The notes below the pieces were generated by a model. The model worked only from the letters and a program-made list of their open reading frames with translations, was not told the DNA's origin and did not search any database. A stretch of DNA of 46,504 bases from the NCBI GenBank assembly GCA_035559435.1, contig DATMBC010000052.1:1-46504 (forward strand), in the 5' to 3' direction. Each line of letters starts with the position of its first letter. The stretch's first letter is position 1. This DNA is from a bacterium. Lineage in GTDB: Bacteria; Zixibacteria; MSB-5A5; WJJR01. Positions 1-46,504 of the stretch are shown here, one piece after another. The position numbers were made by a program, and so were the translations under genes.

Positions 1-2
1 CC

Positions 3-1373
3 GCCATACTGATCGCCACCGTCTATTACGCCATCCCCAATGCCTTCATCCCGCTGTGGTCCGATCCCTCGCGGCCGCGCGGCCAGGTGATTCGCGCCGC
101 GCTGATCGTCACGGGTGCCGGCGCCCTGCTGGCAGTCGGCCTCGCGGTGCTGGCAATGCCGCTTTCCACGTTGCTGGTGAGCGGGTTTTCTCCGACCGAT
201 CAGCGGAGAACCGCCGATCTGCTGCAAATCGGGTCCGTCGCCGTCGTGTTCTGCGTCATCGAAGCCCTGCTGCGCGGGCGCTTGTTGGCCCGGAAAGTCT
301 TCGGTTGGCCGAATTTCTCATCGGCTTGGCAGGGGATCGGGGTGATCGTCGCGGTCATCGGTTGGCCGCAGTCCGGCGCGATGGGAATGATGTGGGGCTT
401 TGTGCTTGGCTCGGCGGTTTCCGCTCTCTGGAATGCGGCGATCCTCTTCGCGCGGTCGCGCCAACCCGTCGCCGCGACGGAGACGACACCCGCCGTGGTC
501 CCGGCGGCCGCGGTCTGGGTCTGGATCGGCGTCGTCATCCTCACCGATTCGCTGGCGCAGCTCTACGGTGTCATCGACCGCCACTACGGTTCCTACCTCG
601 ATCCCGGCGCGCTCGCGGCGCTCAATTACGCTTCGCTTGTGGCCACGTTCCCCTCGGCCATCATCGGTGTCGCGCTCTCCACGGCGATCTTTCCTTTTCT
701 CAGCGAGGCAATGGCCGCAGGAGACGCCGCGCGAACACGCTCCATCCTCGACCGCGCCACTTCGTGGTCGCTGATCATGGTCGTTCCACTCACGATTTGG
801 TTGGCGGTTTTCAGCGGGGAGGTAACCGCGGTCCTTTTCCAACGCGGCGCCTTCGGCGACCGCGCCCGCGATCTGACCTCCGGCGCGCTCGCCGGTATCG
901 CAGGCGGGATCTTGCCCGCGACGTTGGCGGCCGTCTGGTCGCGGCTGTTGTATGCCGCGCGTCAATGGCAGATCCTGCTGTTGACCGCGCTGGTGGTGCT
1001 CGTGATCAAATGGATCGCTGCCGCCTTCTGGGTCGGGCCGTTGGGGATCGTCGGGCTGGCGTTGGCGACCGTGGCCGCGCAAGTAAGCACCGGCGTCATG
1101 ATCGCCATTGCCCAACGAACGTTGATCGCCGACCTGGCCGGGCACTGGCTGTTGTTGACACTGCGGCTAATCCTGCTGACCGGTGTGCCGGCTGTCGCGG
1201 CGGGTCTGATCGGACGGCTCTTGAGCCCTGAGGTGAGCATGCTTCGGCTGGTGTTGGCGGCAATCGGCGTGCTCTGCGGTGTTCTTCTGCCGCTTATGGC
1301 CACCGGCCGCTGGCGCATTGCGCCGCTGTCCGATCTGCTGGCGGGGTGGCCCTCCAAAGGCCGTTCGTCTTAG
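3..1373 (+). CDS. MurJ/MviN-family lipid flippase, 5' end cut by the window edge
   Basis: The reading frame is open from base 3 without a start, so the N-terminus lies outside the window; 456 residues are visible. The protein is highly hydrophobic with many membrane segments. It carries the MurJ-like stretch around positions 600-870: a GALAALNYASLVATFPSAI segment, then VALSTAIFPFLS, and later an ALLFQRGAF-like motif (VLFQRGAFGD). MurJ/MviN proteins of the MOP superfamily flip lipid II or other undecaprenyl-linked sugars across the inner membrane. Because two glycosyltransferases follow within 11 bases and by a 1-base overlap, it may instead flip a capsule or O-antigen unit; the sequence alone does not separate these roles. 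Family assignment is firm, substrate is not. Confidence 0.85.
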   Translation, partial: AILIATVYYAIPNAFIPLWSDPSRPRGQVIRAALIVTGAGALLAVGLAVLAMPLSTLLVSGFSPTDQRRTADLLQIGSVAVVFCVIEALLRGRLLARKVFGWPNFSSAWQGIGVIVAVIGWPQSGAMGMMWGFVLGSAVSALWNAAILFARSRQPVAATETTPAVVPAAAVWVWIGVVILTDSLAQLYGVIDRHYGSYLDPGALAALNYASLVATFPSAIIGVALSTAIFPFLSEAMAAGDAARTRSILDRATSWSLIMVVPLTIWLAVFSGEVTAVLFQRGAFGDRARDLTSGALAGIAGGILPATLAAVWSRLLYAARQWQILLLTALVVLVIKWIAAAFWVGPLGIVGLALATVAAQVSTGVMIAIAQRTLIADLAGHWLLLTLRLILLTGVPAVAAGLIGRLLSPEVSMLRLVLAAIGVLCGVLLPLMATGRWRIAPLSDLLAGWPSKGRSS

Positions 1374-1383
1374 TGGTGAACTG

Positions 1384-2568
1384 ATGCCAGTGCCCACCCA
1401 CACCGTGATCCTCGTCCACTTGTCCGGACAGTGGCAGACATTCCACCGCCGGCCCATGCTGCTGGCGCTGGCCCGGGCTTTGCCGGATGGCGTCGCGCTC
1501 CTGGTGGTCGACCGCCCGATCACTCTGGATGTGGGCTGGTGGCGGCATCCGCGACGCTTCGTCCGTCACGTTTGGCGCTCCGGCCTCCGAGACGAAGACG
1601 GCAAGCTGCATGTGATCCAGACAAGAATACCATTCCATGATCACATCCTCTACCGATTGCCGGGACTGTCCAGTCTGAACGCCTGGCTTCTCGGAAGGCA
1701 GCTGCGTCATCATCTGCGCCGTCTGGGTCTCGCCGGCGCCCGTGTGATTCATTGGATATACCACCCGGTTCAGTTGTGGGTCACGCGGTCGCTTGCGGGA
1801 CGGGCGCTGGTGTATGAATGCTACGATGAGTATGCGCACACGCCGGACGGTGAGTTCCTGCCCTGGATGTGGGAGTGTGACTTGCGCACGCTCGCCGCGG
1901 CCGACCTCTCCCTGGTCACCACGGCGGCGTTGTGTGAACGGCGCGCGCCCCATGCCCGCTCGATCCATGTTGTGCCCAATGGCATCCCTGACTCCTTCCT
2001 GAACGAGCCGGCGGACGTGCCCGATCCCGCTGACCGAATCCCGCATCCGCGCATCGGCTACGTGGGCGTGTTTCGCCGTCCGATCGATACAGAACTCCTG
2101 TGCGAGGTCTTTCGCGACAACCCGGAATGGCACTTGGTCATGATTGGTCCGGTCACAAGCGGCGCCGACGCAGCGCGGCTCCGGCGGTTGCCCAACGCGC
2201 ACTTTCTCGGGGCGCGTCCCTTCGATGCGCTTCCGGCGATTTTGCGCAAACTCGATGTCGGGCTGATACCGCACCGCGTGACGGCGTTCACGGAAGGCAT
2301 GCGCCCGCTGAAGCTGGCCGAGTACCTGTCGGCCGGGCTACCGGTGGCCGCGACACCATTGCCTGAATTGACCGCGCTACCCGACCTTGTGGCAATCGGC
2401 GAGAATGAGCCGTCATCGTTTACCGCCGCCATTGTGTTGGCCCTGTCCCGCCGCACGCCGGAATTTCGTCGGCGCGCTCAGCAGTGGGCGCAACTGCACA
2501 CGTGGGACCACATCGTCGCTGACAGGGTCATGCCGCCGCTGCGGCGACTGTGGGAGAATGCGGACTAA
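1384..2568 (+). CDS. Glycosyltransferase, GT4/GT1-like (GT-B fold)
   Basis: This 394-residue protein has no signal peptide and looks cytoplasmic. Its C-terminal half has the GT-B donor-binding layout: an IGYVGVF strand that opens the second Rossmann-like domain, then LVMIGPV, then a region ending in EGMRPLKLAEYLSAGLPVAA, which contains the E-x7-E-type motif of retaining glycosyltransferases. It would transfer a sugar from a nucleotide donor to a growing lipid-linked or surface glycan; donor and acceptor cannot be read from the sequence. The ATG at 1384 was chosen because an upstream in-frame start at 1279 would overlap the flippase gene by almost 100 bases. It lies 10 bases after the flippase stop and its own stop overlaps the next start. 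Confidence 0.85.
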   Translation: MPVPTHTVILVHLSGQWQTFHRRPMLLALARALPDGVALLVVDRPITLDVGWWRHPRRFVRHVWRSGLRDEDGKLHVIQTRIPFHDHILYRLPGLSSLNAWLLGRQLRHHLRRLGLAGARVIHWIYHPVQLWVTRSLAGRALVYECYDEYAHTPDGEFLPWMWECDLRTLAAADLSLVTTAALCERRAPHARSIHVVPNGIPDSFLNEPADVPDPADRIPHPRIGYVGVFRRPIDTELLCEVFRDNPEWHLVMIGPVTSGADAARLRRLPNAHFLGARPFDALPAILRKLDVGLIPHRVTAFTEGMRPLKLAEYLSAGLPVAATPLPELTALPDLVAIGENEPSSFTAAIVLALSRRTPEFRRRAQQWAQLHTWDHIVADRVMPPLRRLWENAD

Positions 2569-3590
2569 TGGCCGTCACGGACCAGTCATCCCCCCGCCGC
2601 CCCCGTGTCGCACTGGTGGCGCCCGACGATTCCGTGACTTTCATCGCGCAGGATCGGTCGCTCCTCAGCGACGAGTTTGAGGTCGAATTCGCTCCGGCGC
2701 GCGGGTTTTGGTCATTGAGGCATCTTCGCAGCGTGGTCTCACAAGCCGATATTGTCTTGATCTGGTTTATGGGACGTCATGCGCTCCCCGCGGTCATGGT
2801 CGCCGGCTTCCTTGGCCGACCGATCGTCGGTATCATTGGCGGTTTCGAAGTCGCCTGGGACGCCGACACCGGGCACGGGATCCGTCCGGGATCATTGAAG
2901 GAGAAAATTCTGCGCTGGATGCTGCGTCGCTGTCGCGCCATTGTGACGGTATCCGGCCACAGCCGTGCCGACACGCTGGCGCGTGTGCCGGAATTGGCCG
3001 AGCGAATCCGGCTGGTCCACAACGCCGTCGATACGAGCACATTTGCGCCCGATGCCAGTTGCGGTCGCGAAGGTGTCTTGTGTGTGGCGATGATTTCTGC
3101 GACCACCATCAAAGTGAAACGACTCGACCTCTATGCGGCGATTGCCGCCCGCATGCCGCAGACCCGGTTCACCCTTATCGGCCCCGCCTTGGATGGGACC
3201 GCCAGGAACTTTGTACGGGATCTTCCGCCCAACCTGATCTGGAGAGACGCCTTGCGCGGCGACCAGTTGGTCCGCGCCTATCAGTGCGCCTCGGTCTACT
3301 GTCAACTGTCCCGCTATGAGAGCTTTTCACTCGCCCTGGCCGAAGCAATGGCCTGTGGGTGCATACCGGTGATCTCCAAGGCGGCCGCCCTTCCCGAAGT
3401 GGGTGGACCGCACGCGATCATCGTCAATCCCCCGGAGCTCGAAACGGGAGTGCAAGCGGTCGCCGCGGCGCTCCAAGCGCCTGAGAGTCTGCGCGAGGAC
3501 GTGCGCCGCCATATTGTCGAACGCTTTTCGACCGCCCGCCGCCAGGTCGCGCTGACGCAGATTCTGCGTGAAGCCCTTCGCAAGACTTAG
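2568..3590 (+). CDS. Glycosyltransferase, GT4-like
   Basis: This 340-residue protein is a second GT-B glycosyltransferase. The N-terminal domain has the RPIVGIIGGFEVAWD loop and IVTVSGHSRADTL, as in GT4 acceptor domains. The C-terminal domain has FTLIGPALDG and the E-x7-E motif in YESFSLALAEAMACGCIPV. The ATG at 2568 overlaps the TAA of the preceding glycosyltransferase by one base, so translation is probably coupled; a GTG at 2550 in the same frame is a less likely start. It probably adds the next sugar in the same surface glycan. Nothing after it in this strand is closely spaced, so the three-gene unit seems to end here. Confidence 0.86.
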   Translation: MAVTDQSSPRRPRVALVAPDDSVTFIAQDRSLLSDEFEVEFAPARGFWSLRHLRSVVSQADIVLIWFMGRHALPAVMVAGFLGRPIVGIIGGFEVAWDADTGHGIRPGSLKEKILRWMLRRCRAIVTVSGHSRADTLARVPELAERIRLVHNAVDTSTFAPDASCGREGVLCVAMISATTIKVKRLDLYAAIAARMPQTRFTLIGPALDGTARNFVRDLPPNLIWRDALRGDQLVRAYQCASVYCQLSRYESFSLALAEAMACGCIPVISKAAALPEVGGPHAIIVNPPELETGVQAVAAALQAPESLREDVRRHIVERFSTARRQVALTQILREALRKT

Positions 3591-3699
3591 TCCTGCGTCG
3601 TGCGCAGTCCCGCGCACCATTCCAGTCAGGGGATCAGTCTCCCGATAATCCTCTGGGGGAGTCCTGTATGCTTGGTCGTCCGTTGTATGTGAGGTCGGA

Positions 3700-3739
3700 A
3701 TCCTGTCCGGGTCGCGCCCGGTCCGAAGCCCGACAGGAT
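3700..3739 (+). other. Stem-loop in the gap before the dehydratase gene
   Basis: ATCCTGTC at 3700-3707 pairs with GACAGGAT at 3732-3739, and GGG/CCC bases inside extend the stem with a bulge. No T-run follows, so this is not a classical terminator. It sits in a 239-base gene-free gap (3591-3829) and could be a leader structure of the downstream gene. A weaker CTCCC/GGGAG hairpin occurs near 3639-3662. No clear promoter was found here. Confidence 0.45.
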
Positions 3740-3829
3740 CCCGGGAGCCCGATTTGCAGTGGCCTTAATCTATCCAATTGACTATCATCATCCTGGGGGC
3801 GGAACTTGGCGCGGCAGGCAGCTCAATTC

Positions 3830-6133
3830 ATGGCACGATACGTTTCCCGCTGGCGGTGGATTGTCTGGGACTTCATCGCCCTGCAGGGGGCGTTTGCCGT
3901 GGTGTTCTGGCTGCGGTTCCGTCTGGATTCCTCCGGCGCCGACTCGCTGATCACTCCGACGGAGTATCTGGGTCCGGCCTGGTGGATCACCGCCGGCTGG
4001 CTTGCGATCTTCATTGCCTTCGGCATGTACCGCGAAGGTGGATTCCCCACCCGCACCGCCGAACTGAGCCGAGTCACCTTTGCGGTCACCTTTGGCACGC
4101 TGATCCTCGCCATCGTCACCTTTGATCCTGCGCGTCCGCTGACCGATCGCACGTCGTTGGTGGGATATTGGGCGGCGTTGATGCTCTTTGTCGGCGGGTT
4201 TCGACTGCTGCCGGCTCTGACCGCGACGTCCAATGGCGCCGTGGAGGTGGGGGGGATCAATCGCCGCCGCATGGCGATCTTCGCCGCCGATGCGCTCGCC
4301 GTGGCGTCGTCGTACTACCTGGCGTTCTGGCTGCGGTTCGACGGCTCGATTCCCGCGGATGCCGTCGCCGCGTTCTGGAACACGCTGCCGCTGGTCTTCC
4401 TGGTGCGGCTCTCGTCGTTCACCTATTTCCGGCTGTATTCCGGGGTCTGGCGTTACGCGTCGATCAATGACCTGGTCTCCATTCTCAAGGCCGTATCGGT
4501 GGGCACCACGCTTCTGGTGCTGCCGTTTTTCTTCTTCGGCGTGCCGGGCTATCCGCGATCGGTTCTGATCATCGACTGGTTCCTGATGGTCTGCTTTCTC
4601 GGCGGCTCGCGCTTTGCCCTGCGCGCGCTGCGTGAAGCCACGCCCCGCTTTCTCCGCCGCGGACGTCGCATCCTGATCATCGGCGCCGGCGACGCGGGCG
4701 AAATGCTGGTGCGTGAGTTCGGCAAGGATCCCAGCGGACCGATGGTCCCCGTCGCCTTCCTCGACAGCGATTCCCGCAAGCATGGCTCGCGTCTGCATGG
4801 CCTGCCCGTGCTCGGCGATCTCGACCAGCTCGACGCCGCCATCAAGAAGTACAATGTGGCCGAAGTCCTGATTGCCATTCCCTCGGCAACCGGCGACCAG
4901 ATGCGACGGATTGTCGCCGCCTGCAGTCAGACCGGCGTGCCCTTCCGCACCGCGCCCTCCTTGCGCGAGATGATCGAGGGCCACGCCAGCGTCCGTCAAA
5001 TGCGCGCCGTCAAGGTGGAGGACATCCTGCGCCGCGCCCCGATCGACACCGCCCCGGTGCAGGTGGCCGAGTGGCTGCAGGGCCGCTCGGTGATGGTTAC
5101 CGGCGGCGCCGGGTCGATCGGCTCTGAGCTGGTGCGACGCATCCTCCGCTTCGCGCCGCGGGAAGTGATCCTCGTCGACCGGGCCGAAAACGCCCTCCAC
5201 GATCTGCTCGATGAAGTCTCGCGTCTGCCCAAACGCGCCCGCGTGGAAGGCGCCCTGGTCGACATCACCGACCGACCGCGCTTCCACCGCCTCTTCGGGC
5301 ATCGTCCCCCCGACGTCATCTTCCACGCCGCCGCCTACAAGCAGGTGCCGCTGGCCGAGGAGTATCCCGACGCCGCGGTGCTCAACAACGTCGGCGGCTC
5401 GCGCTTCCTGATGGATTGGGCGCTTGAGCGCGGGGTGGAGACTTTCGTCAACATCTCAACCGACAAGGCGGTGCGTCCGTGCAGCGTGATGGGCGCGACC
5501 AAACGCGTCGCCGAATTGCTGGCGCTGCGCCGCGCCTCCGAAGGGCTGACCCGGTTTGTCTCCGTGCGATTCGGCAATGTGCTCGGCTCCGATGGATCGG
5601 TGGTGCCGTTGTTCGAGCGCCAGATTCGTTCCGGCGGACCGGTGACCGTCACCGATCCCAACGTCATCCGCTATTTCATGACCGCCGGCGAGGCGGCATC
5701 GCTGGTTTTGCATGCCGCCACCATCGGCGAAAACGGCCAACTGCTGGCGCTGGACATGGGCGATCCGGTGCGCATTTACGACTTGGCCCGCGATCTGATC
5801 CTTTTGTCCGGACTGCGTCCCGAAATCGACATCGCCATTAAGATCATCGGACTGCGGCCGGGAGAAAAACTCTCCGAGGATCTCTACGATCCCGGCGTGG
5901 TTCCGAAACCTTCCGGACACAACAAGATCTGGGTCATCGATGCGATCGACGATGCCGCCCCGGATTTCGAATCCCTGGTGACCGAACTTCTGGCCGTCGC
6001 CCGTGGCGGTGACCGCGAAAAGACACTGCAGATGTTGTTGCAGATCGTGCCGGGGTACCAGCCGGTGTCCGTCTACCGCCCCTTGGTGCGCCAGGAAGCG
6101 CCGGCAATCGAAAGTTACGGTCCGTTGTCCTGA
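3830..6133 (+). CDS. Membrane nucleotide-sugar 4,6-dehydratase (CapD/WbpM/PglF family) with duplicated membrane module
   Basis: This 767-residue protein dehydrates a UDP-HexNAc to a 4-keto-6-deoxy sugar, the first step to rare sugars of surface glycans. It has two Rossmann regions: ILIIGAGDAGEML near residue 280 and VMVTGGAGSIGSEL near residue 420. The active-site signature NISTDKAVRP...VMGATKR shows Met554 and Lys558, the M-x3-K form that replaces Y-x3-K in this membrane subfamily. Usual length is about 600-650; the excess comes from a second membrane module. Residues 9-130 and 145-265 both start with D-x-A-(L)-...-FWLRF and continue with about four membrane segments, which suggests an internal duplication. 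The ATG at 3830 is preferred; an in-frame TTG at 3806 is possible. The gene follows the glycosyltransferases and fits their pathway. Confidence 0.9.
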   Translation: MARYVSRWRWIVWDFIALQGAFAVVFWLRFRLDSSGADSLITPTEYLGPAWWITAGWLAIFIAFGMYREGGFPTRTAELSRVTFAVTFGTLILAIVTFDPARPLTDRTSLVGYWAALMLFVGGFRLLPALTATSNGAVEVGGINRRRMAIFAADALAVASSYYLAFWLRFDGSIPADAVAAFWNTLPLVFLVRLSSFTYFRLYSGVWRYASINDLVSILKAVSVGTTLLVLPFFFFGVPGYPRSVLIIDWFLMVCFLGGSRFALRALREATPRFLRRGRRILIIGAGDAGEMLVREFGKDPSGPMVPVAFLDSDSRKHGSRLHGLPVLGDLDQLDAAIKKYNVAEVLIAIPSATGDQMRRIVAACSQTGVPFRTAPSLREMIEGHASVRQMRAVKVEDILRRAPIDTAPVQVAEWLQGRSVMVTGGAGSIGSELVRRILRFAPREVILVDRAENALHDLLDEVSRLPKRARVEGALVDITDRPRFHRLFGHRPPDVIFHAAAYKQVPLAEEYPDAAVLNNVGGSRFLMDWALERGVETFVNISTDKAVRPCSVMGATKRVAELLALRRASEGLTRFVSVRFGNVLGSDGSVVPLFERQIRSGGPVTVTDPNVIRYFMTAGEAASLVLHAATIGENGQLLALDMGDPVRIYDLARDLILLSGLRPEIDIAIKIIGLRPGEKLSEDLYDPGVVPKPSGHNKIWVIDAIDDAAPDFESLVTELLAVARGGDREKTLQMLLQIVPGYQPVSVYRPLVRQEAPAIESYGPLS

Positions 6134-6156
6134 TTCTCACCGGGCGCGGACTCGGC

Positions 6157-6184
6157 TTGACCGGCCGGTTTTCCCGCTTACATT
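6157..6184 (+). promoter_or_regulatory. Probable sigma-70-type promoter of the serS-porYX-tsaEB operon
   Basis: TTGACC at 6157-6162 and TACATT at 6179-6184 are separated by 16 bases, and the serS start follows 36 bases later. A perfect ten-base palindrome, ACCGGCCGGT, covers 6160-6169 and so touches the -35 box. This is the only convincing promoter seen before the eight-gene run to 14262. Confidence 0.6.
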
Positions 6185-6220
6185 CCCAAGACCGTACGAC
6201 ACCCAGGACGGTGGAGAGGC

Positions 6221-7489
6221 ATGCTGGATCTTAAGTTCATCCGTGACAATCCCGACCGTGTCCGCGAGGCGGTGCTCGCCAAAAACACGCCGGCCGCTTT
6301 GGTCGACGAATTTCTGGCCTGTGACGCCCGCCGGCGCGCCATCATCGCCGAAGTCGAAGCGCTCAAGCATGAACGCAACGTGATTTCGCAGCAGATCGCC
6401 GCCGCCAAGAAGTCGGGGCAGGACGCCGCCGCGGCGATGGCCCAGGGCAAAGCCATCTCCGACAAGGCGCAGGCGCTTGATGCCGAGCTGCGCGAGGTCG
6501 AGGAAAAGCAGCGCCAGATCCAACTGCGCATCCCGAACATCCCGCATGCCACCACTCCCATCGGCGATGAGTCGAAAAACCAGGTGGTGCGTTCCTGGGG
6601 CCAGCCGCCTTCGCTGGGTTTCAAACCCCTGCCGCATTGGGAAATCGGCCAGAAGCTGGGTATCTACGACGGCGAGGCCGGCGCATCGGTCTCCGGGTCC
6701 GGATTTTTTGTCCTGCGCGGCGACGGCGCCCGTCTCCAGCGCGCCCTGATCAACTTCATGCTCGACCGCCACATCGCGCACGGCTACATCGAGCACCGCC
6801 TGCCGTATCTGGTCAACTCAAAGACCATGCAGGGGACTGGCCAGCTGCCGAAACTGGCCGACGATATGTACCGCATTGAATCCGATGATCTCTGGCTGAT
6901 TCCGACCGCCGAGGTGCCGTTGACCAATCTGGAAGCGGGCGCCATCCTGCCGCCCGGCACGCTGCCGCGGCGCTGGTGCGCCTACACCCCCTGCTTCCGC
7001 CGCGAGGCCGGCGCCGCCGGCAAAGACACCCGCGGCATGATCCGCGTGCACCAGTTCGACAAAGTCGAGCTGGTCAAGGTGGTCGAACCGGATACCTCCT
7101 ACGACGAGCTGGAGTTGCTGACCGCCGATGCCGAGGCCATCCTGCAGGCGCTGGAAATTCCCTACCGGGTGAAACTCTTGGCCTCCGGCGATATCTCCTT
7201 CGCCGCCGCCAAGTGCTATGACCTGGAGGCCTACAGCGCCGGGATCGACGCCTGGCTGGAGGTCTCCTCCTGCTCGAACTTTGAGGACTTTCAGGCGCGG
7301 CGCATGGACCTGCGCGTACGTCCCGCCGCCGGCGGCAAACCGTACTTCCCGCACACGCTCAACGGTTCGGCGCTGGCGCTGCCGCGCACGATGATCGCCA
7401 TCCTCGAAAACCGGCAGACCGAGAAGGGCACGATCCGTATTCCCGAGGCGCTGGTTCCGTACATGGGGGGCAGAACCGAGATCGGATGA
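6221..7489 (+). CDS. serS: Seryl-tRNA synthetase
   Basis: This 422-residue cytoplasmic enzyme charges tRNA(Ser) with serine. The N-terminus (MLDLKFIRDNPDRVREAV) and the following 80-residue helical arm match bacterial SerRS. The class II motif 2 is seen in FRREAGAAGKDTRGMIRVHQ, and motif 3 in the NGSALALPRTMIAILEN stretch near the C-terminus. Length is typical. The ATG at 6221 follows GGTGGAGAGGC, a good ribosome binding site. It is the first gene after a good promoter and is followed after 27 bases by a sensor kinase, so a translation gene leads an operon that also holds the PorYX-like signalling pair. Confidence 0.97.
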   Translation: MLDLKFIRDNPDRVREAVLAKNTPAALVDEFLACDARRRAIIAEVEALKHERNVISQQIAAAKKSGQDAAAAMAQGKAISDKAQALDAELREVEEKQRQIQLRIPNIPHATTPIGDESKNQVVRSWGQPPSLGFKPLPHWEIGQKLGIYDGEAGASVSGSGFFVLRGDGARLQRALINFMLDRHIAHGYIEHRLPYLVNSKTMQGTGQLPKLADDMYRIESDDLWLIPTAEVPLTNLEAGAILPPGTLPRRWCAYTPCFRREAGAAGKDTRGMIRVHQFDKVELVKVVEPDTSYDELELLTADAEAILQALEIPYRVKLLASGDISFAAAKCYDLEAYSAGIDAWLEVSSCSNFEDFQARRMDLRVRPAAGGKPYFPHTLNGSALALPRTMIAILENRQTEKGTIRIPEALVPYMGGRTEIG

Positions 7490-7516
7490 CCGTCCGGCTC
7501 GGAGGCACCGGCTTGC

Positions 7517-8767
7517 ATGAAACGCCGTCTGTGGCGACTGATCCATGACCGGGCCGGATATTCCGGCCTCCCGCTGGCGTTCAAGGGTCTGATGATCCTG
7601 GGACTGGCGGCGATCGCGGCCATCCTGATCTATAGCACCCAAACCATGGTCGGCAAGCTGAAGGCCTCCGAGGCGCGGCTGGCCAACGCCTACGCCGGGC
7701 ACTGGAAACGCGCCGCGGAGACCTCCGATCCGGCCGAAATCGCCTACCTGTTCGACCAGATCATCAGCCGCGGTGATTTCCCGATCGTTGTCGCCTCCCC
7801 CGACAGCCAGCCGCTCTATTGGCGCAGTCTGCCCGCAGTGGCCGACGATGACACCTCGCGTGCCGCGCGTGACCGTGTCATCCGGCTGATGCGGCGGATG
7901 GCCGACGAGTACCCGCCGGTGCCGATCCGCTACGAGGGACATCTGCTTTACAATCTGCACTACGGCAACATCGATCTGGTCGAGCAGGTCGAGCGGTTGC
8001 CCTACATCGGCGTGGCCGTGATGGTCCTGTTTCTGCTCATCGCCTACATCGGCTTCCGGAACATCAAGCGCGCCGAGCAGCGTTATATCTGGGTGGGGAT
8101 GGCCAAAGAAACCGCGCACCAGCTCGGCACCCCGCTCATGTCGCTGATGGGCTGGTTAGAGCGGCTCGACGGCTTGTACGCGCCCGATCAGTCCACTCCG
8201 GTCGATCGGGCCAAGGTGGATGAGACGCTGCAGTACATGCGCAATGACATCGTCCGTCTCAACCGCGTCGCCCAGCGCTTCAGCCAGATCGGTTCGGAAC
8301 CCGATCGCAAGCGGCAGCCGGTGGAGGCGGTGGTGCGCGAGGTTGTGGCTTATTTCCGCACCCGTCTGCCGCACAGCGGGCGCGGTGTGTCTTTGGTCGA
8401 AGAGTATCAGCCCGCGCCGGAAGTCCCGATCAATGCTGAATTGATCGCCTGGGTGCTGGAGAATCTGATCAAAAACGCCCTCGATTCGGTTGATCCCCGC
8501 ACCGGTCGGGTGGACATCGCCGTGGCCCCACACCCCGAAGGCGGAGTTAAAATCGCCGTCAGCGACAACGGTCACGGGATTACTCCGGCGCAGGCGCGCA
8601 AGATTTTCAACGCCGGTTTCACCACCAAAAAGCGCGGCTGGGGACTCGGGCTGACGCTCGCCCGTCGCATCGTCATGGAGTACCACGACGGCGACCTGTA
8701 TCTGGAAACCTCCATCCCCAACGTCGTCACCCGCTTTGTCGTGCACCTGCCGGACGCAAAGGGATAG
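7517..8767 (+). CDS. porY: PorY-like membrane sensor histidine kinase
   Basis: This 416-residue kinase has a membrane segment near residues 22-44, a periplasmic sensor region of about 120 residues, and a second membrane segment near 170-190. The dimerisation/phosphoacceptor box is GMAKETAHQLGTPLMSLMGW with His201; the KETAHQLGTPLxSL form is the one I associate with Bacteroidota PorY. The catalytic domain has the N box (ENLIKNALDSVD), DNGHGI and KRGWGLGLTLARRIV. In Porphyromonas gingivalis, PorY signals to PorX, which controls type IX secretion. Here a PorX-like gene follows after 35 bases, which makes the pairing likely. The ATG at 7517 follows GGAGG with a slightly long spacing. Kinase identity is certain; the PorY label rests on motif and neighbour. 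Confidence 0.82.
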   Translation: MKRRLWRLIHDRAGYSGLPLAFKGLMILGLAAIAAILIYSTQTMVGKLKASEARLANAYAGHWKRAAETSDPAEIAYLFDQIISRGDFPIVVASPDSQPLYWRSLPAVADDDTSRAARDRVIRLMRRMADEYPPVPIRYEGHLLYNLHYGNIDLVEQVERLPYIGVAVMVLFLLIAYIGFRNIKRAEQRYIWVGMAKETAHQLGTPLMSLMGWLERLDGLYAPDQSTPVDRAKVDETLQYMRNDIVRLNRVAQRFSQIGSEPDRKRQPVEAVVREVVAYFRTRLPHSGRGVSLVEEYQPAPEVPINAELIAWVLENLIKNALDSVDPRTGRVDIAVAPHPEGGVKIAVSDNGHGITPAQARKIFNAGFTTKKRGWGLGLTLARRIVMEYHDGDLYLETSIPNVVTRFVVHLPDAKG

Positions 8768-8802
8768 GGGAGCGACCACGTACTCTTGCCACGGGGAGAC
8801 TG

Positions 8803-10374
8803 ATGCCGCCAGCCGCCAAACAAATCCTCTGGGTCGACGACGAGATCGATCTGCTCAAACCCCACTTCCTGCTTTTGCAGGAGCGCGGCTACGAGGTCAC
8901 CGGCGTCCACTCCGGCGATGATGCGCTCGATCAGGTCCGTGACCGCCGCTTCGATCTGGTGCTGCTCGATGAGCAGATGCCCGGACGCGACGGCCTGAGC
9001 ACCCTGGTCGAACTCAAGACGCTGGATCCCAACCTCCCGGTGGTCATGGTCACCAAAAGCGAGGAAGACCGGATCATGGACGAGGCGATCGGCAAGAAGA
9101 TCGACGATTACCTCACCAAACCGGTCAATCCCTCACAGGTCCTCCTGGTGGTGAAAAAACACCTCGAGCGGCGCAAGATTCAGTCGGAGCATCTGGCCAA
9201 GCAGTACGTCGACGACTTCCGCCGTCTGCAGGAAGAGATTTCGCGCTCGTCGCATTGGTCGCAGTGGCTCGACGCGCACCATGTCATGTCGCGCTGGGAC
9301 ATCGAGCTCGACCGTTTCCCGGCATTGGGGCTCGATGAGACTCACCGCGAGCACAAGCGCGAACTGAACGCCGATTTCGGCAAGTGGATGGAACGCGAAT
9401 ACCCGCGCTGGCTGGCCGATCTGGAATCCCGCGACCGTCCGCCGCTGTCCATCGACATCGTGCCCCGCTGGCTGGCGCCGCACCTGCGCGAGGGCAAAAA
9501 GGTTTACTTCTTCGTCATCGATTGCATGCGGCTGGACCACTGGATCAACATCGAGCCCGAACTGGCCGAATCATTTCAGATCGAGCGCGAACATTACTTT
9601 TCCATCCTCCCGTCGGCGACGCCCTTCTCCCGCAACGCGATCTTCTCCGGGCTGTTTGCCGATGAGATTCAGCGGCTCTATCCCGAACTCTGGCAGATTG
9701 GCGACAAGGATGAGTTCTCGCGCAACCGGCTCGAGCGCCAACTGCTCGACCAGCAACTGGCCCGGCTCGGCATCCGCCTGCCCAGCGAGGCCAAGTACAT
9801 CAAGGTCCTCGACTTCGCCGAGGGCGACAACCTGGCGCGCAAGTTTTCCAGTTACAAGACCACGCCGCTTCTGTCCGTGGTCTACAACTTCATCGACCAT
9901 GTCTCCCACGGCCGCTCCGAGGACGAGATCCTGCATGAGCTGGCCGTCGACGAGGCCGCTTTCCGCGGGCTGATGAAGACCTGGTTTGTCAATTCCTCCT
10001 GGTCGAAGGTCCTGCGCAAGATCGCGCGCGATCCGAACGCCGTCTGCGTCATCACCACCGACCACGGCAGCATCCTCGGGATGCGCGGCGCGGTCGCGCA
10101 TGGCCGCCGCGACACCTCGCCGTCGCTGCGCTACAAATTCGGCGACAATCTGAACGCCGACCCGCGCGAGGCGGTGGTCATCCCCGATCCCAAGGCCTGG
10201 CGGCTGCCGCGCTTCACCATGAGCACAAGTTATCTGCTGGCCAAGGAGGACTTCTTCTTCGTCTATCCGACCAATTTCAACGAGTTCCAGCGCAAGTTCG
10301 CCAACACCTTCCAGCACGGCGGCATCTCGCTGGCCGAGACCGTCCTGCCGATCGTCACCCTGCGTCCGAAGTGA
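8803..10374 (+). CDS. porX: PorX-like response regulator with PglZ alkaline-phosphatase-superfamily domain
   Basis: This 523-residue protein is a CheY-like receiver fused to a PglZ domain, the architecture of PorX, the T9SS regulator of Bacteroidota. The receiver (residues 7-125) has Asp12/Asp13, phosphoacceptor Asp56 in LVLLDEQMPG, Thr84 and Lys106, and the PorX-like stretch MVTKSEEDRIMDEAIGKKI. A helical linker leads to the PglZ domain. That domain keeps the metal-site and nucleophile pattern: Asp240 in FFVIDCMRLDHW, Thr273 in LPSATPFSRNAIFSG, and Asp420-His421 in ITTDHGS. There is no DNA-binding domain. Work on P. gingivalis PorX showed zinc-dependent phosphodiesterase activity and control of T9SS; the conserved residues suggest this protein is active too. 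Its stop lies 8 bases before tsaE. Confidence 0.92.
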   Translation: MPPAAKQILWVDDEIDLLKPHFLLLQERGYEVTGVHSGDDALDQVRDRRFDLVLLDEQMPGRDGLSTLVELKTLDPNLPVVMVTKSEEDRIMDEAIGKKIDDYLTKPVNPSQVLLVVKKHLERRKIQSEHLAKQYVDDFRRLQEEISRSSHWSQWLDAHHVMSRWDIELDRFPALGLDETHREHKRELNADFGKWMEREYPRWLADLESRDRPPLSIDIVPRWLAPHLREGKKVYFFVIDCMRLDHWINIEPELAESFQIEREHYFSILPSATPFSRNAIFSGLFADEIQRLYPELWQIGDKDEFSRNRLERQLLDQQLARLGIRLPSEAKYIKVLDFAEGDNLARKFSSYKTTPLLSVVYNFIDHVSHGRSEDEILHELAVDEAAFRGLMKTWFVNSSWSKVLRKIARDPNAVCVITTDHGSILGMRGAVAHGRRDTSPSLRYKFGDNLNADPREAVVIPDPKAWRLPRFTMSTSYLLAKEDFFFVYPTNFNEFQRKFANTFQHGGISLAETVLPIVTLRPK

Positions 10375-10382
10375 GCCGCGCG

Positions 10383-10826
10383 ATGCCTGCCGCCGATGTC
10401 CGTTACGAGCGCTATGTGGTTTGCGACAGCGTCGAAGAGACCGAGCGCGTCGCCGCCACCTTCGCCGCGCGTCTGGGCCCCGGCGATTTCGTCGCCCTCA
10501 GCGGTCCGCTGGGCGCCGGCAAATCGGTGATGGCTCGGGCCATCGGACGCGTCTTCGGCGTCGACGCACCGATGCCATCGCCGACGTACACATTGATGGC
10601 GGTGCACCAGGGACGTCTGCCCATCTACCACATGGACCTCTACCGGCTCAGCTCCATCGATGAACTCGAATTCGCCGGCTTGCGCGCCTACTTCGACTCC
10701 GATGGCCTCTGTCTGGTCGAGTGGGGCGAACGGGCCCGCGACGTCTGGCCGCCGAGCGGCTGGCAGATTCGCCTCGAGATGGGCGGAGGCGATCGCCGCG
10801 AGATCGCGATTGTGCCGTTCGGCTGA
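10383..10826 (+). CDS. tsaE: tRNA threonylcarbamoyladenosine biosynthesis ATPase TsaE
   Basis: This 147-residue cytoplasmic ATPase works with TsaB and TsaD in making t6A37 on tRNAs that read ANN codons. The Walker A motif GPLGAGKS covers residues 41-48; SPTYTL and YHMDLYRL, followed by VEWGER, are typical TsaE motifs. The ATG at 10383 was taken; a GTG at 10371 would overlap the porX stop in a GTGA junction and is a serious alternative. TsaB follows after 5 bases. My recollection is that porX and tsaE are also neighbours in several Bacteroidota genomes, which would make this an old arrangement. Confidence 0.95.
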   Translation: MPAADVRYERYVVCDSVEETERVAATFAARLGPGDFVALSGPLGAGKSVMARAIGRVFGVDAPMPSPTYTLMAVHQGRLPIYHMDLYRLSSIDELEFAGLRAYFDSDGLCLVEWGERARDVWPPSGWQIRLEMGGGDRREIAIVPFG

Positions 10827-10831
10827 TCCCC

Positions 10832-11497
10832 ATGCGCGTGCTTGCCTTCGATACCTCCGGTCCGGTGCTCACCGTCGGCATTGCCGCCGATGGCCGCGCC
10901 GTGCTGCGGCGTGACTGCCCGGCGACCCGCGGCCGGGGCAATCTGCTGGAACGCGAAATCGAGGCGGCGCTGTCGCAATGCGACTGGCAGCGCGGCGATG
11001 TCGAGGGGCTCGCGCTGGTCACCGGTCCCGGTTCGCTCACCGCCATTCGCATCGCCTGGGCCACCGCCGCCGGCTGGGCGCAGGCGCAACAAATTCCCGT
11101 GACCGGGTGGACGGTGGCGCAAGCGCAAGCGCGCCGCGCCGCCCCCGACACGCACCATTGCTGGTGCGCCGTGCATTATCGCGGCAACGTCTTTCTTCTC
11201 TATCATTTGGATGATCCGACTCACACGCCGCGTCCGGTGGACCTTTCCGATGGTTCCGTCGCCGCGCACCCGCCGCGCGTGTTGACCGGCCCCGGCGTAA
11301 TCGGCTATCGCGAACGCTGGCAGGCCTACATCGGACCGCAAACCGTCATCGCCGCTGATGCCGACGCCTTTGTCGGCGGCGACATCCTCGCGCTCTGGGG
11401 CGAGGCGGATCTCCGGACGGGGCATCGCCTGTCGTTGGCGCAGTCGCCGTTGGAATACGGCCTGCCGCCGGATTTCCGGAAATTGCATCAGCCGTGA
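10832..11497 (+). CDS. tsaB: tRNA threonylcarbamoyladenosine biosynthesis protein TsaB
   Basis: This 221-residue protein is the inactive ASKHA-fold partner that binds TsaD for t6A synthesis. The start MRVLAFDTSGPVLTVGI and the VTGPGSLTAIRI stretch are the TsaB signature; in many relatives the second motif reads GPGSFTGLR, so Ala replaces the usual Gly. The C-terminal half is less conserved, as usual. The ATG at 10832 lies 5 bases after the tsaE stop, and its own TGA overlaps the GTG of rimI by four bases. The gene order tsaE-tsaB-rimI is widespread in bacteria and supports all three calls. Confidence 0.93.
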   Translation: MRVLAFDTSGPVLTVGIAADGRAVLRRDCPATRGRGNLLEREIEAALSQCDWQRGDVEGLALVTGPGSLTAIRIAWATAAGWAQAQQIPVTGWTVAQAQARRAAPDTHHCWCAVHYRGNVFLLYHLDDPTHTPRPVDLSDGSVAAHPPRVLTGPGVIGYRERWQAYIGPQTVIAADADAFVGGDILALWGEADLRTGHRLSLAQSPLEYGLPPDFRKLHQP

Positions 11498-11997
11498 GCG
11501 ACGCCGGCACAATCCGCGACATGACCGCCGATGACATCGACGCGGTCGCCGCGCTCGAACGTGAGATCTTCAGCGATCCCTGGCCGCGCAGCGCCTTCCA
11601 CGAAATCCTGACCGTCGCCAACCGCATCAATCTGGTTCTGATCGCGCCCGAGGGACACCTGGTCGGATATGTCCTCGGCCAGGTGGTGCTCGATGAACTG
11701 CAGGTGCAGAACATCGCCGTCGCGCCCGCGGCGCGACGGCGCGGGTGGGGCGCGCTGCTTTTGCGTGCGGTCGAACAACGGGCGAAGGACCGCGGCGCGC
11801 TCTGCGCAGTGTTGGATGTGCGCTCGCAGAACGCCCCGGCGTTGGGCTTGTATCAACGCTTCGGGTATCGTATGATTGGGCGGCGGAAGAACTACTATCG
11901 ACGTCCCGTCGATGACGCGCTGGTGTTGTTCCGCCGCCTGGACCGGGACGACAAACTCCCGGCGGGGGAGGAGCCGGATCATGGAATGGTTCCGTAA
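11494..11997 (+). CDS. rimI: Ribosomal protein bS18 N-alanine acetyltransferase RimI (GNAT family)
   Basis: This 167-residue GNAT-fold enzyme is expected to acetylate the N-terminus of ribosomal protein S18. The acetyl-CoA-binding motif A is seen in LQVQNIAVAPAARRRGWGAL, and the C-terminal part has VLDVRSQNAPALGLYQRFGY. The EREIFSDPWPRSAF stretch near residue 25 is typical of RimI. The GTG at 11494 gives a GTGA overlap with the tsaB stop; an internal ATG at 11521 is less likely. The C-terminal tail of about 15 residues reads through the ribosome binding site and start of accD (17-base overlap), so the two may be translationally coupled. Confidence 0.9.
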   Translation: MSDAGTIRDMTADDIDAVAALEREIFSDPWPRSAFHEILTVANRINLVLIAPEGHLVGYVLGQVVLDELQVQNIAVAPAARRRGWGALLLRAVEQRAKDRGALCAVLDVRSQNAPALGLYQRFGYRMIGRRKNYYRRPVDDALVLFRRLDRDDKLPAGEEPDHGMVP

Positions 11998-12904
11998 GGC
12001 CAAAGCCGGTCTGACCGCCAAAGACAAACGCGAAATCCCCGATGGCCTCTGGACCAAGTGCGGCGGTTGCGGCGAAATCATCTACGCCCGCGAACTGGAG
12101 CGCCTCTACTGGGTCTGTCCCTCCTGCGATTACCACTTTCGCATCCGGCATTCCGACTACATCCGTCTTCTGCTCGACGACGGCGTGTTGGAGGAGTACG
12201 ACCGCGGGCTGGTTTCGCGCGATCCGCTGAAGTTCCGCGACAAGAAACGCTATCCCGACCGGATCGCCGATTCGCAAAAAAAGACGGGCCTGGCCGACGC
12301 CATGGTCTGCGGCATCGGCAAGATCGGCGGACGCACCGTCTCGTTCGGCGTCATGGAATTCGCCTTCATCGGCGGCAGCATGGGATCGGTGGTCGGGGAG
12401 AAGACCGCGCGCGCCATCGAACGCGCGCTGGTGCGGCGCATCCCGCTCGTGCTGGTCTGTTGCTCCGGCGGCGCCCGCATGCAGGAGGGCATTCTCTCGC
12501 TGTTCCAGATGGCCAAGACCAGCTTCCTGCTGGCCGAATTGCACGAAGCCAAGATTCCTTACATTACGATCCTTACCAACCCGACCACCGCCGGCGTGAT
12601 GGCCTCGTATGCCTCGCTGGGCGATGTGATCATCGCCGAGCCGCGCGCCCAATTGGGATTCGCCGGGCCGCGGGTGATCCGCGACACGATCCGCCAGGAA
12701 CTGCCCGAAGGATTCCAGAGCTCCGAGTTTTTCCTGGAGCACGGGTTCCTCGACAAGATCGTCAAGCGCCGCGACCTGCGATCCACCGTGGATTCGCTGT
12801 TGACCTTCTTCTGCGGTCCGGGCTCCGGCGTCGCCGAGAAGACCGGCATGACCATCCCGCAACCGCCGGCCGAGTCGACGGGCGACAACGCTCCATTGCG
12901 CTGA
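11981..12904 (+). CDS. accD: Acetyl-CoA carboxylase carboxyltransferase subunit beta
   Basis: This 307-residue protein is the beta half of the carboxyltransferase that moves CO2 from biotin to acetyl-CoA in fatty acid synthesis. The N-terminal zinc ribbon has Cys27, Cys30, Cys46 and Cys49. The crotonase-like core shows GGSMGSVVGEK, CCSGGARMQEG, PTTAGVMASYA and AQLGFAGPRVI, all AccD signatures. Length is normal. The ATG at 11981 follows GGGGGAGGAG, a strong ribosome binding site inside the end of rimI. The alpha subunit gene is not in the window. accD followed by folC is a common bacterial order. Confidence 0.97.
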   Translation: MEWFRKAKAGLTAKDKREIPDGLWTKCGGCGEIIYARELERLYWVCPSCDYHFRIRHSDYIRLLLDDGVLEEYDRGLVSRDPLKFRDKKRYPDRIADSQKKTGLADAMVCGIGKIGGRTVSFGVMEFAFIGGSMGSVVGEKTARAIERALVRRIPLVLVCCSGGARMQEGILSLFQMAKTSFLLAELHEAKIPYITILTNPTTAGVMASYASLGDVIIAEPRAQLGFAGPRVIRDTIRQELPEGFQSSEFFLEHGFLDKIVKRRDLRSTVDSLLTFFCGPGSGVAEKTGMTIPQPPAESTGDNAPLR

Positions 12905-12918
12905 ACCGAAGAAGCGCC

Positions 12919-14262
12919 ATGTCCCGCCCCGCGCTCTCCTACTCCGAGGCCCGGCGCCGGCTCTATGCCCTCGAACACTGGGGCATCAAGCTCGGGCTGG
13001 ACAATATCCGCGAGTTCTGCGCCACGCTCGGCAATCCGCAGGACCGGTTTGTCTCCGTCCACATCGCCGGCACCAACGGCAAAGGGTCCACCAGCGCCTT
13101 TCTCGATTCCATTCTGCGCGCCGCCGGGTATCGGGTCGGGCGCTACACGTCGCCCCATCTGCGCGACTTTCGCGAGCGGATCCACATCAGTGGCCGCCCC
13201 GTGCCGATGTCCTGGGTGGCCGAGTTTGTCGGCGAGCACTGGGCGCGGATCGTTGAGAAACGTTACTCCTACTTCGAGGTGTCCACCGCCCTGGGATTCT
13301 GGGCTTTTGCGCGGGCGGGAATCGACATCGGCGTGATTGAAGTCGGCCTCGGCGGGCGTTTCGATGCGACCAACGTCATCCAGCCGGCACTTGCCGTCAT
13401 TACCCGCATCGCGCGCGATCATGAACATGTCCTCGGCTACACGCCTGAGGCAATCGCCTTCGAAAAGGCCGGCATCATCAAGGAGGGGGTCCCGGTCGTC
13501 ATTGGTCCGCTGGTGGCGGCCGCGGGCACCCGCATCCGGGAGATCGCCGACGCACGCGCGGCGCCTCTCTGGACGGCGGCGGAAATCCTCGCCGATCGAA
13601 TAGCCTCCGGTTGCCTGCCGCCGGCACACGAATCCTGGCGCGTCCCTCTGCATGGGACCCATCAGTGCACGAATTTGTCCACCGCGCTGGCCTCCATCGC
13701 GGTATTGCGGACGCATGGGCTGGACATCCCCGCCCGGGCGGTCCGTGCAGGCATCGAGCAGGTCGCTTGGCCGGCGCGGTTTCAGATTGACCGCGGTCGG
13801 CCGACCGTCGTCTATGATGCCGCGCACAATCCCGACGGCATCCGCACCGTCGCGGATACCTGGCGGCGGATGTTCGGCCAACGCCGCTGTGTCTGTGTGT
13901 TCAACACCCGTCCCGACAAAGATCACGCCGAGATGCTGGAGGCGCTGGCGCCGATCGTCGGGCGCTGGGTCTTCACTCCGATGCCGGATTCACCGTACAT
14001 CGCGCGGGAAGAACTGCTGTCACGCGCCGCCGGATCAGCACGGCCCGCCGAGTGGCGACCGTCGCCGTCCGATGCCCTGCGTCGCGCGCGTTCGTTGGCC
14101 GGCGCGTCCGGCGCCGTTCTGGTCACCGGGTCACACTATCTGGTCGGCGCGGTGATTCCCTCGCGCCTGGTGGCGAAGCCCACGGGACGGACCACGCAAT
14201 CCCGGCCGATCACGCGTCGGCAACTCCTTGCGGCATCTCAGGATCGGGGCGCACCATTTTGA
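12919..14262 (+). CDS. folC: Folylpolyglutamate synthase / dihydrofolate synthase
   Basis: This 447-residue Mur-ligase-like enzyme adds glutamate to dihydropteroate or tetrahydrofolate. The P-loop is HIAGTNGKGSTS (Gly51-Ser58); GRYTSPHLRDFRERI, VGLGGRFDATNV and AFEKAGIIKEGVPVV are FolC signatures, and YDAAHNPDGI marks the C-terminal domain. The usual NIGLDH motif reads TRIARDHEHVLG, a mild deviation. The ATG at 12919 lies 14 bases after accD. A new promoter follows the gene, so it probably ends the long operon that starts with serS. Confidence 0.95.
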   Translation: MSRPALSYSEARRRLYALEHWGIKLGLDNIREFCATLGNPQDRFVSVHIAGTNGKGSTSAFLDSILRAAGYRVGRYTSPHLRDFRERIHISGRPVPMSWVAEFVGEHWARIVEKRYSYFEVSTALGFWAFARAGIDIGVIEVGLGGRFDATNVIQPALAVITRIARDHEHVLGYTPEAIAFEKAGIIKEGVPVVIGPLVAAAGTRIREIADARAAPLWTAAEILADRIASGCLPPAHESWRVPLHGTHQCTNLSTALASIAVLRTHGLDIPARAVRAGIEQVAWPARFQIDRGRPTVVYDAAHNPDGIRTVADTWRRMFGQRRCVCVFNTRPDKDHAEMLEALAPIVGRWVFTPMPDSPYIAREELLSRAAGSARPAEWRPSPSDALRRARSLAGASGAVLVTGSHYLVGAVIPSRLVAKPTGRTTQSRPITRRQLLAASQDRGAPF

Positions 14263-14344
14263 CACGTTCCGGCGCATTTGACTCCGGATCGGGGAACGTT
14301 TGGACGATCTTCTTGTTAGGAGTCCGTGCGACGTCAAAGAATGG

Positions 14345-14373
14345 TTGACTGGGCACGACGCCGCCTGTAATCT
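14345..14373 (+). promoter_or_regulatory. Strong sigma-70-type promoter of trxA
   Basis: TTGACT at 14345-14350 and TAATCT at 14368-14373 are 17 bases apart. The expected start of the transcript is near 14380, about 25 bases before trxA. The ribosome binding site GAAGGAG lies at 14394-14400. Confidence 0.75.
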
Positions 14374-14405
14374 CGCCCGGTGCGTAGAATGAAGAAGGAG
14401 ACATG

Positions 14406-14738
14406 ATGCAGACGACACACCCGGTAGAAGTCACCGACGCCACATTCAAGTCCGAAGTGCTCGACTCCAAGGTTCCCGTTCTGGTCGATTTCTGGGCCGA
14501 ATGGTGCGGCCCGTGCAAGATGATCGCCCCGGTCGTGGCCGAACTGGCCGCCGATTATGAAGGCCGGCTGAAAGTCGCCAAGGTCGATGTCGACAAAAAC
14601 AGCGACATCGCCGCCCAGTACCGGATCATGAGCATTCCCAGCTTGCTGTTTTTTAAGGGCGGTAAACAGGTCGATCAGGTGATCGGCGCGGTGCCCAAGC
14701 AGAGTCTGGTGAACAAGATTGAGACGATTCTCAGTTGA
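14406..14738 (+). CDS. trxA: Thioredoxin
   Basis: This 110-residue protein is a standard cytoplasmic thioredoxin that reduces protein disulfides. The active site is WCGPC with Cys34 and Cys37, preceded by VLVDFWAE; the cis-proline loop is [12 protein letters not shown]. Two ATG codons lie next to each other at 14403 and 14406; the second is chosen because the GAAGGAG ribosome binding site ends five bases before it but only two before the first. The gene has its own promoter and a hairpin after it, so it is probably monocistronic. It may feed electrons to DsbD, encoded about 1.1 kb downstream; that link is inferred. Confidence 0.97.
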
Positions 14739-14769
14739 TCGTTTCGCGCATCCGACACCGACAATCCGC

Positions 14770-14800
14770 GGCGGCCGGAACTTCTCCGGCCGCCGTTGCT
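14770..14800 (+). terminator. Terminator-like hairpin after trxA
   Basis: GGCGGCCGGA at 14770-14779 pairs perfectly with TCCGGCCGCC at 14785-14794 around a five-base loop. Only a weak T-rich stretch (GTTGCTGTTG) follows, so termination may be partial. Confidence 0.6.
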
Positions 14801-14910
14801 GTTGCCGCGCCGAGACGCGAGAAGATGACCGAACAGATCGCCAAAAGCCGCGTACCATTCATGGCGCCGCAAGCCGCGGCGTTTTGAGCCGATAACAGGC
14901 AAGACGGACC

Positions 14911-15753
14911 ATGCGACCATACACACCGCCACAGTGGGATGAGGAAGGCGCCGCACCGCAGAGCGCGCTGCCGCCGACGATCAAAGTCCTCCTGATCGCC
15001 AATGGTGTGTTCTATGTCGCCCAGGTCCTGTTGCAGGTGGCTGCCGGATTCAACCTGGTCGGCTATGGCGGACTGTCGCCGGCCATGGTGGCCAACGGGG
15101 CGGTCTGGCAGTTGGTCACCTATATGTTCCTCCATGGCAATCTCCTGCACCTGCTTTTCAATATGCTGGCGCTGTGGATGTTCGGACGCGACCTCGAGAA
15201 TCTCTGGGGCGCGCGCGGCTTTCTCCGCTACTACTTCATTTGCGGCATCGGCGCGGGACTGGTGACGTTGCTGGCGCTGTGGGGCAAGCACACCTTTACC
15301 ATCGGCGCCTCCGGCGCCATCTACGGCATCCTGCTCGCCTTCGGGATGACCTTCCCCAACCGTTACATTTTCCTCTGGTTCCTGGTGCCGATCAAGGCCA
15401 AGTATTTCGTGATCCTCTTCGGGGCGATCGAACTGTTGGCCTCGCTCTCCAGTCCCGGCGATGGGGTCGCGCATCTCACCCATCTCGGCGGTCTGGTGAT
15501 CGGTTTCTTCTATCTGAGGTTCGCCGGCCAGCGCCTGCGCTTTCCCGCTCCGATGGCCTGGATCGGCCAATGGCGCGCGCGCCAGAAGGGACGCGCCCTT
15601 CGTCAGCGCTGGGATGAACACCGCGAACTGATGGAAGAGGTCGACCGCATCCTCGATCGCATCAATCAGGTCGGCTACGAGGGACTGACCGATGAGGAGC
15701 GCGCGACCCTCGAGCGCGCCTCGCGCCGTCTGTCGACCGAGCCGCGCCCATAA
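14911..15753 (+). CDS. Rhomboid family intramembrane serine protease
   Basis: This 280-residue protein has about six membrane segments. The catalytic pair is visible: Ser134 in TIGASGAIYG and a His in AHLTHLGGLVIG, most likely His191. The L1-loop region is WQLVTYMFLHGNLLHLLFNM, as in many bacterial rhomboids. Rhomboids cut membrane proteins within or near the bilayer; the substrate here is unknown. A cytoplasmic C-terminal tail of about 80 residues is charged and probably helical (HRELMEEVDRILDRINQVG, then LTDEERATLERASRRL), a tail shape common in Bacteroidota-type rhomboids. The ATG at 14911 has only a weak ribosome binding site. Confidence 0.92.
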   Translation: MRPYTPPQWDEEGAAPQSALPPTIKVLLIANGVFYVAQVLLQVAAGFNLVGYGGLSPAMVANGAVWQLVTYMFLHGNLLHLLFNMLALWMFGRDLENLWGARGFLRYYFICGIGAGLVTLLALWGKHTFTIGASGAIYGILLAFGMTFPNRYIFLWFLVPIKAKYFVILFGAIELLASLSSPGDGVAHLTHLGGLVIGFFYLRFAGQRLRFPAPMAWIGQWRARQKGRALRQRWDEHRELMEEVDRILDRINQVGYEGLTDEERATLERASRRLSTEPRP

Positions 15754-15858
15754 TCCCCCCGATAAAAGGGTTGCATCACCGTCTCCGTCGCTGCACCCTA
15801 CCGCTGTCACCCGTCGGCGGAGGCCCTTGATTGGCAGGAACTTCCCGCCGGATTGCGG

Positions 15859-15875
15859 GGTATGTGACACATACC
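15859..15875 (+). promoter_or_regulatory. 17-bp perfect palindrome upstream of dsbD, candidate operator
   Basis: GGTATGTG and CACATACC flank a single central A. The site lies 22-38 bases before the dsbD start and far enough from the rhomboid stop to be in the dsbD leader or promoter. No convincing -35/-10 pair was found around it. The binding protein is unknown. Confidence 0.5.
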
Positions 15876-15896
15876 GGAAACGGGAAAACCATCGCC

Positions 15897-17813
15897 ATGC
15901 CCCAACCTCTGACGACTCGTCAACGCACCGCGCTGTTCTGCGCCCTGATCCTCCTCGGGATGGTCGCTCCGGCGGTGGCCGGCCTCGGCTTGCCGGAGAA
16001 TAGCCCCTTTGGCGCCGAGTCCGGATCGATTCTGACGACCGCCACGTATGTGTCGAATGACACCGTGGCCGCCGGGGGGACTGTTTGGCTCGCGGTCCGC
16101 CTCGAGCTGGCCCCGGGCTGGCATGTCAACTCCGCCCACCCCCGTCAGGATTTCCTCATTCCCACCCGGTTGGAGATGACTTTTCCATCCGGTTTCGCCC
16201 TGGGCGGGTCGATCATCTATCCCGACGGCCATGATGTCCTGCTGATCGGCGACACGATGTCGGTCTATGAATCCGGCGACGTAATTCTTGTCCCCGTGCG
16301 TGCCGGCGCCGGATCGGGTCCGGCGACCATTACCGGAGTTCTGCACTATCAGGGCTGCGATGACAACTCCTGCATCGCTCCCGACAAGGCGTCGTTGACC
16401 TGGCGGGTCAATGTCGGCGCTGGCACCAGCGAGCTCAAGCACTCAGAGCTGTTTGGCGCCGTAGCGACCACGACCGGCGCGACGCCGGCGCCCAGTGTCG
16501 CACCGGATCTGTCTTCGGTTCAGGAGAAATCCGAACTTGAGGTCTTGGTCGAAAAGCACGGCTTCTGGGGATACATCCTCGCCTTCGGCCTGGCCTTTGG
16601 CACCGGATTCCTGTTGTCCTTTTCCCCCTGTACCTATCCGATGATCCCGATCACCGTGTCGATCTTCGCCGGACAGGCGCGCGGGCCGGGACGTGGCTTC
16701 TTCCTCTCGGTCATCTATGTCCTGACCATGGCCCTGATCTATGGGATCATGGGCGTGATCGTCGCCACCGTCGGCGGCGTCTTCGGCGCCTGGCTGGCGC
16801 ACCCGGTGGTGGTGGCCGTCATCGTGGCGATCTTCGTCATCTTCGCGTTGTCGATGTTCGGACTCTACGAGTTGCAGGTTCCCGAGGGGATGCGCAACAA
16901 ACTGGCGGCCAAGGGCGGGGGACAGGGAGTCGGCGGGGTGATTGTGCTCGGCGCCATCGCCGCGCTGGTGGTCTCTCCCTGTGTGGGACCGTTTGTCGCC
17001 GGCATCATGCTCTATGTCGCCACCAGCGGCTCGGCCTTCATGGGCTTTGCGATCCTGTTCACCTTCGCGCTGGGGCTGGGCACTCTGTTCGTCCTGATCG
17101 GGACATTCTCCTCGGCGATCCAGGCGCTGCCCAAGGCGGGGGTCTGGATGGAATCGGTCAAGCGCTTCTTCGGATTCGTTCTACTGTTGATGGCCTTGTA
17201 TTTCCTGCGGACCCTGGTCTCGACCGAGCTGCTCGCGTTGCTGACCGGTCTGCTGTTTATCGGCGCCGGGGTCTTTGGCGGCGGTTTCGACCGTCTGACC
17301 GCCGAATCGGGCTTCTTTCCCCGCCTCAAGAAGGCCTTCGGGGTCCTCTGCACCGTGGTCGGCATCTACCTCCTGCTTGGCTATTTCATCTCCACCGGCC
17401 TGATCTGGCCGCCGGTCCGACTGGCCGGCGGGCCGATGGGCGCCGGCGCCGCCCATGCCGAGAAGATCCCGTGGAAGACCGATCTGAACGGCGCCCTCAG
17501 GCTGGCCCAAAGCGAGGGCAAGCCAGTGGTGATCGACACCTGGGCCACTTGGTGCGCCAACTGCCGCAAACTGGACCAGCACACCTGGTCCGATGACGCG
17601 GTGGCCGCCGAGGCGGCGCGGTTTGTGCCGGTCAAACTGCAGCTGGAAACCAACGATGCCCCGCAGACACGGGAATTCCTGCAACGGTTCGCCCTGAAGC
17701 AGTATTCGCTGCCCACCATTATCCTGATGGACTCCGGGGGACGTGTCCAGGACATCATCTTCGGCTTCGTTGACGCCAAAGAGATGCTGGCGCGTATGCG
17801 CACGGTCAGTTAG
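15897..17813 (+). CDS. dsbD: Thiol:disulfide interchange protein DsbD
   Basis: This 638-residue membrane protein carries reducing power from cytoplasmic thioredoxin to the periplasm. A signal peptide (ALFCALILLGMVAPAVAG) leads to a DsbD-alpha-like domain with the cysteine pair in YQGCDDNSCIAP. The central domain of about eight membrane segments has the paired cysteines in SFSPCTYPMIP and VVSPCVGPFV. The C-terminal thioredoxin domain has WCANC (Cys553, Cys556). All three cysteine pairs needed for the relay are present. The ATG at 15897 gives a clean signal peptide; longer starts would read through the 17-bp palindrome. It is the periplasmic reductant for cytochrome c maturation or disulfide isomerisation in known systems. 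Confidence 0.95.
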   Translation: MPQPLTTRQRTALFCALILLGMVAPAVAGLGLPENSPFGAESGSILTTATYVSNDTVAAGGTVWLAVRLELAPGWHVNSAHPRQDFLIPTRLEMTFPSGFALGGSIIYPDGHDVLLIGDTMSVYESGDVILVPVRAGAGSGPATITGVLHYQGCDDNSCIAPDKASLTWRVNVGAGTSELKHSELFGAVATTTGATPAPSVAPDLSSVQEKSELEVLVEKHGFWGYILAFGLAFGTGFLLSFSPCTYPMIPITVSIFAGQARGPGRGFFLSVIYVLTMALIYGIMGVIVATVGGVFGAWLAHPVVVAVIVAIFVIFALSMFGLYELQVPEGMRNKLAAKGGGQGVGGVIVLGAIAALVVSPCVGPFVAGIMLYVATSGSAFMGFAILFTFALGLGTLFVLIGTFSSAIQALPKAGVWMESVKRFFGFVLLLMALYFLRTLVSTELLALLTGLLFIGAGVFGGGFDRLTAESGFFPRLKKAFGVLCTVVGIYLLLGYFISTGLIWPPVRLAGGPMGAGAAHAEKIPWKTDLNGALRLAQSEGKPVVIDTWATWCANCRKLDQHTWSDDAVAAEAARFVPVKLQLETNDAPQTREFLQRFALKQYSLPTIILMDSGGRVQDIIFGFVDAKEMLARMRTVS

Positions 17814-17864
17814 AATCCCTGTGTCACCAGTGGCGGAGGGCCCTCGGGGCTGTCCGGATTGACC

Positions 17865-20618
17865 ATGCCGGAGCGCGCGCGACCACGGATTTTCCTCATC
17901 GACGGCACGGCGCTGGCCTACCGTAGCTACTTCGCCTTCATCCGCAATCCTCTGCGCGACAAGTCAGGCAAGAACACGTCGGCCATCTACGGCGTTGCCA
18001 ATTCGCTTTTGAAGATCCGTCGCGAGGAGAATCCCGACTACTGGCTCTTCGTTTTCGACCGTCCCGAGCCGACCTTCCGCGATGAGCTCTTCGCCGCCTA
18101 CAAGGCCACCCGTCCCCCGACGCCCGATGAACTGGTTGACCAACTGCCCCAGGTAAAGGATGTGGCCCGGGCTCTCGGCTGCGCGTTGATCGAGAAACCG
18201 GGCTACGAAGCCGATGACCTGATCGCCACACTGGCGCGGCGCGCCGTGAACGAGAATCTGGACGTTGTCATTGTCTCCGGCGACAAGGACCTGATGCAGT
18301 TGGTCAACGACCGCATCTCGATTTACAACCCGCGCAAGGCCGGGGCGGAGATCGAATGGCTCGATCCCGCCGGCGTCAAAGAGAAGTTTGGCGTGCCGCC
18401 CGCCCAGGTCCGCGATGTCCTCGCGCTTATGGGGGACACCTCCGATAACGTCCCTGGCATTCCCGGCATCGGCCCGAAGACCGCGGTCGAGCTGATTTCC
18501 CAGTTTGGCGATCTCGAATCGACGCTGGCCGCCGCGCCGAAGATCCCGCGCGCGGCGCTCAAGGAAAAACTCGAAAAATTCGCCGACCAGGCGCGTCTGT
18601 CGATGAAACTGGTGACGTTGCACGATAACTGCGATGTCGAGTGGACTCCGGAGCAGTGGCGCGCCGACACCCTCGACGAGAAGGCCGCCGCCCGGCTGCT
18701 TGCCGGGTTGGGGTTCAAATCGCTGGTCAAATGGCTCGCGCCCGACCTGACAGCCCCCGCGTCTCCCGCCGCCGCCGAAGGCGAATCGCCCGCGTCGGCT
18801 GCTCCCGACACGCCCGGCCAGTACCATCGCATTCGCAGCGTGGCCGAACTGCGCGAGCTGGCGCAGCGCATGGCCCGCGTCGACTGGCTGGCGGTCGACA
18901 CCGAGACCACCTCGCTGTCGATTGTCGATGCCGAGTTGGTTGGCGTCTCGCTGTCCTTCGAACGCGGCATCGCCTACTACGTTCCGGTGGGACACGCCGA
19001 CCCCGCGGTCAACCTGCCATTGGACGAAACGCTGTCGATCCTCCGTCCGATCTTGGAAGGAGAGAGGCCGCGGCTGATTGCGCAGAATGTCAAGTATGAC
19101 GCGATGGTCTTCGCGCGGCATGGCATCACGCTGGGCGGAATCGGATTCGACCCGATGCTGGCCTCATACTGCCTTGACCCGGGCGCGCGCGCCCACGGCC
19201 TCGATGCGCTCGCCGAGCAGTACTGCGGCCACACCATGCAGCCGATCTCCGAATTGATCGGCTCCGGCGCGCGACAGCAGAGCTTCAGTCTCGTGGATGT
19301 CGACGCCGCCACCCGCTACTCCGCCGAAGACGCCGACTACACTTTTCGCCTCTTTGAGATTCTCGCGCCGAAACTCAAGCCCGCGGGGGTGGACCGTCTT
19401 TTCGAGGAGATTGAACTGCCGCTGGCGCCGGTCCTCGGACGGATGGAGCTCGCGGGCGTGAACATCGACCGCGACTATCTGCGCCGTTTGTCGGCGGAGA
19501 TGGAGACACGCATCCAGGCGCTGGTGGTGCGCATCTACGACGCCGCCGGTGAGGAGTTCAATCTCAATTCCCCGGCGCAACTGGGGCACATCCTCTTTGA
19601 CATCCTCAAACTGGCCCCGCAGCGCAAGACCGCCAAGACCGCCCAGCGCGCCACCGATGTCGCCGTGCTCGAAAAACTGGCCGACGCGCACCCCTTGCCG
19701 CGCCTGATGCTCGACTACCGCCAGCTGGCCAAGCTGAAGTCGACCTATGTCGACGCGCTATTGGAGTTGGTAAATCCCCGCACCGGCCGGGTGCACACCT
19801 CGTTCCAGCAGACCGTGGCGGCGACCGGACGACTCTCCTCCACCGATCCGAATCTGCAGAACATTCCGATCCGCACCGAAGAGGGCCGCCAGATCCGCAA
19901 GGCCTTCATCGCTCGCGACGCCGATCACATCCTGATCGGAGCCGACTATTCGCAGATTGAGCTGAGGCTGATGGCGCATTTCTCCGGCGATGCCGCGTTG
20001 GTGTCCGCCTTCCGCGACGCCGCCGATGTCCACGCCCGCACCGCCGCCGAAATCTTCGGGATTCCCGAGTCGTCGGTCACGCCCGAGCAGCGCCGCCTGG
20101 CCAAGACCGCCAACTTTGGCATCATTTACGGTGTTTCGGCGTATGGACTGTCGCAGCAATCGGATATGTCGGTGGGGGAGGCAAAGACCTTCATCGACAC
20201 CTACTTCAAGCGCTATCCGGGGGTCAAACGTTTTATCGAGGCGACCATCGCCCAGGCGCGCCAGGACGGCATGGTGCGGACGCTCTTCGGGCGGCGTCGC
20301 TTCCTGCCCGACATCAATTCCTCCAATCGCCAGCGCCGGGAATTCGCCGAACGTAACGCCGTCAACACGCCGATGCAGGGCACTGCCGCCGATATCATCA
20401 AGAAGGCGATGATCGCCATCGACCGTCGATTGTATCAGGAAATGAGACGGACCGTCATGACCCTGCAAGTGCACGATGAATTGGTCTTTGATGCCCACCG
20501 CGGCGAGGCCGAGGCGGTCGCCGCGATGGTCAAAGACGAAATGGAGAACGCGGTCCAGTTGTCGGTGCCCCTGCTGGTGGATGTCGGCATGGGCGACAAC
20601 TGGCTCGCCGCCAAGTAG
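17865..20618 (+). CDS. polA: DNA polymerase I
   Basis: This 917-residue enzyme has all three PolA domains. The 5' nuclease starts with FLIDGTALAYRSYFAF and has GYEADDLIATLA, VSGDKDLMQLV and DNVPGIPGIGPKTA. The 3'-5' exonuclease keeps its metal pair in AVDTETTSL (Asp345, Glu347), so proofreading is probably active, unlike in some Gram-positive PolA. The polymerase has motif A GADYSQIELRLMAH, motif B RRLAKTANFGIIYG and motif C LQVHDELVFD. It fills gaps and removes primers. The ATG at 17865 is chosen over a TTG two codons upstream. It lies 51 bases after dsbD and 9 bases before an unknown exported protein. Confidence 0.97.
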   Translation: MPERARPRIFLIDGTALAYRSYFAFIRNPLRDKSGKNTSAIYGVANSLLKIRREENPDYWLFVFDRPEPTFRDELFAAYKATRPPTPDELVDQLPQVKDVARALGCALIEKPGYEADDLIATLARRAVNENLDVVIVSGDKDLMQLVNDRISIYNPRKAGAEIEWLDPAGVKEKFGVPPAQVRDVLALMGDTSDNVPGIPGIGPKTAVELISQFGDLESTLAAAPKIPRAALKEKLEKFADQARLSMKLVTLHDNCDVEWTPEQWRADTLDEKAAARLLAGLGFKSLVKWLAPDLTAPASPAAAEGESPASAAPDTPGQYHRIRSVAELRELAQRMARVDWLAVDTETTSLSIVDAELVGVSLSFERGIAYYVPVGHADPAVNLPLDETLSILRPILEGERPRLIAQNVKYDAMVFARHGITLGGIGFDPMLASYCLDPGARAHGLDALAEQYCGHTMQPISELIGSGARQQSFSLVDVDAATRYSAEDADYTFRLFEILAPKLKPAGVDRLFEEIELPLAPVLGRMELAGVNIDRDYLRRLSAEMETRIQALVVRIYDAAGEEFNLNSPAQLGHILFDILKLAPQRKTAKTAQRATDVAVLEKLADAHPLPRLMLDYRQLAKLKSTYVDALLELVNPRTGRVHTSFQQTVAATGRLSSTDPNLQNIPIRTEEGRQIRKAFIARDADHILIGADYSQIELRLMAHFSGDAALVSAFRDAADVHARTAAEIFGIPESSVTPEQRRLAKTANFGIIYGVSAYGLSQQSDMSVGEAKTFIDTYFKRYPGVKRFIEATIAQARQDGMVRTLFGRRRFLPDINSSNRQRREFAERNAVNTPMQGTAADIIKKAMIAIDRRLYQEMRRTVMTLQVHDELVFDAHRGEAEAVAAMVKDEMENAVQLSVPLLVDVGMGDNWLAAK

Positions 20619-20627
20619 GCCCTGTCC

Positions 20628-22286
20628 ATGAAGACCGATACCTCTCGCCGCCGGCGCACGCGCGCGGTCCTATTCGTTCCGGTCCTGTTGTTCTGCTTGT
20701 TCCCGACCGCATCGCCGGCCTCACCGGCCGACGATCTGCATTGGCGCGCCTGGGACCAATGCCTCGACAGCGCCGCGGTTCTGCCCGCCGCGCGTCTGGC
20801 GTTCTATGTCCATCGCACCGTGGCGGTGCCGCATCCGGAAATCTACCTGCAGGCGGACGAGCTGATTTCCGGCATTCTCGAAAACCTCCCCGGCAGCCGC
20901 CTGGCCTACCGCTCGCGCGATGCGCGCGACATCGAGATGTACCTGCGCATTGCCCGCCGCGAAATGAAGGGCGGCGCGTTCGGTTGGGGGATGATGACGG
21001 TCACTCCCGACAGCGTCTACGACGCCCGGCGCCTCGACGAACCGCGGCAGTGGCTGGATCTGCGTGCTCCATCGGCTGCCGTCCTGCTCAAGTCGGCGGC
21101 CGAGAGATTGACCACCTTTGAATCCGCGCTCCTGCGCTACAACCAGCTGACCCGGACCGGGCGCTTCGGTGATGACTTATTCGTCGTCGTTGATAGAGAT
21201 GGCCGCGGCTATCTGGCATCCGACTCGATCCTGTGGGAGGCCGGATTCTCCGACCGTTCCGTCAAGAAGCCGGAATCAGTCGCGCCTGTCTTGGTCTTTA
21301 ACCGTCGCGCGGTCTTCTCCGCCCTGGTCAACCGGGATGATCGCTCCGCCGATTCGGCCTTGGCGCGGGTCATGGCGCGGCTGGGAACGCCGCGCAAGAT
21401 ATCGTTCGACGAGGCCGACGCGGCCCGAATCGAGCGGCTCAAGCAGGTGGGCGCGCTCACCGATCCGATGCTGGCCCGCGCCGCCATTCTGCATGCCGCC
21501 GGGCCGGTCGATCGCGCGCAGCCGCAGGTCGACTCCGCCTGGGCGGCGATCGGCGCCCCCGGCGACACGCTGCCGTCCTGCGCCACGCTGACGCTGTTAG
21601 AGACGCTTTACTGGGCCAATCATCTGAGCCCGTGGGCGGCGAAGCTGGCGGTGATCGCCGGCGCCGACTCGCTGGCAACGGCGCTGCCCGCCGTTCAAGC
21701 CGAATACCTGCGACAGGCCGGACGACCGATCGCGCCGCAGGACACGGCCGACCCGGTCCGAGAGGCGTGGGGCTGTCTCTGGTCCTATGACCTCATCATC
21801 ACGACCATCGACGACATCGCGCTGACCCGAGCCGGGTCCTCGTATTCGCAGGCCGCCGCCATGTCCGCCGTTCTCGATCTGGCGGGGCTGCCATCCTTCC
21901 AGCTGTCGGTGCGCTTGGGGGACAAGCAGATTCCCGATCAGGAATGGGTCTTTGCCGGTGAAGGAAGATTCCAGTTCAATCTGGGGGTTTGGACCAGCGT
22001 CCCGCTCTCGCTGCCGTCCGGGGCCCGCCCGGCCGTGGTGTTGGTCTCGGGATTCGCCGCGCGCGGACGTCCGGTGCGCATCGGGCTTGGCGCCTTCTGC
22101 TCGGCGCTGGATGATCTGGGTGTGGGGCAGGAGATCGGACGCATCGCGCGCCAGATGCCGCTGGCGAGTCTGATGGTCCAGCCGCCGACCGGCGAAGTCT
22201 GCTCCATGCAACGATTCATTGCGGAACTCACCGAAGGCCGGCACCGCTCGCGCCATCCGATGTGGCCCGGTGCCACCGTGCCGTAG
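20628..22286 (+). CDS. Exported protein of unknown function
   Basis: I do not recognise this 552-residue protein. After a basic start, residues 13-33 form a signal peptide (VLFVPVLLFCLFPTASPASP). The mature part is mostly helical in appearance and has no lipobox. Near residues 405-450 a stretch reads SYSQAAAMSAVLDLAGLPSF, then a gap and QEWVFAGEGRFQFNLGVW. This recalls the core of transglutaminase-like proteases, but with Ser at the place of the catalytic Cys and Glu-Trp near the place of the His; the resemblance is weak. It starts 9 bases after polA and is followed closely by coaE, so it is cotranscribed with housekeeping genes. Confidence 0.75.
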   Translation: MKTDTSRRRRTRAVLFVPVLLFCLFPTASPASPADDLHWRAWDQCLDSAAVLPAARLAFYVHRTVAVPHPEIYLQADELISGILENLPGSRLAYRSRDARDIEMYLRIARREMKGGAFGWGMMTVTPDSVYDARRLDEPRQWLDLRAPSAAVLLKSAAERLTTFESALLRYNQLTRTGRFGDDLFVVVDRDGRGYLASDSILWEAGFSDRSVKKPESVAPVLVFNRRAVFSALVNRDDRSADSALARVMARLGTPRKISFDEADAARIERLKQVGALTDPMLARAAILHAAGPVDRAQPQVDSAWAAIGAPGDTLPSCATLTLLETLYWANHLSPWAAKLAVIAGADSLATALPAVQAEYLRQAGRPIAPQDTADPVREAWGCLWSYDLIITTIDDIALTRAGSSYSQAAAMSAVLDLAGLPSFQLSVRLGDKQIPDQEWVFAGEGRFQFNLGVWTSVPLSLPSGARPAVVLVSGFAARGRPVRIGLGAFCSALDDLGVGQEIGRIARQMPLASLMVQPPTGEVCSMQRFIAELTEGRHRSRHPMWPGATVP

Positions 22287-22342
22287 GCCGGACGCGTCGC
22301 TTTGCGCTTCCCTCACGGCATCCGTGGCGTTTCCTTCGCAGT

Positions 22343-22963
22343 GTGTCGAGTCGGTCTCCCAAACGCGCCATTCCGGTGATCGGTGTCACCGGGCCGATCG
22401 GCTCGGGCAAGAGCGCCGTGTCCGCTTGCTTTGCCGCCTGGGGCGGCGCCATTGTCTCCGGCGATGAGATCGGACATCGGGTCGTGGACCGCTCCCCGCA
22501 ACTTCGCAATCGACTGGCGCGCGCCTTCGGCCACGACATCCTCACGGGGGGACAGATCGATCGCGGCCTGCTGGCCCGACGCGCCTTCGCCGGGCCGCGT
22601 CAGACCGCCACGTTGAACCGCATCGTCCATCCCGCGCTGGTGGCTGAGCTGAATCGCGAGGTTGCCCGTCTGCGTCGCCGACGCGGCGTGCGCGCCGTCG
22701 TCATCGACGCCGCCCTCTTGGTCGAGTGGGGTATTGGCCGGATTCACTGGGATTTCCTCGTCGGCGTCAACGCCCCCTACGAATTGCGGCTCCGTCGGTT
22801 GCGCAAGCGCGGGATGTCGCTGGCGCAAATCCGCCGTTTCTCCCGGGCGCAAATGCCGTGGAATCGCAAGCGCGCGTATTGCGATTTCATTGTCAAAAAC
22901 GGTTCTTCCTGGGCGAATCTGCGCCGCGAAGCGAGACTTTGCTGGGAAAAAATGTTATCATAA
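22343..22963 (+). CDS. coaE: Dephospho-CoA kinase
   Basis: This enzyme phosphorylates dephospho-CoA, the last step in coenzyme A synthesis. The P-loop is VTGPIGSGKSAVS; SGDEIGHRVVD, LNRIVHPAL and the VVIDAALLVEWG stretch match CoaE. The C-terminal NRKRAYCDFIVKNG corresponds to the usual ADxVI-NxG segment. The start is uncertain: the GTG at 22343 gives 206 residues, the normal family length. An ATG at 22262 would give 233 residues and overlap the previous gene by 25 bases. Neither has a clear ribosome binding site. Its stop lies inside an inverted repeat. Confidence 0.88.
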   Translation: MSSRSPKRAIPVIGVTGPIGSGKSAVSACFAAWGGAIVSGDEIGHRVVDRSPQLRNRLARAFGHDILTGGQIDRGLLARRAFAGPRQTATLNRIVHPALVAELNREVARLRRRRGVRAVVIDAALLVEWGIGRIHWDFLVGVNAPYELRLRRLRKRGMSLAQIRRFSRAQMPWNRKRAYCDFIVKNGSSWANLRREARLCWEKMLS

Positions 22964-22979
22964 AGTCCGACAACATTTT
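22949..22979 (+). promoter_or_regulatory. Inverted repeat at the coaE-transketolase junction
   Basis: AAAATGTT at 22949-22956 and AACATTTT at 22972-22979 are perfect inverted copies 15 bases apart, and the coaE stop lies between them. The AT-rich stretch stands out from its surroundings. A weak promoter (TTGCTG at 22939, 16 bases, TAAAGT at 22961) overlaps it. It could be an operator or a weak attenuator before the transketolase genes. Confidence 0.45.
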
Positions 22980-23017
22980 CGGAGATTCGCTCCACCCGAT
23001 CTCCGGAGAAGGAGCCG

Positions 23018-23890
23018 ATGACCAGACAAAATCCCTACCGATTTAGCGTCGAACGATTGGCCGACAAAGCGCTGGAGATTCGACGCGACATCATCACGAT
23101 GCTGGTGGAAGCCAAGTCGGGACACACCGGCGGGCCGCTGGGGTTTGCCGATGTGGCCACCGCATTGTTTTTCCACGAATTGGTGTTCGATCCGAAGAAC
23201 CCGAAGTGGCCCGATCGCGACATGTGGTTCTACTCGTTCGGGCATGTGACCCCGATCCACTACAGCGCATTGGCCGAAGCCGGGTTCTTCCCGCTGAAGG
23301 ACCTGATGAAATTCCGCAAGTTCGATGGCCATCTGCAAGGGCACCCCTCCAACCTGGACTCGCCCGGCATCGAGGTGTCCTCCGGCTCGCTGGGGCAGGG
23401 GCTTTCGATCGCCTTCGGCGCCGCCTACGGCTCGCGTATGGATGGGCACCCGCGCCGGGTTTATGCGCTCATGTCCGACGGCGAGCAGCAGGAGGGATCG
23501 ATCTGGGAGGCGGTGATGTCGGCCGGTCATTACCAGCTCGACAACCTCTGCGGCATCATCGATTACAACAACATCCAGATCGACGGCTGCGTCGAGGACA
23601 TCATGGGTCTGGCGCCTCTGGCCGACAAGTACCGCGCCTTCCGCTGGCATGTGATCGAAATCGACGGCCACGATTTCCGTCAAATCCTCGCCGCCCTCGA
23701 TGAGGCACGCGCCACTAAGGGCAAGCCCACCGTCATCCTGGCGCGCACCGTCATGGGACGGCCCGTGAGTTTCATGAGCGACAATTACGAGTGGCACGGC
23801 AAACCGCCGACCCGCGAACAAGGTGAAAAGGCCCTGGCCGAACTGGGAACCTCGTTGGCCGAATGGTCCGCGCGCCTGTTGAACAACTGA
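23018..23890 (+). CDS. Transketolase, N-terminal (TPP-binding) subunit
   Basis: This 290-residue protein is the thiamine diphosphate-binding half of a split transketolase, which moves two-carbon units between sugar phosphates in the pentose phosphate pathway. Visible motifs are SGHTGGPLGFADVATALFF, GSLGQGLSIAFGAAYG and the TPP/Mg motif LMSDGEQQEGSIWEA followed by YNN. The other half is encoded next, after 21 bases. Two-gene transketolases occur in archaea and many bacteria. The ATG at 23018 follows GAGAAGGAG, a strong ribosome binding site. Specificity (transketolase or a related dihydroxyacetone-type enzyme) cannot be settled from sequence alone. Confidence 0.93.
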   Translation: MTRQNPYRFSVERLADKALEIRRDIITMLVEAKSGHTGGPLGFADVATALFFHELVFDPKNPKWPDRDMWFYSFGHVTPIHYSALAEAGFFPLKDLMKFRKFDGHLQGHPSNLDSPGIEVSSGSLGQGLSIAFGAAYGSRMDGHPRRVYALMSDGEQQEGSIWEAVMSAGHYQLDNLCGIIDYNNIQIDGCVEDIMGLAPLADKYRAFRWHVIEIDGHDFRQILAALDEARATKGKPTVILARTVMGRPVSFMSDNYEWHGKPPTREQGEKALAELGTSLAEWSARLLNN

Positions 23891-23911
23891 CGCCAACGGA
23901 GACTCTCGCAC

Positions 23912-24865
23912 ATGCCGGAACTGAAGAAAACACGCGAAGGCTTTGGCCGCGCCCTTGTTGAACTTGGAAAGGCCAACCCCGACGTGGTCGTGCTGGTCGG
24001 GGACCTGTCGGAATCGACGATGGTCAGTTTCTTCGCGAAGGAGTTCCCCGAACGGTTCATCCAGATGGGTGTGGCCGAGCAGAACATCATGAACACCGCC
24101 GCCGGACTCTCGCTGGTCGGCAAGATTCCATTTCTGTCGACCTACGGCGCTTTCGCCACCTGCCGTTGCATGGACCAGATTCGCGTCACCGTCTGCTACT
24201 CCGATCTGAACGTCAAGATCGGCGGCGCCCACGGCGGCATCTCGGTCGGGCCTGACGGCGCCACGCACCAGGCGATGGAAGAAATCTCGATGTTGCGCGC
24301 CCTGCCGCGCATGAAAGTCGTCGTTCCCTGCGACTTTGAGGAGACGCGCAAGGCCACCCACGCCGCCGCCGAACTCTGGGGGCCGGTGTACATCCGCTTC
24401 GGCCGTGAAAATGTGCCGGTGGTGACCACGCCCGAGACACCGTTTGTCTTCGGCAAAGGACTGCCGCTGCGCGACGGCGGCGATCTGGCCATCATCGCCT
24501 GCGGGGTGATGGTCTACGAGGCCCTGGAGGCCGCCGATGCCCTCGCCAAGCGCGGCATCGAGGCGCGGGTGATCAACCTGCACACGATCAAGCCGATTGA
24601 CCGCGAGATCATCCGGCAGGCGGCCGCTGACTGCGGCGCCATCGTCACCGCCGAGGAACACCAGATCAACGGCGGGCTGGGCGGCGCGGTTGCCGAGGTG
24701 GTGGTCCGTGGCAACCCCGTTCCCATGGAGTTTGTGGCCGTCGATGATCGCTTCGGGCAGTCGGGGACACCGGATGAGTTGATGACGGCCTTCGGGTTGA
24801 AGTCGCGCGACATCATCGCGGCCGGCGAGAAGGTCTTGAAACGCAAGACGGCCCGTGTCTTTTGA
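23912..24865 (+). CDS. Transketolase, C-terminal (pyrimidine-binding) subunit
   Basis: This 317-residue protein is the partner half of the split transketolase. It holds the pyrimidine-binding domain, with VGDLSESTMVSFFAKEFPER, the catalytic Glu in MGVAEQNIMNTAAGLSL, and GPDGATHQAMEEISMLR. The C-terminal transketolase domain ends in VTAEEHQINGGLGGAVAEV. It has the size and order of archaeal-type and Firmicutes-type split enzymes. The start ATG at 23912 lies 21 bases after the N-subunit stop, so equal expression is likely. Confidence 0.93.
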   Translation: MPELKKTREGFGRALVELGKANPDVVVLVGDLSESTMVSFFAKEFPERFIQMGVAEQNIMNTAAGLSLVGKIPFLSTYGAFATCRCMDQIRVTVCYSDLNVKIGGAHGGISVGPDGATHQAMEEISMLRALPRMKVVVPCDFEETRKATHAAAELWGPVYIRFGRENVPVVTTPETPFVFGKGLPLRDGGDLAIIACGVMVYEALEAADALAKRGIEARVINLHTIKPIDREIIRQAAADCGAIVTAEEHQINGGLGGAVAEVVVRGNPVPMEFVAVDDRFGQSGTPDELMTAFGLKSRDIIAAGEKVLKRKTARVF

Positions 24866-24898
24866 CCCGCCGCTTGCCAACGAAGGAAGTGTGTGATC

Positions 24899-26104
24899 AT
24901 GGCGACAGTCGTATCGACCCCCGTCCGGCCAAAACCCATGGCGGAGCGGCTGCGGAATCTCGGCACCGAGAGCGCCTTCGAGGTTCTGGCCCGCGCCCGT
25001 GAGATCGAACGGACCGGCCGGAGCGTCATTCATCTGGAAATCGGCGAGCCCGATTTTGACACCCCCAGGCATATCGTGGAGGAAGCCGTCAATGCGCTCC
25101 GCAGCGGCATGACCCACTATGGCCCCTCGGCCGGACTGCCCGAAGCGCGCGAGGCCATCGCCCGCTATGTCCGCGAGTCCCGCGGCGTCGATGTCACCCC
25201 CGACTGGGTCGTCGTCACCCCCGGCGCCAAGCCGATCATCTTCTTTACGATCTTCGCCCTCGTCGACCCCGGCGATGAGGTCATCTATCCCAATCCCGGA
25301 TTCCCGATCTATGAATCGGTGATCCGCTTTGTCGGCGCCAAACCGGTCCCGATCGTTCTGCGCGAGGAGAACGGCTTCCGCGTCGACATCGACGAGCTGG
25401 CCTCCCTGGTCACCGACAAGACCAAACTGATCATCATCAATTCGCCGCAGAATCCCACCGGCGGCATGCTGACGCCCGGGGATCTGGCGACCGTGGCCCA
25501 GATTGCGCTGGAGCGCGGCATCTACGTCCTCGCCGATGAAATCTATTCCGAGATCGTCTACGACGGCAAGTTCACCAGCATCCTGCACGTGGCCCCCGAG
25601 GCGCGTGAGAATGTCATCCTGCTGGATGGCATGTCCAAAACCTTCGCCATGACCGGCTGGCGGCTTGGGTGGGGTGTCATGCCACCGACGATTGCCATCG
25701 CGGTCTCGCGCCTGCAAACCAACAGCAATTCCTGCACCGCCTCCTTCTCGCAGAAGGTGATCGGCCCGGCTCTGTTTGGCCGCCGCGATGAAGTGGTTGC
25801 CATGTGTCGTGAGTTCAGGGTGCGGCGGGACCTGGTGGTCGACGGCCTCAATCGGATTCCCGGCATCTCCTGTCTGAAGCCCGCCGGCGCCTTCTACGTC
25901 TTCCCGAACATCTCCCGTCTGGGGATGAAGGCCAAGGAAGTGGAGAGGGGGTTGCTGGAAGAGGCCGGTGTCGCCGCCTTGGCGGGCACATCCTTCGGGT
26001 CGGGCGGCGAGGGGTACCTCCGACTGTCATACGCCAACTCGCAGGACAACCTCCGCGAAGGATTGCGCCGCATGGAAGAGTGGGTCAAAAACCATACTCA
26101 CTAA
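24899..26104 (+). CDS. PLP-dependent class I/II aminotransferase
   Basis: This 401-residue enzyme is a fold-type I aminotransferase of the aspartate/aromatic group. Visible marks are HLEIGEPDFDTP at the N-terminus, YPNPGFPIYE, the NSPQNPTGG loop, ADEIYSEIVYDG, and the PLP lysine Lys247 in LDGMSKTFAMTGWRLGW. The C-terminal part has the substrate-binding Arg in the YLRLSYANS stretch. The exact substrate is not clear: aspartate, alanine and aromatic enzymes of this clade look alike. The ATG at 24899 lies 8 bases after GAAGGAAGT; the GTG at 24893 is less suited. It ends the transketolase unit and is followed by a strong terminator. Confidence 0.9.
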   Translation: MATVVSTPVRPKPMAERLRNLGTESAFEVLARAREIERTGRSVIHLEIGEPDFDTPRHIVEEAVNALRSGMTHYGPSAGLPEAREAIARYVRESRGVDVTPDWVVVTPGAKPIIFFTIFALVDPGDEVIYPNPGFPIYESVIRFVGAKPVPIVLREENGFRVDIDELASLVTDKTKLIIINSPQNPTGGMLTPGDLATVAQIALERGIYVLADEIYSEIVYDGKFTSILHVAPEARENVILLDGMSKTFAMTGWRLGWGVMPPTIAIAVSRLQTNSNSCTASFSQKVIGPALFGRRDEVVAMCREFRVRRDLVVDGLNRIPGISCLKPAGAFYVFPNISRLGMKAKEVERGLLEEAGVAALAGTSFGSGGEGYLRLSYANSQDNLREGLRRMEEWVKNHTH

Positions 26105-26125
26105 GTCGCCTTTCCCCTCTGAGAG

Positions 26126-26163
26126 AATGCCCCCCACGGATAGTAGTCGGGGGCATTTTTTTT
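26126..26163 (+). terminator. Strong rho-independent terminator after the aminotransferase
   Basis: AATGCCCCC from 26126 pairs with GGGGGCATT at 26149-26157, followed by an unbroken T-run to 26163. It cleanly ends the transketolase-aminotransferase unit. Confidence 0.9.
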
Positions 26164-26369
26164 CTTGACAGGGAACCGGATTGTCCGACCTTGAGTTACG
26201 TACGATGGAGGTCTGCAGTCTGGGACCGCCCATCGAGGGGGACAGGTACAGATGGGCGGGTTCCATGGCAGGCGACCCGATCCTCACACTCGTTGCCGCA
26301 GGCAGCGCCCCCAGTCGCGTCAGTACGAGTTGTCGTGTCCGCCGTTCTTTGCGGACCTGATTGTTTGTT

Positions 26370-26398
26370 TTGACAGCATCCGGCGCCGGCTTCATCAT
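26370..26398 (+). promoter_or_regulatory. Probable promoter of the receptor-cargo-PorV cassette
   Basis: A consensus -35 box, TTGACA at 26370-26375, and CATCAT at 26393-26398 are 17 bases apart. This would give a leader of about 190 bases before the receptor start, long enough for RNA-based control. Confidence 0.5.
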
Positions 26399-26506
26399 GG
26401 ACCGATGCCCCCAAAGGGGGTGGCGTGCAAAGCTCAATCAAGAGTAACTGGTTCGGCGGGCGATTCTTGTAACCGTCTCGGACGCATCGAGTTGCGTATG
26501 AGGCGG

Positions 26507-26527
26507 GGTGTGCAGTTTTTGCACACC
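26507..26527 (+). other. Perfect leader hairpin upstream of the TonB receptor
   Basis: GGTGTGCA at 26507-26514 pairs with TGCACACC at 26520-26527 around a GTTTT loop. No T-run follows, so it is not a terminator. It lies 66 bases before the receptor start and may be an mRNA stability or control element, or a protein-binding site in DNA. Confidence 0.5.
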
Positions 26528-26592
26528 GCTGAGGGAATCGCCAAACCTGACGATAATCACAACGAGTTATGTGCGCACACAAGGAGGGACCC

Positions 26593-29583
26593 TTGCGCAA
26601 ATTCGTGAACACACTCTGGGTGCTCAGCTTCGCGGCCTTGTTGCTGGCCGTGAGTGCCTGGGCCGGCACCACGGGCAAAATTGCCGGCGTGGTGACAGAC
26701 AAGACCAACGGCCAGCCGATCCCCGGCGCGGCCATCTCTATCGTCGGAACGACATGGGGAGCCCTGACCGACGAAGAAGGCCGCTTCGTCATTCTCAACG
26801 TCCCCGTTGGCACCTATACCCTCAAAGCGACGATCGTCGGCTTCGCGCCGATGGAAGTCACCAACGTCGGGGTCAACGTGGACCTCACCACCATCCAGGA
26901 CTTCGCGCTCTCGTCGGAGGCGGTGGAACTGGGCACCGTCTCGGTGACCGCCGAGCGGCCGCTGGTCAAGCAGGACCGCACATCCTCGCTGCGCATTGTC
27001 GGCGCCGAAGACGTGCAAAATCTCCCGACCCGCGGCTATCAGGATGTCGTCGGGCTGCAGGCGGGCGCGATCCGCTTCTCCGACAACGTCGGCGTCCGCC
27101 AGCGTGGCGGCCGTGAGAACAGCACCACCGGCACGCTCAACGTGCGCGGCGGCCGCTCCTCGGAAGTCGCCTACTACGTTGACGGCTTCTCGCAGCAGGA
27201 TCCACTCACCGGGTTGTCGACCACTCAGATCAACAACAACTCGATCCAGGAAGTCTCGATCGTCACCGGCGGATTCAATGCCGAGTATGGCCTGATCATG
27301 TCGGGTGCCGTCAACGTCATCACCCGGGCGGGCACCGACAAGTTCCATGGGACTTTCGAGACGGTGACCGACAACTTCCACGGCGAGAATTATGACTTTA
27401 ACGTCTACTCCGGCGTGCTCTCCGGCCCGATTACTCCGGGTTCGGACAAGCTGACCTTTTACGTCGCCGGGGAGCGCCGCTGGGCGGGCGACCGCGAGCC
27501 GCACGCCACCGCCGGTGGGATGCTCCCGAACAACGAGTCCGGCCTCTGGAACTGGCAGGGCAAGTTGAACTGGCGCCCCTCGGGGAATGTCTCGGCCCTC
27601 GTCGGCACCAACGGATCGGTGGAAAAGTGGCAGGAGTACCGCCACGACTACCTCTTCAACATCCAGCACACGCCGAAGTATGATGACCGCAACTACAGCG
27701 TCTTCGGCGAGCTGACCCACACGGTCAACTCGAAGACCTTCCACACGCTCAAGGCCAACTGGTTCTCGACCGAGCGCATTCGCGGCGACGGCGTGCACTT
27801 TGACGACCTGTGGGCCTACGGTCGTCCGAGCGGCAATCCCAACTTCGATCAGACGCAGTTGTACACGGCTTGGGATGACATGAATCTGGACCCCGACAGT
27901 CTGGAGCATGGCAGCGAGGAGAACAAGTACTTCCCGCTCGTCACCCCGCACGAAGACAGCGTCTTCGAAGTGTTGATGCCCGACGGCAGCACGCGCGAGC
28001 AGTCCTTTGTGGTTCGTGGCGACGAAGCGACCGTCTGGGACGACCTGCTGAAGCGGAAGTCATCGTACGTCGGCGCCGATTGGGACCTGGTCAGCCAGGT
28101 GCACCCGAACCACGAGGTCAAGGCCGGACTCGAATTCCAGCGCCACGCGCTGCGCCGCTACCAGCACCTGTTCCCGGTCAATGTCTACCAGGGCGCCAAC
28201 GGCGGTTTCGACGACATCGACCACTTTGGCTACAATGAGTTGGGCGAGGAGTCCGACGAGGGAGGTCTCAACTCGGTGAAAAATCCGATCAACATGGCCG
28301 CCTACCTGCAAGACAAGTTCGAATGGGAGGGGCTGGTCGTGAACGCCGGGTTGCGGTTCGATTACTTCGATTACAAGACCGAACGGCTGGTTGATCCCGA
28401 GCAGCCGCTGGATCCGTTCGACCGGGCCACCTACGCGGACACGGCGACCGGTCTTTCCGATGAGGAGCGCAACGCCCTGCGCCAGGGAGCTCAGGAACTC
28501 TCCGAGGACGAACTCACCAGTTCGGAGTCCGTCTCGCGGCTCTCGCCGCGGCTTGGGGTTGCCTTCCCGGTGGCCGACGGCTCCGTGTTTCACTTCTCCT
28601 ACGGGAAGTTCTTCCAGCGGCCCGACCTGCAAAACCTGTATGTGAACTACGACTACCTCGAGTACAAGATCCGCACCGGCGGATACTTCTTCGCGTTCGG
28701 CAACCCGAATCTGGAGCCGGAAGAGACCACCGCCTATGAGGCCGGGTGGCAGCGCCGTGTGAGCGATAACGCCTCCATCGACATCACGGCCTTCTACAAG
28801 GACGTGAAGAACCTGACCGAGGTCGTGACCCAACCGGCGATCCCGAATTCGTTTTCGACCTACCGCAACGTCGACTACGGCACGGTGAAGGGCGTTGAAT
28901 TCTCGCTGGATGTGCGCCGCTCGCGCAATATCTCGGCGCAGTTCAACTACGCGCTGGCCTACGCCGACGGCACCGGTTCCTTTGCCAACACCCAGTCCAA
29001 CATCGCCTGGACCGTGGCCGAGCCGCCCAAACACGCCACGCCCTTGGAGTTCGACCAGCGTCACAAGATCACTGGCGTGCTCGACATCCGCACCGGCCCC
29101 GGCGAAGGTCCCAAGCTCGGCGATTTCTACCCGCTGGAGCGCGCAGGCGTCAATTTCGTGCTGGGCGCCGGGTCGGGCTTCCCGTATTCGCCGGTCTTCG
29201 TCTATAACGAAGTCACGCTCGGCGCGATCTCGCCGCGACCTTCCGGCCCGATCAATTCGCGCCGTCAGCCGTGGCAGTACCGTGTGGACATGAAGGCCAA
29301 CCGCGAAATCACCATCGCTGGCAAGATGAATCTCGATCTGTATGTCTGGGTCATCAATCTCTTCGACCGCGACAACGTTGTCGACGTGTACGAGTCGACG
29401 GGCCTGCCGAACGAGACCGGCTGGCTGGAGACGCCCGATGGTCAGCAGTTCATCGTCGACAACTCGATGATCCACGATACATCGCGCCTGACCGGAGAGG
29501 AGAAGTATCAGGTCAGACAGGCCGATCCGCGCAACTACGACACGCCGCGGCAGATTCGATTCGGCGCGCGGTGGACATTCTAA
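26593..29583 (+). CDS. TonB-dependent outer-membrane receptor with carboxypeptidase-regulatory-like domain
   Basis: This 996-residue protein is an outer-membrane active transporter. After a signal peptide (VLSFAALLLAVSAWAG) comes a CarboxypepD_reg-like domain (GKIAGVVTDKTNGQPIPGAAI ... DEEGRFVILNVPVGTYTL), as in SusC-type receptors. The plug follows, with VSVTAERPLVKQDRTSS as TonB-box-like region, GTLNVRGGRSSEVAYYVDG and VNVITRAGTDKFHGTF. The barrel fills the rest and ends with aromatic Phe (QIRFGARWTF). The start is taken as TTG at 26593, because AAGGAGGG at 26581-26588 fits it and would lie inside the gene if the ATG at 26569 were used. No SusD gene follows; instead an exported protein with a T9SS-like tail and a PorV-like barrel do. 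The ligand is unknown. Confidence 0.92.
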   Translation: MRKFVNTLWVLSFAALLLAVSAWAGTTGKIAGVVTDKTNGQPIPGAAISIVGTTWGALTDEEGRFVILNVPVGTYTLKATIVGFAPMEVTNVGVNVDLTTIQDFALSSEAVELGTVSVTAERPLVKQDRTSSLRIVGAEDVQNLPTRGYQDVVGLQAGAIRFSDNVGVRQRGGRENSTTGTLNVRGGRSSEVAYYVDGFSQQDPLTGLSTTQINNNSIQEVSIVTGGFNAEYGLIMSGAVNVITRAGTDKFHGTFETVTDNFHGENYDFNVYSGVLSGPITPGSDKLTFYVAGERRWAGDREPHATAGGMLPNNESGLWNWQGKLNWRPSGNVSALVGTNGSVEKWQEYRHDYLFNIQHTPKYDDRNYSVFGELTHTVNSKTFHTLKANWFSTERIRGDGVHFDDLWAYGRPSGNPNFDQTQLYTAWDDMNLDPDSLEHGSEENKYFPLVTPHEDSVFEVLMPDGSTREQSFVVRGDEATVWDDLLKRKSSYVGADWDLVSQVHPNHEVKAGLEFQRHALRRYQHLFPVNVYQGANGGFDDIDHFGYNELGEESDEGGLNSVKNPINMAAYLQDKFEWEGLVVNAGLRFDYFDYKTERLVDPEQPLDPFDRATYADTATGLSDEERNALRQGAQELSEDELTSSESVSRLSPRLGVAFPVADGSVFHFSYGKFFQRPDLQNLYVNYDYLEYKIRTGGYFFAFGNPNLEPEETTAYEAGWQRRVSDNASIDITAFYKDVKNLTEVVTQPAIPNSFSTYRNVDYGTVKGVEFSLDVRRSRNISAQFNYALAYADGTGSFANTQSNIAWTVAEPPKHATPLEFDQRHKITGVLDIRTGPGEGPKLGDFYPLERAGVNFVLGAGSGFPYSPVFVYNEVTLGAISPRPSGPINSRRQPWQYRVDMKANREITIAGKMNLDLYVWVINLFDRDNVVDVYESTGLPNETGWLETPDGQQFIVDNSMIHDTSRLTGEEKYQVRQADPRNYDTPRQIRFGARWTF

Positions 29584-29654
29584 GGGCGTAATCACAGGAC
29601 GTGGACGCCCGTTGGTACGCCAGGCGCGCCCGGGCGATGCGAAGGAGGACATGG

Positions 29655-32648
29655 ATGAAACGCTGGACTTGGGTGATTTCCGGACTGGCAATGCCGCTGG
29701 CGGCCGTGATGGTGATCGCGGCCGGACCGCGGCAGTCGCCCGCGCCGGCCTCGCCCCAAATCATCGACAACACCACGTTTTTCGACGCGAACAATCTGTT
29801 GATGTTCGTGGGCAATACCGGTTCGTTCGCCTATGACCGCACTGCGCTCCTGGGCAAGAACGATGGCCTGTATTATCCCAAAGGTACCAACACGTCGGTG
29901 ATCTATGCCGCCGGCGTCTGGATGGGTGCCAAGGTGAATGGCGGCGTCCGTACCGCCGCCGCCGAGTACGCTAATGACTACGTGCCCGGACCGATGGCCA
30001 ACGGCACGTTTCAGAGTGACCGCGGCAGTTATCGTGTCTATGTGATCAACAAAGGCGATACCCGCGAGACCAGCGAGGACTACCGGACCTGGCCGTTCGA
30101 CGACGGCGCTCCGGCGCTGAAAGCCGCCGACGGCTCTGATTCTCTGGACAGCGAAGGCAACCGGATCCCGCTGTTGCTTGGCGACCAGGCGCTTTGGAGC
30201 GTTTACAACGACGCCAGCGTCGCCGGACGCGAGTCCGATCCGGGAAGTGGCTCCGCCGGACCTTTGGGCGTGGAGATCCAACACTATGTGTTCGGCTACG
30301 CACGTGCCGGCGCCCTCGGTAACACGATCTTCATGCAGTTCAAGATCATCAATAAGGGCGGCAACCTCCTCGAGGACACCTACATCTCGCTGTGGGCCGA
30401 TCCCGATCTGGGCGACGCGGGCGACGACTTCGTCGGATGCGACACGACCCTCTCGATCGGCTTTTGCTACAACGCCGATGCGGACGATGCTTCCTATGGA
30501 GACAAGCCACCGGCTGTGGGCTTCGACTTCTTCCAGGGACCGATTATCCCCGCGCCGGGCGTCACAGACACCATTCTGGTGGACGGCAAGGTCAAAGTCG
30601 TCACTGGCTACGAGGAACTGCCGATGACCTCGTTTAATAAGTACATCAATGGCACCGACCCGTCGAACAACATTGAGACCTACAACTACATGCAAGGTCT
30701 GGAGATCAACGGCACCCCCCACGTGTACAACGGCGACACCGTCAAGTTCTTCATGAGCGGCGACCCCGTCACCGGCACCGGTGAGTTGGACAACAACGCC
30801 GCCGACCGCCGCTACATGATGACCTCGGGGCCATTTACGATGAATCCGGGCGACACCCAGGTGGTGGTGGCCGCGGTCATTGTGGCACAGGGCGACAATC
30901 ACCTCTCGTCCGTGCAGCGCCTGCGCGAGACCGACCGGATCGCGCAGAACGTGTTCGATGCCAACTTCGACATCCCCGGCCCGCCGCCCCCGCCGACCGT
31001 CTGGCAGATTCCACATGACAACGCGGTGCGCCTGTTCTGGGGAGTGGAGGCCGACGGCGACGTACAGGAGTCTTACGGGCCCCCGGTCGAGCCAGGCGGC
31101 GAGCCGGTCTTATTGCAGCGCTTTGTGCATGAGGGGTTCAACGTGTACCAAGGCGCGTCCAGCTCGGGACCCTGGACCAAGATCGCAACGTTCGATCTCA
31201 ACAACGATGTCGAACGCATTTACAATGATGTCGACAACCCGGAGGGCAGGGAGCGTGTCGTTGTCCAGCACGGTTCCAACACCGGGTTGCAACATGAATT
31301 GCTGGTCGTGCAGGACCGGATCCGCGGCGGCGGGATAGTAAACAACCGACCATACTACTTCGCCGTCACCGCCTACAACTATGACGAACTTAACGCGGTG
31401 CCTTTCACCGATGAATTGGGAAACCCCTTCGGAATCATCGCGGAGTCGTTCGAAACGCTGCCCTCGGCGCCTTCCGATGGTGTGGTGCCGCTGTCCATGA
31501 CCGGCATCCTGGCAGACACCGCCGAACACCTGTCCGGAATCAGCGACGGTACCGTGTTGATCGACTTCTACGATCCGACGGCAGTGACCGGTCACACGTA
31601 CAACGTCACGTTTAACGAAGACTTGTCTTGGAACCTATTGGACGTTGACGATGACGAGTTCCTGCTGCAAAACGAGACTTTTCCGATCAGTTCCGAAGGC
31701 ACGGATGGCTTCATTCTCCGTGTGCTGGGGCCGTCAGCTGGCATCAAGTCCATCGTGGAGGTCGCCAACGCCAACGGTCCGGTTGATCCGCCCGACAACG
31801 TCGCATTCTCTCGTAATTCGACCGGTGACTGGTATATCTCCTCCGACGATGGAAACAACTGGGCGCGTTTGAACTGGCGCGGTCTGATTGGCGTCAGCGA
31901 CTGGGAGTTCCGCTTCACCAGCGAGGGCTCCGAGTACTACGACTGGAGCACGGACGAAAAGTGGCCGAATCGGGCGCCGTTTGAGGTCTGGAACATCGGT
32001 CCCGGCACGATCAACAATACCGCCGATGATAGACGCGTGCAATTCGCCGTCCTCGACGACGATGAGTCGGGCGGCTGGAGCATGGGTGACCGCATCTACG
32101 TCATCGAGCGGGAGTACGTTGAGCCGCTACCGGCCACAGCCGTCTACGATTTCCCGGCCGATTTCCACATTGGGCGCATCATCATTAACGACCTTTCCGG
32201 GAACGGGCCGTGCGCCGAGGGCACCATCATTCGGTTCACGACCAACAAGCCGAATGCCCCGGAAGATCTCTTTGAGTTCGTCACCCACGTGCCCGGCGAT
32301 GGCGACGGGACCGTCATTAAGAACGCTGTCGACAACGTCTACCCGGTGCCGAATCCGTACTACAACCTGACCTCCCTGGAACTGGATCAGTTCCGCCGTC
32401 AGATCAAATTTGTCAATCTGCCGCCGGCGCTCACCACCATCCGCATCTTCAACCTCGCGGGTGACTGTGTGCGGGTGCTGACGAAGGACAATCCCGGCTC
32501 CGCCGAATTGGTCTGGGATGTCTTGACCGAAACCGGCCTGCCCGTCGCCTCCGGCATGTACATCTACCATGTCGAGGCCGAGGGGATCGGCACCAAGATC
32601 GGCAAATTGGCGGTGTTCACCGAGGTGGAGCAGCTCAACACCTATTGA
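29655..32648 (+). CDS. Large exported protein with T9SS-like C-terminal sorting tail
   Basis: This 997-residue protein starts with a signal peptide (WVISGLAMPLAAVMVIAAG). The first 300 residues hold repeated Gly/Asp-rich beta stretches such as FVGNTGSFAYDRTALLG and VIYAAGVWMGAKVNGG. A fibronectin-III-like region follows near residues 445-600 (VRLFWGVEADGD ... RPYYFAVTAYNYDE). The last 100 residues, from about 896, read VYPVPNPYYN, then IRIFNLAGDCVRVLTK, LVWDVLTETGLPVASGMYIY and a final KIGKLAVF. That is the pattern of type A T9SS sorting domains, close to FlgD-like Ig domains. I infer cell-surface or secreted location. The ATG at 29655 has GGAGG six bases upstream. Family members of this kind are common but uncharacterised; function unknown. 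Confidence 0.8.
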   Translation: MKRWTWVISGLAMPLAAVMVIAAGPRQSPAPASPQIIDNTTFFDANNLLMFVGNTGSFAYDRTALLGKNDGLYYPKGTNTSVIYAAGVWMGAKVNGGVRTAAAEYANDYVPGPMANGTFQSDRGSYRVYVINKGDTRETSEDYRTWPFDDGAPALKAADGSDSLDSEGNRIPLLLGDQALWSVYNDASVAGRESDPGSGSAGPLGVEIQHYVFGYARAGALGNTIFMQFKIINKGGNLLEDTYISLWADPDLGDAGDDFVGCDTTLSIGFCYNADADDASYGDKPPAVGFDFFQGPIIPAPGVTDTILVDGKVKVVTGYEELPMTSFNKYINGTDPSNNIETYNYMQGLEINGTPHVYNGDTVKFFMSGDPVTGTGELDNNAADRRYMMTSGPFTMNPGDTQVVVAAVIVAQGDNHLSSVQRLRETDRIAQNVFDANFDIPGPPPPPTVWQIPHDNAVRLFWGVEADGDVQESYGPPVEPGGEPVLLQRFVHEGFNVYQGASSSGPWTKIATFDLNNDVERIYNDVDNPEGRERVVVQHGSNTGLQHELLVVQDRIRGGGIVNNRPYYFAVTAYNYDELNAVPFTDELGNPFGIIAESFETLPSAPSDGVVPLSMTGILADTAEHLSGISDGTVLIDFYDPTAVTGHTYNVTFNEDLSWNLLDVDDDEFLLQNETFPISSEGTDGFILRVLGPSAGIKSIVEVANANGPVDPPDNVAFSRNSTGDWYISSDDGNNWARLNWRGLIGVSDWEFRFTSEGSEYYDWSTDEKWPNRAPFEVWNIGPGTINNTADDRRVQFAVLDDDESGGWSMGDRIYVIEREYVEPLPATAVYDFPADFHIGRIIINDLSGNGPCAEGTIIRFTTNKPNAPEDLFEFVTHVPGDGDGTVIKNAVDNVYPVPNPYYNLTSLELDQFRRQIKFVNLPPALTTIRIFNLAGDCVRVLTKDNPGSAELVWDVLTETGLPVASGMYIYHVEAEGIGTKIGKLAVFTEVEQLNTY

Positions 32649-32694
32649 TCATGCGACGGCCCAGGGAACGGGCCTTTCCATGGAGGCAGGAACG

Positions 32695-33708
32695 ATGAAA
32701 ACCAGAACAATTCTCGCAGCGGCGTTGGTGATGCTACTGATCGCCTCGGCCGCCTATGCGGGTGACGACCTGAAAATCGGCTCCGCCGGGGGGCAGCAGT
32801 TGCGCATCCCGGTCGGTTCCCGCGGCACCGCGATGGGCGGCTCCACCGTCGCCAACTCCTATGGCCTCGATGCGCTGTACTGGAATCCGGCCGGCGCGTC
32901 GTCCATCGAAGGCACTGAATTCATGTGGTCCAATCGGCAGTACATCGCCGACATCGACATCAACTACTTTGCCGGCGCCCGCCGCGTCGGCGACTTTGGC
33001 GTGATCGGCTTCAATGCCAAGATCACCTCAATGGACGATGAGATCGTGCGCACCGTCGACTTCCCCGAAGGCACCGGCGCCACCTTCTCCTCGTCGTTCG
33101 CCGTCATCGGCGCCACCTACGCCCGCACCCTCACCGACCGCGTCTCGCTGGGCATCAACAGCAACGTGATCTATGAAAAGATCGCCGAACAGACCGCGAT
33201 GGGGCTGGGCTTTGACATCGGCTTCCACTACAACCCGGGCTGGCAGAACGTCACCTTCGGCGCCGTGATCAAAAACCTCGGACCGAAGATGCGCTACGAC
33301 GGCCCCGGCTTCGACTGGGACACCGAGACCGGCGACGATCCCAACAGTCTGCCGCACACCACGCGCTCGCGCTCGGCGGCGTTTGAAATCCCGTCCTACG
33401 TGCAACTGGGCGCGGCCTACAAGCTCTTCGAGCAGCAAAAGAACGTGGTCAATGTCTCCGGCGCCTTCCAGTCGAACAACTTCTCCGAAGACGAGTGGCG
33501 CTTCGGCGGCGAGTACGCCTGGGACAACAAGTTCTTCCTGCGCGGCGGCTACACCGCCTCCAACCAGGATGACTACCTCTTTGGCGCCTCGTTCGGCGCC
33601 GGACTGCGGTTCAACGTCGGCGACTCGCGCTGGCAGTTCGACTACGCCTGGTCGGCCAGCGAGTTCTTCGATGACAACCAGTACTTCACTTTCCAGGTCG
33701 GATTCTGA
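32695..33708 (+). CDS. PorV/PorQ-family (UPF0164-like) outer-membrane protein
   Basis: This 337-residue protein has a signal peptide (LAAALVMLLIASAAYAG) and then an FadL-like beta barrel. The signature is at residues 40-65: PVGSRGTAMGGSTVANSYG followed by DALYWNPAGASS, typical of PorV/PorQ proteins. The C-terminus ends with alternating beta strands and a final Phe (YFTFQVGF). In P. gingivalis, PorV carries T9SS cargo from the translocon to the attachment complex. Placed 46 bases after a gene for a protein with a T9SS-like tail, this barrel probably serves that cargo; that role is inferred. GGAGGCAGG precedes the ATG at 32695. A strong terminator follows. Confidence 0.87.
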   Translation: MKTRTILAAALVMLLIASAAYAGDDLKIGSAGGQQLRIPVGSRGTAMGGSTVANSYGLDALYWNPAGASSIEGTEFMWSNRQYIADIDINYFAGARRVGDFGVIGFNAKITSMDDEIVRTVDFPEGTGATFSSSFAVIGATYARTLTDRVSLGINSNVIYEKIAEQTAMGLGFDIGFHYNPGWQNVTFGAVIKNLGPKMRYDGPGFDWDTETGDDPNSLPHTTRSRSAAFEIPSYVQLGAAYKLFEQQKNVVNVSGAFQSNNFSEDEWRFGGEYAWDNKFFLRGGYTASNQDDYLFGASFGAGLRFNVGDSRWQFDYAWSASEFFDDNQYFTFQVGF

Positions 33709-33728
33709 CCTGTCCTGATGGCCACAAG

Positions 33729-33766
33729 CGCCGGTCCCGGATCCATCCGGGACCGGCGTTTTCTTG
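33729..33766 (+). terminator. Strong rho-independent terminator after the PorV-like gene
   Basis: A 13-base-pair perfect stem (33729-33741 with 33746-33758) closes a four-base loop and is followed by TTTTCTTG. It separates the receptor-cargo-PorV cassette from the amidase gene. Confidence 0.92.
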
Positions 33767-33804
33767 TTGTGGAATCGCCCGAATCGTGGGATCGTAGAAC
33801 CGTG

Positions 33805-35691
33805 ATGCGACCGACGCTGCCGACCAGATTCGCCGCCGTCGCGCTGCTGCTCGGGGCGGCTGCGCCGGCGTTTACGCAGGAGCCGCCGCGCGCCCGTTCC
33901 CCGCAGGATTCCGCCCCGGTCATCAACATCGTCTACCCGCCGCGCGATCAGGTGATCGCCCCGGTCGACTCGACCTTTGTCATTGGCTCGGTGACGCCGG
34001 GCGCCAAGCTCACGATCAACGGCCAGCCGATCGACGTCTACCGCACCGGTGGCTTCCTGGCCTGGGTGAATGTGGAGCCGGGCGACTTCGTTTTTCGTCT
34101 GCGGGCCCGCAACAAGTTTGGCGCCGATTCGCTCGACTTGCCGGTCCGAATCACCGACAACCGACCCATCCCGCCCGAAGAAGGCGCGCGCATCCGCGAC
34201 GGCTCGGCGCGTCCGATCTGGAACCGCACCATTCGTCCCGGCGATGAAGTCCCCGTCAGTTTTGACGGCACCATGGGCGGGACCGCCCGGTTCTGGATCA
34301 TCGCCAAACGCGACACCACCGGCCCGTTTCCCATGACCGAGCTGCGCGCCCGGTCGCTGTCGAGTTTCGAGGCCTACCGGCGCGACGAGATCGCCAACCA
34401 AAGCCCGCTTCTGACCGGCGGTCCGACCCCATCGCGGGGGCGATACCACGGCATCTGGACGGCGCCGGAAAAACTGGACAACGACACGCTCGCGGTGATG
34501 TTCGAACTGCTGGTCGCCTCGCCGAAAGCGGGATCGGCACGCGCCACCGCCACCGGATTGCTCATCCCGGTGCACCATCTCCCGCCGCGCGTGGTCGAAC
34601 TGATCGACTCCATCCAGATTCTCCGAACCGGCCCGCGTATGGGCTACTTCGCCATCAATCAGCCCTATGGCGTGCGCGCCCGCTGGTGGGGCACAAACGG
34701 CCCCTGGACCATCGTCCAGCCCGCCCCTGGTCTGGAGGCCTGGATCGAGACGGAGAAGATGCGCCTGCTTCCGGAGGGCACTCCGATCCCCGAAGCCGTC
34801 ATTCCCCGCCTGAACACCGTCGCGACCGACTCTTCGGTGCGACTTGAGGTCGGGATGTCGGAACGGCTCCCGTTCAAGGTTGCCGTCGACGATGACCTCC
34901 GGGGCGCATCGATCACGCTCTATGGCGCGATCTCGAACACCGACTGGATCGAGCGCGATTCGGTCGATGACCTCTTCGCCGATATCGCCTGGGCCCAGCC
35001 GGAGCCGAAGATCTATCGCATCGATGTCGAACTCACCGAGCCGCTCTGGGGCTATGACACACGCTATGAGGATAGCCGTTTTGTCTTCGAAGTCTACCGC
35101 TCGCCGTTGCGCGACTCAACGCTCGACGGCCTGACCATCTGTGTCGATCCGGGCCACTCGGCCGATCCCGGTTCGGTCGGGCCCACCGGGCTGGTTGAAA
35201 AGGACGCCAATTTGAAGATTGCGCGCGCGCTGGTGGCGCAGTTGCAGGCCATGGGCGCGCAGGTCATCATGACCCGCACCGGCAATGAGGATGTTCCCTT
35301 GGCGCAACGGCCCGGGATCGCCTTCAACGGCGGCGCCGACATCTATGTCTCGGTGCACAACAACGCCGTCCCCGACGGGGTCGATCCCCGCCGTCGCAAC
35401 GGCACCAGCGTCTACTACCATCATCCGCACAGCCGCGCCCTCGCGACGGCCGTCCACCGCCGGACGCGCGCGGCCACCGGGTTGGCCGACTATGGCCTCA
35501 CGCAGGCCAACTTCGCGGTCATCCGTCCGCCGCAGTATCCGTCCGTCCTGGTCGAGTGCGCCTTCATCATCCTCCCCGAGCAGGAGGAAATGCTCGACAA
35601 CGACGCCTTCACCACGCGCACCGCGCATGGCATCGCCGATGGCATCCTCGAGTTTGTGCGCGAACGCTTTCGCGTGCGCCGCTCCGATTAA
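33805..35691 (+). CDS. N-acetylmuramoyl-L-alanine amidase (Amidase_3) with long N-terminal extension
   Basis: This 628-residue exported enzyme cuts the bond between MurNAc and the peptide in peptidoglycan. After a signal peptide (FAAVALLLGAAAPAFTQ) come about 420 residues of beta-rich sequence. It opens with an Ig-like stretch (VIAPVDSTFVIGSVTPGAKL) of the kind that binds surfaces or partners. The catalytic domain occupies residues 440-625 and has all zinc-site and catalytic residues: His451 in VDPGHS, Glu465 in GLVEKDANL, His518 in YVSVHNNAV and Glu584 in LVECAFI. The ATG at 33805 is chosen since earlier in-frame starts lie before or inside the terminator. Its stop lies two bases from that of the convergent permease gene. 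Confidence 0.9.
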   Translation: MRPTLPTRFAAVALLLGAAAPAFTQEPPRARSPQDSAPVINIVYPPRDQVIAPVDSTFVIGSVTPGAKLTINGQPIDVYRTGGFLAWVNVEPGDFVFRLRARNKFGADSLDLPVRITDNRPIPPEEGARIRDGSARPIWNRTIRPGDEVPVSFDGTMGGTARFWIIAKRDTTGPFPMTELRARSLSSFEAYRRDEIANQSPLLTGGPTPSRGRYHGIWTAPEKLDNDTLAVMFELLVASPKAGSARATATGLLIPVHHLPPRVVELIDSIQILRTGPRMGYFAINQPYGVRARWWGTNGPWTIVQPAPGLEAWIETEKMRLLPEGTPIPEAVIPRLNTVATDSSVRLEVGMSERLPFKVAVDDDLRGASITLYGAISNTDWIERDSVDDLFADIAWAQPEPKIYRIDVELTEPLWGYDTRYEDSRFVFEVYRSPLRDSTLDGLTICVDPGHSADPGSVGPTGLVEKDANLKIARALVAQLQAMGAQVIMTRTGNEDVPLAQRPGIAFNGGADIYVSVHNNAVPDGVDPRRRNGTSVYYHHPHSRALATAVHRRTRAATGLADYGLTQANFAVIRPPQYPSVLVECAFIILPEQEEMLDNDAFTTRTAHGIADGILEFVRERFRVRRSD

Positions 35692-35693
35692 CC

Positions 35694-36530
35694 CTACCGC
35701 TTGACCGCGCCCGCGGTCAGTCCGGCGATGATCTGCCGCTGGAAAAACAGAAAGACGAGAATCACCGGAATGGTGGCCAGCGTCGCCGCCGCGAACAGAT
35801 GCGGACGGTCCACTCCCTGGTAGCCACGGAACATCGCCAGCGCCACGGGCAGCGTGCGCGCCTTGTCCCCGGTGAGGATGAAGGGGAAGAGGAAGGAATT
35901 CCAGGTCAGCCAGAAGATCTGCACCGCCAGCACCGCCAGCGTCGGACGGCACAGCGGCATCACAATCCGGTAGACAATTCGCCACGGTCCGGCGCCATCG
36001 AGCCGCGCCGCCTCCTCCAACTCGATCGGCACGCCCGAGACCGCGCTTTTGACCAACAACACCCCCAGCGGATGCACCAGCGCCGGCACCGTAATCGCCC
36101 AGAGCGTGTCGTACCAACCGAGTTGGTGAATAAGCGCGAACATCGGCACGATCAGCACATACGGCGGCACCATCAACACCACCACCGCCGCCCAATCCAG
36201 CGCGCCCCGCCCCCAGAAGCGGCGCCGCGCCAGCGCATACCCGACCGGAAAGCAAAGCAGGACATTGCCGATGGTGACAATCACGGCGACCAGCGCCGAG
36301 TTCCACAGGTAGGTCCCGAACGGCATCGAACGGAACAGGTCCGCGTAATTCGACCAACGGGCCCCCTCGCCAAACGGGTTGGCCCAGCGGGCATCGAAAT
36401 GCGGCGACACCGACCCAACCACCATCCAGGCCAGCGGGAAGAGCATTCCCGCCAACAAGAGCAGGAGCGCGCCGGTCAGAATCCAGTCGCCGCGGCAGCG
36501 GCGGCCCGATGGCGGTGTCGCGGGCATCAT
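35694..36530 (-). CDS. Carbohydrate ABC transporter permease, MalG-like
   Basis: This 278-residue inner-membrane protein is one of two permeases of a sugar-type ABC importer (CUT1 family). It has six membrane segments, the first at ILTGALLLLLAGMLFPLAWM. The cytoplasmic loop that docks on the ATPase is the EAA-like motif EEAARLDGAGPWRIVYRIVM. Its ATG overlaps the upstream permease stop in a TGATG junction, with GGAGG just before it, so translation is coupled; a second ATG one codon later is equally possible. It is the last gene of the importer operon, and its stop faces that of the amidase gene with two bases between. Confidence 0.92.
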   Translation of the reverse strand: MMPATPPSGRRCRGDWILTGALLLLLAGMLFPLAWMVVGSVSPHFDARWANPFGEGARWSNYADLFRSMPFGTYLWNSALVAVIVTIGNVLLCFPVGYALARRRFWGRGALDWAAVVVLMVPPYVLIVPMFALIHQLGWYDTLWAITVPALVHPLGVLLVKSAVSGVPIELEEAARLDGAGPWRIVYRIVMPLCRPTLAVLAVQIFWLTWNSFLFPFILTGDKARTLPVALAMFRGYQGVDRPHLFAAATLATIPVILVFLFFQRQIIAGLTAGAVKR

Positions 36531-37420
36531 CAGTCCTCCGCCCCCCGTCCGAAGGACAAAAGTCGAAACTGGATGAGGGCAAAGACGGCAATCAAGGCGA
36601 AGACGATAAACGCCGCGGCCGAAGCGTATCCGAGTTTGAAGCGCTCAAAGCCCATCATGTACACATAGTAGACCGCTGTCGAGGTCGACCCCAGCGGTCC
36701 GCCCTGCGTCATCACGAAGATTTCCGTGAACACCTGGAAACTCTTGATCAGGTTGATCACCACGGCGTAAAGCAAGGTCGGGCGCAGATACGGCCAGGTG
36801 ATTGCCCAGAACCGCTGCCAGGCGGATGCCCCGTGCATTCGCGCATCCTCCACCAGATCGGCGGGAATCGACTGCAATCCGGCCAGGAAGAGGAGCGCAT
36901 AGTATCCGACCGACACCCACACATCCATCACCATGACCGACGCCAGCGCCGTCGATTCGGCGAACAGAAATCCGCGGTCGGGGACCGGCAGTCCGATGAC
37001 GTCGGCCAGGCGGTAGAGGTAGCCGCCCTGCGAGTACAGGTGCGTGAAGACCAGCGCGATCACCACCGTAGCGGTCAGGGTCGGCGCGAAGAACCCGGCG
37101 CGAAACAGACTGCGGCCCCACAGCCGGCGGTTGAGCGCCAGCGCCAGCAGGATCGCCAGCGCGGTCGTCACCGGGACCGTCCCCGCGGTGAAGATCACCG
37201 TGTGCCAGATCGACGACCAGAACTCGCCGCTGCCCAGCACCGCCGCGAAATTCTCCAGCCCCACCCAGCGCCAGCCGCCACGGAAGATGTCGTAGTCGGC
37301 AAACGCGAGCGCCAGCGCGTAGCCGAACGGATAGACCCAGAAGCCGAGGAGGATGACCGCCCAGGGCGAGGCCAAAAGCCAGCCCTGACGGGAGAGTTCA
37401 CCGGAACGCGTGCGGCTCAC
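36530..37420 (-). CDS. Carbohydrate ABC transporter permease, MalF-like
   Basis: This 296-residue permease is the partner of the MalG-like protein. It shows six membrane segments (for example LLASPWAVILLGFWVYPFGY) and the EAA loop EDARMHGASAWQRFWAITWP. The GTG at 37420 is chosen because it overlaps the TGA of the binding-protein gene in a GTGA junction; longer starts would run 50 bases into that gene. It lacks the extra N-terminal membrane segments and large periplasmic loop of E. coli MalF, as most CUT1 permeases do. The transported sugar cannot be read from the sequence. Confidence 0.91.
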   Translation of the reverse strand: MSRTRSGELSRQGWLLASPWAVILLGFWVYPFGYALALAFADYDIFRGGWRWVGLENFAAVLGSGEFWSSIWHTVIFTAGTVPVTTALAILLALALNRRLWGRSLFRAGFFAPTLTATVVIALVFTHLYSQGGYLYRLADVIGLPVPDRGFLFAESTALASVMVMDVWVSVGYYALLFLAGLQSIPADLVEDARMHGASAWQRFWAITWPYLRPTLLYAVVINLIKSFQVFTEIFVMTQGGPLGSTSTAVYYVYMMGFERFKLGYASAAAFIVFALIAVFALIQFRLLSFGRGAED

Positions 37421-38691
37421 TGCGCTTTCTGTTTCTCGTATTCCTGAATGATCGCGTTGATCTCCCCGCACATCTCCGCGAGGACTTGATCGACGGCGAC
37501 TTTCTGGAAGAGCGCTTTCTCCACACCCCGTTCGATGGCCGCTTCGATCTCAACCCAGCGCGGATGCGCCGGCGGCGATTTGGAGTACGCCAACTGCTGG
37601 ATGAAGACACTGCGAACAGAGTCCTCGATAAAGTAGGGGTTCTGCGCCACCTCGGCATGGACCGGGGTCGCGCAACCGGTGGCGATGCAGAGATTGAAGA
37701 TGTGCTTGGGCTGCAGCAGATGCCGCGCCAGATTCAGCGCCGCCACCGGCTCGGCCGCCTTCCGCGGCACCGCCAGGTACTCACCGCCGGCGAACCCCGC
37801 CTGCGACCCCTTGTTCGGACCGGGGAAGGGCATGATAAAGGCGGAAAACTTCAACGAAATCCCCGCGCGCTTGATCCGCTCGTATAGCCAGTCGCCGGAA
37901 AAGTGGTACATGAGCTTGCCGTCCATGAACATGTCGTCGAGAGCCGACTGCTTGTCGACATACTGATGCTGACTCATGTTCACCACAAACTGCAACGCCT
38001 CGCGTCCCGCCTCGGTCTCCAGCGCGCAGACCGACATGTCCTCGGTCAGCACATCGCCGCCCGCCGCCCACAGGAAGGGGAGAAAGCGTTTGTACAGACG
38101 GTGTGGCTCGGCGGCGTTCACCCCGAATCCCCACATCTTCGGCTTTTCCAGTGTGGCGTCTTTGATGTTTTGCAGCAGTTGGCTCCAGACAAACGGTTGC
38201 GGCCGCGCGCTCCCGTACACCAGCGCCGCCGCCTCGTCGTTTTGATAGAAGACCCGTGTCGACAGATACCAGGGCAGGGCATAGCAATTGTCCTGGTAAA
38301 TCGCCGACGGCCACCCGGCCATCGACTCCCGGAGACGCATGCACTCGTCGGTCATCTGCAACAACGCCCCCCGGTCGGCAAACTCGGCGATCCAGTCGGA
38401 CCCCAGTTCGATCAGGTCGGGCACATTGTCGGTGGCAAAGGCCGCCACGATCTTTTGATAGCCGTTGTCCCAGGTCAGGTCGGTGACTTCGACCTTGTAG
38501 AGCGGGTTTTGCGCCTCGAATTCCTCGATCGCCTTGGTGATCACCGCCTTGACCCGCGGCTCGGTCCAAAACTGCCAGAAACGGATGATCTTGCGGCCAT
38601 CTTCGGTGACCGTTTCCTTCCTGCCGCAGCCGATGGAGAAAGCCAGTCCGCAGATCAGCAAGCCGGAAAGCAGGAGTCTGAGCGTCTTCAT
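37417..38691 (-). CDS. Sugar ABC transporter substrate-binding lipoprotein
   Basis: This 424-residue protein is a family 1 extracellular solute-binding protein that brings a ligand to the MalFG-like permeases. The ATG at 38691 gives a lipoprotein signal peptide, LLLSGLLICGLAFSIGC, with lipidation expected at the Cys. The mature protein starts with the usual strand IIRFWQFWTEPRVKAVI and has DNVPDLIELGSDWIAEF, a hinge, and FAGGEYLAVPRKA typical of CUT1 binding proteins. Tyr and Trp are plentiful, which fits sugar stacking. No ATPase gene (MsmK/UgpC type) lies nearby, so a shared ATPase from elsewhere is probably used. The gene is divergent from rpmB. Confidence 0.92.
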   Translation of the reverse strand: MKTLRLLLSGLLICGLAFSIGCGRKETVTEDGRKIIRFWQFWTEPRVKAVITKAIEEFEAQNPLYKVEVTDLTWDNGYQKIVAAFATDNVPDLIELGSDWIAEFADRGALLQMTDECMRLRESMAGWPSAIYQDNCYALPWYLSTRVFYQNDEAAALVYGSARPQPFVWSQLLQNIKDATLEKPKMWGFGVNAAEPHRLYKRFLPFLWAAGGDVLTEDMSVCALETEAGREALQFVVNMSQHQYVDKQSALDDMFMDGKLMYHFSGDWLYERIKRAGISLKFSAFIMPFPGPNKGSQAGFAGGEYLAVPRKAAEPVAALNLARHLLQPKHIFNLCIATGCATPVHAEVAQNPYFIEDSVRSVFIQQLAYSKSPPAHPRWVEIEAAIERGVEKALFQKVAVDQVLAEMCGEINAIIQEYEKQKAQ

Positions 38692-38778
38692 CGTTGGGAA
38701 ACTCGTTGTCCCGCCTACAGATGTCAAGATGGAACCGCGTGGGACGAACTGCGCTGGGCAGTGGGGGCCCGGTTTTAC

Positions 38779-38806
38779 TTGTGTAGCCAATGAGATTGGT
38801 TATATT
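38779..38806 (+). promoter_or_regulatory. Probable promoter of rpmB with small inverted repeat in the spacer
   Basis: TTGTGT at 38779-38784 and TATATT at 38801-38806 are 16 bases apart, about 37 bases before rpmB. The spacer contains CCAAT-GAG-ATTGG, a five-base inverted repeat that could be an operator. The divergent binding-protein gene starts 88 bases to the left. Confidence 0.55.
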
Positions 38807-38842
38807 TAATGTCTGCCCGGAGGGGCTGGAAGGGAAACTCCA

Positions 38843-39043
38843 ATGTCGAAAGTCTGTGCCATTACCGGAAAGCGTCCGCGCGCCGGACATACCGTCTCCC
38901 ACGCCAACAAGAAGGCGAACCGCCGCTTCAATCCCAATCTTGTGACCAAGAAGATCTGGGATCCGGAGAAGAAGCGCTGGGTGCGCGTGCGTCTCTCCAC
39001 CAAGGCGCTCAAGACGCTCGACAAGCGCGGCCTGGTTCTCTAA
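38843..39043 (+). CDS. rpmB: 50S ribosomal protein L28 (bL28)
   Basis: This 66-residue basic protein is a normal-sized L28 of the large ribosomal subunit. It starts MSKVCAITGKRPRAGHTVSH, then NKKANRRFNPNLVTKKIW, as in many bacteria. Only one Cys is present, so it is not the zinc-ribbon form with a full set of four. GGAAGGGAAACTCC before the ATG is the likely ribosome binding site. The gene is alone: it has its own promoter and terminator and is not next to rpmG here. Confidence 0.95.
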   Translation: MSKVCAITGKRPRAGHTVSHANKKANRRFNPNLVTKKIWDPEKKRWVRVRLSTKALKTLDKRGLVL

Positions 39044-39065
39044 CCGGCGCGATCAGATCCGCTCC

Positions 39066-39096
39066 AAACCCCGCCGTCAGGCGGGGTTTTTGTTTT
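39066..39096. terminator. Terminator of rpmB that also overlaps the end of the antiporter gene
   Basis: AACCCCGCC pairs with GGCGGGGTT around a GTCA loop, followed by TTTTTGTTTT on the plus strand. It ends rpmB. The stop codon of the minus-strand antiporter gene lies in the loop (39077-39079). On that strand the stem is followed only by TTTGGAGC, so it would work less well there. Confidence 0.88.
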
Positions 39097-40291
39097 CCGG
39101 TGAGGTCAGGACGTCGCCCGGCATCAATGAATGCGGGGCGTCAAAACTGGGCGATGGCAGTTTGAGAAACAGTCCCGGCAGGAGAGTATTGACGATCGTG
39201 TAGATCATCAGACCGCCGACCAGCGCCGGCGCGGCGTCAAAGCGGTCGCGCAGAATTCCGGCGATGACCAGCGTGAACACCAGGGTCGGAATCATCATCA
39301 GACTGATCCGCATCCCGGTGCGAAGACTCTCGCCGAGGGCCCACCTGCGGTGCAGCGCCACAAGGAGCAGCCGCAGCGGGATTCCGAGGGCGAGGAACGC
39401 GCCGCCGATGGCCAACGCGCCGATTCCGAAGTCGCTGCGCTGCAGCTGGAGTCCGGCATGAAAGAAATAGAATGGCACAAACAACGACGCGAATGACTCG
39501 ACCGCGTGTAACATCTGCTCCGAGCCCACCGCCGGCAGACGCTCGCGAAACCGCTGCGCCGCCACACCCACCACAAAGGCGCCGAGCAGGTAATAGACAC
39601 CCAGCTTCAGCGTGATCATGGCGCACACCACCGCCACCATCACCAAAAAGGCGAACTCCGACCTGGGCGCATAGGGCACAATCACCGCCGCGAAAAAGCG
39701 AAAGGCCATCGGCACGAGGATGATCATCCCGATCAGGACCAGCGATGATGTCGCCAATCGGCTGAGTGATTCGGCCTGCAGGATGACAAACAGCAACACC
39801 AGTGCCACCATCTCGGTGGCGATCACCTTCGATTTAATCCAGAACCGCTCGCGGTCGCTGGCGCCAAAGCCCTTCAGCGAATCGAGGATGAATCCGCCCG
39901 ACGGAGTCAGGAGCGCCAGCGCGACCAGCGCCGCGGCCCGCCAGCCCAGTTCCAGAAGTGGACTGAGCGCCGCCATCGCCGCGGCCACCAAGCCCAACCG
40001 GATGACGACGTGCTGTGCCACCACCGCGGCCCCATGACGCAACTCATCGAAGTCAACGTCCAACCCGGCAAAGAGAAACAGCGCGACAATCCCGAAGGTC
40101 GACAGAAGCTCGATCGTGTGATCATGGGGGAAGAGCCCAAACCCCATCCCGGCCAGCGCCCCAAGCCCGAAACTGGTGATCGCCGTGGGGATGCGAAACC
40201 GCAACAGGATGCGAGGCAGGACAAACAGCGCGAACAGGAGGATGACATACATCACCTCCCGGGTGAGAAACGTGGGCAGCGACACACTCAT
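39077..40291 (-). CDS. CPA2-type cation:proton antiporter
   Basis: This 404-residue protein has about 12-13 membrane segments and belongs to the KefB/GerN-like sodium or potassium/proton exchangers. Marks are VILLFALFVLPRILLRFRIP, LGALAGMGFG, FLFAGLDVDFDELR and the unwound-helix region ALLTPSGGFILDSL. It lacks the C-terminal nucleotide-binding RCK domain of KefB/KefC, so it is a short form. The ion cannot be told from the sequence. The ATG at 40291 lies one base after the ligA stop, so the two genes are cotranscribed. The last codons form part of the rpmB terminator stem. Confidence 0.88.
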   Translation of the reverse strand: MSVSLPTFLTREVMYVILLFALFVLPRILLRFRIPTAITSFGLGALAGMGFGLFPHDHTIELLSTFGIVALFLFAGLDVDFDELRHGAAVVAQHVVIRLGLVAAAMAALSPLLELGWRAAALVALALLTPSGGFILDSLKGFGASDRERFWIKSKVIATEMVALVLLFVILQAESLSRLATSSLVLIGMIILVPMAFRFFAAVIVPYAPRSEFAFLVMVAVVCAMITLKLGVYYLLGAFVVGVAAQRFRERLPAVGSEQMLHAVESFASLFVPFYFFHAGLQLQRSDFGIGALAIGGAFLALGIPLRLLLVALHRRWALGESLRTGMRISLMMIPTLVFTLVIAGILRDRFDAAPALVGGLMIYTIVNTLLPGLFLKLPSPSFDAPHSLMPGDVLTSPENKNPA

Positions 40292-40292
40292 G

Positions 40293-42449
<2,157 letters not shown>

Positions 42450-42459
42450 TCATTTACTG

Positions 42460-42477
42460 ACCGGCCTATGGGCCGGT
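42460..42477 (+). promoter_or_regulatory. Inverted repeat in the ligA-tolQ divergent region
   Basis: ACCGGCC and GGCCGGT flank TATG as perfect seven-base arms. The site lies 16 bases before the -35 box of the tolQ promoter and could bind a regulator or form a short hairpin. A related ACCGGCCGGT palindrome is in the serS promoter. Confidence 0.4.
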
Positions 42478-42492
42478 CCGGTTCGTTTACCC

Positions 42493-42523
42493 TTGACTGA
42501 TTTGGCGTCCCGAGGGATATACG
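42493..42523 (+). promoter_or_regulatory. Probable promoter of the tol-pal operon
   Basis: TTGACT at 42493-42498 is followed by the AT-rich GATATACG at 42516-42523. The -10 box could be GATATA (17-base spacer) or TATACG (19-base spacer). The tolQ start follows about 67 bases later. Confidence 0.5.
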
Positions 42524-42589
42524 CTTGATTGTGTGCGTCCCGGTGGACACCCACCACGGGGCGACGAACAACCTACAGGGAGGGCGCGC

Positions 42590-43354
42590 TTGTTGGGCCT
42601 ATCATCAATTCCGGGGATCCCGACCCCGGCCATCATCGGGGGCAGCATCTGGGACATTCTGGCCGGATCCAGCGGGTTTTCACTCCTGATTCTATCCGTG
42701 TTGCTGGTGCTCTCGATTGTCTCGTGGGCGGTCATCTTCCTCAAATGGCGCAGCTTCAAGCGCGTGACCGCCGACAGCGCCCGTTTCCGACTGCTGTTTC
42801 GCAAGGGGCGCCGTCTCAGCGACCGCATGACCGCGCTGTCGGCCCTGCAACACATGCCGCACTGGCGCGTGATCGATGCCGGTTATGCCGAAGCGGTCGC
42901 CTTCACCGAGCAGAACCGCGGCGTGCGCTCCGGTGACGCCGCCGGCTTCGATCTGACGCCCGAACAGAAAAAGGCGGTCTCCGACACGCTCGAGCGCGTG
43001 GCGCAGGAGGAGATCGGCCGTCTGGAAGAGTGGACGATCTTTCTGGCAACCACCGCCAACGCGTCTCCGTTCCTCGGTCTTCTGGGCACCTGCTGGGGCA
43101 TCATGAATTCCTTCATGGGCATCGGCGCCACGGGGTCGGCTTCGCTGGTCGTCGTCGCCCCCGGCATCGCCGAGGCGCTGATCGCCACGGTCGTTGGGTT
43201 GGCCGCCGCCATACCCGCGGTCATCGCCTACAACTGGTGTGTCCGCCGGCTGCGGGTCATTTCCGATGACCTCTCGAATCTGTCGCTGGAATTTCTGACC
43301 GAATTGACGCGGGAGAATGTCCGTGAAACGTCAGAGCTATCACGCTCTCTCTGA
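42590..43354 (+). CDS. tolQ: TolQ/ExbB-family proton channel subunit
   Basis: This 254-residue inner-membrane protein forms the proton-driven motor with TolR. It has three membrane segments: LLILSVLLVLSIVSWAVIFL near the N-terminus, and the pair ATTANASPFLGLLGTCWGIM and EALIATVVGLAAAIPAVIAY that hold the family signature. The start is taken as TTG at 42590, since AGGGAGGG ends six bases before it; a GTG at 42533 is possible but lies before the ribosome binding site and adds a basic, Pro-rich stretch unlike TolQ. The C-terminus overlaps tolR. Gene order tolQ-tolR-tonB-tolB-pal makes this a Tol rather than Exb system. Confidence 0.93.
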   Translation: MLGLSSIPGIPTPAIIGGSIWDILAGSSGFSLLILSVLLVLSIVSWAVIFLKWRSFKRVTADSARFRLLFRKGRRLSDRMTALSALQHMPHWRVIDAGYAEAVAFTEQNRGVRSGDAAGFDLTPEQKKAVSDTLERVAQEEIGRLEEWTIFLATTANASPFLGLLGTCWGIMNSFMGIGATGSASLVVVAPGIAEALIATVVGLAAAIPAVIAYNWCVRRLRVISDDLSNLSLEFLTELTRENVRETSELSRSL

Positions 43355-43748
43355 GATCAACGTCACCAACCTGGTCGACGTGGTCCTGGTGCTGCTGATC
43401 ATCTTCATGGTGACCGCGCCGCTCCTGCAAAGCGGCATCGATGTCCGTCTGCCGCAGACCGCCACCGCCGCCGATGAGCCGTCGGAGGGGATTGTCGTCA
43501 CCATCACCAAGGAGGGCGGCGTCTTCGTCAATGATGTCTACCGCACCGCCCAGCAATGGGAGGAGGAACTCGGCCGCCTGATCCGCAACAAACCCGGATC
43601 GAAGGCCTATATCCGCGCCGATGCCGAGGTCAATTACGGCCTGGTGGTTGAAATCCTCGGCATCATGAAGAAATTGGGACTCAATGACGTCGGTCTGGTC
43701 ACCCAGCCGTCCCTGAAGGAGATGCCCCCGCCGGTAAAGTGGGGATAG
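43317..43748 (+). CDS. tolR: TolR/ExbD-family protein
   Basis: This 143-residue protein has one N-terminal membrane helix, TNLVDVVLVLLIIFMVTAP, with the conserved proton-relay Asp21, then a periplasmic domain with VFVNDVYRTAQQWEEEL and IRADAEVNYGLVVEIL, all TolR/ExbD marks. It works with TolQ to energise the TonB/TolA-like protein. The ATG at 43317 overlaps tolQ by 38 bases, but GGGAG lies directly before it; a GTG at 43323 has better spacing and could be the true start. The tail ends about 8 bases before the next gene. Confidence 0.93.
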   Translation: MSVKRQSYHALSEINVTNLVDVVLVLLIIFMVTAPLLQSGIDVRLPQTATAADEPSEGIVVTITKEGGVFVNDVYRTAQQWEEELGRLIRNKPGSKAYIRADAEVNYGLVVEILGIMKKLGLNDVGLVTQPSLKEMPPPVKWG

Positions 43749-43756
43749 GGGGCACT

Positions 43757-44479
43757 GTGCGACGCTACCTCCTCTGGTCTGTGGCCTTCCACGCGGTCTT
43801 CCTGTTCGTCGGAGCCGTGATCGCGCCGTTGCGCGGTTTGTCCGGACCTTCGCACACGATGCAGGTGGTGAGCGTGGGGCTGGTCGACTTTGCCGAACCG
43901 GGACGTGTGAAGGGCGGCCCGGCGGCCAAACCGGCGGCGCCGGCGCCGGCCGAGGACGAATTGATTCCGAAAAACCCGGCGGTCAAGGAAGAACTGGCGG
44001 ACGTGAAAGCGCCGGAGAAGCCCAAGAAGGACGACGACAAGGACAAGAAGACCGAAAAACCGAAGACCGCCGACAAACCGGCCAAGAAAGACACCGCCCG
44101 GGCCGGCGGCCCGGCGCTCGCCGCAATCGACACCGGCGGCGTTGTCGGGTCGTTGACCGAAGGCGGCGGAGGCGGGGACATCTGGGGAGTCGAGACCGGC
44201 GCCAACGTCAACCCCTACCACCGCCAGGGTTTTGCTGCCATTCGCAGCAACTGGCGCAATCCGAGTTTCGGCCGTGAGCGCCGGGTATGTGTCGTGAAGT
44301 TCGTCGTCAAACGCTCAGGCGAGATCACCGACATCGAATTGGAGCAAAAATCCGGCTCCGACCTGTTCGATCGCGCCGCCTTGCGCGCGGTGCAAGTGAC
44401 CGGCTCCTGGCCGGCGTTCCCGAATCACTGGGAGGAAGATGAACAGATCATTCACCTCGAATTTGAGTACCGCCCCTAG
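43757..44479 (+). CDS. TonB/TolA-like energy transducer
   Basis: This 240-residue protein is anchored by an N-terminal helix (WSVAFHAVFLFVGAVIAPL). A Lys/Pro/Ala/Asp-rich linker spans residues 55-125 (for example KAPEKPKKDDDKDKKTEKPK). The C-terminus is a TonB-type domain: VVKFVVKRSGEITDIELEQK then FDRAALRAVQVTGSWPAFP. It thus takes the TolA place in the tol operon but has a TonB-like end. It could serve TolB/Pal, the TonB receptor, or both. The GTG at 43757 follows AGGGGGCACT and gives a clean membrane anchor. The gene overlaps tolB by 41 bases. Confidence 0.87.
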   Translation: MRRYLLWSVAFHAVFLFVGAVIAPLRGLSGPSHTMQVVSVGLVDFAEPGRVKGGPAAKPAAPAPAEDELIPKNPAVKEELADVKAPEKPKKDDDKDKKTEKPKTADKPAKKDTARAGGPALAAIDTGGVVGSLTEGGGGGDIWGVETGANVNPYHRQGFAAIRSNWRNPSFGRERRVCVVKFVVKRSGEITDIELEQKSGSDLFDRAALRAVQVTGSWPAFPNHWEEDEQIIHLEFEYRP

Positions 44480-45785
44480 CCGCCTCCGGATTTGGCCCGG
44501 GCTCGTGGCGGCCCTGCTGTTGCTGGGCGCGGCGACGGCGGCCGCGCGTCCCGTGCCGGAGATTTATGGCCGCGTCTTCAAGTCCGGCGGCGAATTCGAG
44601 CCCTTCCGCATCGGCGTCGAAGATTTCCGCATGAAATCCCCCGACCGCGCCACCTCCGAAGACTGGGCCGCCCTGGAGTTGATCGAGGAAGTCGTCTACG
44701 CCGACCTCGATTTCTCCTACCTGTTCGAGGCGGTCCGTCCCGACACCCTCTACCTGCGCATCATGGGCCTGTCGGCGGTCGATCGCCGCGGCTGGCATCA
44801 CCTCGGCGCCAACGACATCATTTCCGCCGAGCTTGAGGTGAACGGCGAGGAACTCGTGGTGACCTACTCCCTGACCGATGTGCAGTCCGGCAACGAGTAC
44901 TACAGCCGCGAACTCAAGGCGGCCCGTTCTTCCGCCCGGCTTTTGGCCCACACCCTGGCGGATGAGGTTTACCGCGAACTGGCGCGCGCCGACGGCATCT
45001 TCCGCACCCAGCTGGTCTACCTGCATGAGGGCGACGGCCAGAAAGAAGTGCACATTTGCGACTACGACGGCGCCAACGACTACCGGCTCACCGCCGATCG
45101 CGCCGTGGTGCTTTCCCCGCGCTGGGCCGGCAAGGACGCGGTCAGCTACACGTCGTTTCGCGACGGCAACCCCGATGTCTGGATATATGACCTGGTCAGC
45201 GGCCGGGCGACGAAGTTTTCGTCGATGAAGGGGCTGAACACCGGCTGCTCGTGGTCGCGCGACGGCAAACGCTATGTGCTGTCGCTGTCGATGGAGGGCG
45301 ACCCGGAAATCTACATCGGCACCCGCGGCGGCGGCGCGCCCCAGCGGCTGACCTTCCACCGCAGCATCGACACCTCCCCCTGCCTGTCCCCCGACGGCAA
45401 GAAGGTGGTGTTCACCTCCGATCGCAGCGGCACCCCTCAGCTGTACATCATGGATGCCGACGGCGCCAACGTCGAACGGCTCACCTTCGAGGGCAAATAC
45501 AATGACTCCCCCGACTGGTCGCCGACTTTGGATATGATCTGCTTTGTTTCGCGCGAGGAGGGGGTCTTTCAGGTCTGCACGATCAACCCCGACGGCAGCG
45601 GCTTCCGCCGATTGACCGAGGTCGGCTCCAACGAGAATCCGCACTGGTCGCCGGATGGTTTGCACATTGCCTTCGCCTCCAACCGGACCGGGCGGTATGA
45701 AATCTACACCATGAACTACGATGGCTCCGGGGTACGTCGAGTCACCCAGACCGGCGGGAATTCCAACCCGTCATGGTCGCCGTAA
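44439..45785 (+). CDS. tolB: Tol-Pal system protein TolB
   Basis: This 448-residue periplasmic protein has a signal peptide (LVAALLLLGAATAAARP), an N-terminal domain of about 160 residues (IGVEDFRMKSPDRAT onward), and a beta-propeller with WD40-like PD40 repeats. The repeats are visible as SPRWAGKDAVSYTSFRDG, SWSRDGKRYVLSLSMEGD, LSPDGKKVVFTSDRSG, DWSPTLDMICFVSREEG and HWSPDGLHIAFASNRTG. TolB binds Pal and helps outer-membrane constriction at division. The ATG at 44439 follows GGGAGGAAG, close but usable; it lies within the end of the TonB-like gene, so the two are coupled. Length is normal. Confidence 0.95.
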   Translation: MNRSFTSNLSTAPSRLRIWPGLVAALLLLGAATAAARPVPEIYGRVFKSGGEFEPFRIGVEDFRMKSPDRATSEDWAALELIEEVVYADLDFSYLFEAVRPDTLYLRIMGLSAVDRRGWHHLGANDIISAELEVNGEELVVTYSLTDVQSGNEYYSRELKAARSSARLLAHTLADEVYRELARADGIFRTQLVYLHEGDGQKEVHICDYDGANDYRLTADRAVVLSPRWAGKDAVSYTSFRDGNPDVWIYDLVSGRATKFSSMKGLNTGCSWSRDGKRYVLSLSMEGDPEIYIGTRGGGAPQRLTFHRSIDTSPCLSPDGKKVVFTSDRSGTPQLYIMDADGANVERLTFEGKYNDSPDWSPTLDMICFVSREEGVFQVCTINPDGSGFRRLTEVGSNENPHWSPDGLHIAFASNRTGRYEIYTMNYDGSGVRRVTQTGGNSNPSWSP

Positions 45786-45847
45786 TCGGTGGCAGACGCG
45801 GATTTCCGGATTCCGCGCCAGAATGCGGGTTTTCGTGCCGATTGCTG

Positions 45848-45876
45848 TTGACGTTTTGTCCGCCGAGGTGTATATG
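45848..45876 (+). promoter_or_regulatory. Sigma-70-type promoter of pal
   Basis: TTGACG at 45848-45853 and TATATG at 45871-45876 are 17 bases apart. The predicted transcript starts near 45883. Its leader holds a small TACCT-TT-AGGTA hairpin at 45911-45922 just before the AGGAGGGG ribosome binding site. Confidence 0.7.
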
Positions 45877-45936
45877 GCATGGAGAGTGGCTCGTAAGAGC
45901 ATGGAATTGATACCTTTAGGTAGGATAGGAGGGGAC

Positions 45937-46449
45937 ATGAAAAAACTCTCGCTGATGGCGGTTCTCGTGCTGGCAATGGCCATCGGGCTGGGATGCCCGA
46001 AACAGCCAACGACCGGCGGCCCGGGCTCGGGTCGCGAAGGCGCGGGCCCCGCGGGCGGTGAGCAGGGGGGAGCCGGCGGTGGCGCCGGTGACCGCGGCGA
46101 TGTCACGTCCGGTGACGCCCGCGGGTTGAAGACGATCTACTTCGATTTTGACAAGTACAACCTGCGCGATGACGCGCGTCGGGTGCTCGATGCCAACGCC
46201 GAGATCCTGCGCAACAACCCCGAGATGAACATCCTGATCGAGGGGCACTGCGACGAACGCGGCACCGACGAATACAATCTCGCGCTCGGTGAACGCCGCG
46301 CGCAGGCGGCGCGCGAGTACTTGATCCGTCTGGGGATCGACCCCTCGCGCATCAACGTCATCTCGTATGGCGAGGAGCGTCCGGTGGCGCCCGGTCACGA
46401 CGAGGAGTCGTGGGCGCTCAACCGCCGCGGTGAGTTTGTTCCGCGCTAA
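45937..46449 (+). CDS. pal: Peptidoglycan-associated lipoprotein Pal
   Basis: This 170-residue lipoprotein anchors the outer membrane to peptidoglycan. The signal peptide MKKLSLMAVLVLAMAIGLGC ends in a lipobox with lipidated Cys20. A Gly-rich linker (residues 25-60) leads to the OmpA-like domain: TIYFDFDKYNLRDDAR, IEGHCDERGTDEYNLALGER and RAQAAREYLIRLGID, the standard Pal signature for binding diaminopimelate. The ATG at 45937 follows AGGAGGGG. It has its own promoter after tolB, so it can be made in excess over the other Tol proteins, as is usual for Pal. Confidence 0.97.
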   Translation: MKKLSLMAVLVLAMAIGLGCPKQPTTGGPGSGREGAGPAGGEQGGAGGGAGDRGDVTSGDARGLKTIYFDFDKYNLRDDARRVLDANAEILRNNPEMNILIEGHCDERGTDEYNLALGERRAQAAREYLIRLGIDPSRINVISYGEERPVAPGHDEESWALNRRGEFVPR

Positions 46450-46480
46450 TCCTCTCCGCGCGCCACAGCAACCCACGGAC

Positions 46481-46504
46481 GGGGCGGGAGTTATCTCCCG
46501 CCCC
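46481..46504 (+). terminator. Hairpin after pal, running to the window edge
   Basis: GGGGCGGGAG at 46481-46490 pairs perfectly with CTCCCGCCCC at 46495-46504 around TTAT. The T-run, if any, lies outside the window. Confidence 0.65.

Follow-up and report, generated by a model that had tools for sequence, protein, structure and literature searches.

A conserved gene trio encoding a TonB-dependent receptor, a protein with a type IX secretion-type tail and a PorV/PorQ-family barrel in Zixibacteria and other lineages

The window, the whole stretch of 46,504 nucleotides analysed here, carries three genes on its forward (+) strand that encode a TonB-dependent receptor of 996 residues (26593..29583), an exported surface partner, referred to here as the cargo (29655..32648), and an outer-membrane barrel of 337 residues (32695..33708). 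Their positions agree with the sequence-only reading that first drew attention to them, as does the cargo length of exactly 997 residues. The receptor gene probably starts with TTG at 26593 and the cargo gene with ATG at 29655, each preceded by a Shine-Dalgarno-like AAGGAGG, and the barrel gene probably starts with ATG at 32695 behind a Shine-Dalgarno-like GGAGG. The genes are separated by 71 bp (receptor to cargo) and 46 bp (cargo to barrel). Upstream of the trio, a promoter-like site on the + strand (26370..26398; TTGACA-17-CATCAT) matches the consensus at only 10 of 12 positions, and is graded weak because four such sites were found where 2.3 were expected in shuffled sequence. Downstream, the single terminator proposed earlier was indeed found between the barrel gene and its neighbor. 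This strong intrinsic terminator (33726..33761, + strand) has a 16-pair stem with 11 G-C pairs, a 4-base loop and a T-rich tail, and the next gene, with a likely start at 33805, lies beyond it. The neighbors of the trio in the window include no catabolic locus and offer no hint of a ligand.

The receptor is composed of an N-terminal CarboxypepD_reg-like domain (PF13620/PF13715), a plug (PF07715, 31.9 bits) and a β-barrel (PF00593 TonB_dep_Rec, 102 bits), all over the Pfam cut-off, and with both plug and TonB-dependent barrel it is a TonB-dependent receptor. The segment LGTVSVTAERPLV (26929..26967, + strand) follows a motif, V.V.AERP(L/I)V, that recurs in the receptors of relatives and may function as the TonB box. 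The description of the receptor as SusC-like is not supported, as it scores 72.6 bits to TIGR04056 against a curated cut-off of 368; SusC identity was rejected, and the profile is that of a CarboxypepD_reg-type receptor. The observation that no SusD lipoprotein follows the receptor was correct and extends well beyond the locus, since SusD was found neither in the genome itself nor in 54 other relatives (55 of the 56 searched), with a match in one low-quality relative.

The cargo begins with a predicted signal peptide, followed by a large N-terminal β-supersandwich-like region, Fn3-like and other β domains, and a C-terminal domain (CTD) of the type IX secretion system (T9SS) type. No Pfam family over the cut-off was found in it, and sequence comparison with solved structures gave no match. 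Its AlphaFold2 model (pLDDT 86.0, pTM 0.64) retrieved PorU (6za2) and PorZ (5m11) as the best Foldseek matches, ahead of many GH116/GH94-type enzymes. In this full-length search, the meaningful named matches, to PorU and PorZ, come from the CTD only. The N-terminal region matches GH116/GH94-type enzymes only in part (TM 0.15-0.19 of query), and the catalytic barrel is absent; thus, no enzyme activity is claimed for the cargo.

The CTD (32337..32648, + strand), which ends in a short C-terminal extension (GKLAVFTEVEQLNTY), was assigned by its profile match to type A tails. Searched in isolation, it matches the FlgD_ig, Por_Secre_tail and PorU/PorZ CTD models, all below their cut-offs, and the type A model TIGR04183 (cut-off 23) gives 16.3 bits with the whole cargo and 21.7 bits with the isolated tail. 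Profile-profile alignment (hhalign) to nine canonical type A tails that this genome also encodes is far stronger (probability 98.3, E 1.1e-14) and places the key Lys in register. Among 16 tails from many phyla, an invariant Gly in the β3-β4 loop and an invariant Lys in the last strand are kept, the two residues known to be important in type A CTDs (PMC11285876, PMC10994853). The cargo tail is thus homologous to type A CTDs, both key residues included. The closest profile models are the PorU/PorZ CTD and TIGR04183, and by sequence and fold alike the tail has its nearest counterparts in the PorZ and PorU CTDs; a weak resemblance to FlgD was also seen. The CTDs of PorZ and PorU are not removed (PMC11285876), and these proteins are held by PorQ and PorV, respectively (PMC5562754). 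By resemblance only, the cargo tail may likewise be left uncleaved by PorU; no sequence feature separating cleaved from uncleaved CTDs has been found (PMC11285876). A type B CTD with an SprF/PorP carrier was considered and rejected: at E 0.01 the type B model TIGR04131 matched nothing in the whole genome, and the control genomes were also without a match.

The third gene product belongs to the PorV/PorQ family (NF033709; 169 bits, cut-off 90), although it is neither PorV proper (NF033710; 59.5 against 250) nor PorQ proper (NF033711; 76.8 against 220), and is likely a dedicated carrier or anchor of the cargo. By sequence profile it is much closer to PorV (PDB 6h3i, E 2.6e-25) than to FadL (E 2e-4). 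The best PDB fold match of its AlphaFold2 model (pLDDT 84.6) is PorV 8gl6_F (TM 0.72/0.67), and the matches to 8gl6_F and 6h3i_F (TM 0.72/0.70) identify a FadL-like barrel of 14 strands. The model also matches FadL and TodX. In most genomes looked at, about seven to nine PorV-family genes score over the family cut-off. PorV-family paralogues group by gene partner, not by genome: on the family tree, the class of the gene partner changes 7 times (minimum possible 6; 47.4 in shuffles) and the genome family 47 times. These partner-specific clades lend genomic support to the dedicated PorV-like carrier that had been suggested.

The core of the type IX secretion machinery is encoded in the genome, with SprA (480 bits, in a 2063-residue frame) and PorU (572 bits) with PorV adjoining, as are 28 canonical type A tails over the cut-off. 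A plain FlgD-like tail in a genome without T9SS, which the sequence-only reading had named as the finding that would speak against it, is thus not what is seen here. Together with the tail of the cargo, SprA, PorU and PorV provide genomic support for a T9SS-exported surface partner, export itself being predicted. SprA scores over the cut-off in 55 of 58 relatives (this genome included) and, among 12 genomes from other phyla that carry the trio, in 11. The motor protein GldM gave no match in the genome, in 10 relatives or in eight trio genomes of other phyla; its absence is not claimed, because control genomes gave no match either.

The conservation of the trio was assessed in 80 relatives of the cargo, selected by similarity, that have a T9SS tail and enough flanking sequence. 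The receptor gene lies just upstream and the barrel gene just downstream in 74 of these 80 loci (77 after hand-checking), with median gaps of 21 and 18 bp, whereas both neighbors are missing beside all 10 dockerin-tailed homologues (Fisher p about 6e-11, uncorrected for kinship). By this comparison with relatives, the arrangement is far beyond chance, and a lack of conservation, the other finding that the sequence-only reading had named as speaking against it, is not what is seen. The trio occurs in Zixibacteria, Eisenbacteria, Ignavibacteria, Calditrichota, KSB1, Marinimicrobia, Gemmatimonadetes and Rhodothermales; one carrier, Stygiobacter electus, has been deposited as a named strain. Exceptions are a tailed cargo paralogue with neither neighbor (L141:6821-10162) and a trio in which no barrel was detected (L126). 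Two paralogous groups of trios each form one clade with a support of 100 in all three gene trees, and distances among the three genes correlate at 0.85-0.90. Paralogous trios diverge as units. In the open-access literature, no description was found of a PorV and TonB-dependent receptor combination in these phyla.

Considered together, these features suggest that the three genes may be one transcription unit that builds a surface complex of the outer membrane. The cargo would cross the inner membrane by means of its predicted signal peptide and, as its tail and the SprA, PorU and PorV of the genome suggest, would then be exported through the SprA channel under the direction of its CTD. Its own PorV/PorQ-type barrel would collect it and keep it bound, uncleaved and unreleased, a role consistent with the partner-specific PorV clades, the class of the tail and the precedents of PorQ, PorV and SprF/PorP, which retain PorZ, PorU and type B proteins, respectively. 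Anchored in this manner, the cargo would sit at the surface with the receptor encoded upstream and aid in ligand capture, as a counterpart of the lipoprotein that SusD is for SusC, but delivered by type IX secretion. Such a TonB-dependent surface complex, with a T9SS-exported partner held by its own PorV-like barrel, is judged somewhat probable; complex formation, a substrate and its transport are what we infer for the trio.

The barrel could instead serve as a secretion carrier only. PorU would then cleave the cargo, which would be set free or become attached to lipopolysaccharide and act as an adhesin or surface-layer protein, and the receptor would be co-regulated but work alone. Canonical type A cargo does take the cleavage route (PMC10994853, PMC5562754), PorU is encoded in the genome, and a large all-β protein without a catalytic domain would suit a surface-layer or adhesive role. 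However, an unrelated receptor would hardly account for the co-duplication of all three genes or for an order that stays fixed across phyla, and the canonical tails encoded elsewhere in this genome lack an adjoining PorV gene. This explanation is regarded as rather unlikely. Less likely still is that the receptor helps to export the cargo or to assemble it at the surface, in the manner of Oar of Myxococcus, a TonB-dependent transporter with a TonB box that is required for secretion of the protease PopC (PMC6434023). The receptor has a comparable CarboxypepD_reg-type N-terminal extension and TonB-box-like motif, and with GldM found neither here nor in control genomes another energy input is conceivable. 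Nevertheless, the known mechanism needs just SprA and PorV-type barrels, and many other tailed proteins of the genome have no adjoining receptor, from which it follows that T9SS export does not need one.

The tail might also be a FlgD-like fold that plays no part in T9SS, and the barrel a FadL-type channel that works with the receptor to take up hydrophobic compounds, given the weak tail matches to the FlgD_ig and FlgD models, the place of PorV within the FadL fold and the structural matches of the barrel to FadL and TodX. The alignment to canonical type A tails (E 1e-14, key Lys in register), the closer relation of the barrel to PorV than to FadL in both sequence and fold, and the T9SS core of the genome render this highly improbable.

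The usual view is that type IX secretion delivers secreted enzymes and adhesins and that a single PorV serves all type A cargo. If the barrel-anchored surface complex exists as proposed, the trio would, in at least eight phylum-level lineages, directly link protein secretion, through T9SS and a private barrel, to nutrient import. It would reveal a way in which bacteria without SusD could equip a receptor with a large surface partner, and would help to explain the abundance of PorV-family genes in these genomes. Hundreds of unannotated proteins of about 1000 residues, and their PorV-family neighbors, would thereby receive a testable assignment. More broadly, it is tentatively proposed that in FCB bacteria outside the classical Bacteroidota, the PorV/PorQ family has expanded into a set of barrels that each serve their own surface partner as dedicated carrier or anchor, and that one widespread class gives TonB-dependent receptors a T9SS-exported, barrel-anchored partner as a second way besides SusD lipoproteins.

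The precise mechanistic precedents, none of which was named in the sequence-only reading, are PorU:PorV, PorZ:PorQ and type B CTD:SprF. In PorZ:PorQ and PorU:PorV of the Porphyromonas gingivalis attachment complex, as may be the case in the trio, a T9SS-exported protein retains its CTD and is held by a PorV/PorQ-family barrel. These pairs are, however, single-copy parts of the secretion machinery, whereas the pair in the trio is linked to a TonB-dependent receptor and is present in several copies per genome; the remainder of the cargo is also neither a sortase nor a β-propeller protein. Type B proteins of Bacteroidota share with the trio a CTD gene directly followed by that of its own barrel, and the cognate 14-strand PorP/SprF carrier also anchors the CTD protein (PMC12618676, PMC9143113), but the CTD of the trio is type A-like rather than TIGR04131, and its carrier is of the PorV/PorQ family. 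In Oar/PopC of Myxococcus xanthus, too, the function of a TonB-dependent transporter that has an N-terminal extension is linked to an exported protein, but T9SS, CTD and PorV-like barrel are all missing there (PMC6434023). SusCD systems resemble the trio in gene order, with the receptor gene preceding that of a large surface protein, and in the CarboxypepD-like N-terminal domain of the receptor. In contrast, the trio receptor falls below the SusC cut-off in a genome without SusD, and its partner is not a lipoprotein but is predicted to exit by T9SS with a barrel of its own.

On contig 52 (46,504 bases) of this 3.0 Mb, 106-contig genome, genes for a TonB-dependent receptor (26593-29583), a 997-residue exported protein (29655-32648), referred to here as the cargo, and a PorV/PorQ-family barrel (32695-33708) follow one another on the + strand, separated by 71 and 46 bp. 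A Shine-Dalgarno-like site precedes the likely start of each, and a terminator with a 16-pair stem (33726-33761) separates the trio from the next gene, which encodes an N-acetylmuramoyl-L-alanine amidase. The layout proposed in the sequence-only reading, with an exported protein and barrel behind a receptor and one terminator, was recovered in full. Its description of the receptor as SusC-like is not retained: the protein contains CarboxypepD_reg, plug and barrel domains along with a TonB-box-like motif, and is named a TonB-dependent receptor because it scores 72.6 bits on the SusC model against a cut-off of 368.

Of 58 related genomes, 38 contain relatives of the cargo, and 543 stretches with such relatives were found in a one-genome-per-species collection. 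Conservation was assessed on 80 loci of that collection together with loci of the related genomes, picked by cargo similarity and with frames called mechanically, from which 80 distinct T9SS-tailed cargos with sufficient flank on both sides were counted. In 74 of these the receptor gene immediately precedes the cargo gene and the barrel gene immediately follows it, and three others have both neighbours after mis-extended or frameshifted frames were checked by hand. As this order is kept across Zixibacteria, Eisenbacteria, Ignavibacteria, Calditrichota, KSB1, Marinimicrobia, Gemmatimonadetes and Rhodothermales, the possibility that the trio is not conserved is excluded. Neither neighbour accompanies any of 10 dockerin-tailed homologues (76/3 versus 0/10; Fisher p ~6e-11, kinship ignored). 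In Ignavibacteria, Calditrichota and KSB1, the next gene past the trio barrel, ~60-150 bp downstream, encodes a GWxTD-domain protein (L142:11217-12587, L174:11354-12718 and ~13 alike).

Many PorV-family matches were found in each of 17 well-completed genomes. The upstream partners of these genes, inspected in nine genomes of different families, fall into seven classes, namely beside PorU, two trio classes, the two positions within a tandem pair behind a FlgD-tailed protein, a giant tailed protein, and LptE. Mapped onto a 79-barrel tree, partner class requires 7 changes (minimum 6; shuffles 47.4) and genome family 47. All nine genomes carry at least one trio. Two paralogous trio groups are present in the window's own family, each a single fully supported clade in all three protein trees, and pairwise distances among the trio proteins correlate at 0.85 to 0.90; by these sequence comparisons, the trio genes were duplicated and retained together.

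Other partner classes form arrangements of their own. The FlgD-tailed protein followed by two tandem barrels, which belong to two separate clades, is a conserved module (L032:4859-6829, L189, L193, L199, L205, L215, L219, L224, L230). Giant tailed proteins (~990 to 3470 aa) precede their own barrel, which often has a C-terminal extension fused to it (L033:2776-14186, L195, L207, L214, L225, L233). A further barrel clade lies directly behind a short protein with a common C-terminal motif (L030, L188, L191, L200, L206, L212, L222, L232), which in L222 matches the LPS-assembly lipoprotein family LptE.

The genome encodes SprA, found above cut-off in 55 of the 58 genomes searched, a PorU (572 bits) adjoining a PorV-family gene, and 28 type A (TIGR04183-class) tails above cut-off. 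Accordingly, a FlgD-like tail in a T9SS-less genome is excluded as regards the core. Among 12 trio genomes from other phyla, SprA exceeds its cut-off in 11 and gives a short match in the twelfth; a search for the motor protein GldM, run without a positive control, gave no match in 11 genomes of this group or in 8 from other phyla that carry the trio. One protein (8803-10374), encoded ~16 kb away from the trio, joins a response-regulator receiver to a PglZ domain, the domain combination of the T9SS regulator PorX. At several loci (L035:1242-3941, L186, L190, L198, L202, L211, L218, L223, L229) the PorU-linked PorV is a long form of 780-910 aa, a PorV barrel with a ~500-residue insertion near the N-terminus.

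The isolated cargo tail (32337-32648) reaches 21.7 bits on TIGR04183, slightly below the cut-off of 23, and a profile of 16 trio tails matches nine canonical tails encoded elsewhere in this genome (probability 98.3, E 1.1e-14). In the alignment, an invariant Gly and Lys correspond to the Gly of loop beta3-beta4 and the Lys of the last strand, both functionally important in C-terminal domains (CTDs; PMC11285876; PMC10994853). Most trio tails, those of Ignavibacteria and Marinimicrobia included, extend ~nine residues past the last strand. The closest curated models for the tail are PorU and PorZ, whose structures are also the top two fold matches of the whole cargo. In P. gingivalis both retain the CTD (PMC11285876), anchored by PorV and PorQ, respectively (PMC5562754).

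The PorV/PorQ family model gives the barrel 169 bits, but on the models of PorV and PorQ proper it stays far under the cut-offs; its profile matches solved PorV (E 2.6e-25). The closest fold to its AlphaFold2 model (pLDDT 84.6) is PorV of the substrate-bound T9SS translocon (TM 0.72/0.67). The cargo, which reaches no Pfam family, is confidently modelled by AlphaFold2 as a multi-domain, all-beta protein (pLDDT 86.0, pTM 0.64). From the fold-match list, residues 1 to ~430 appear close in fold to the beta-supersandwich domain found in GH116, GH94 and similar enzymes, with no catalytic barrel. This part could serve as a ligand-binding scaffold, but its fold likeness does not prove carbohydrate binding. 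In some cargo-body homologues, several in a row in L104, a dockerin-like segment replaces the tail, with neither receptor nor barrel adjacent (L081, L087, L089, L101-L104, L111, L125, L172).

These features suggest that the cargo would be exported by the T9SS, then captured and lastingly anchored by its cognate barrel, in the way that PorQ holds PorZ, PorV holds PorU, and SprF/PorP carriers hold type B proteins. The main alternative is that the barrel serves for export only and the cargo works alone; another gives the receptor an Oar-like role in export. The preferred reading, in which anchored cargo would act jointly with the receptor, draws on the lack of SusD in 55 of the 56 relatives searched, the trio's own genome (G000) included, which makes the trio the candidate for the receptor-plus-surface-partner role in this class.

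In the open-access literature searched, no description turned up of a type A-like CTD protein coupled both to a private PorV-family barrel and to a TonB-dependent receptor. Relatives are known for every part, and the pairing of a carrier with its cargo has precedents both in type B CTD proteins with their SprF/PorP carriers (PMC12618676, PMC9143113) and in the attachment complex (PorZ:PorQ, PorU:PorV).
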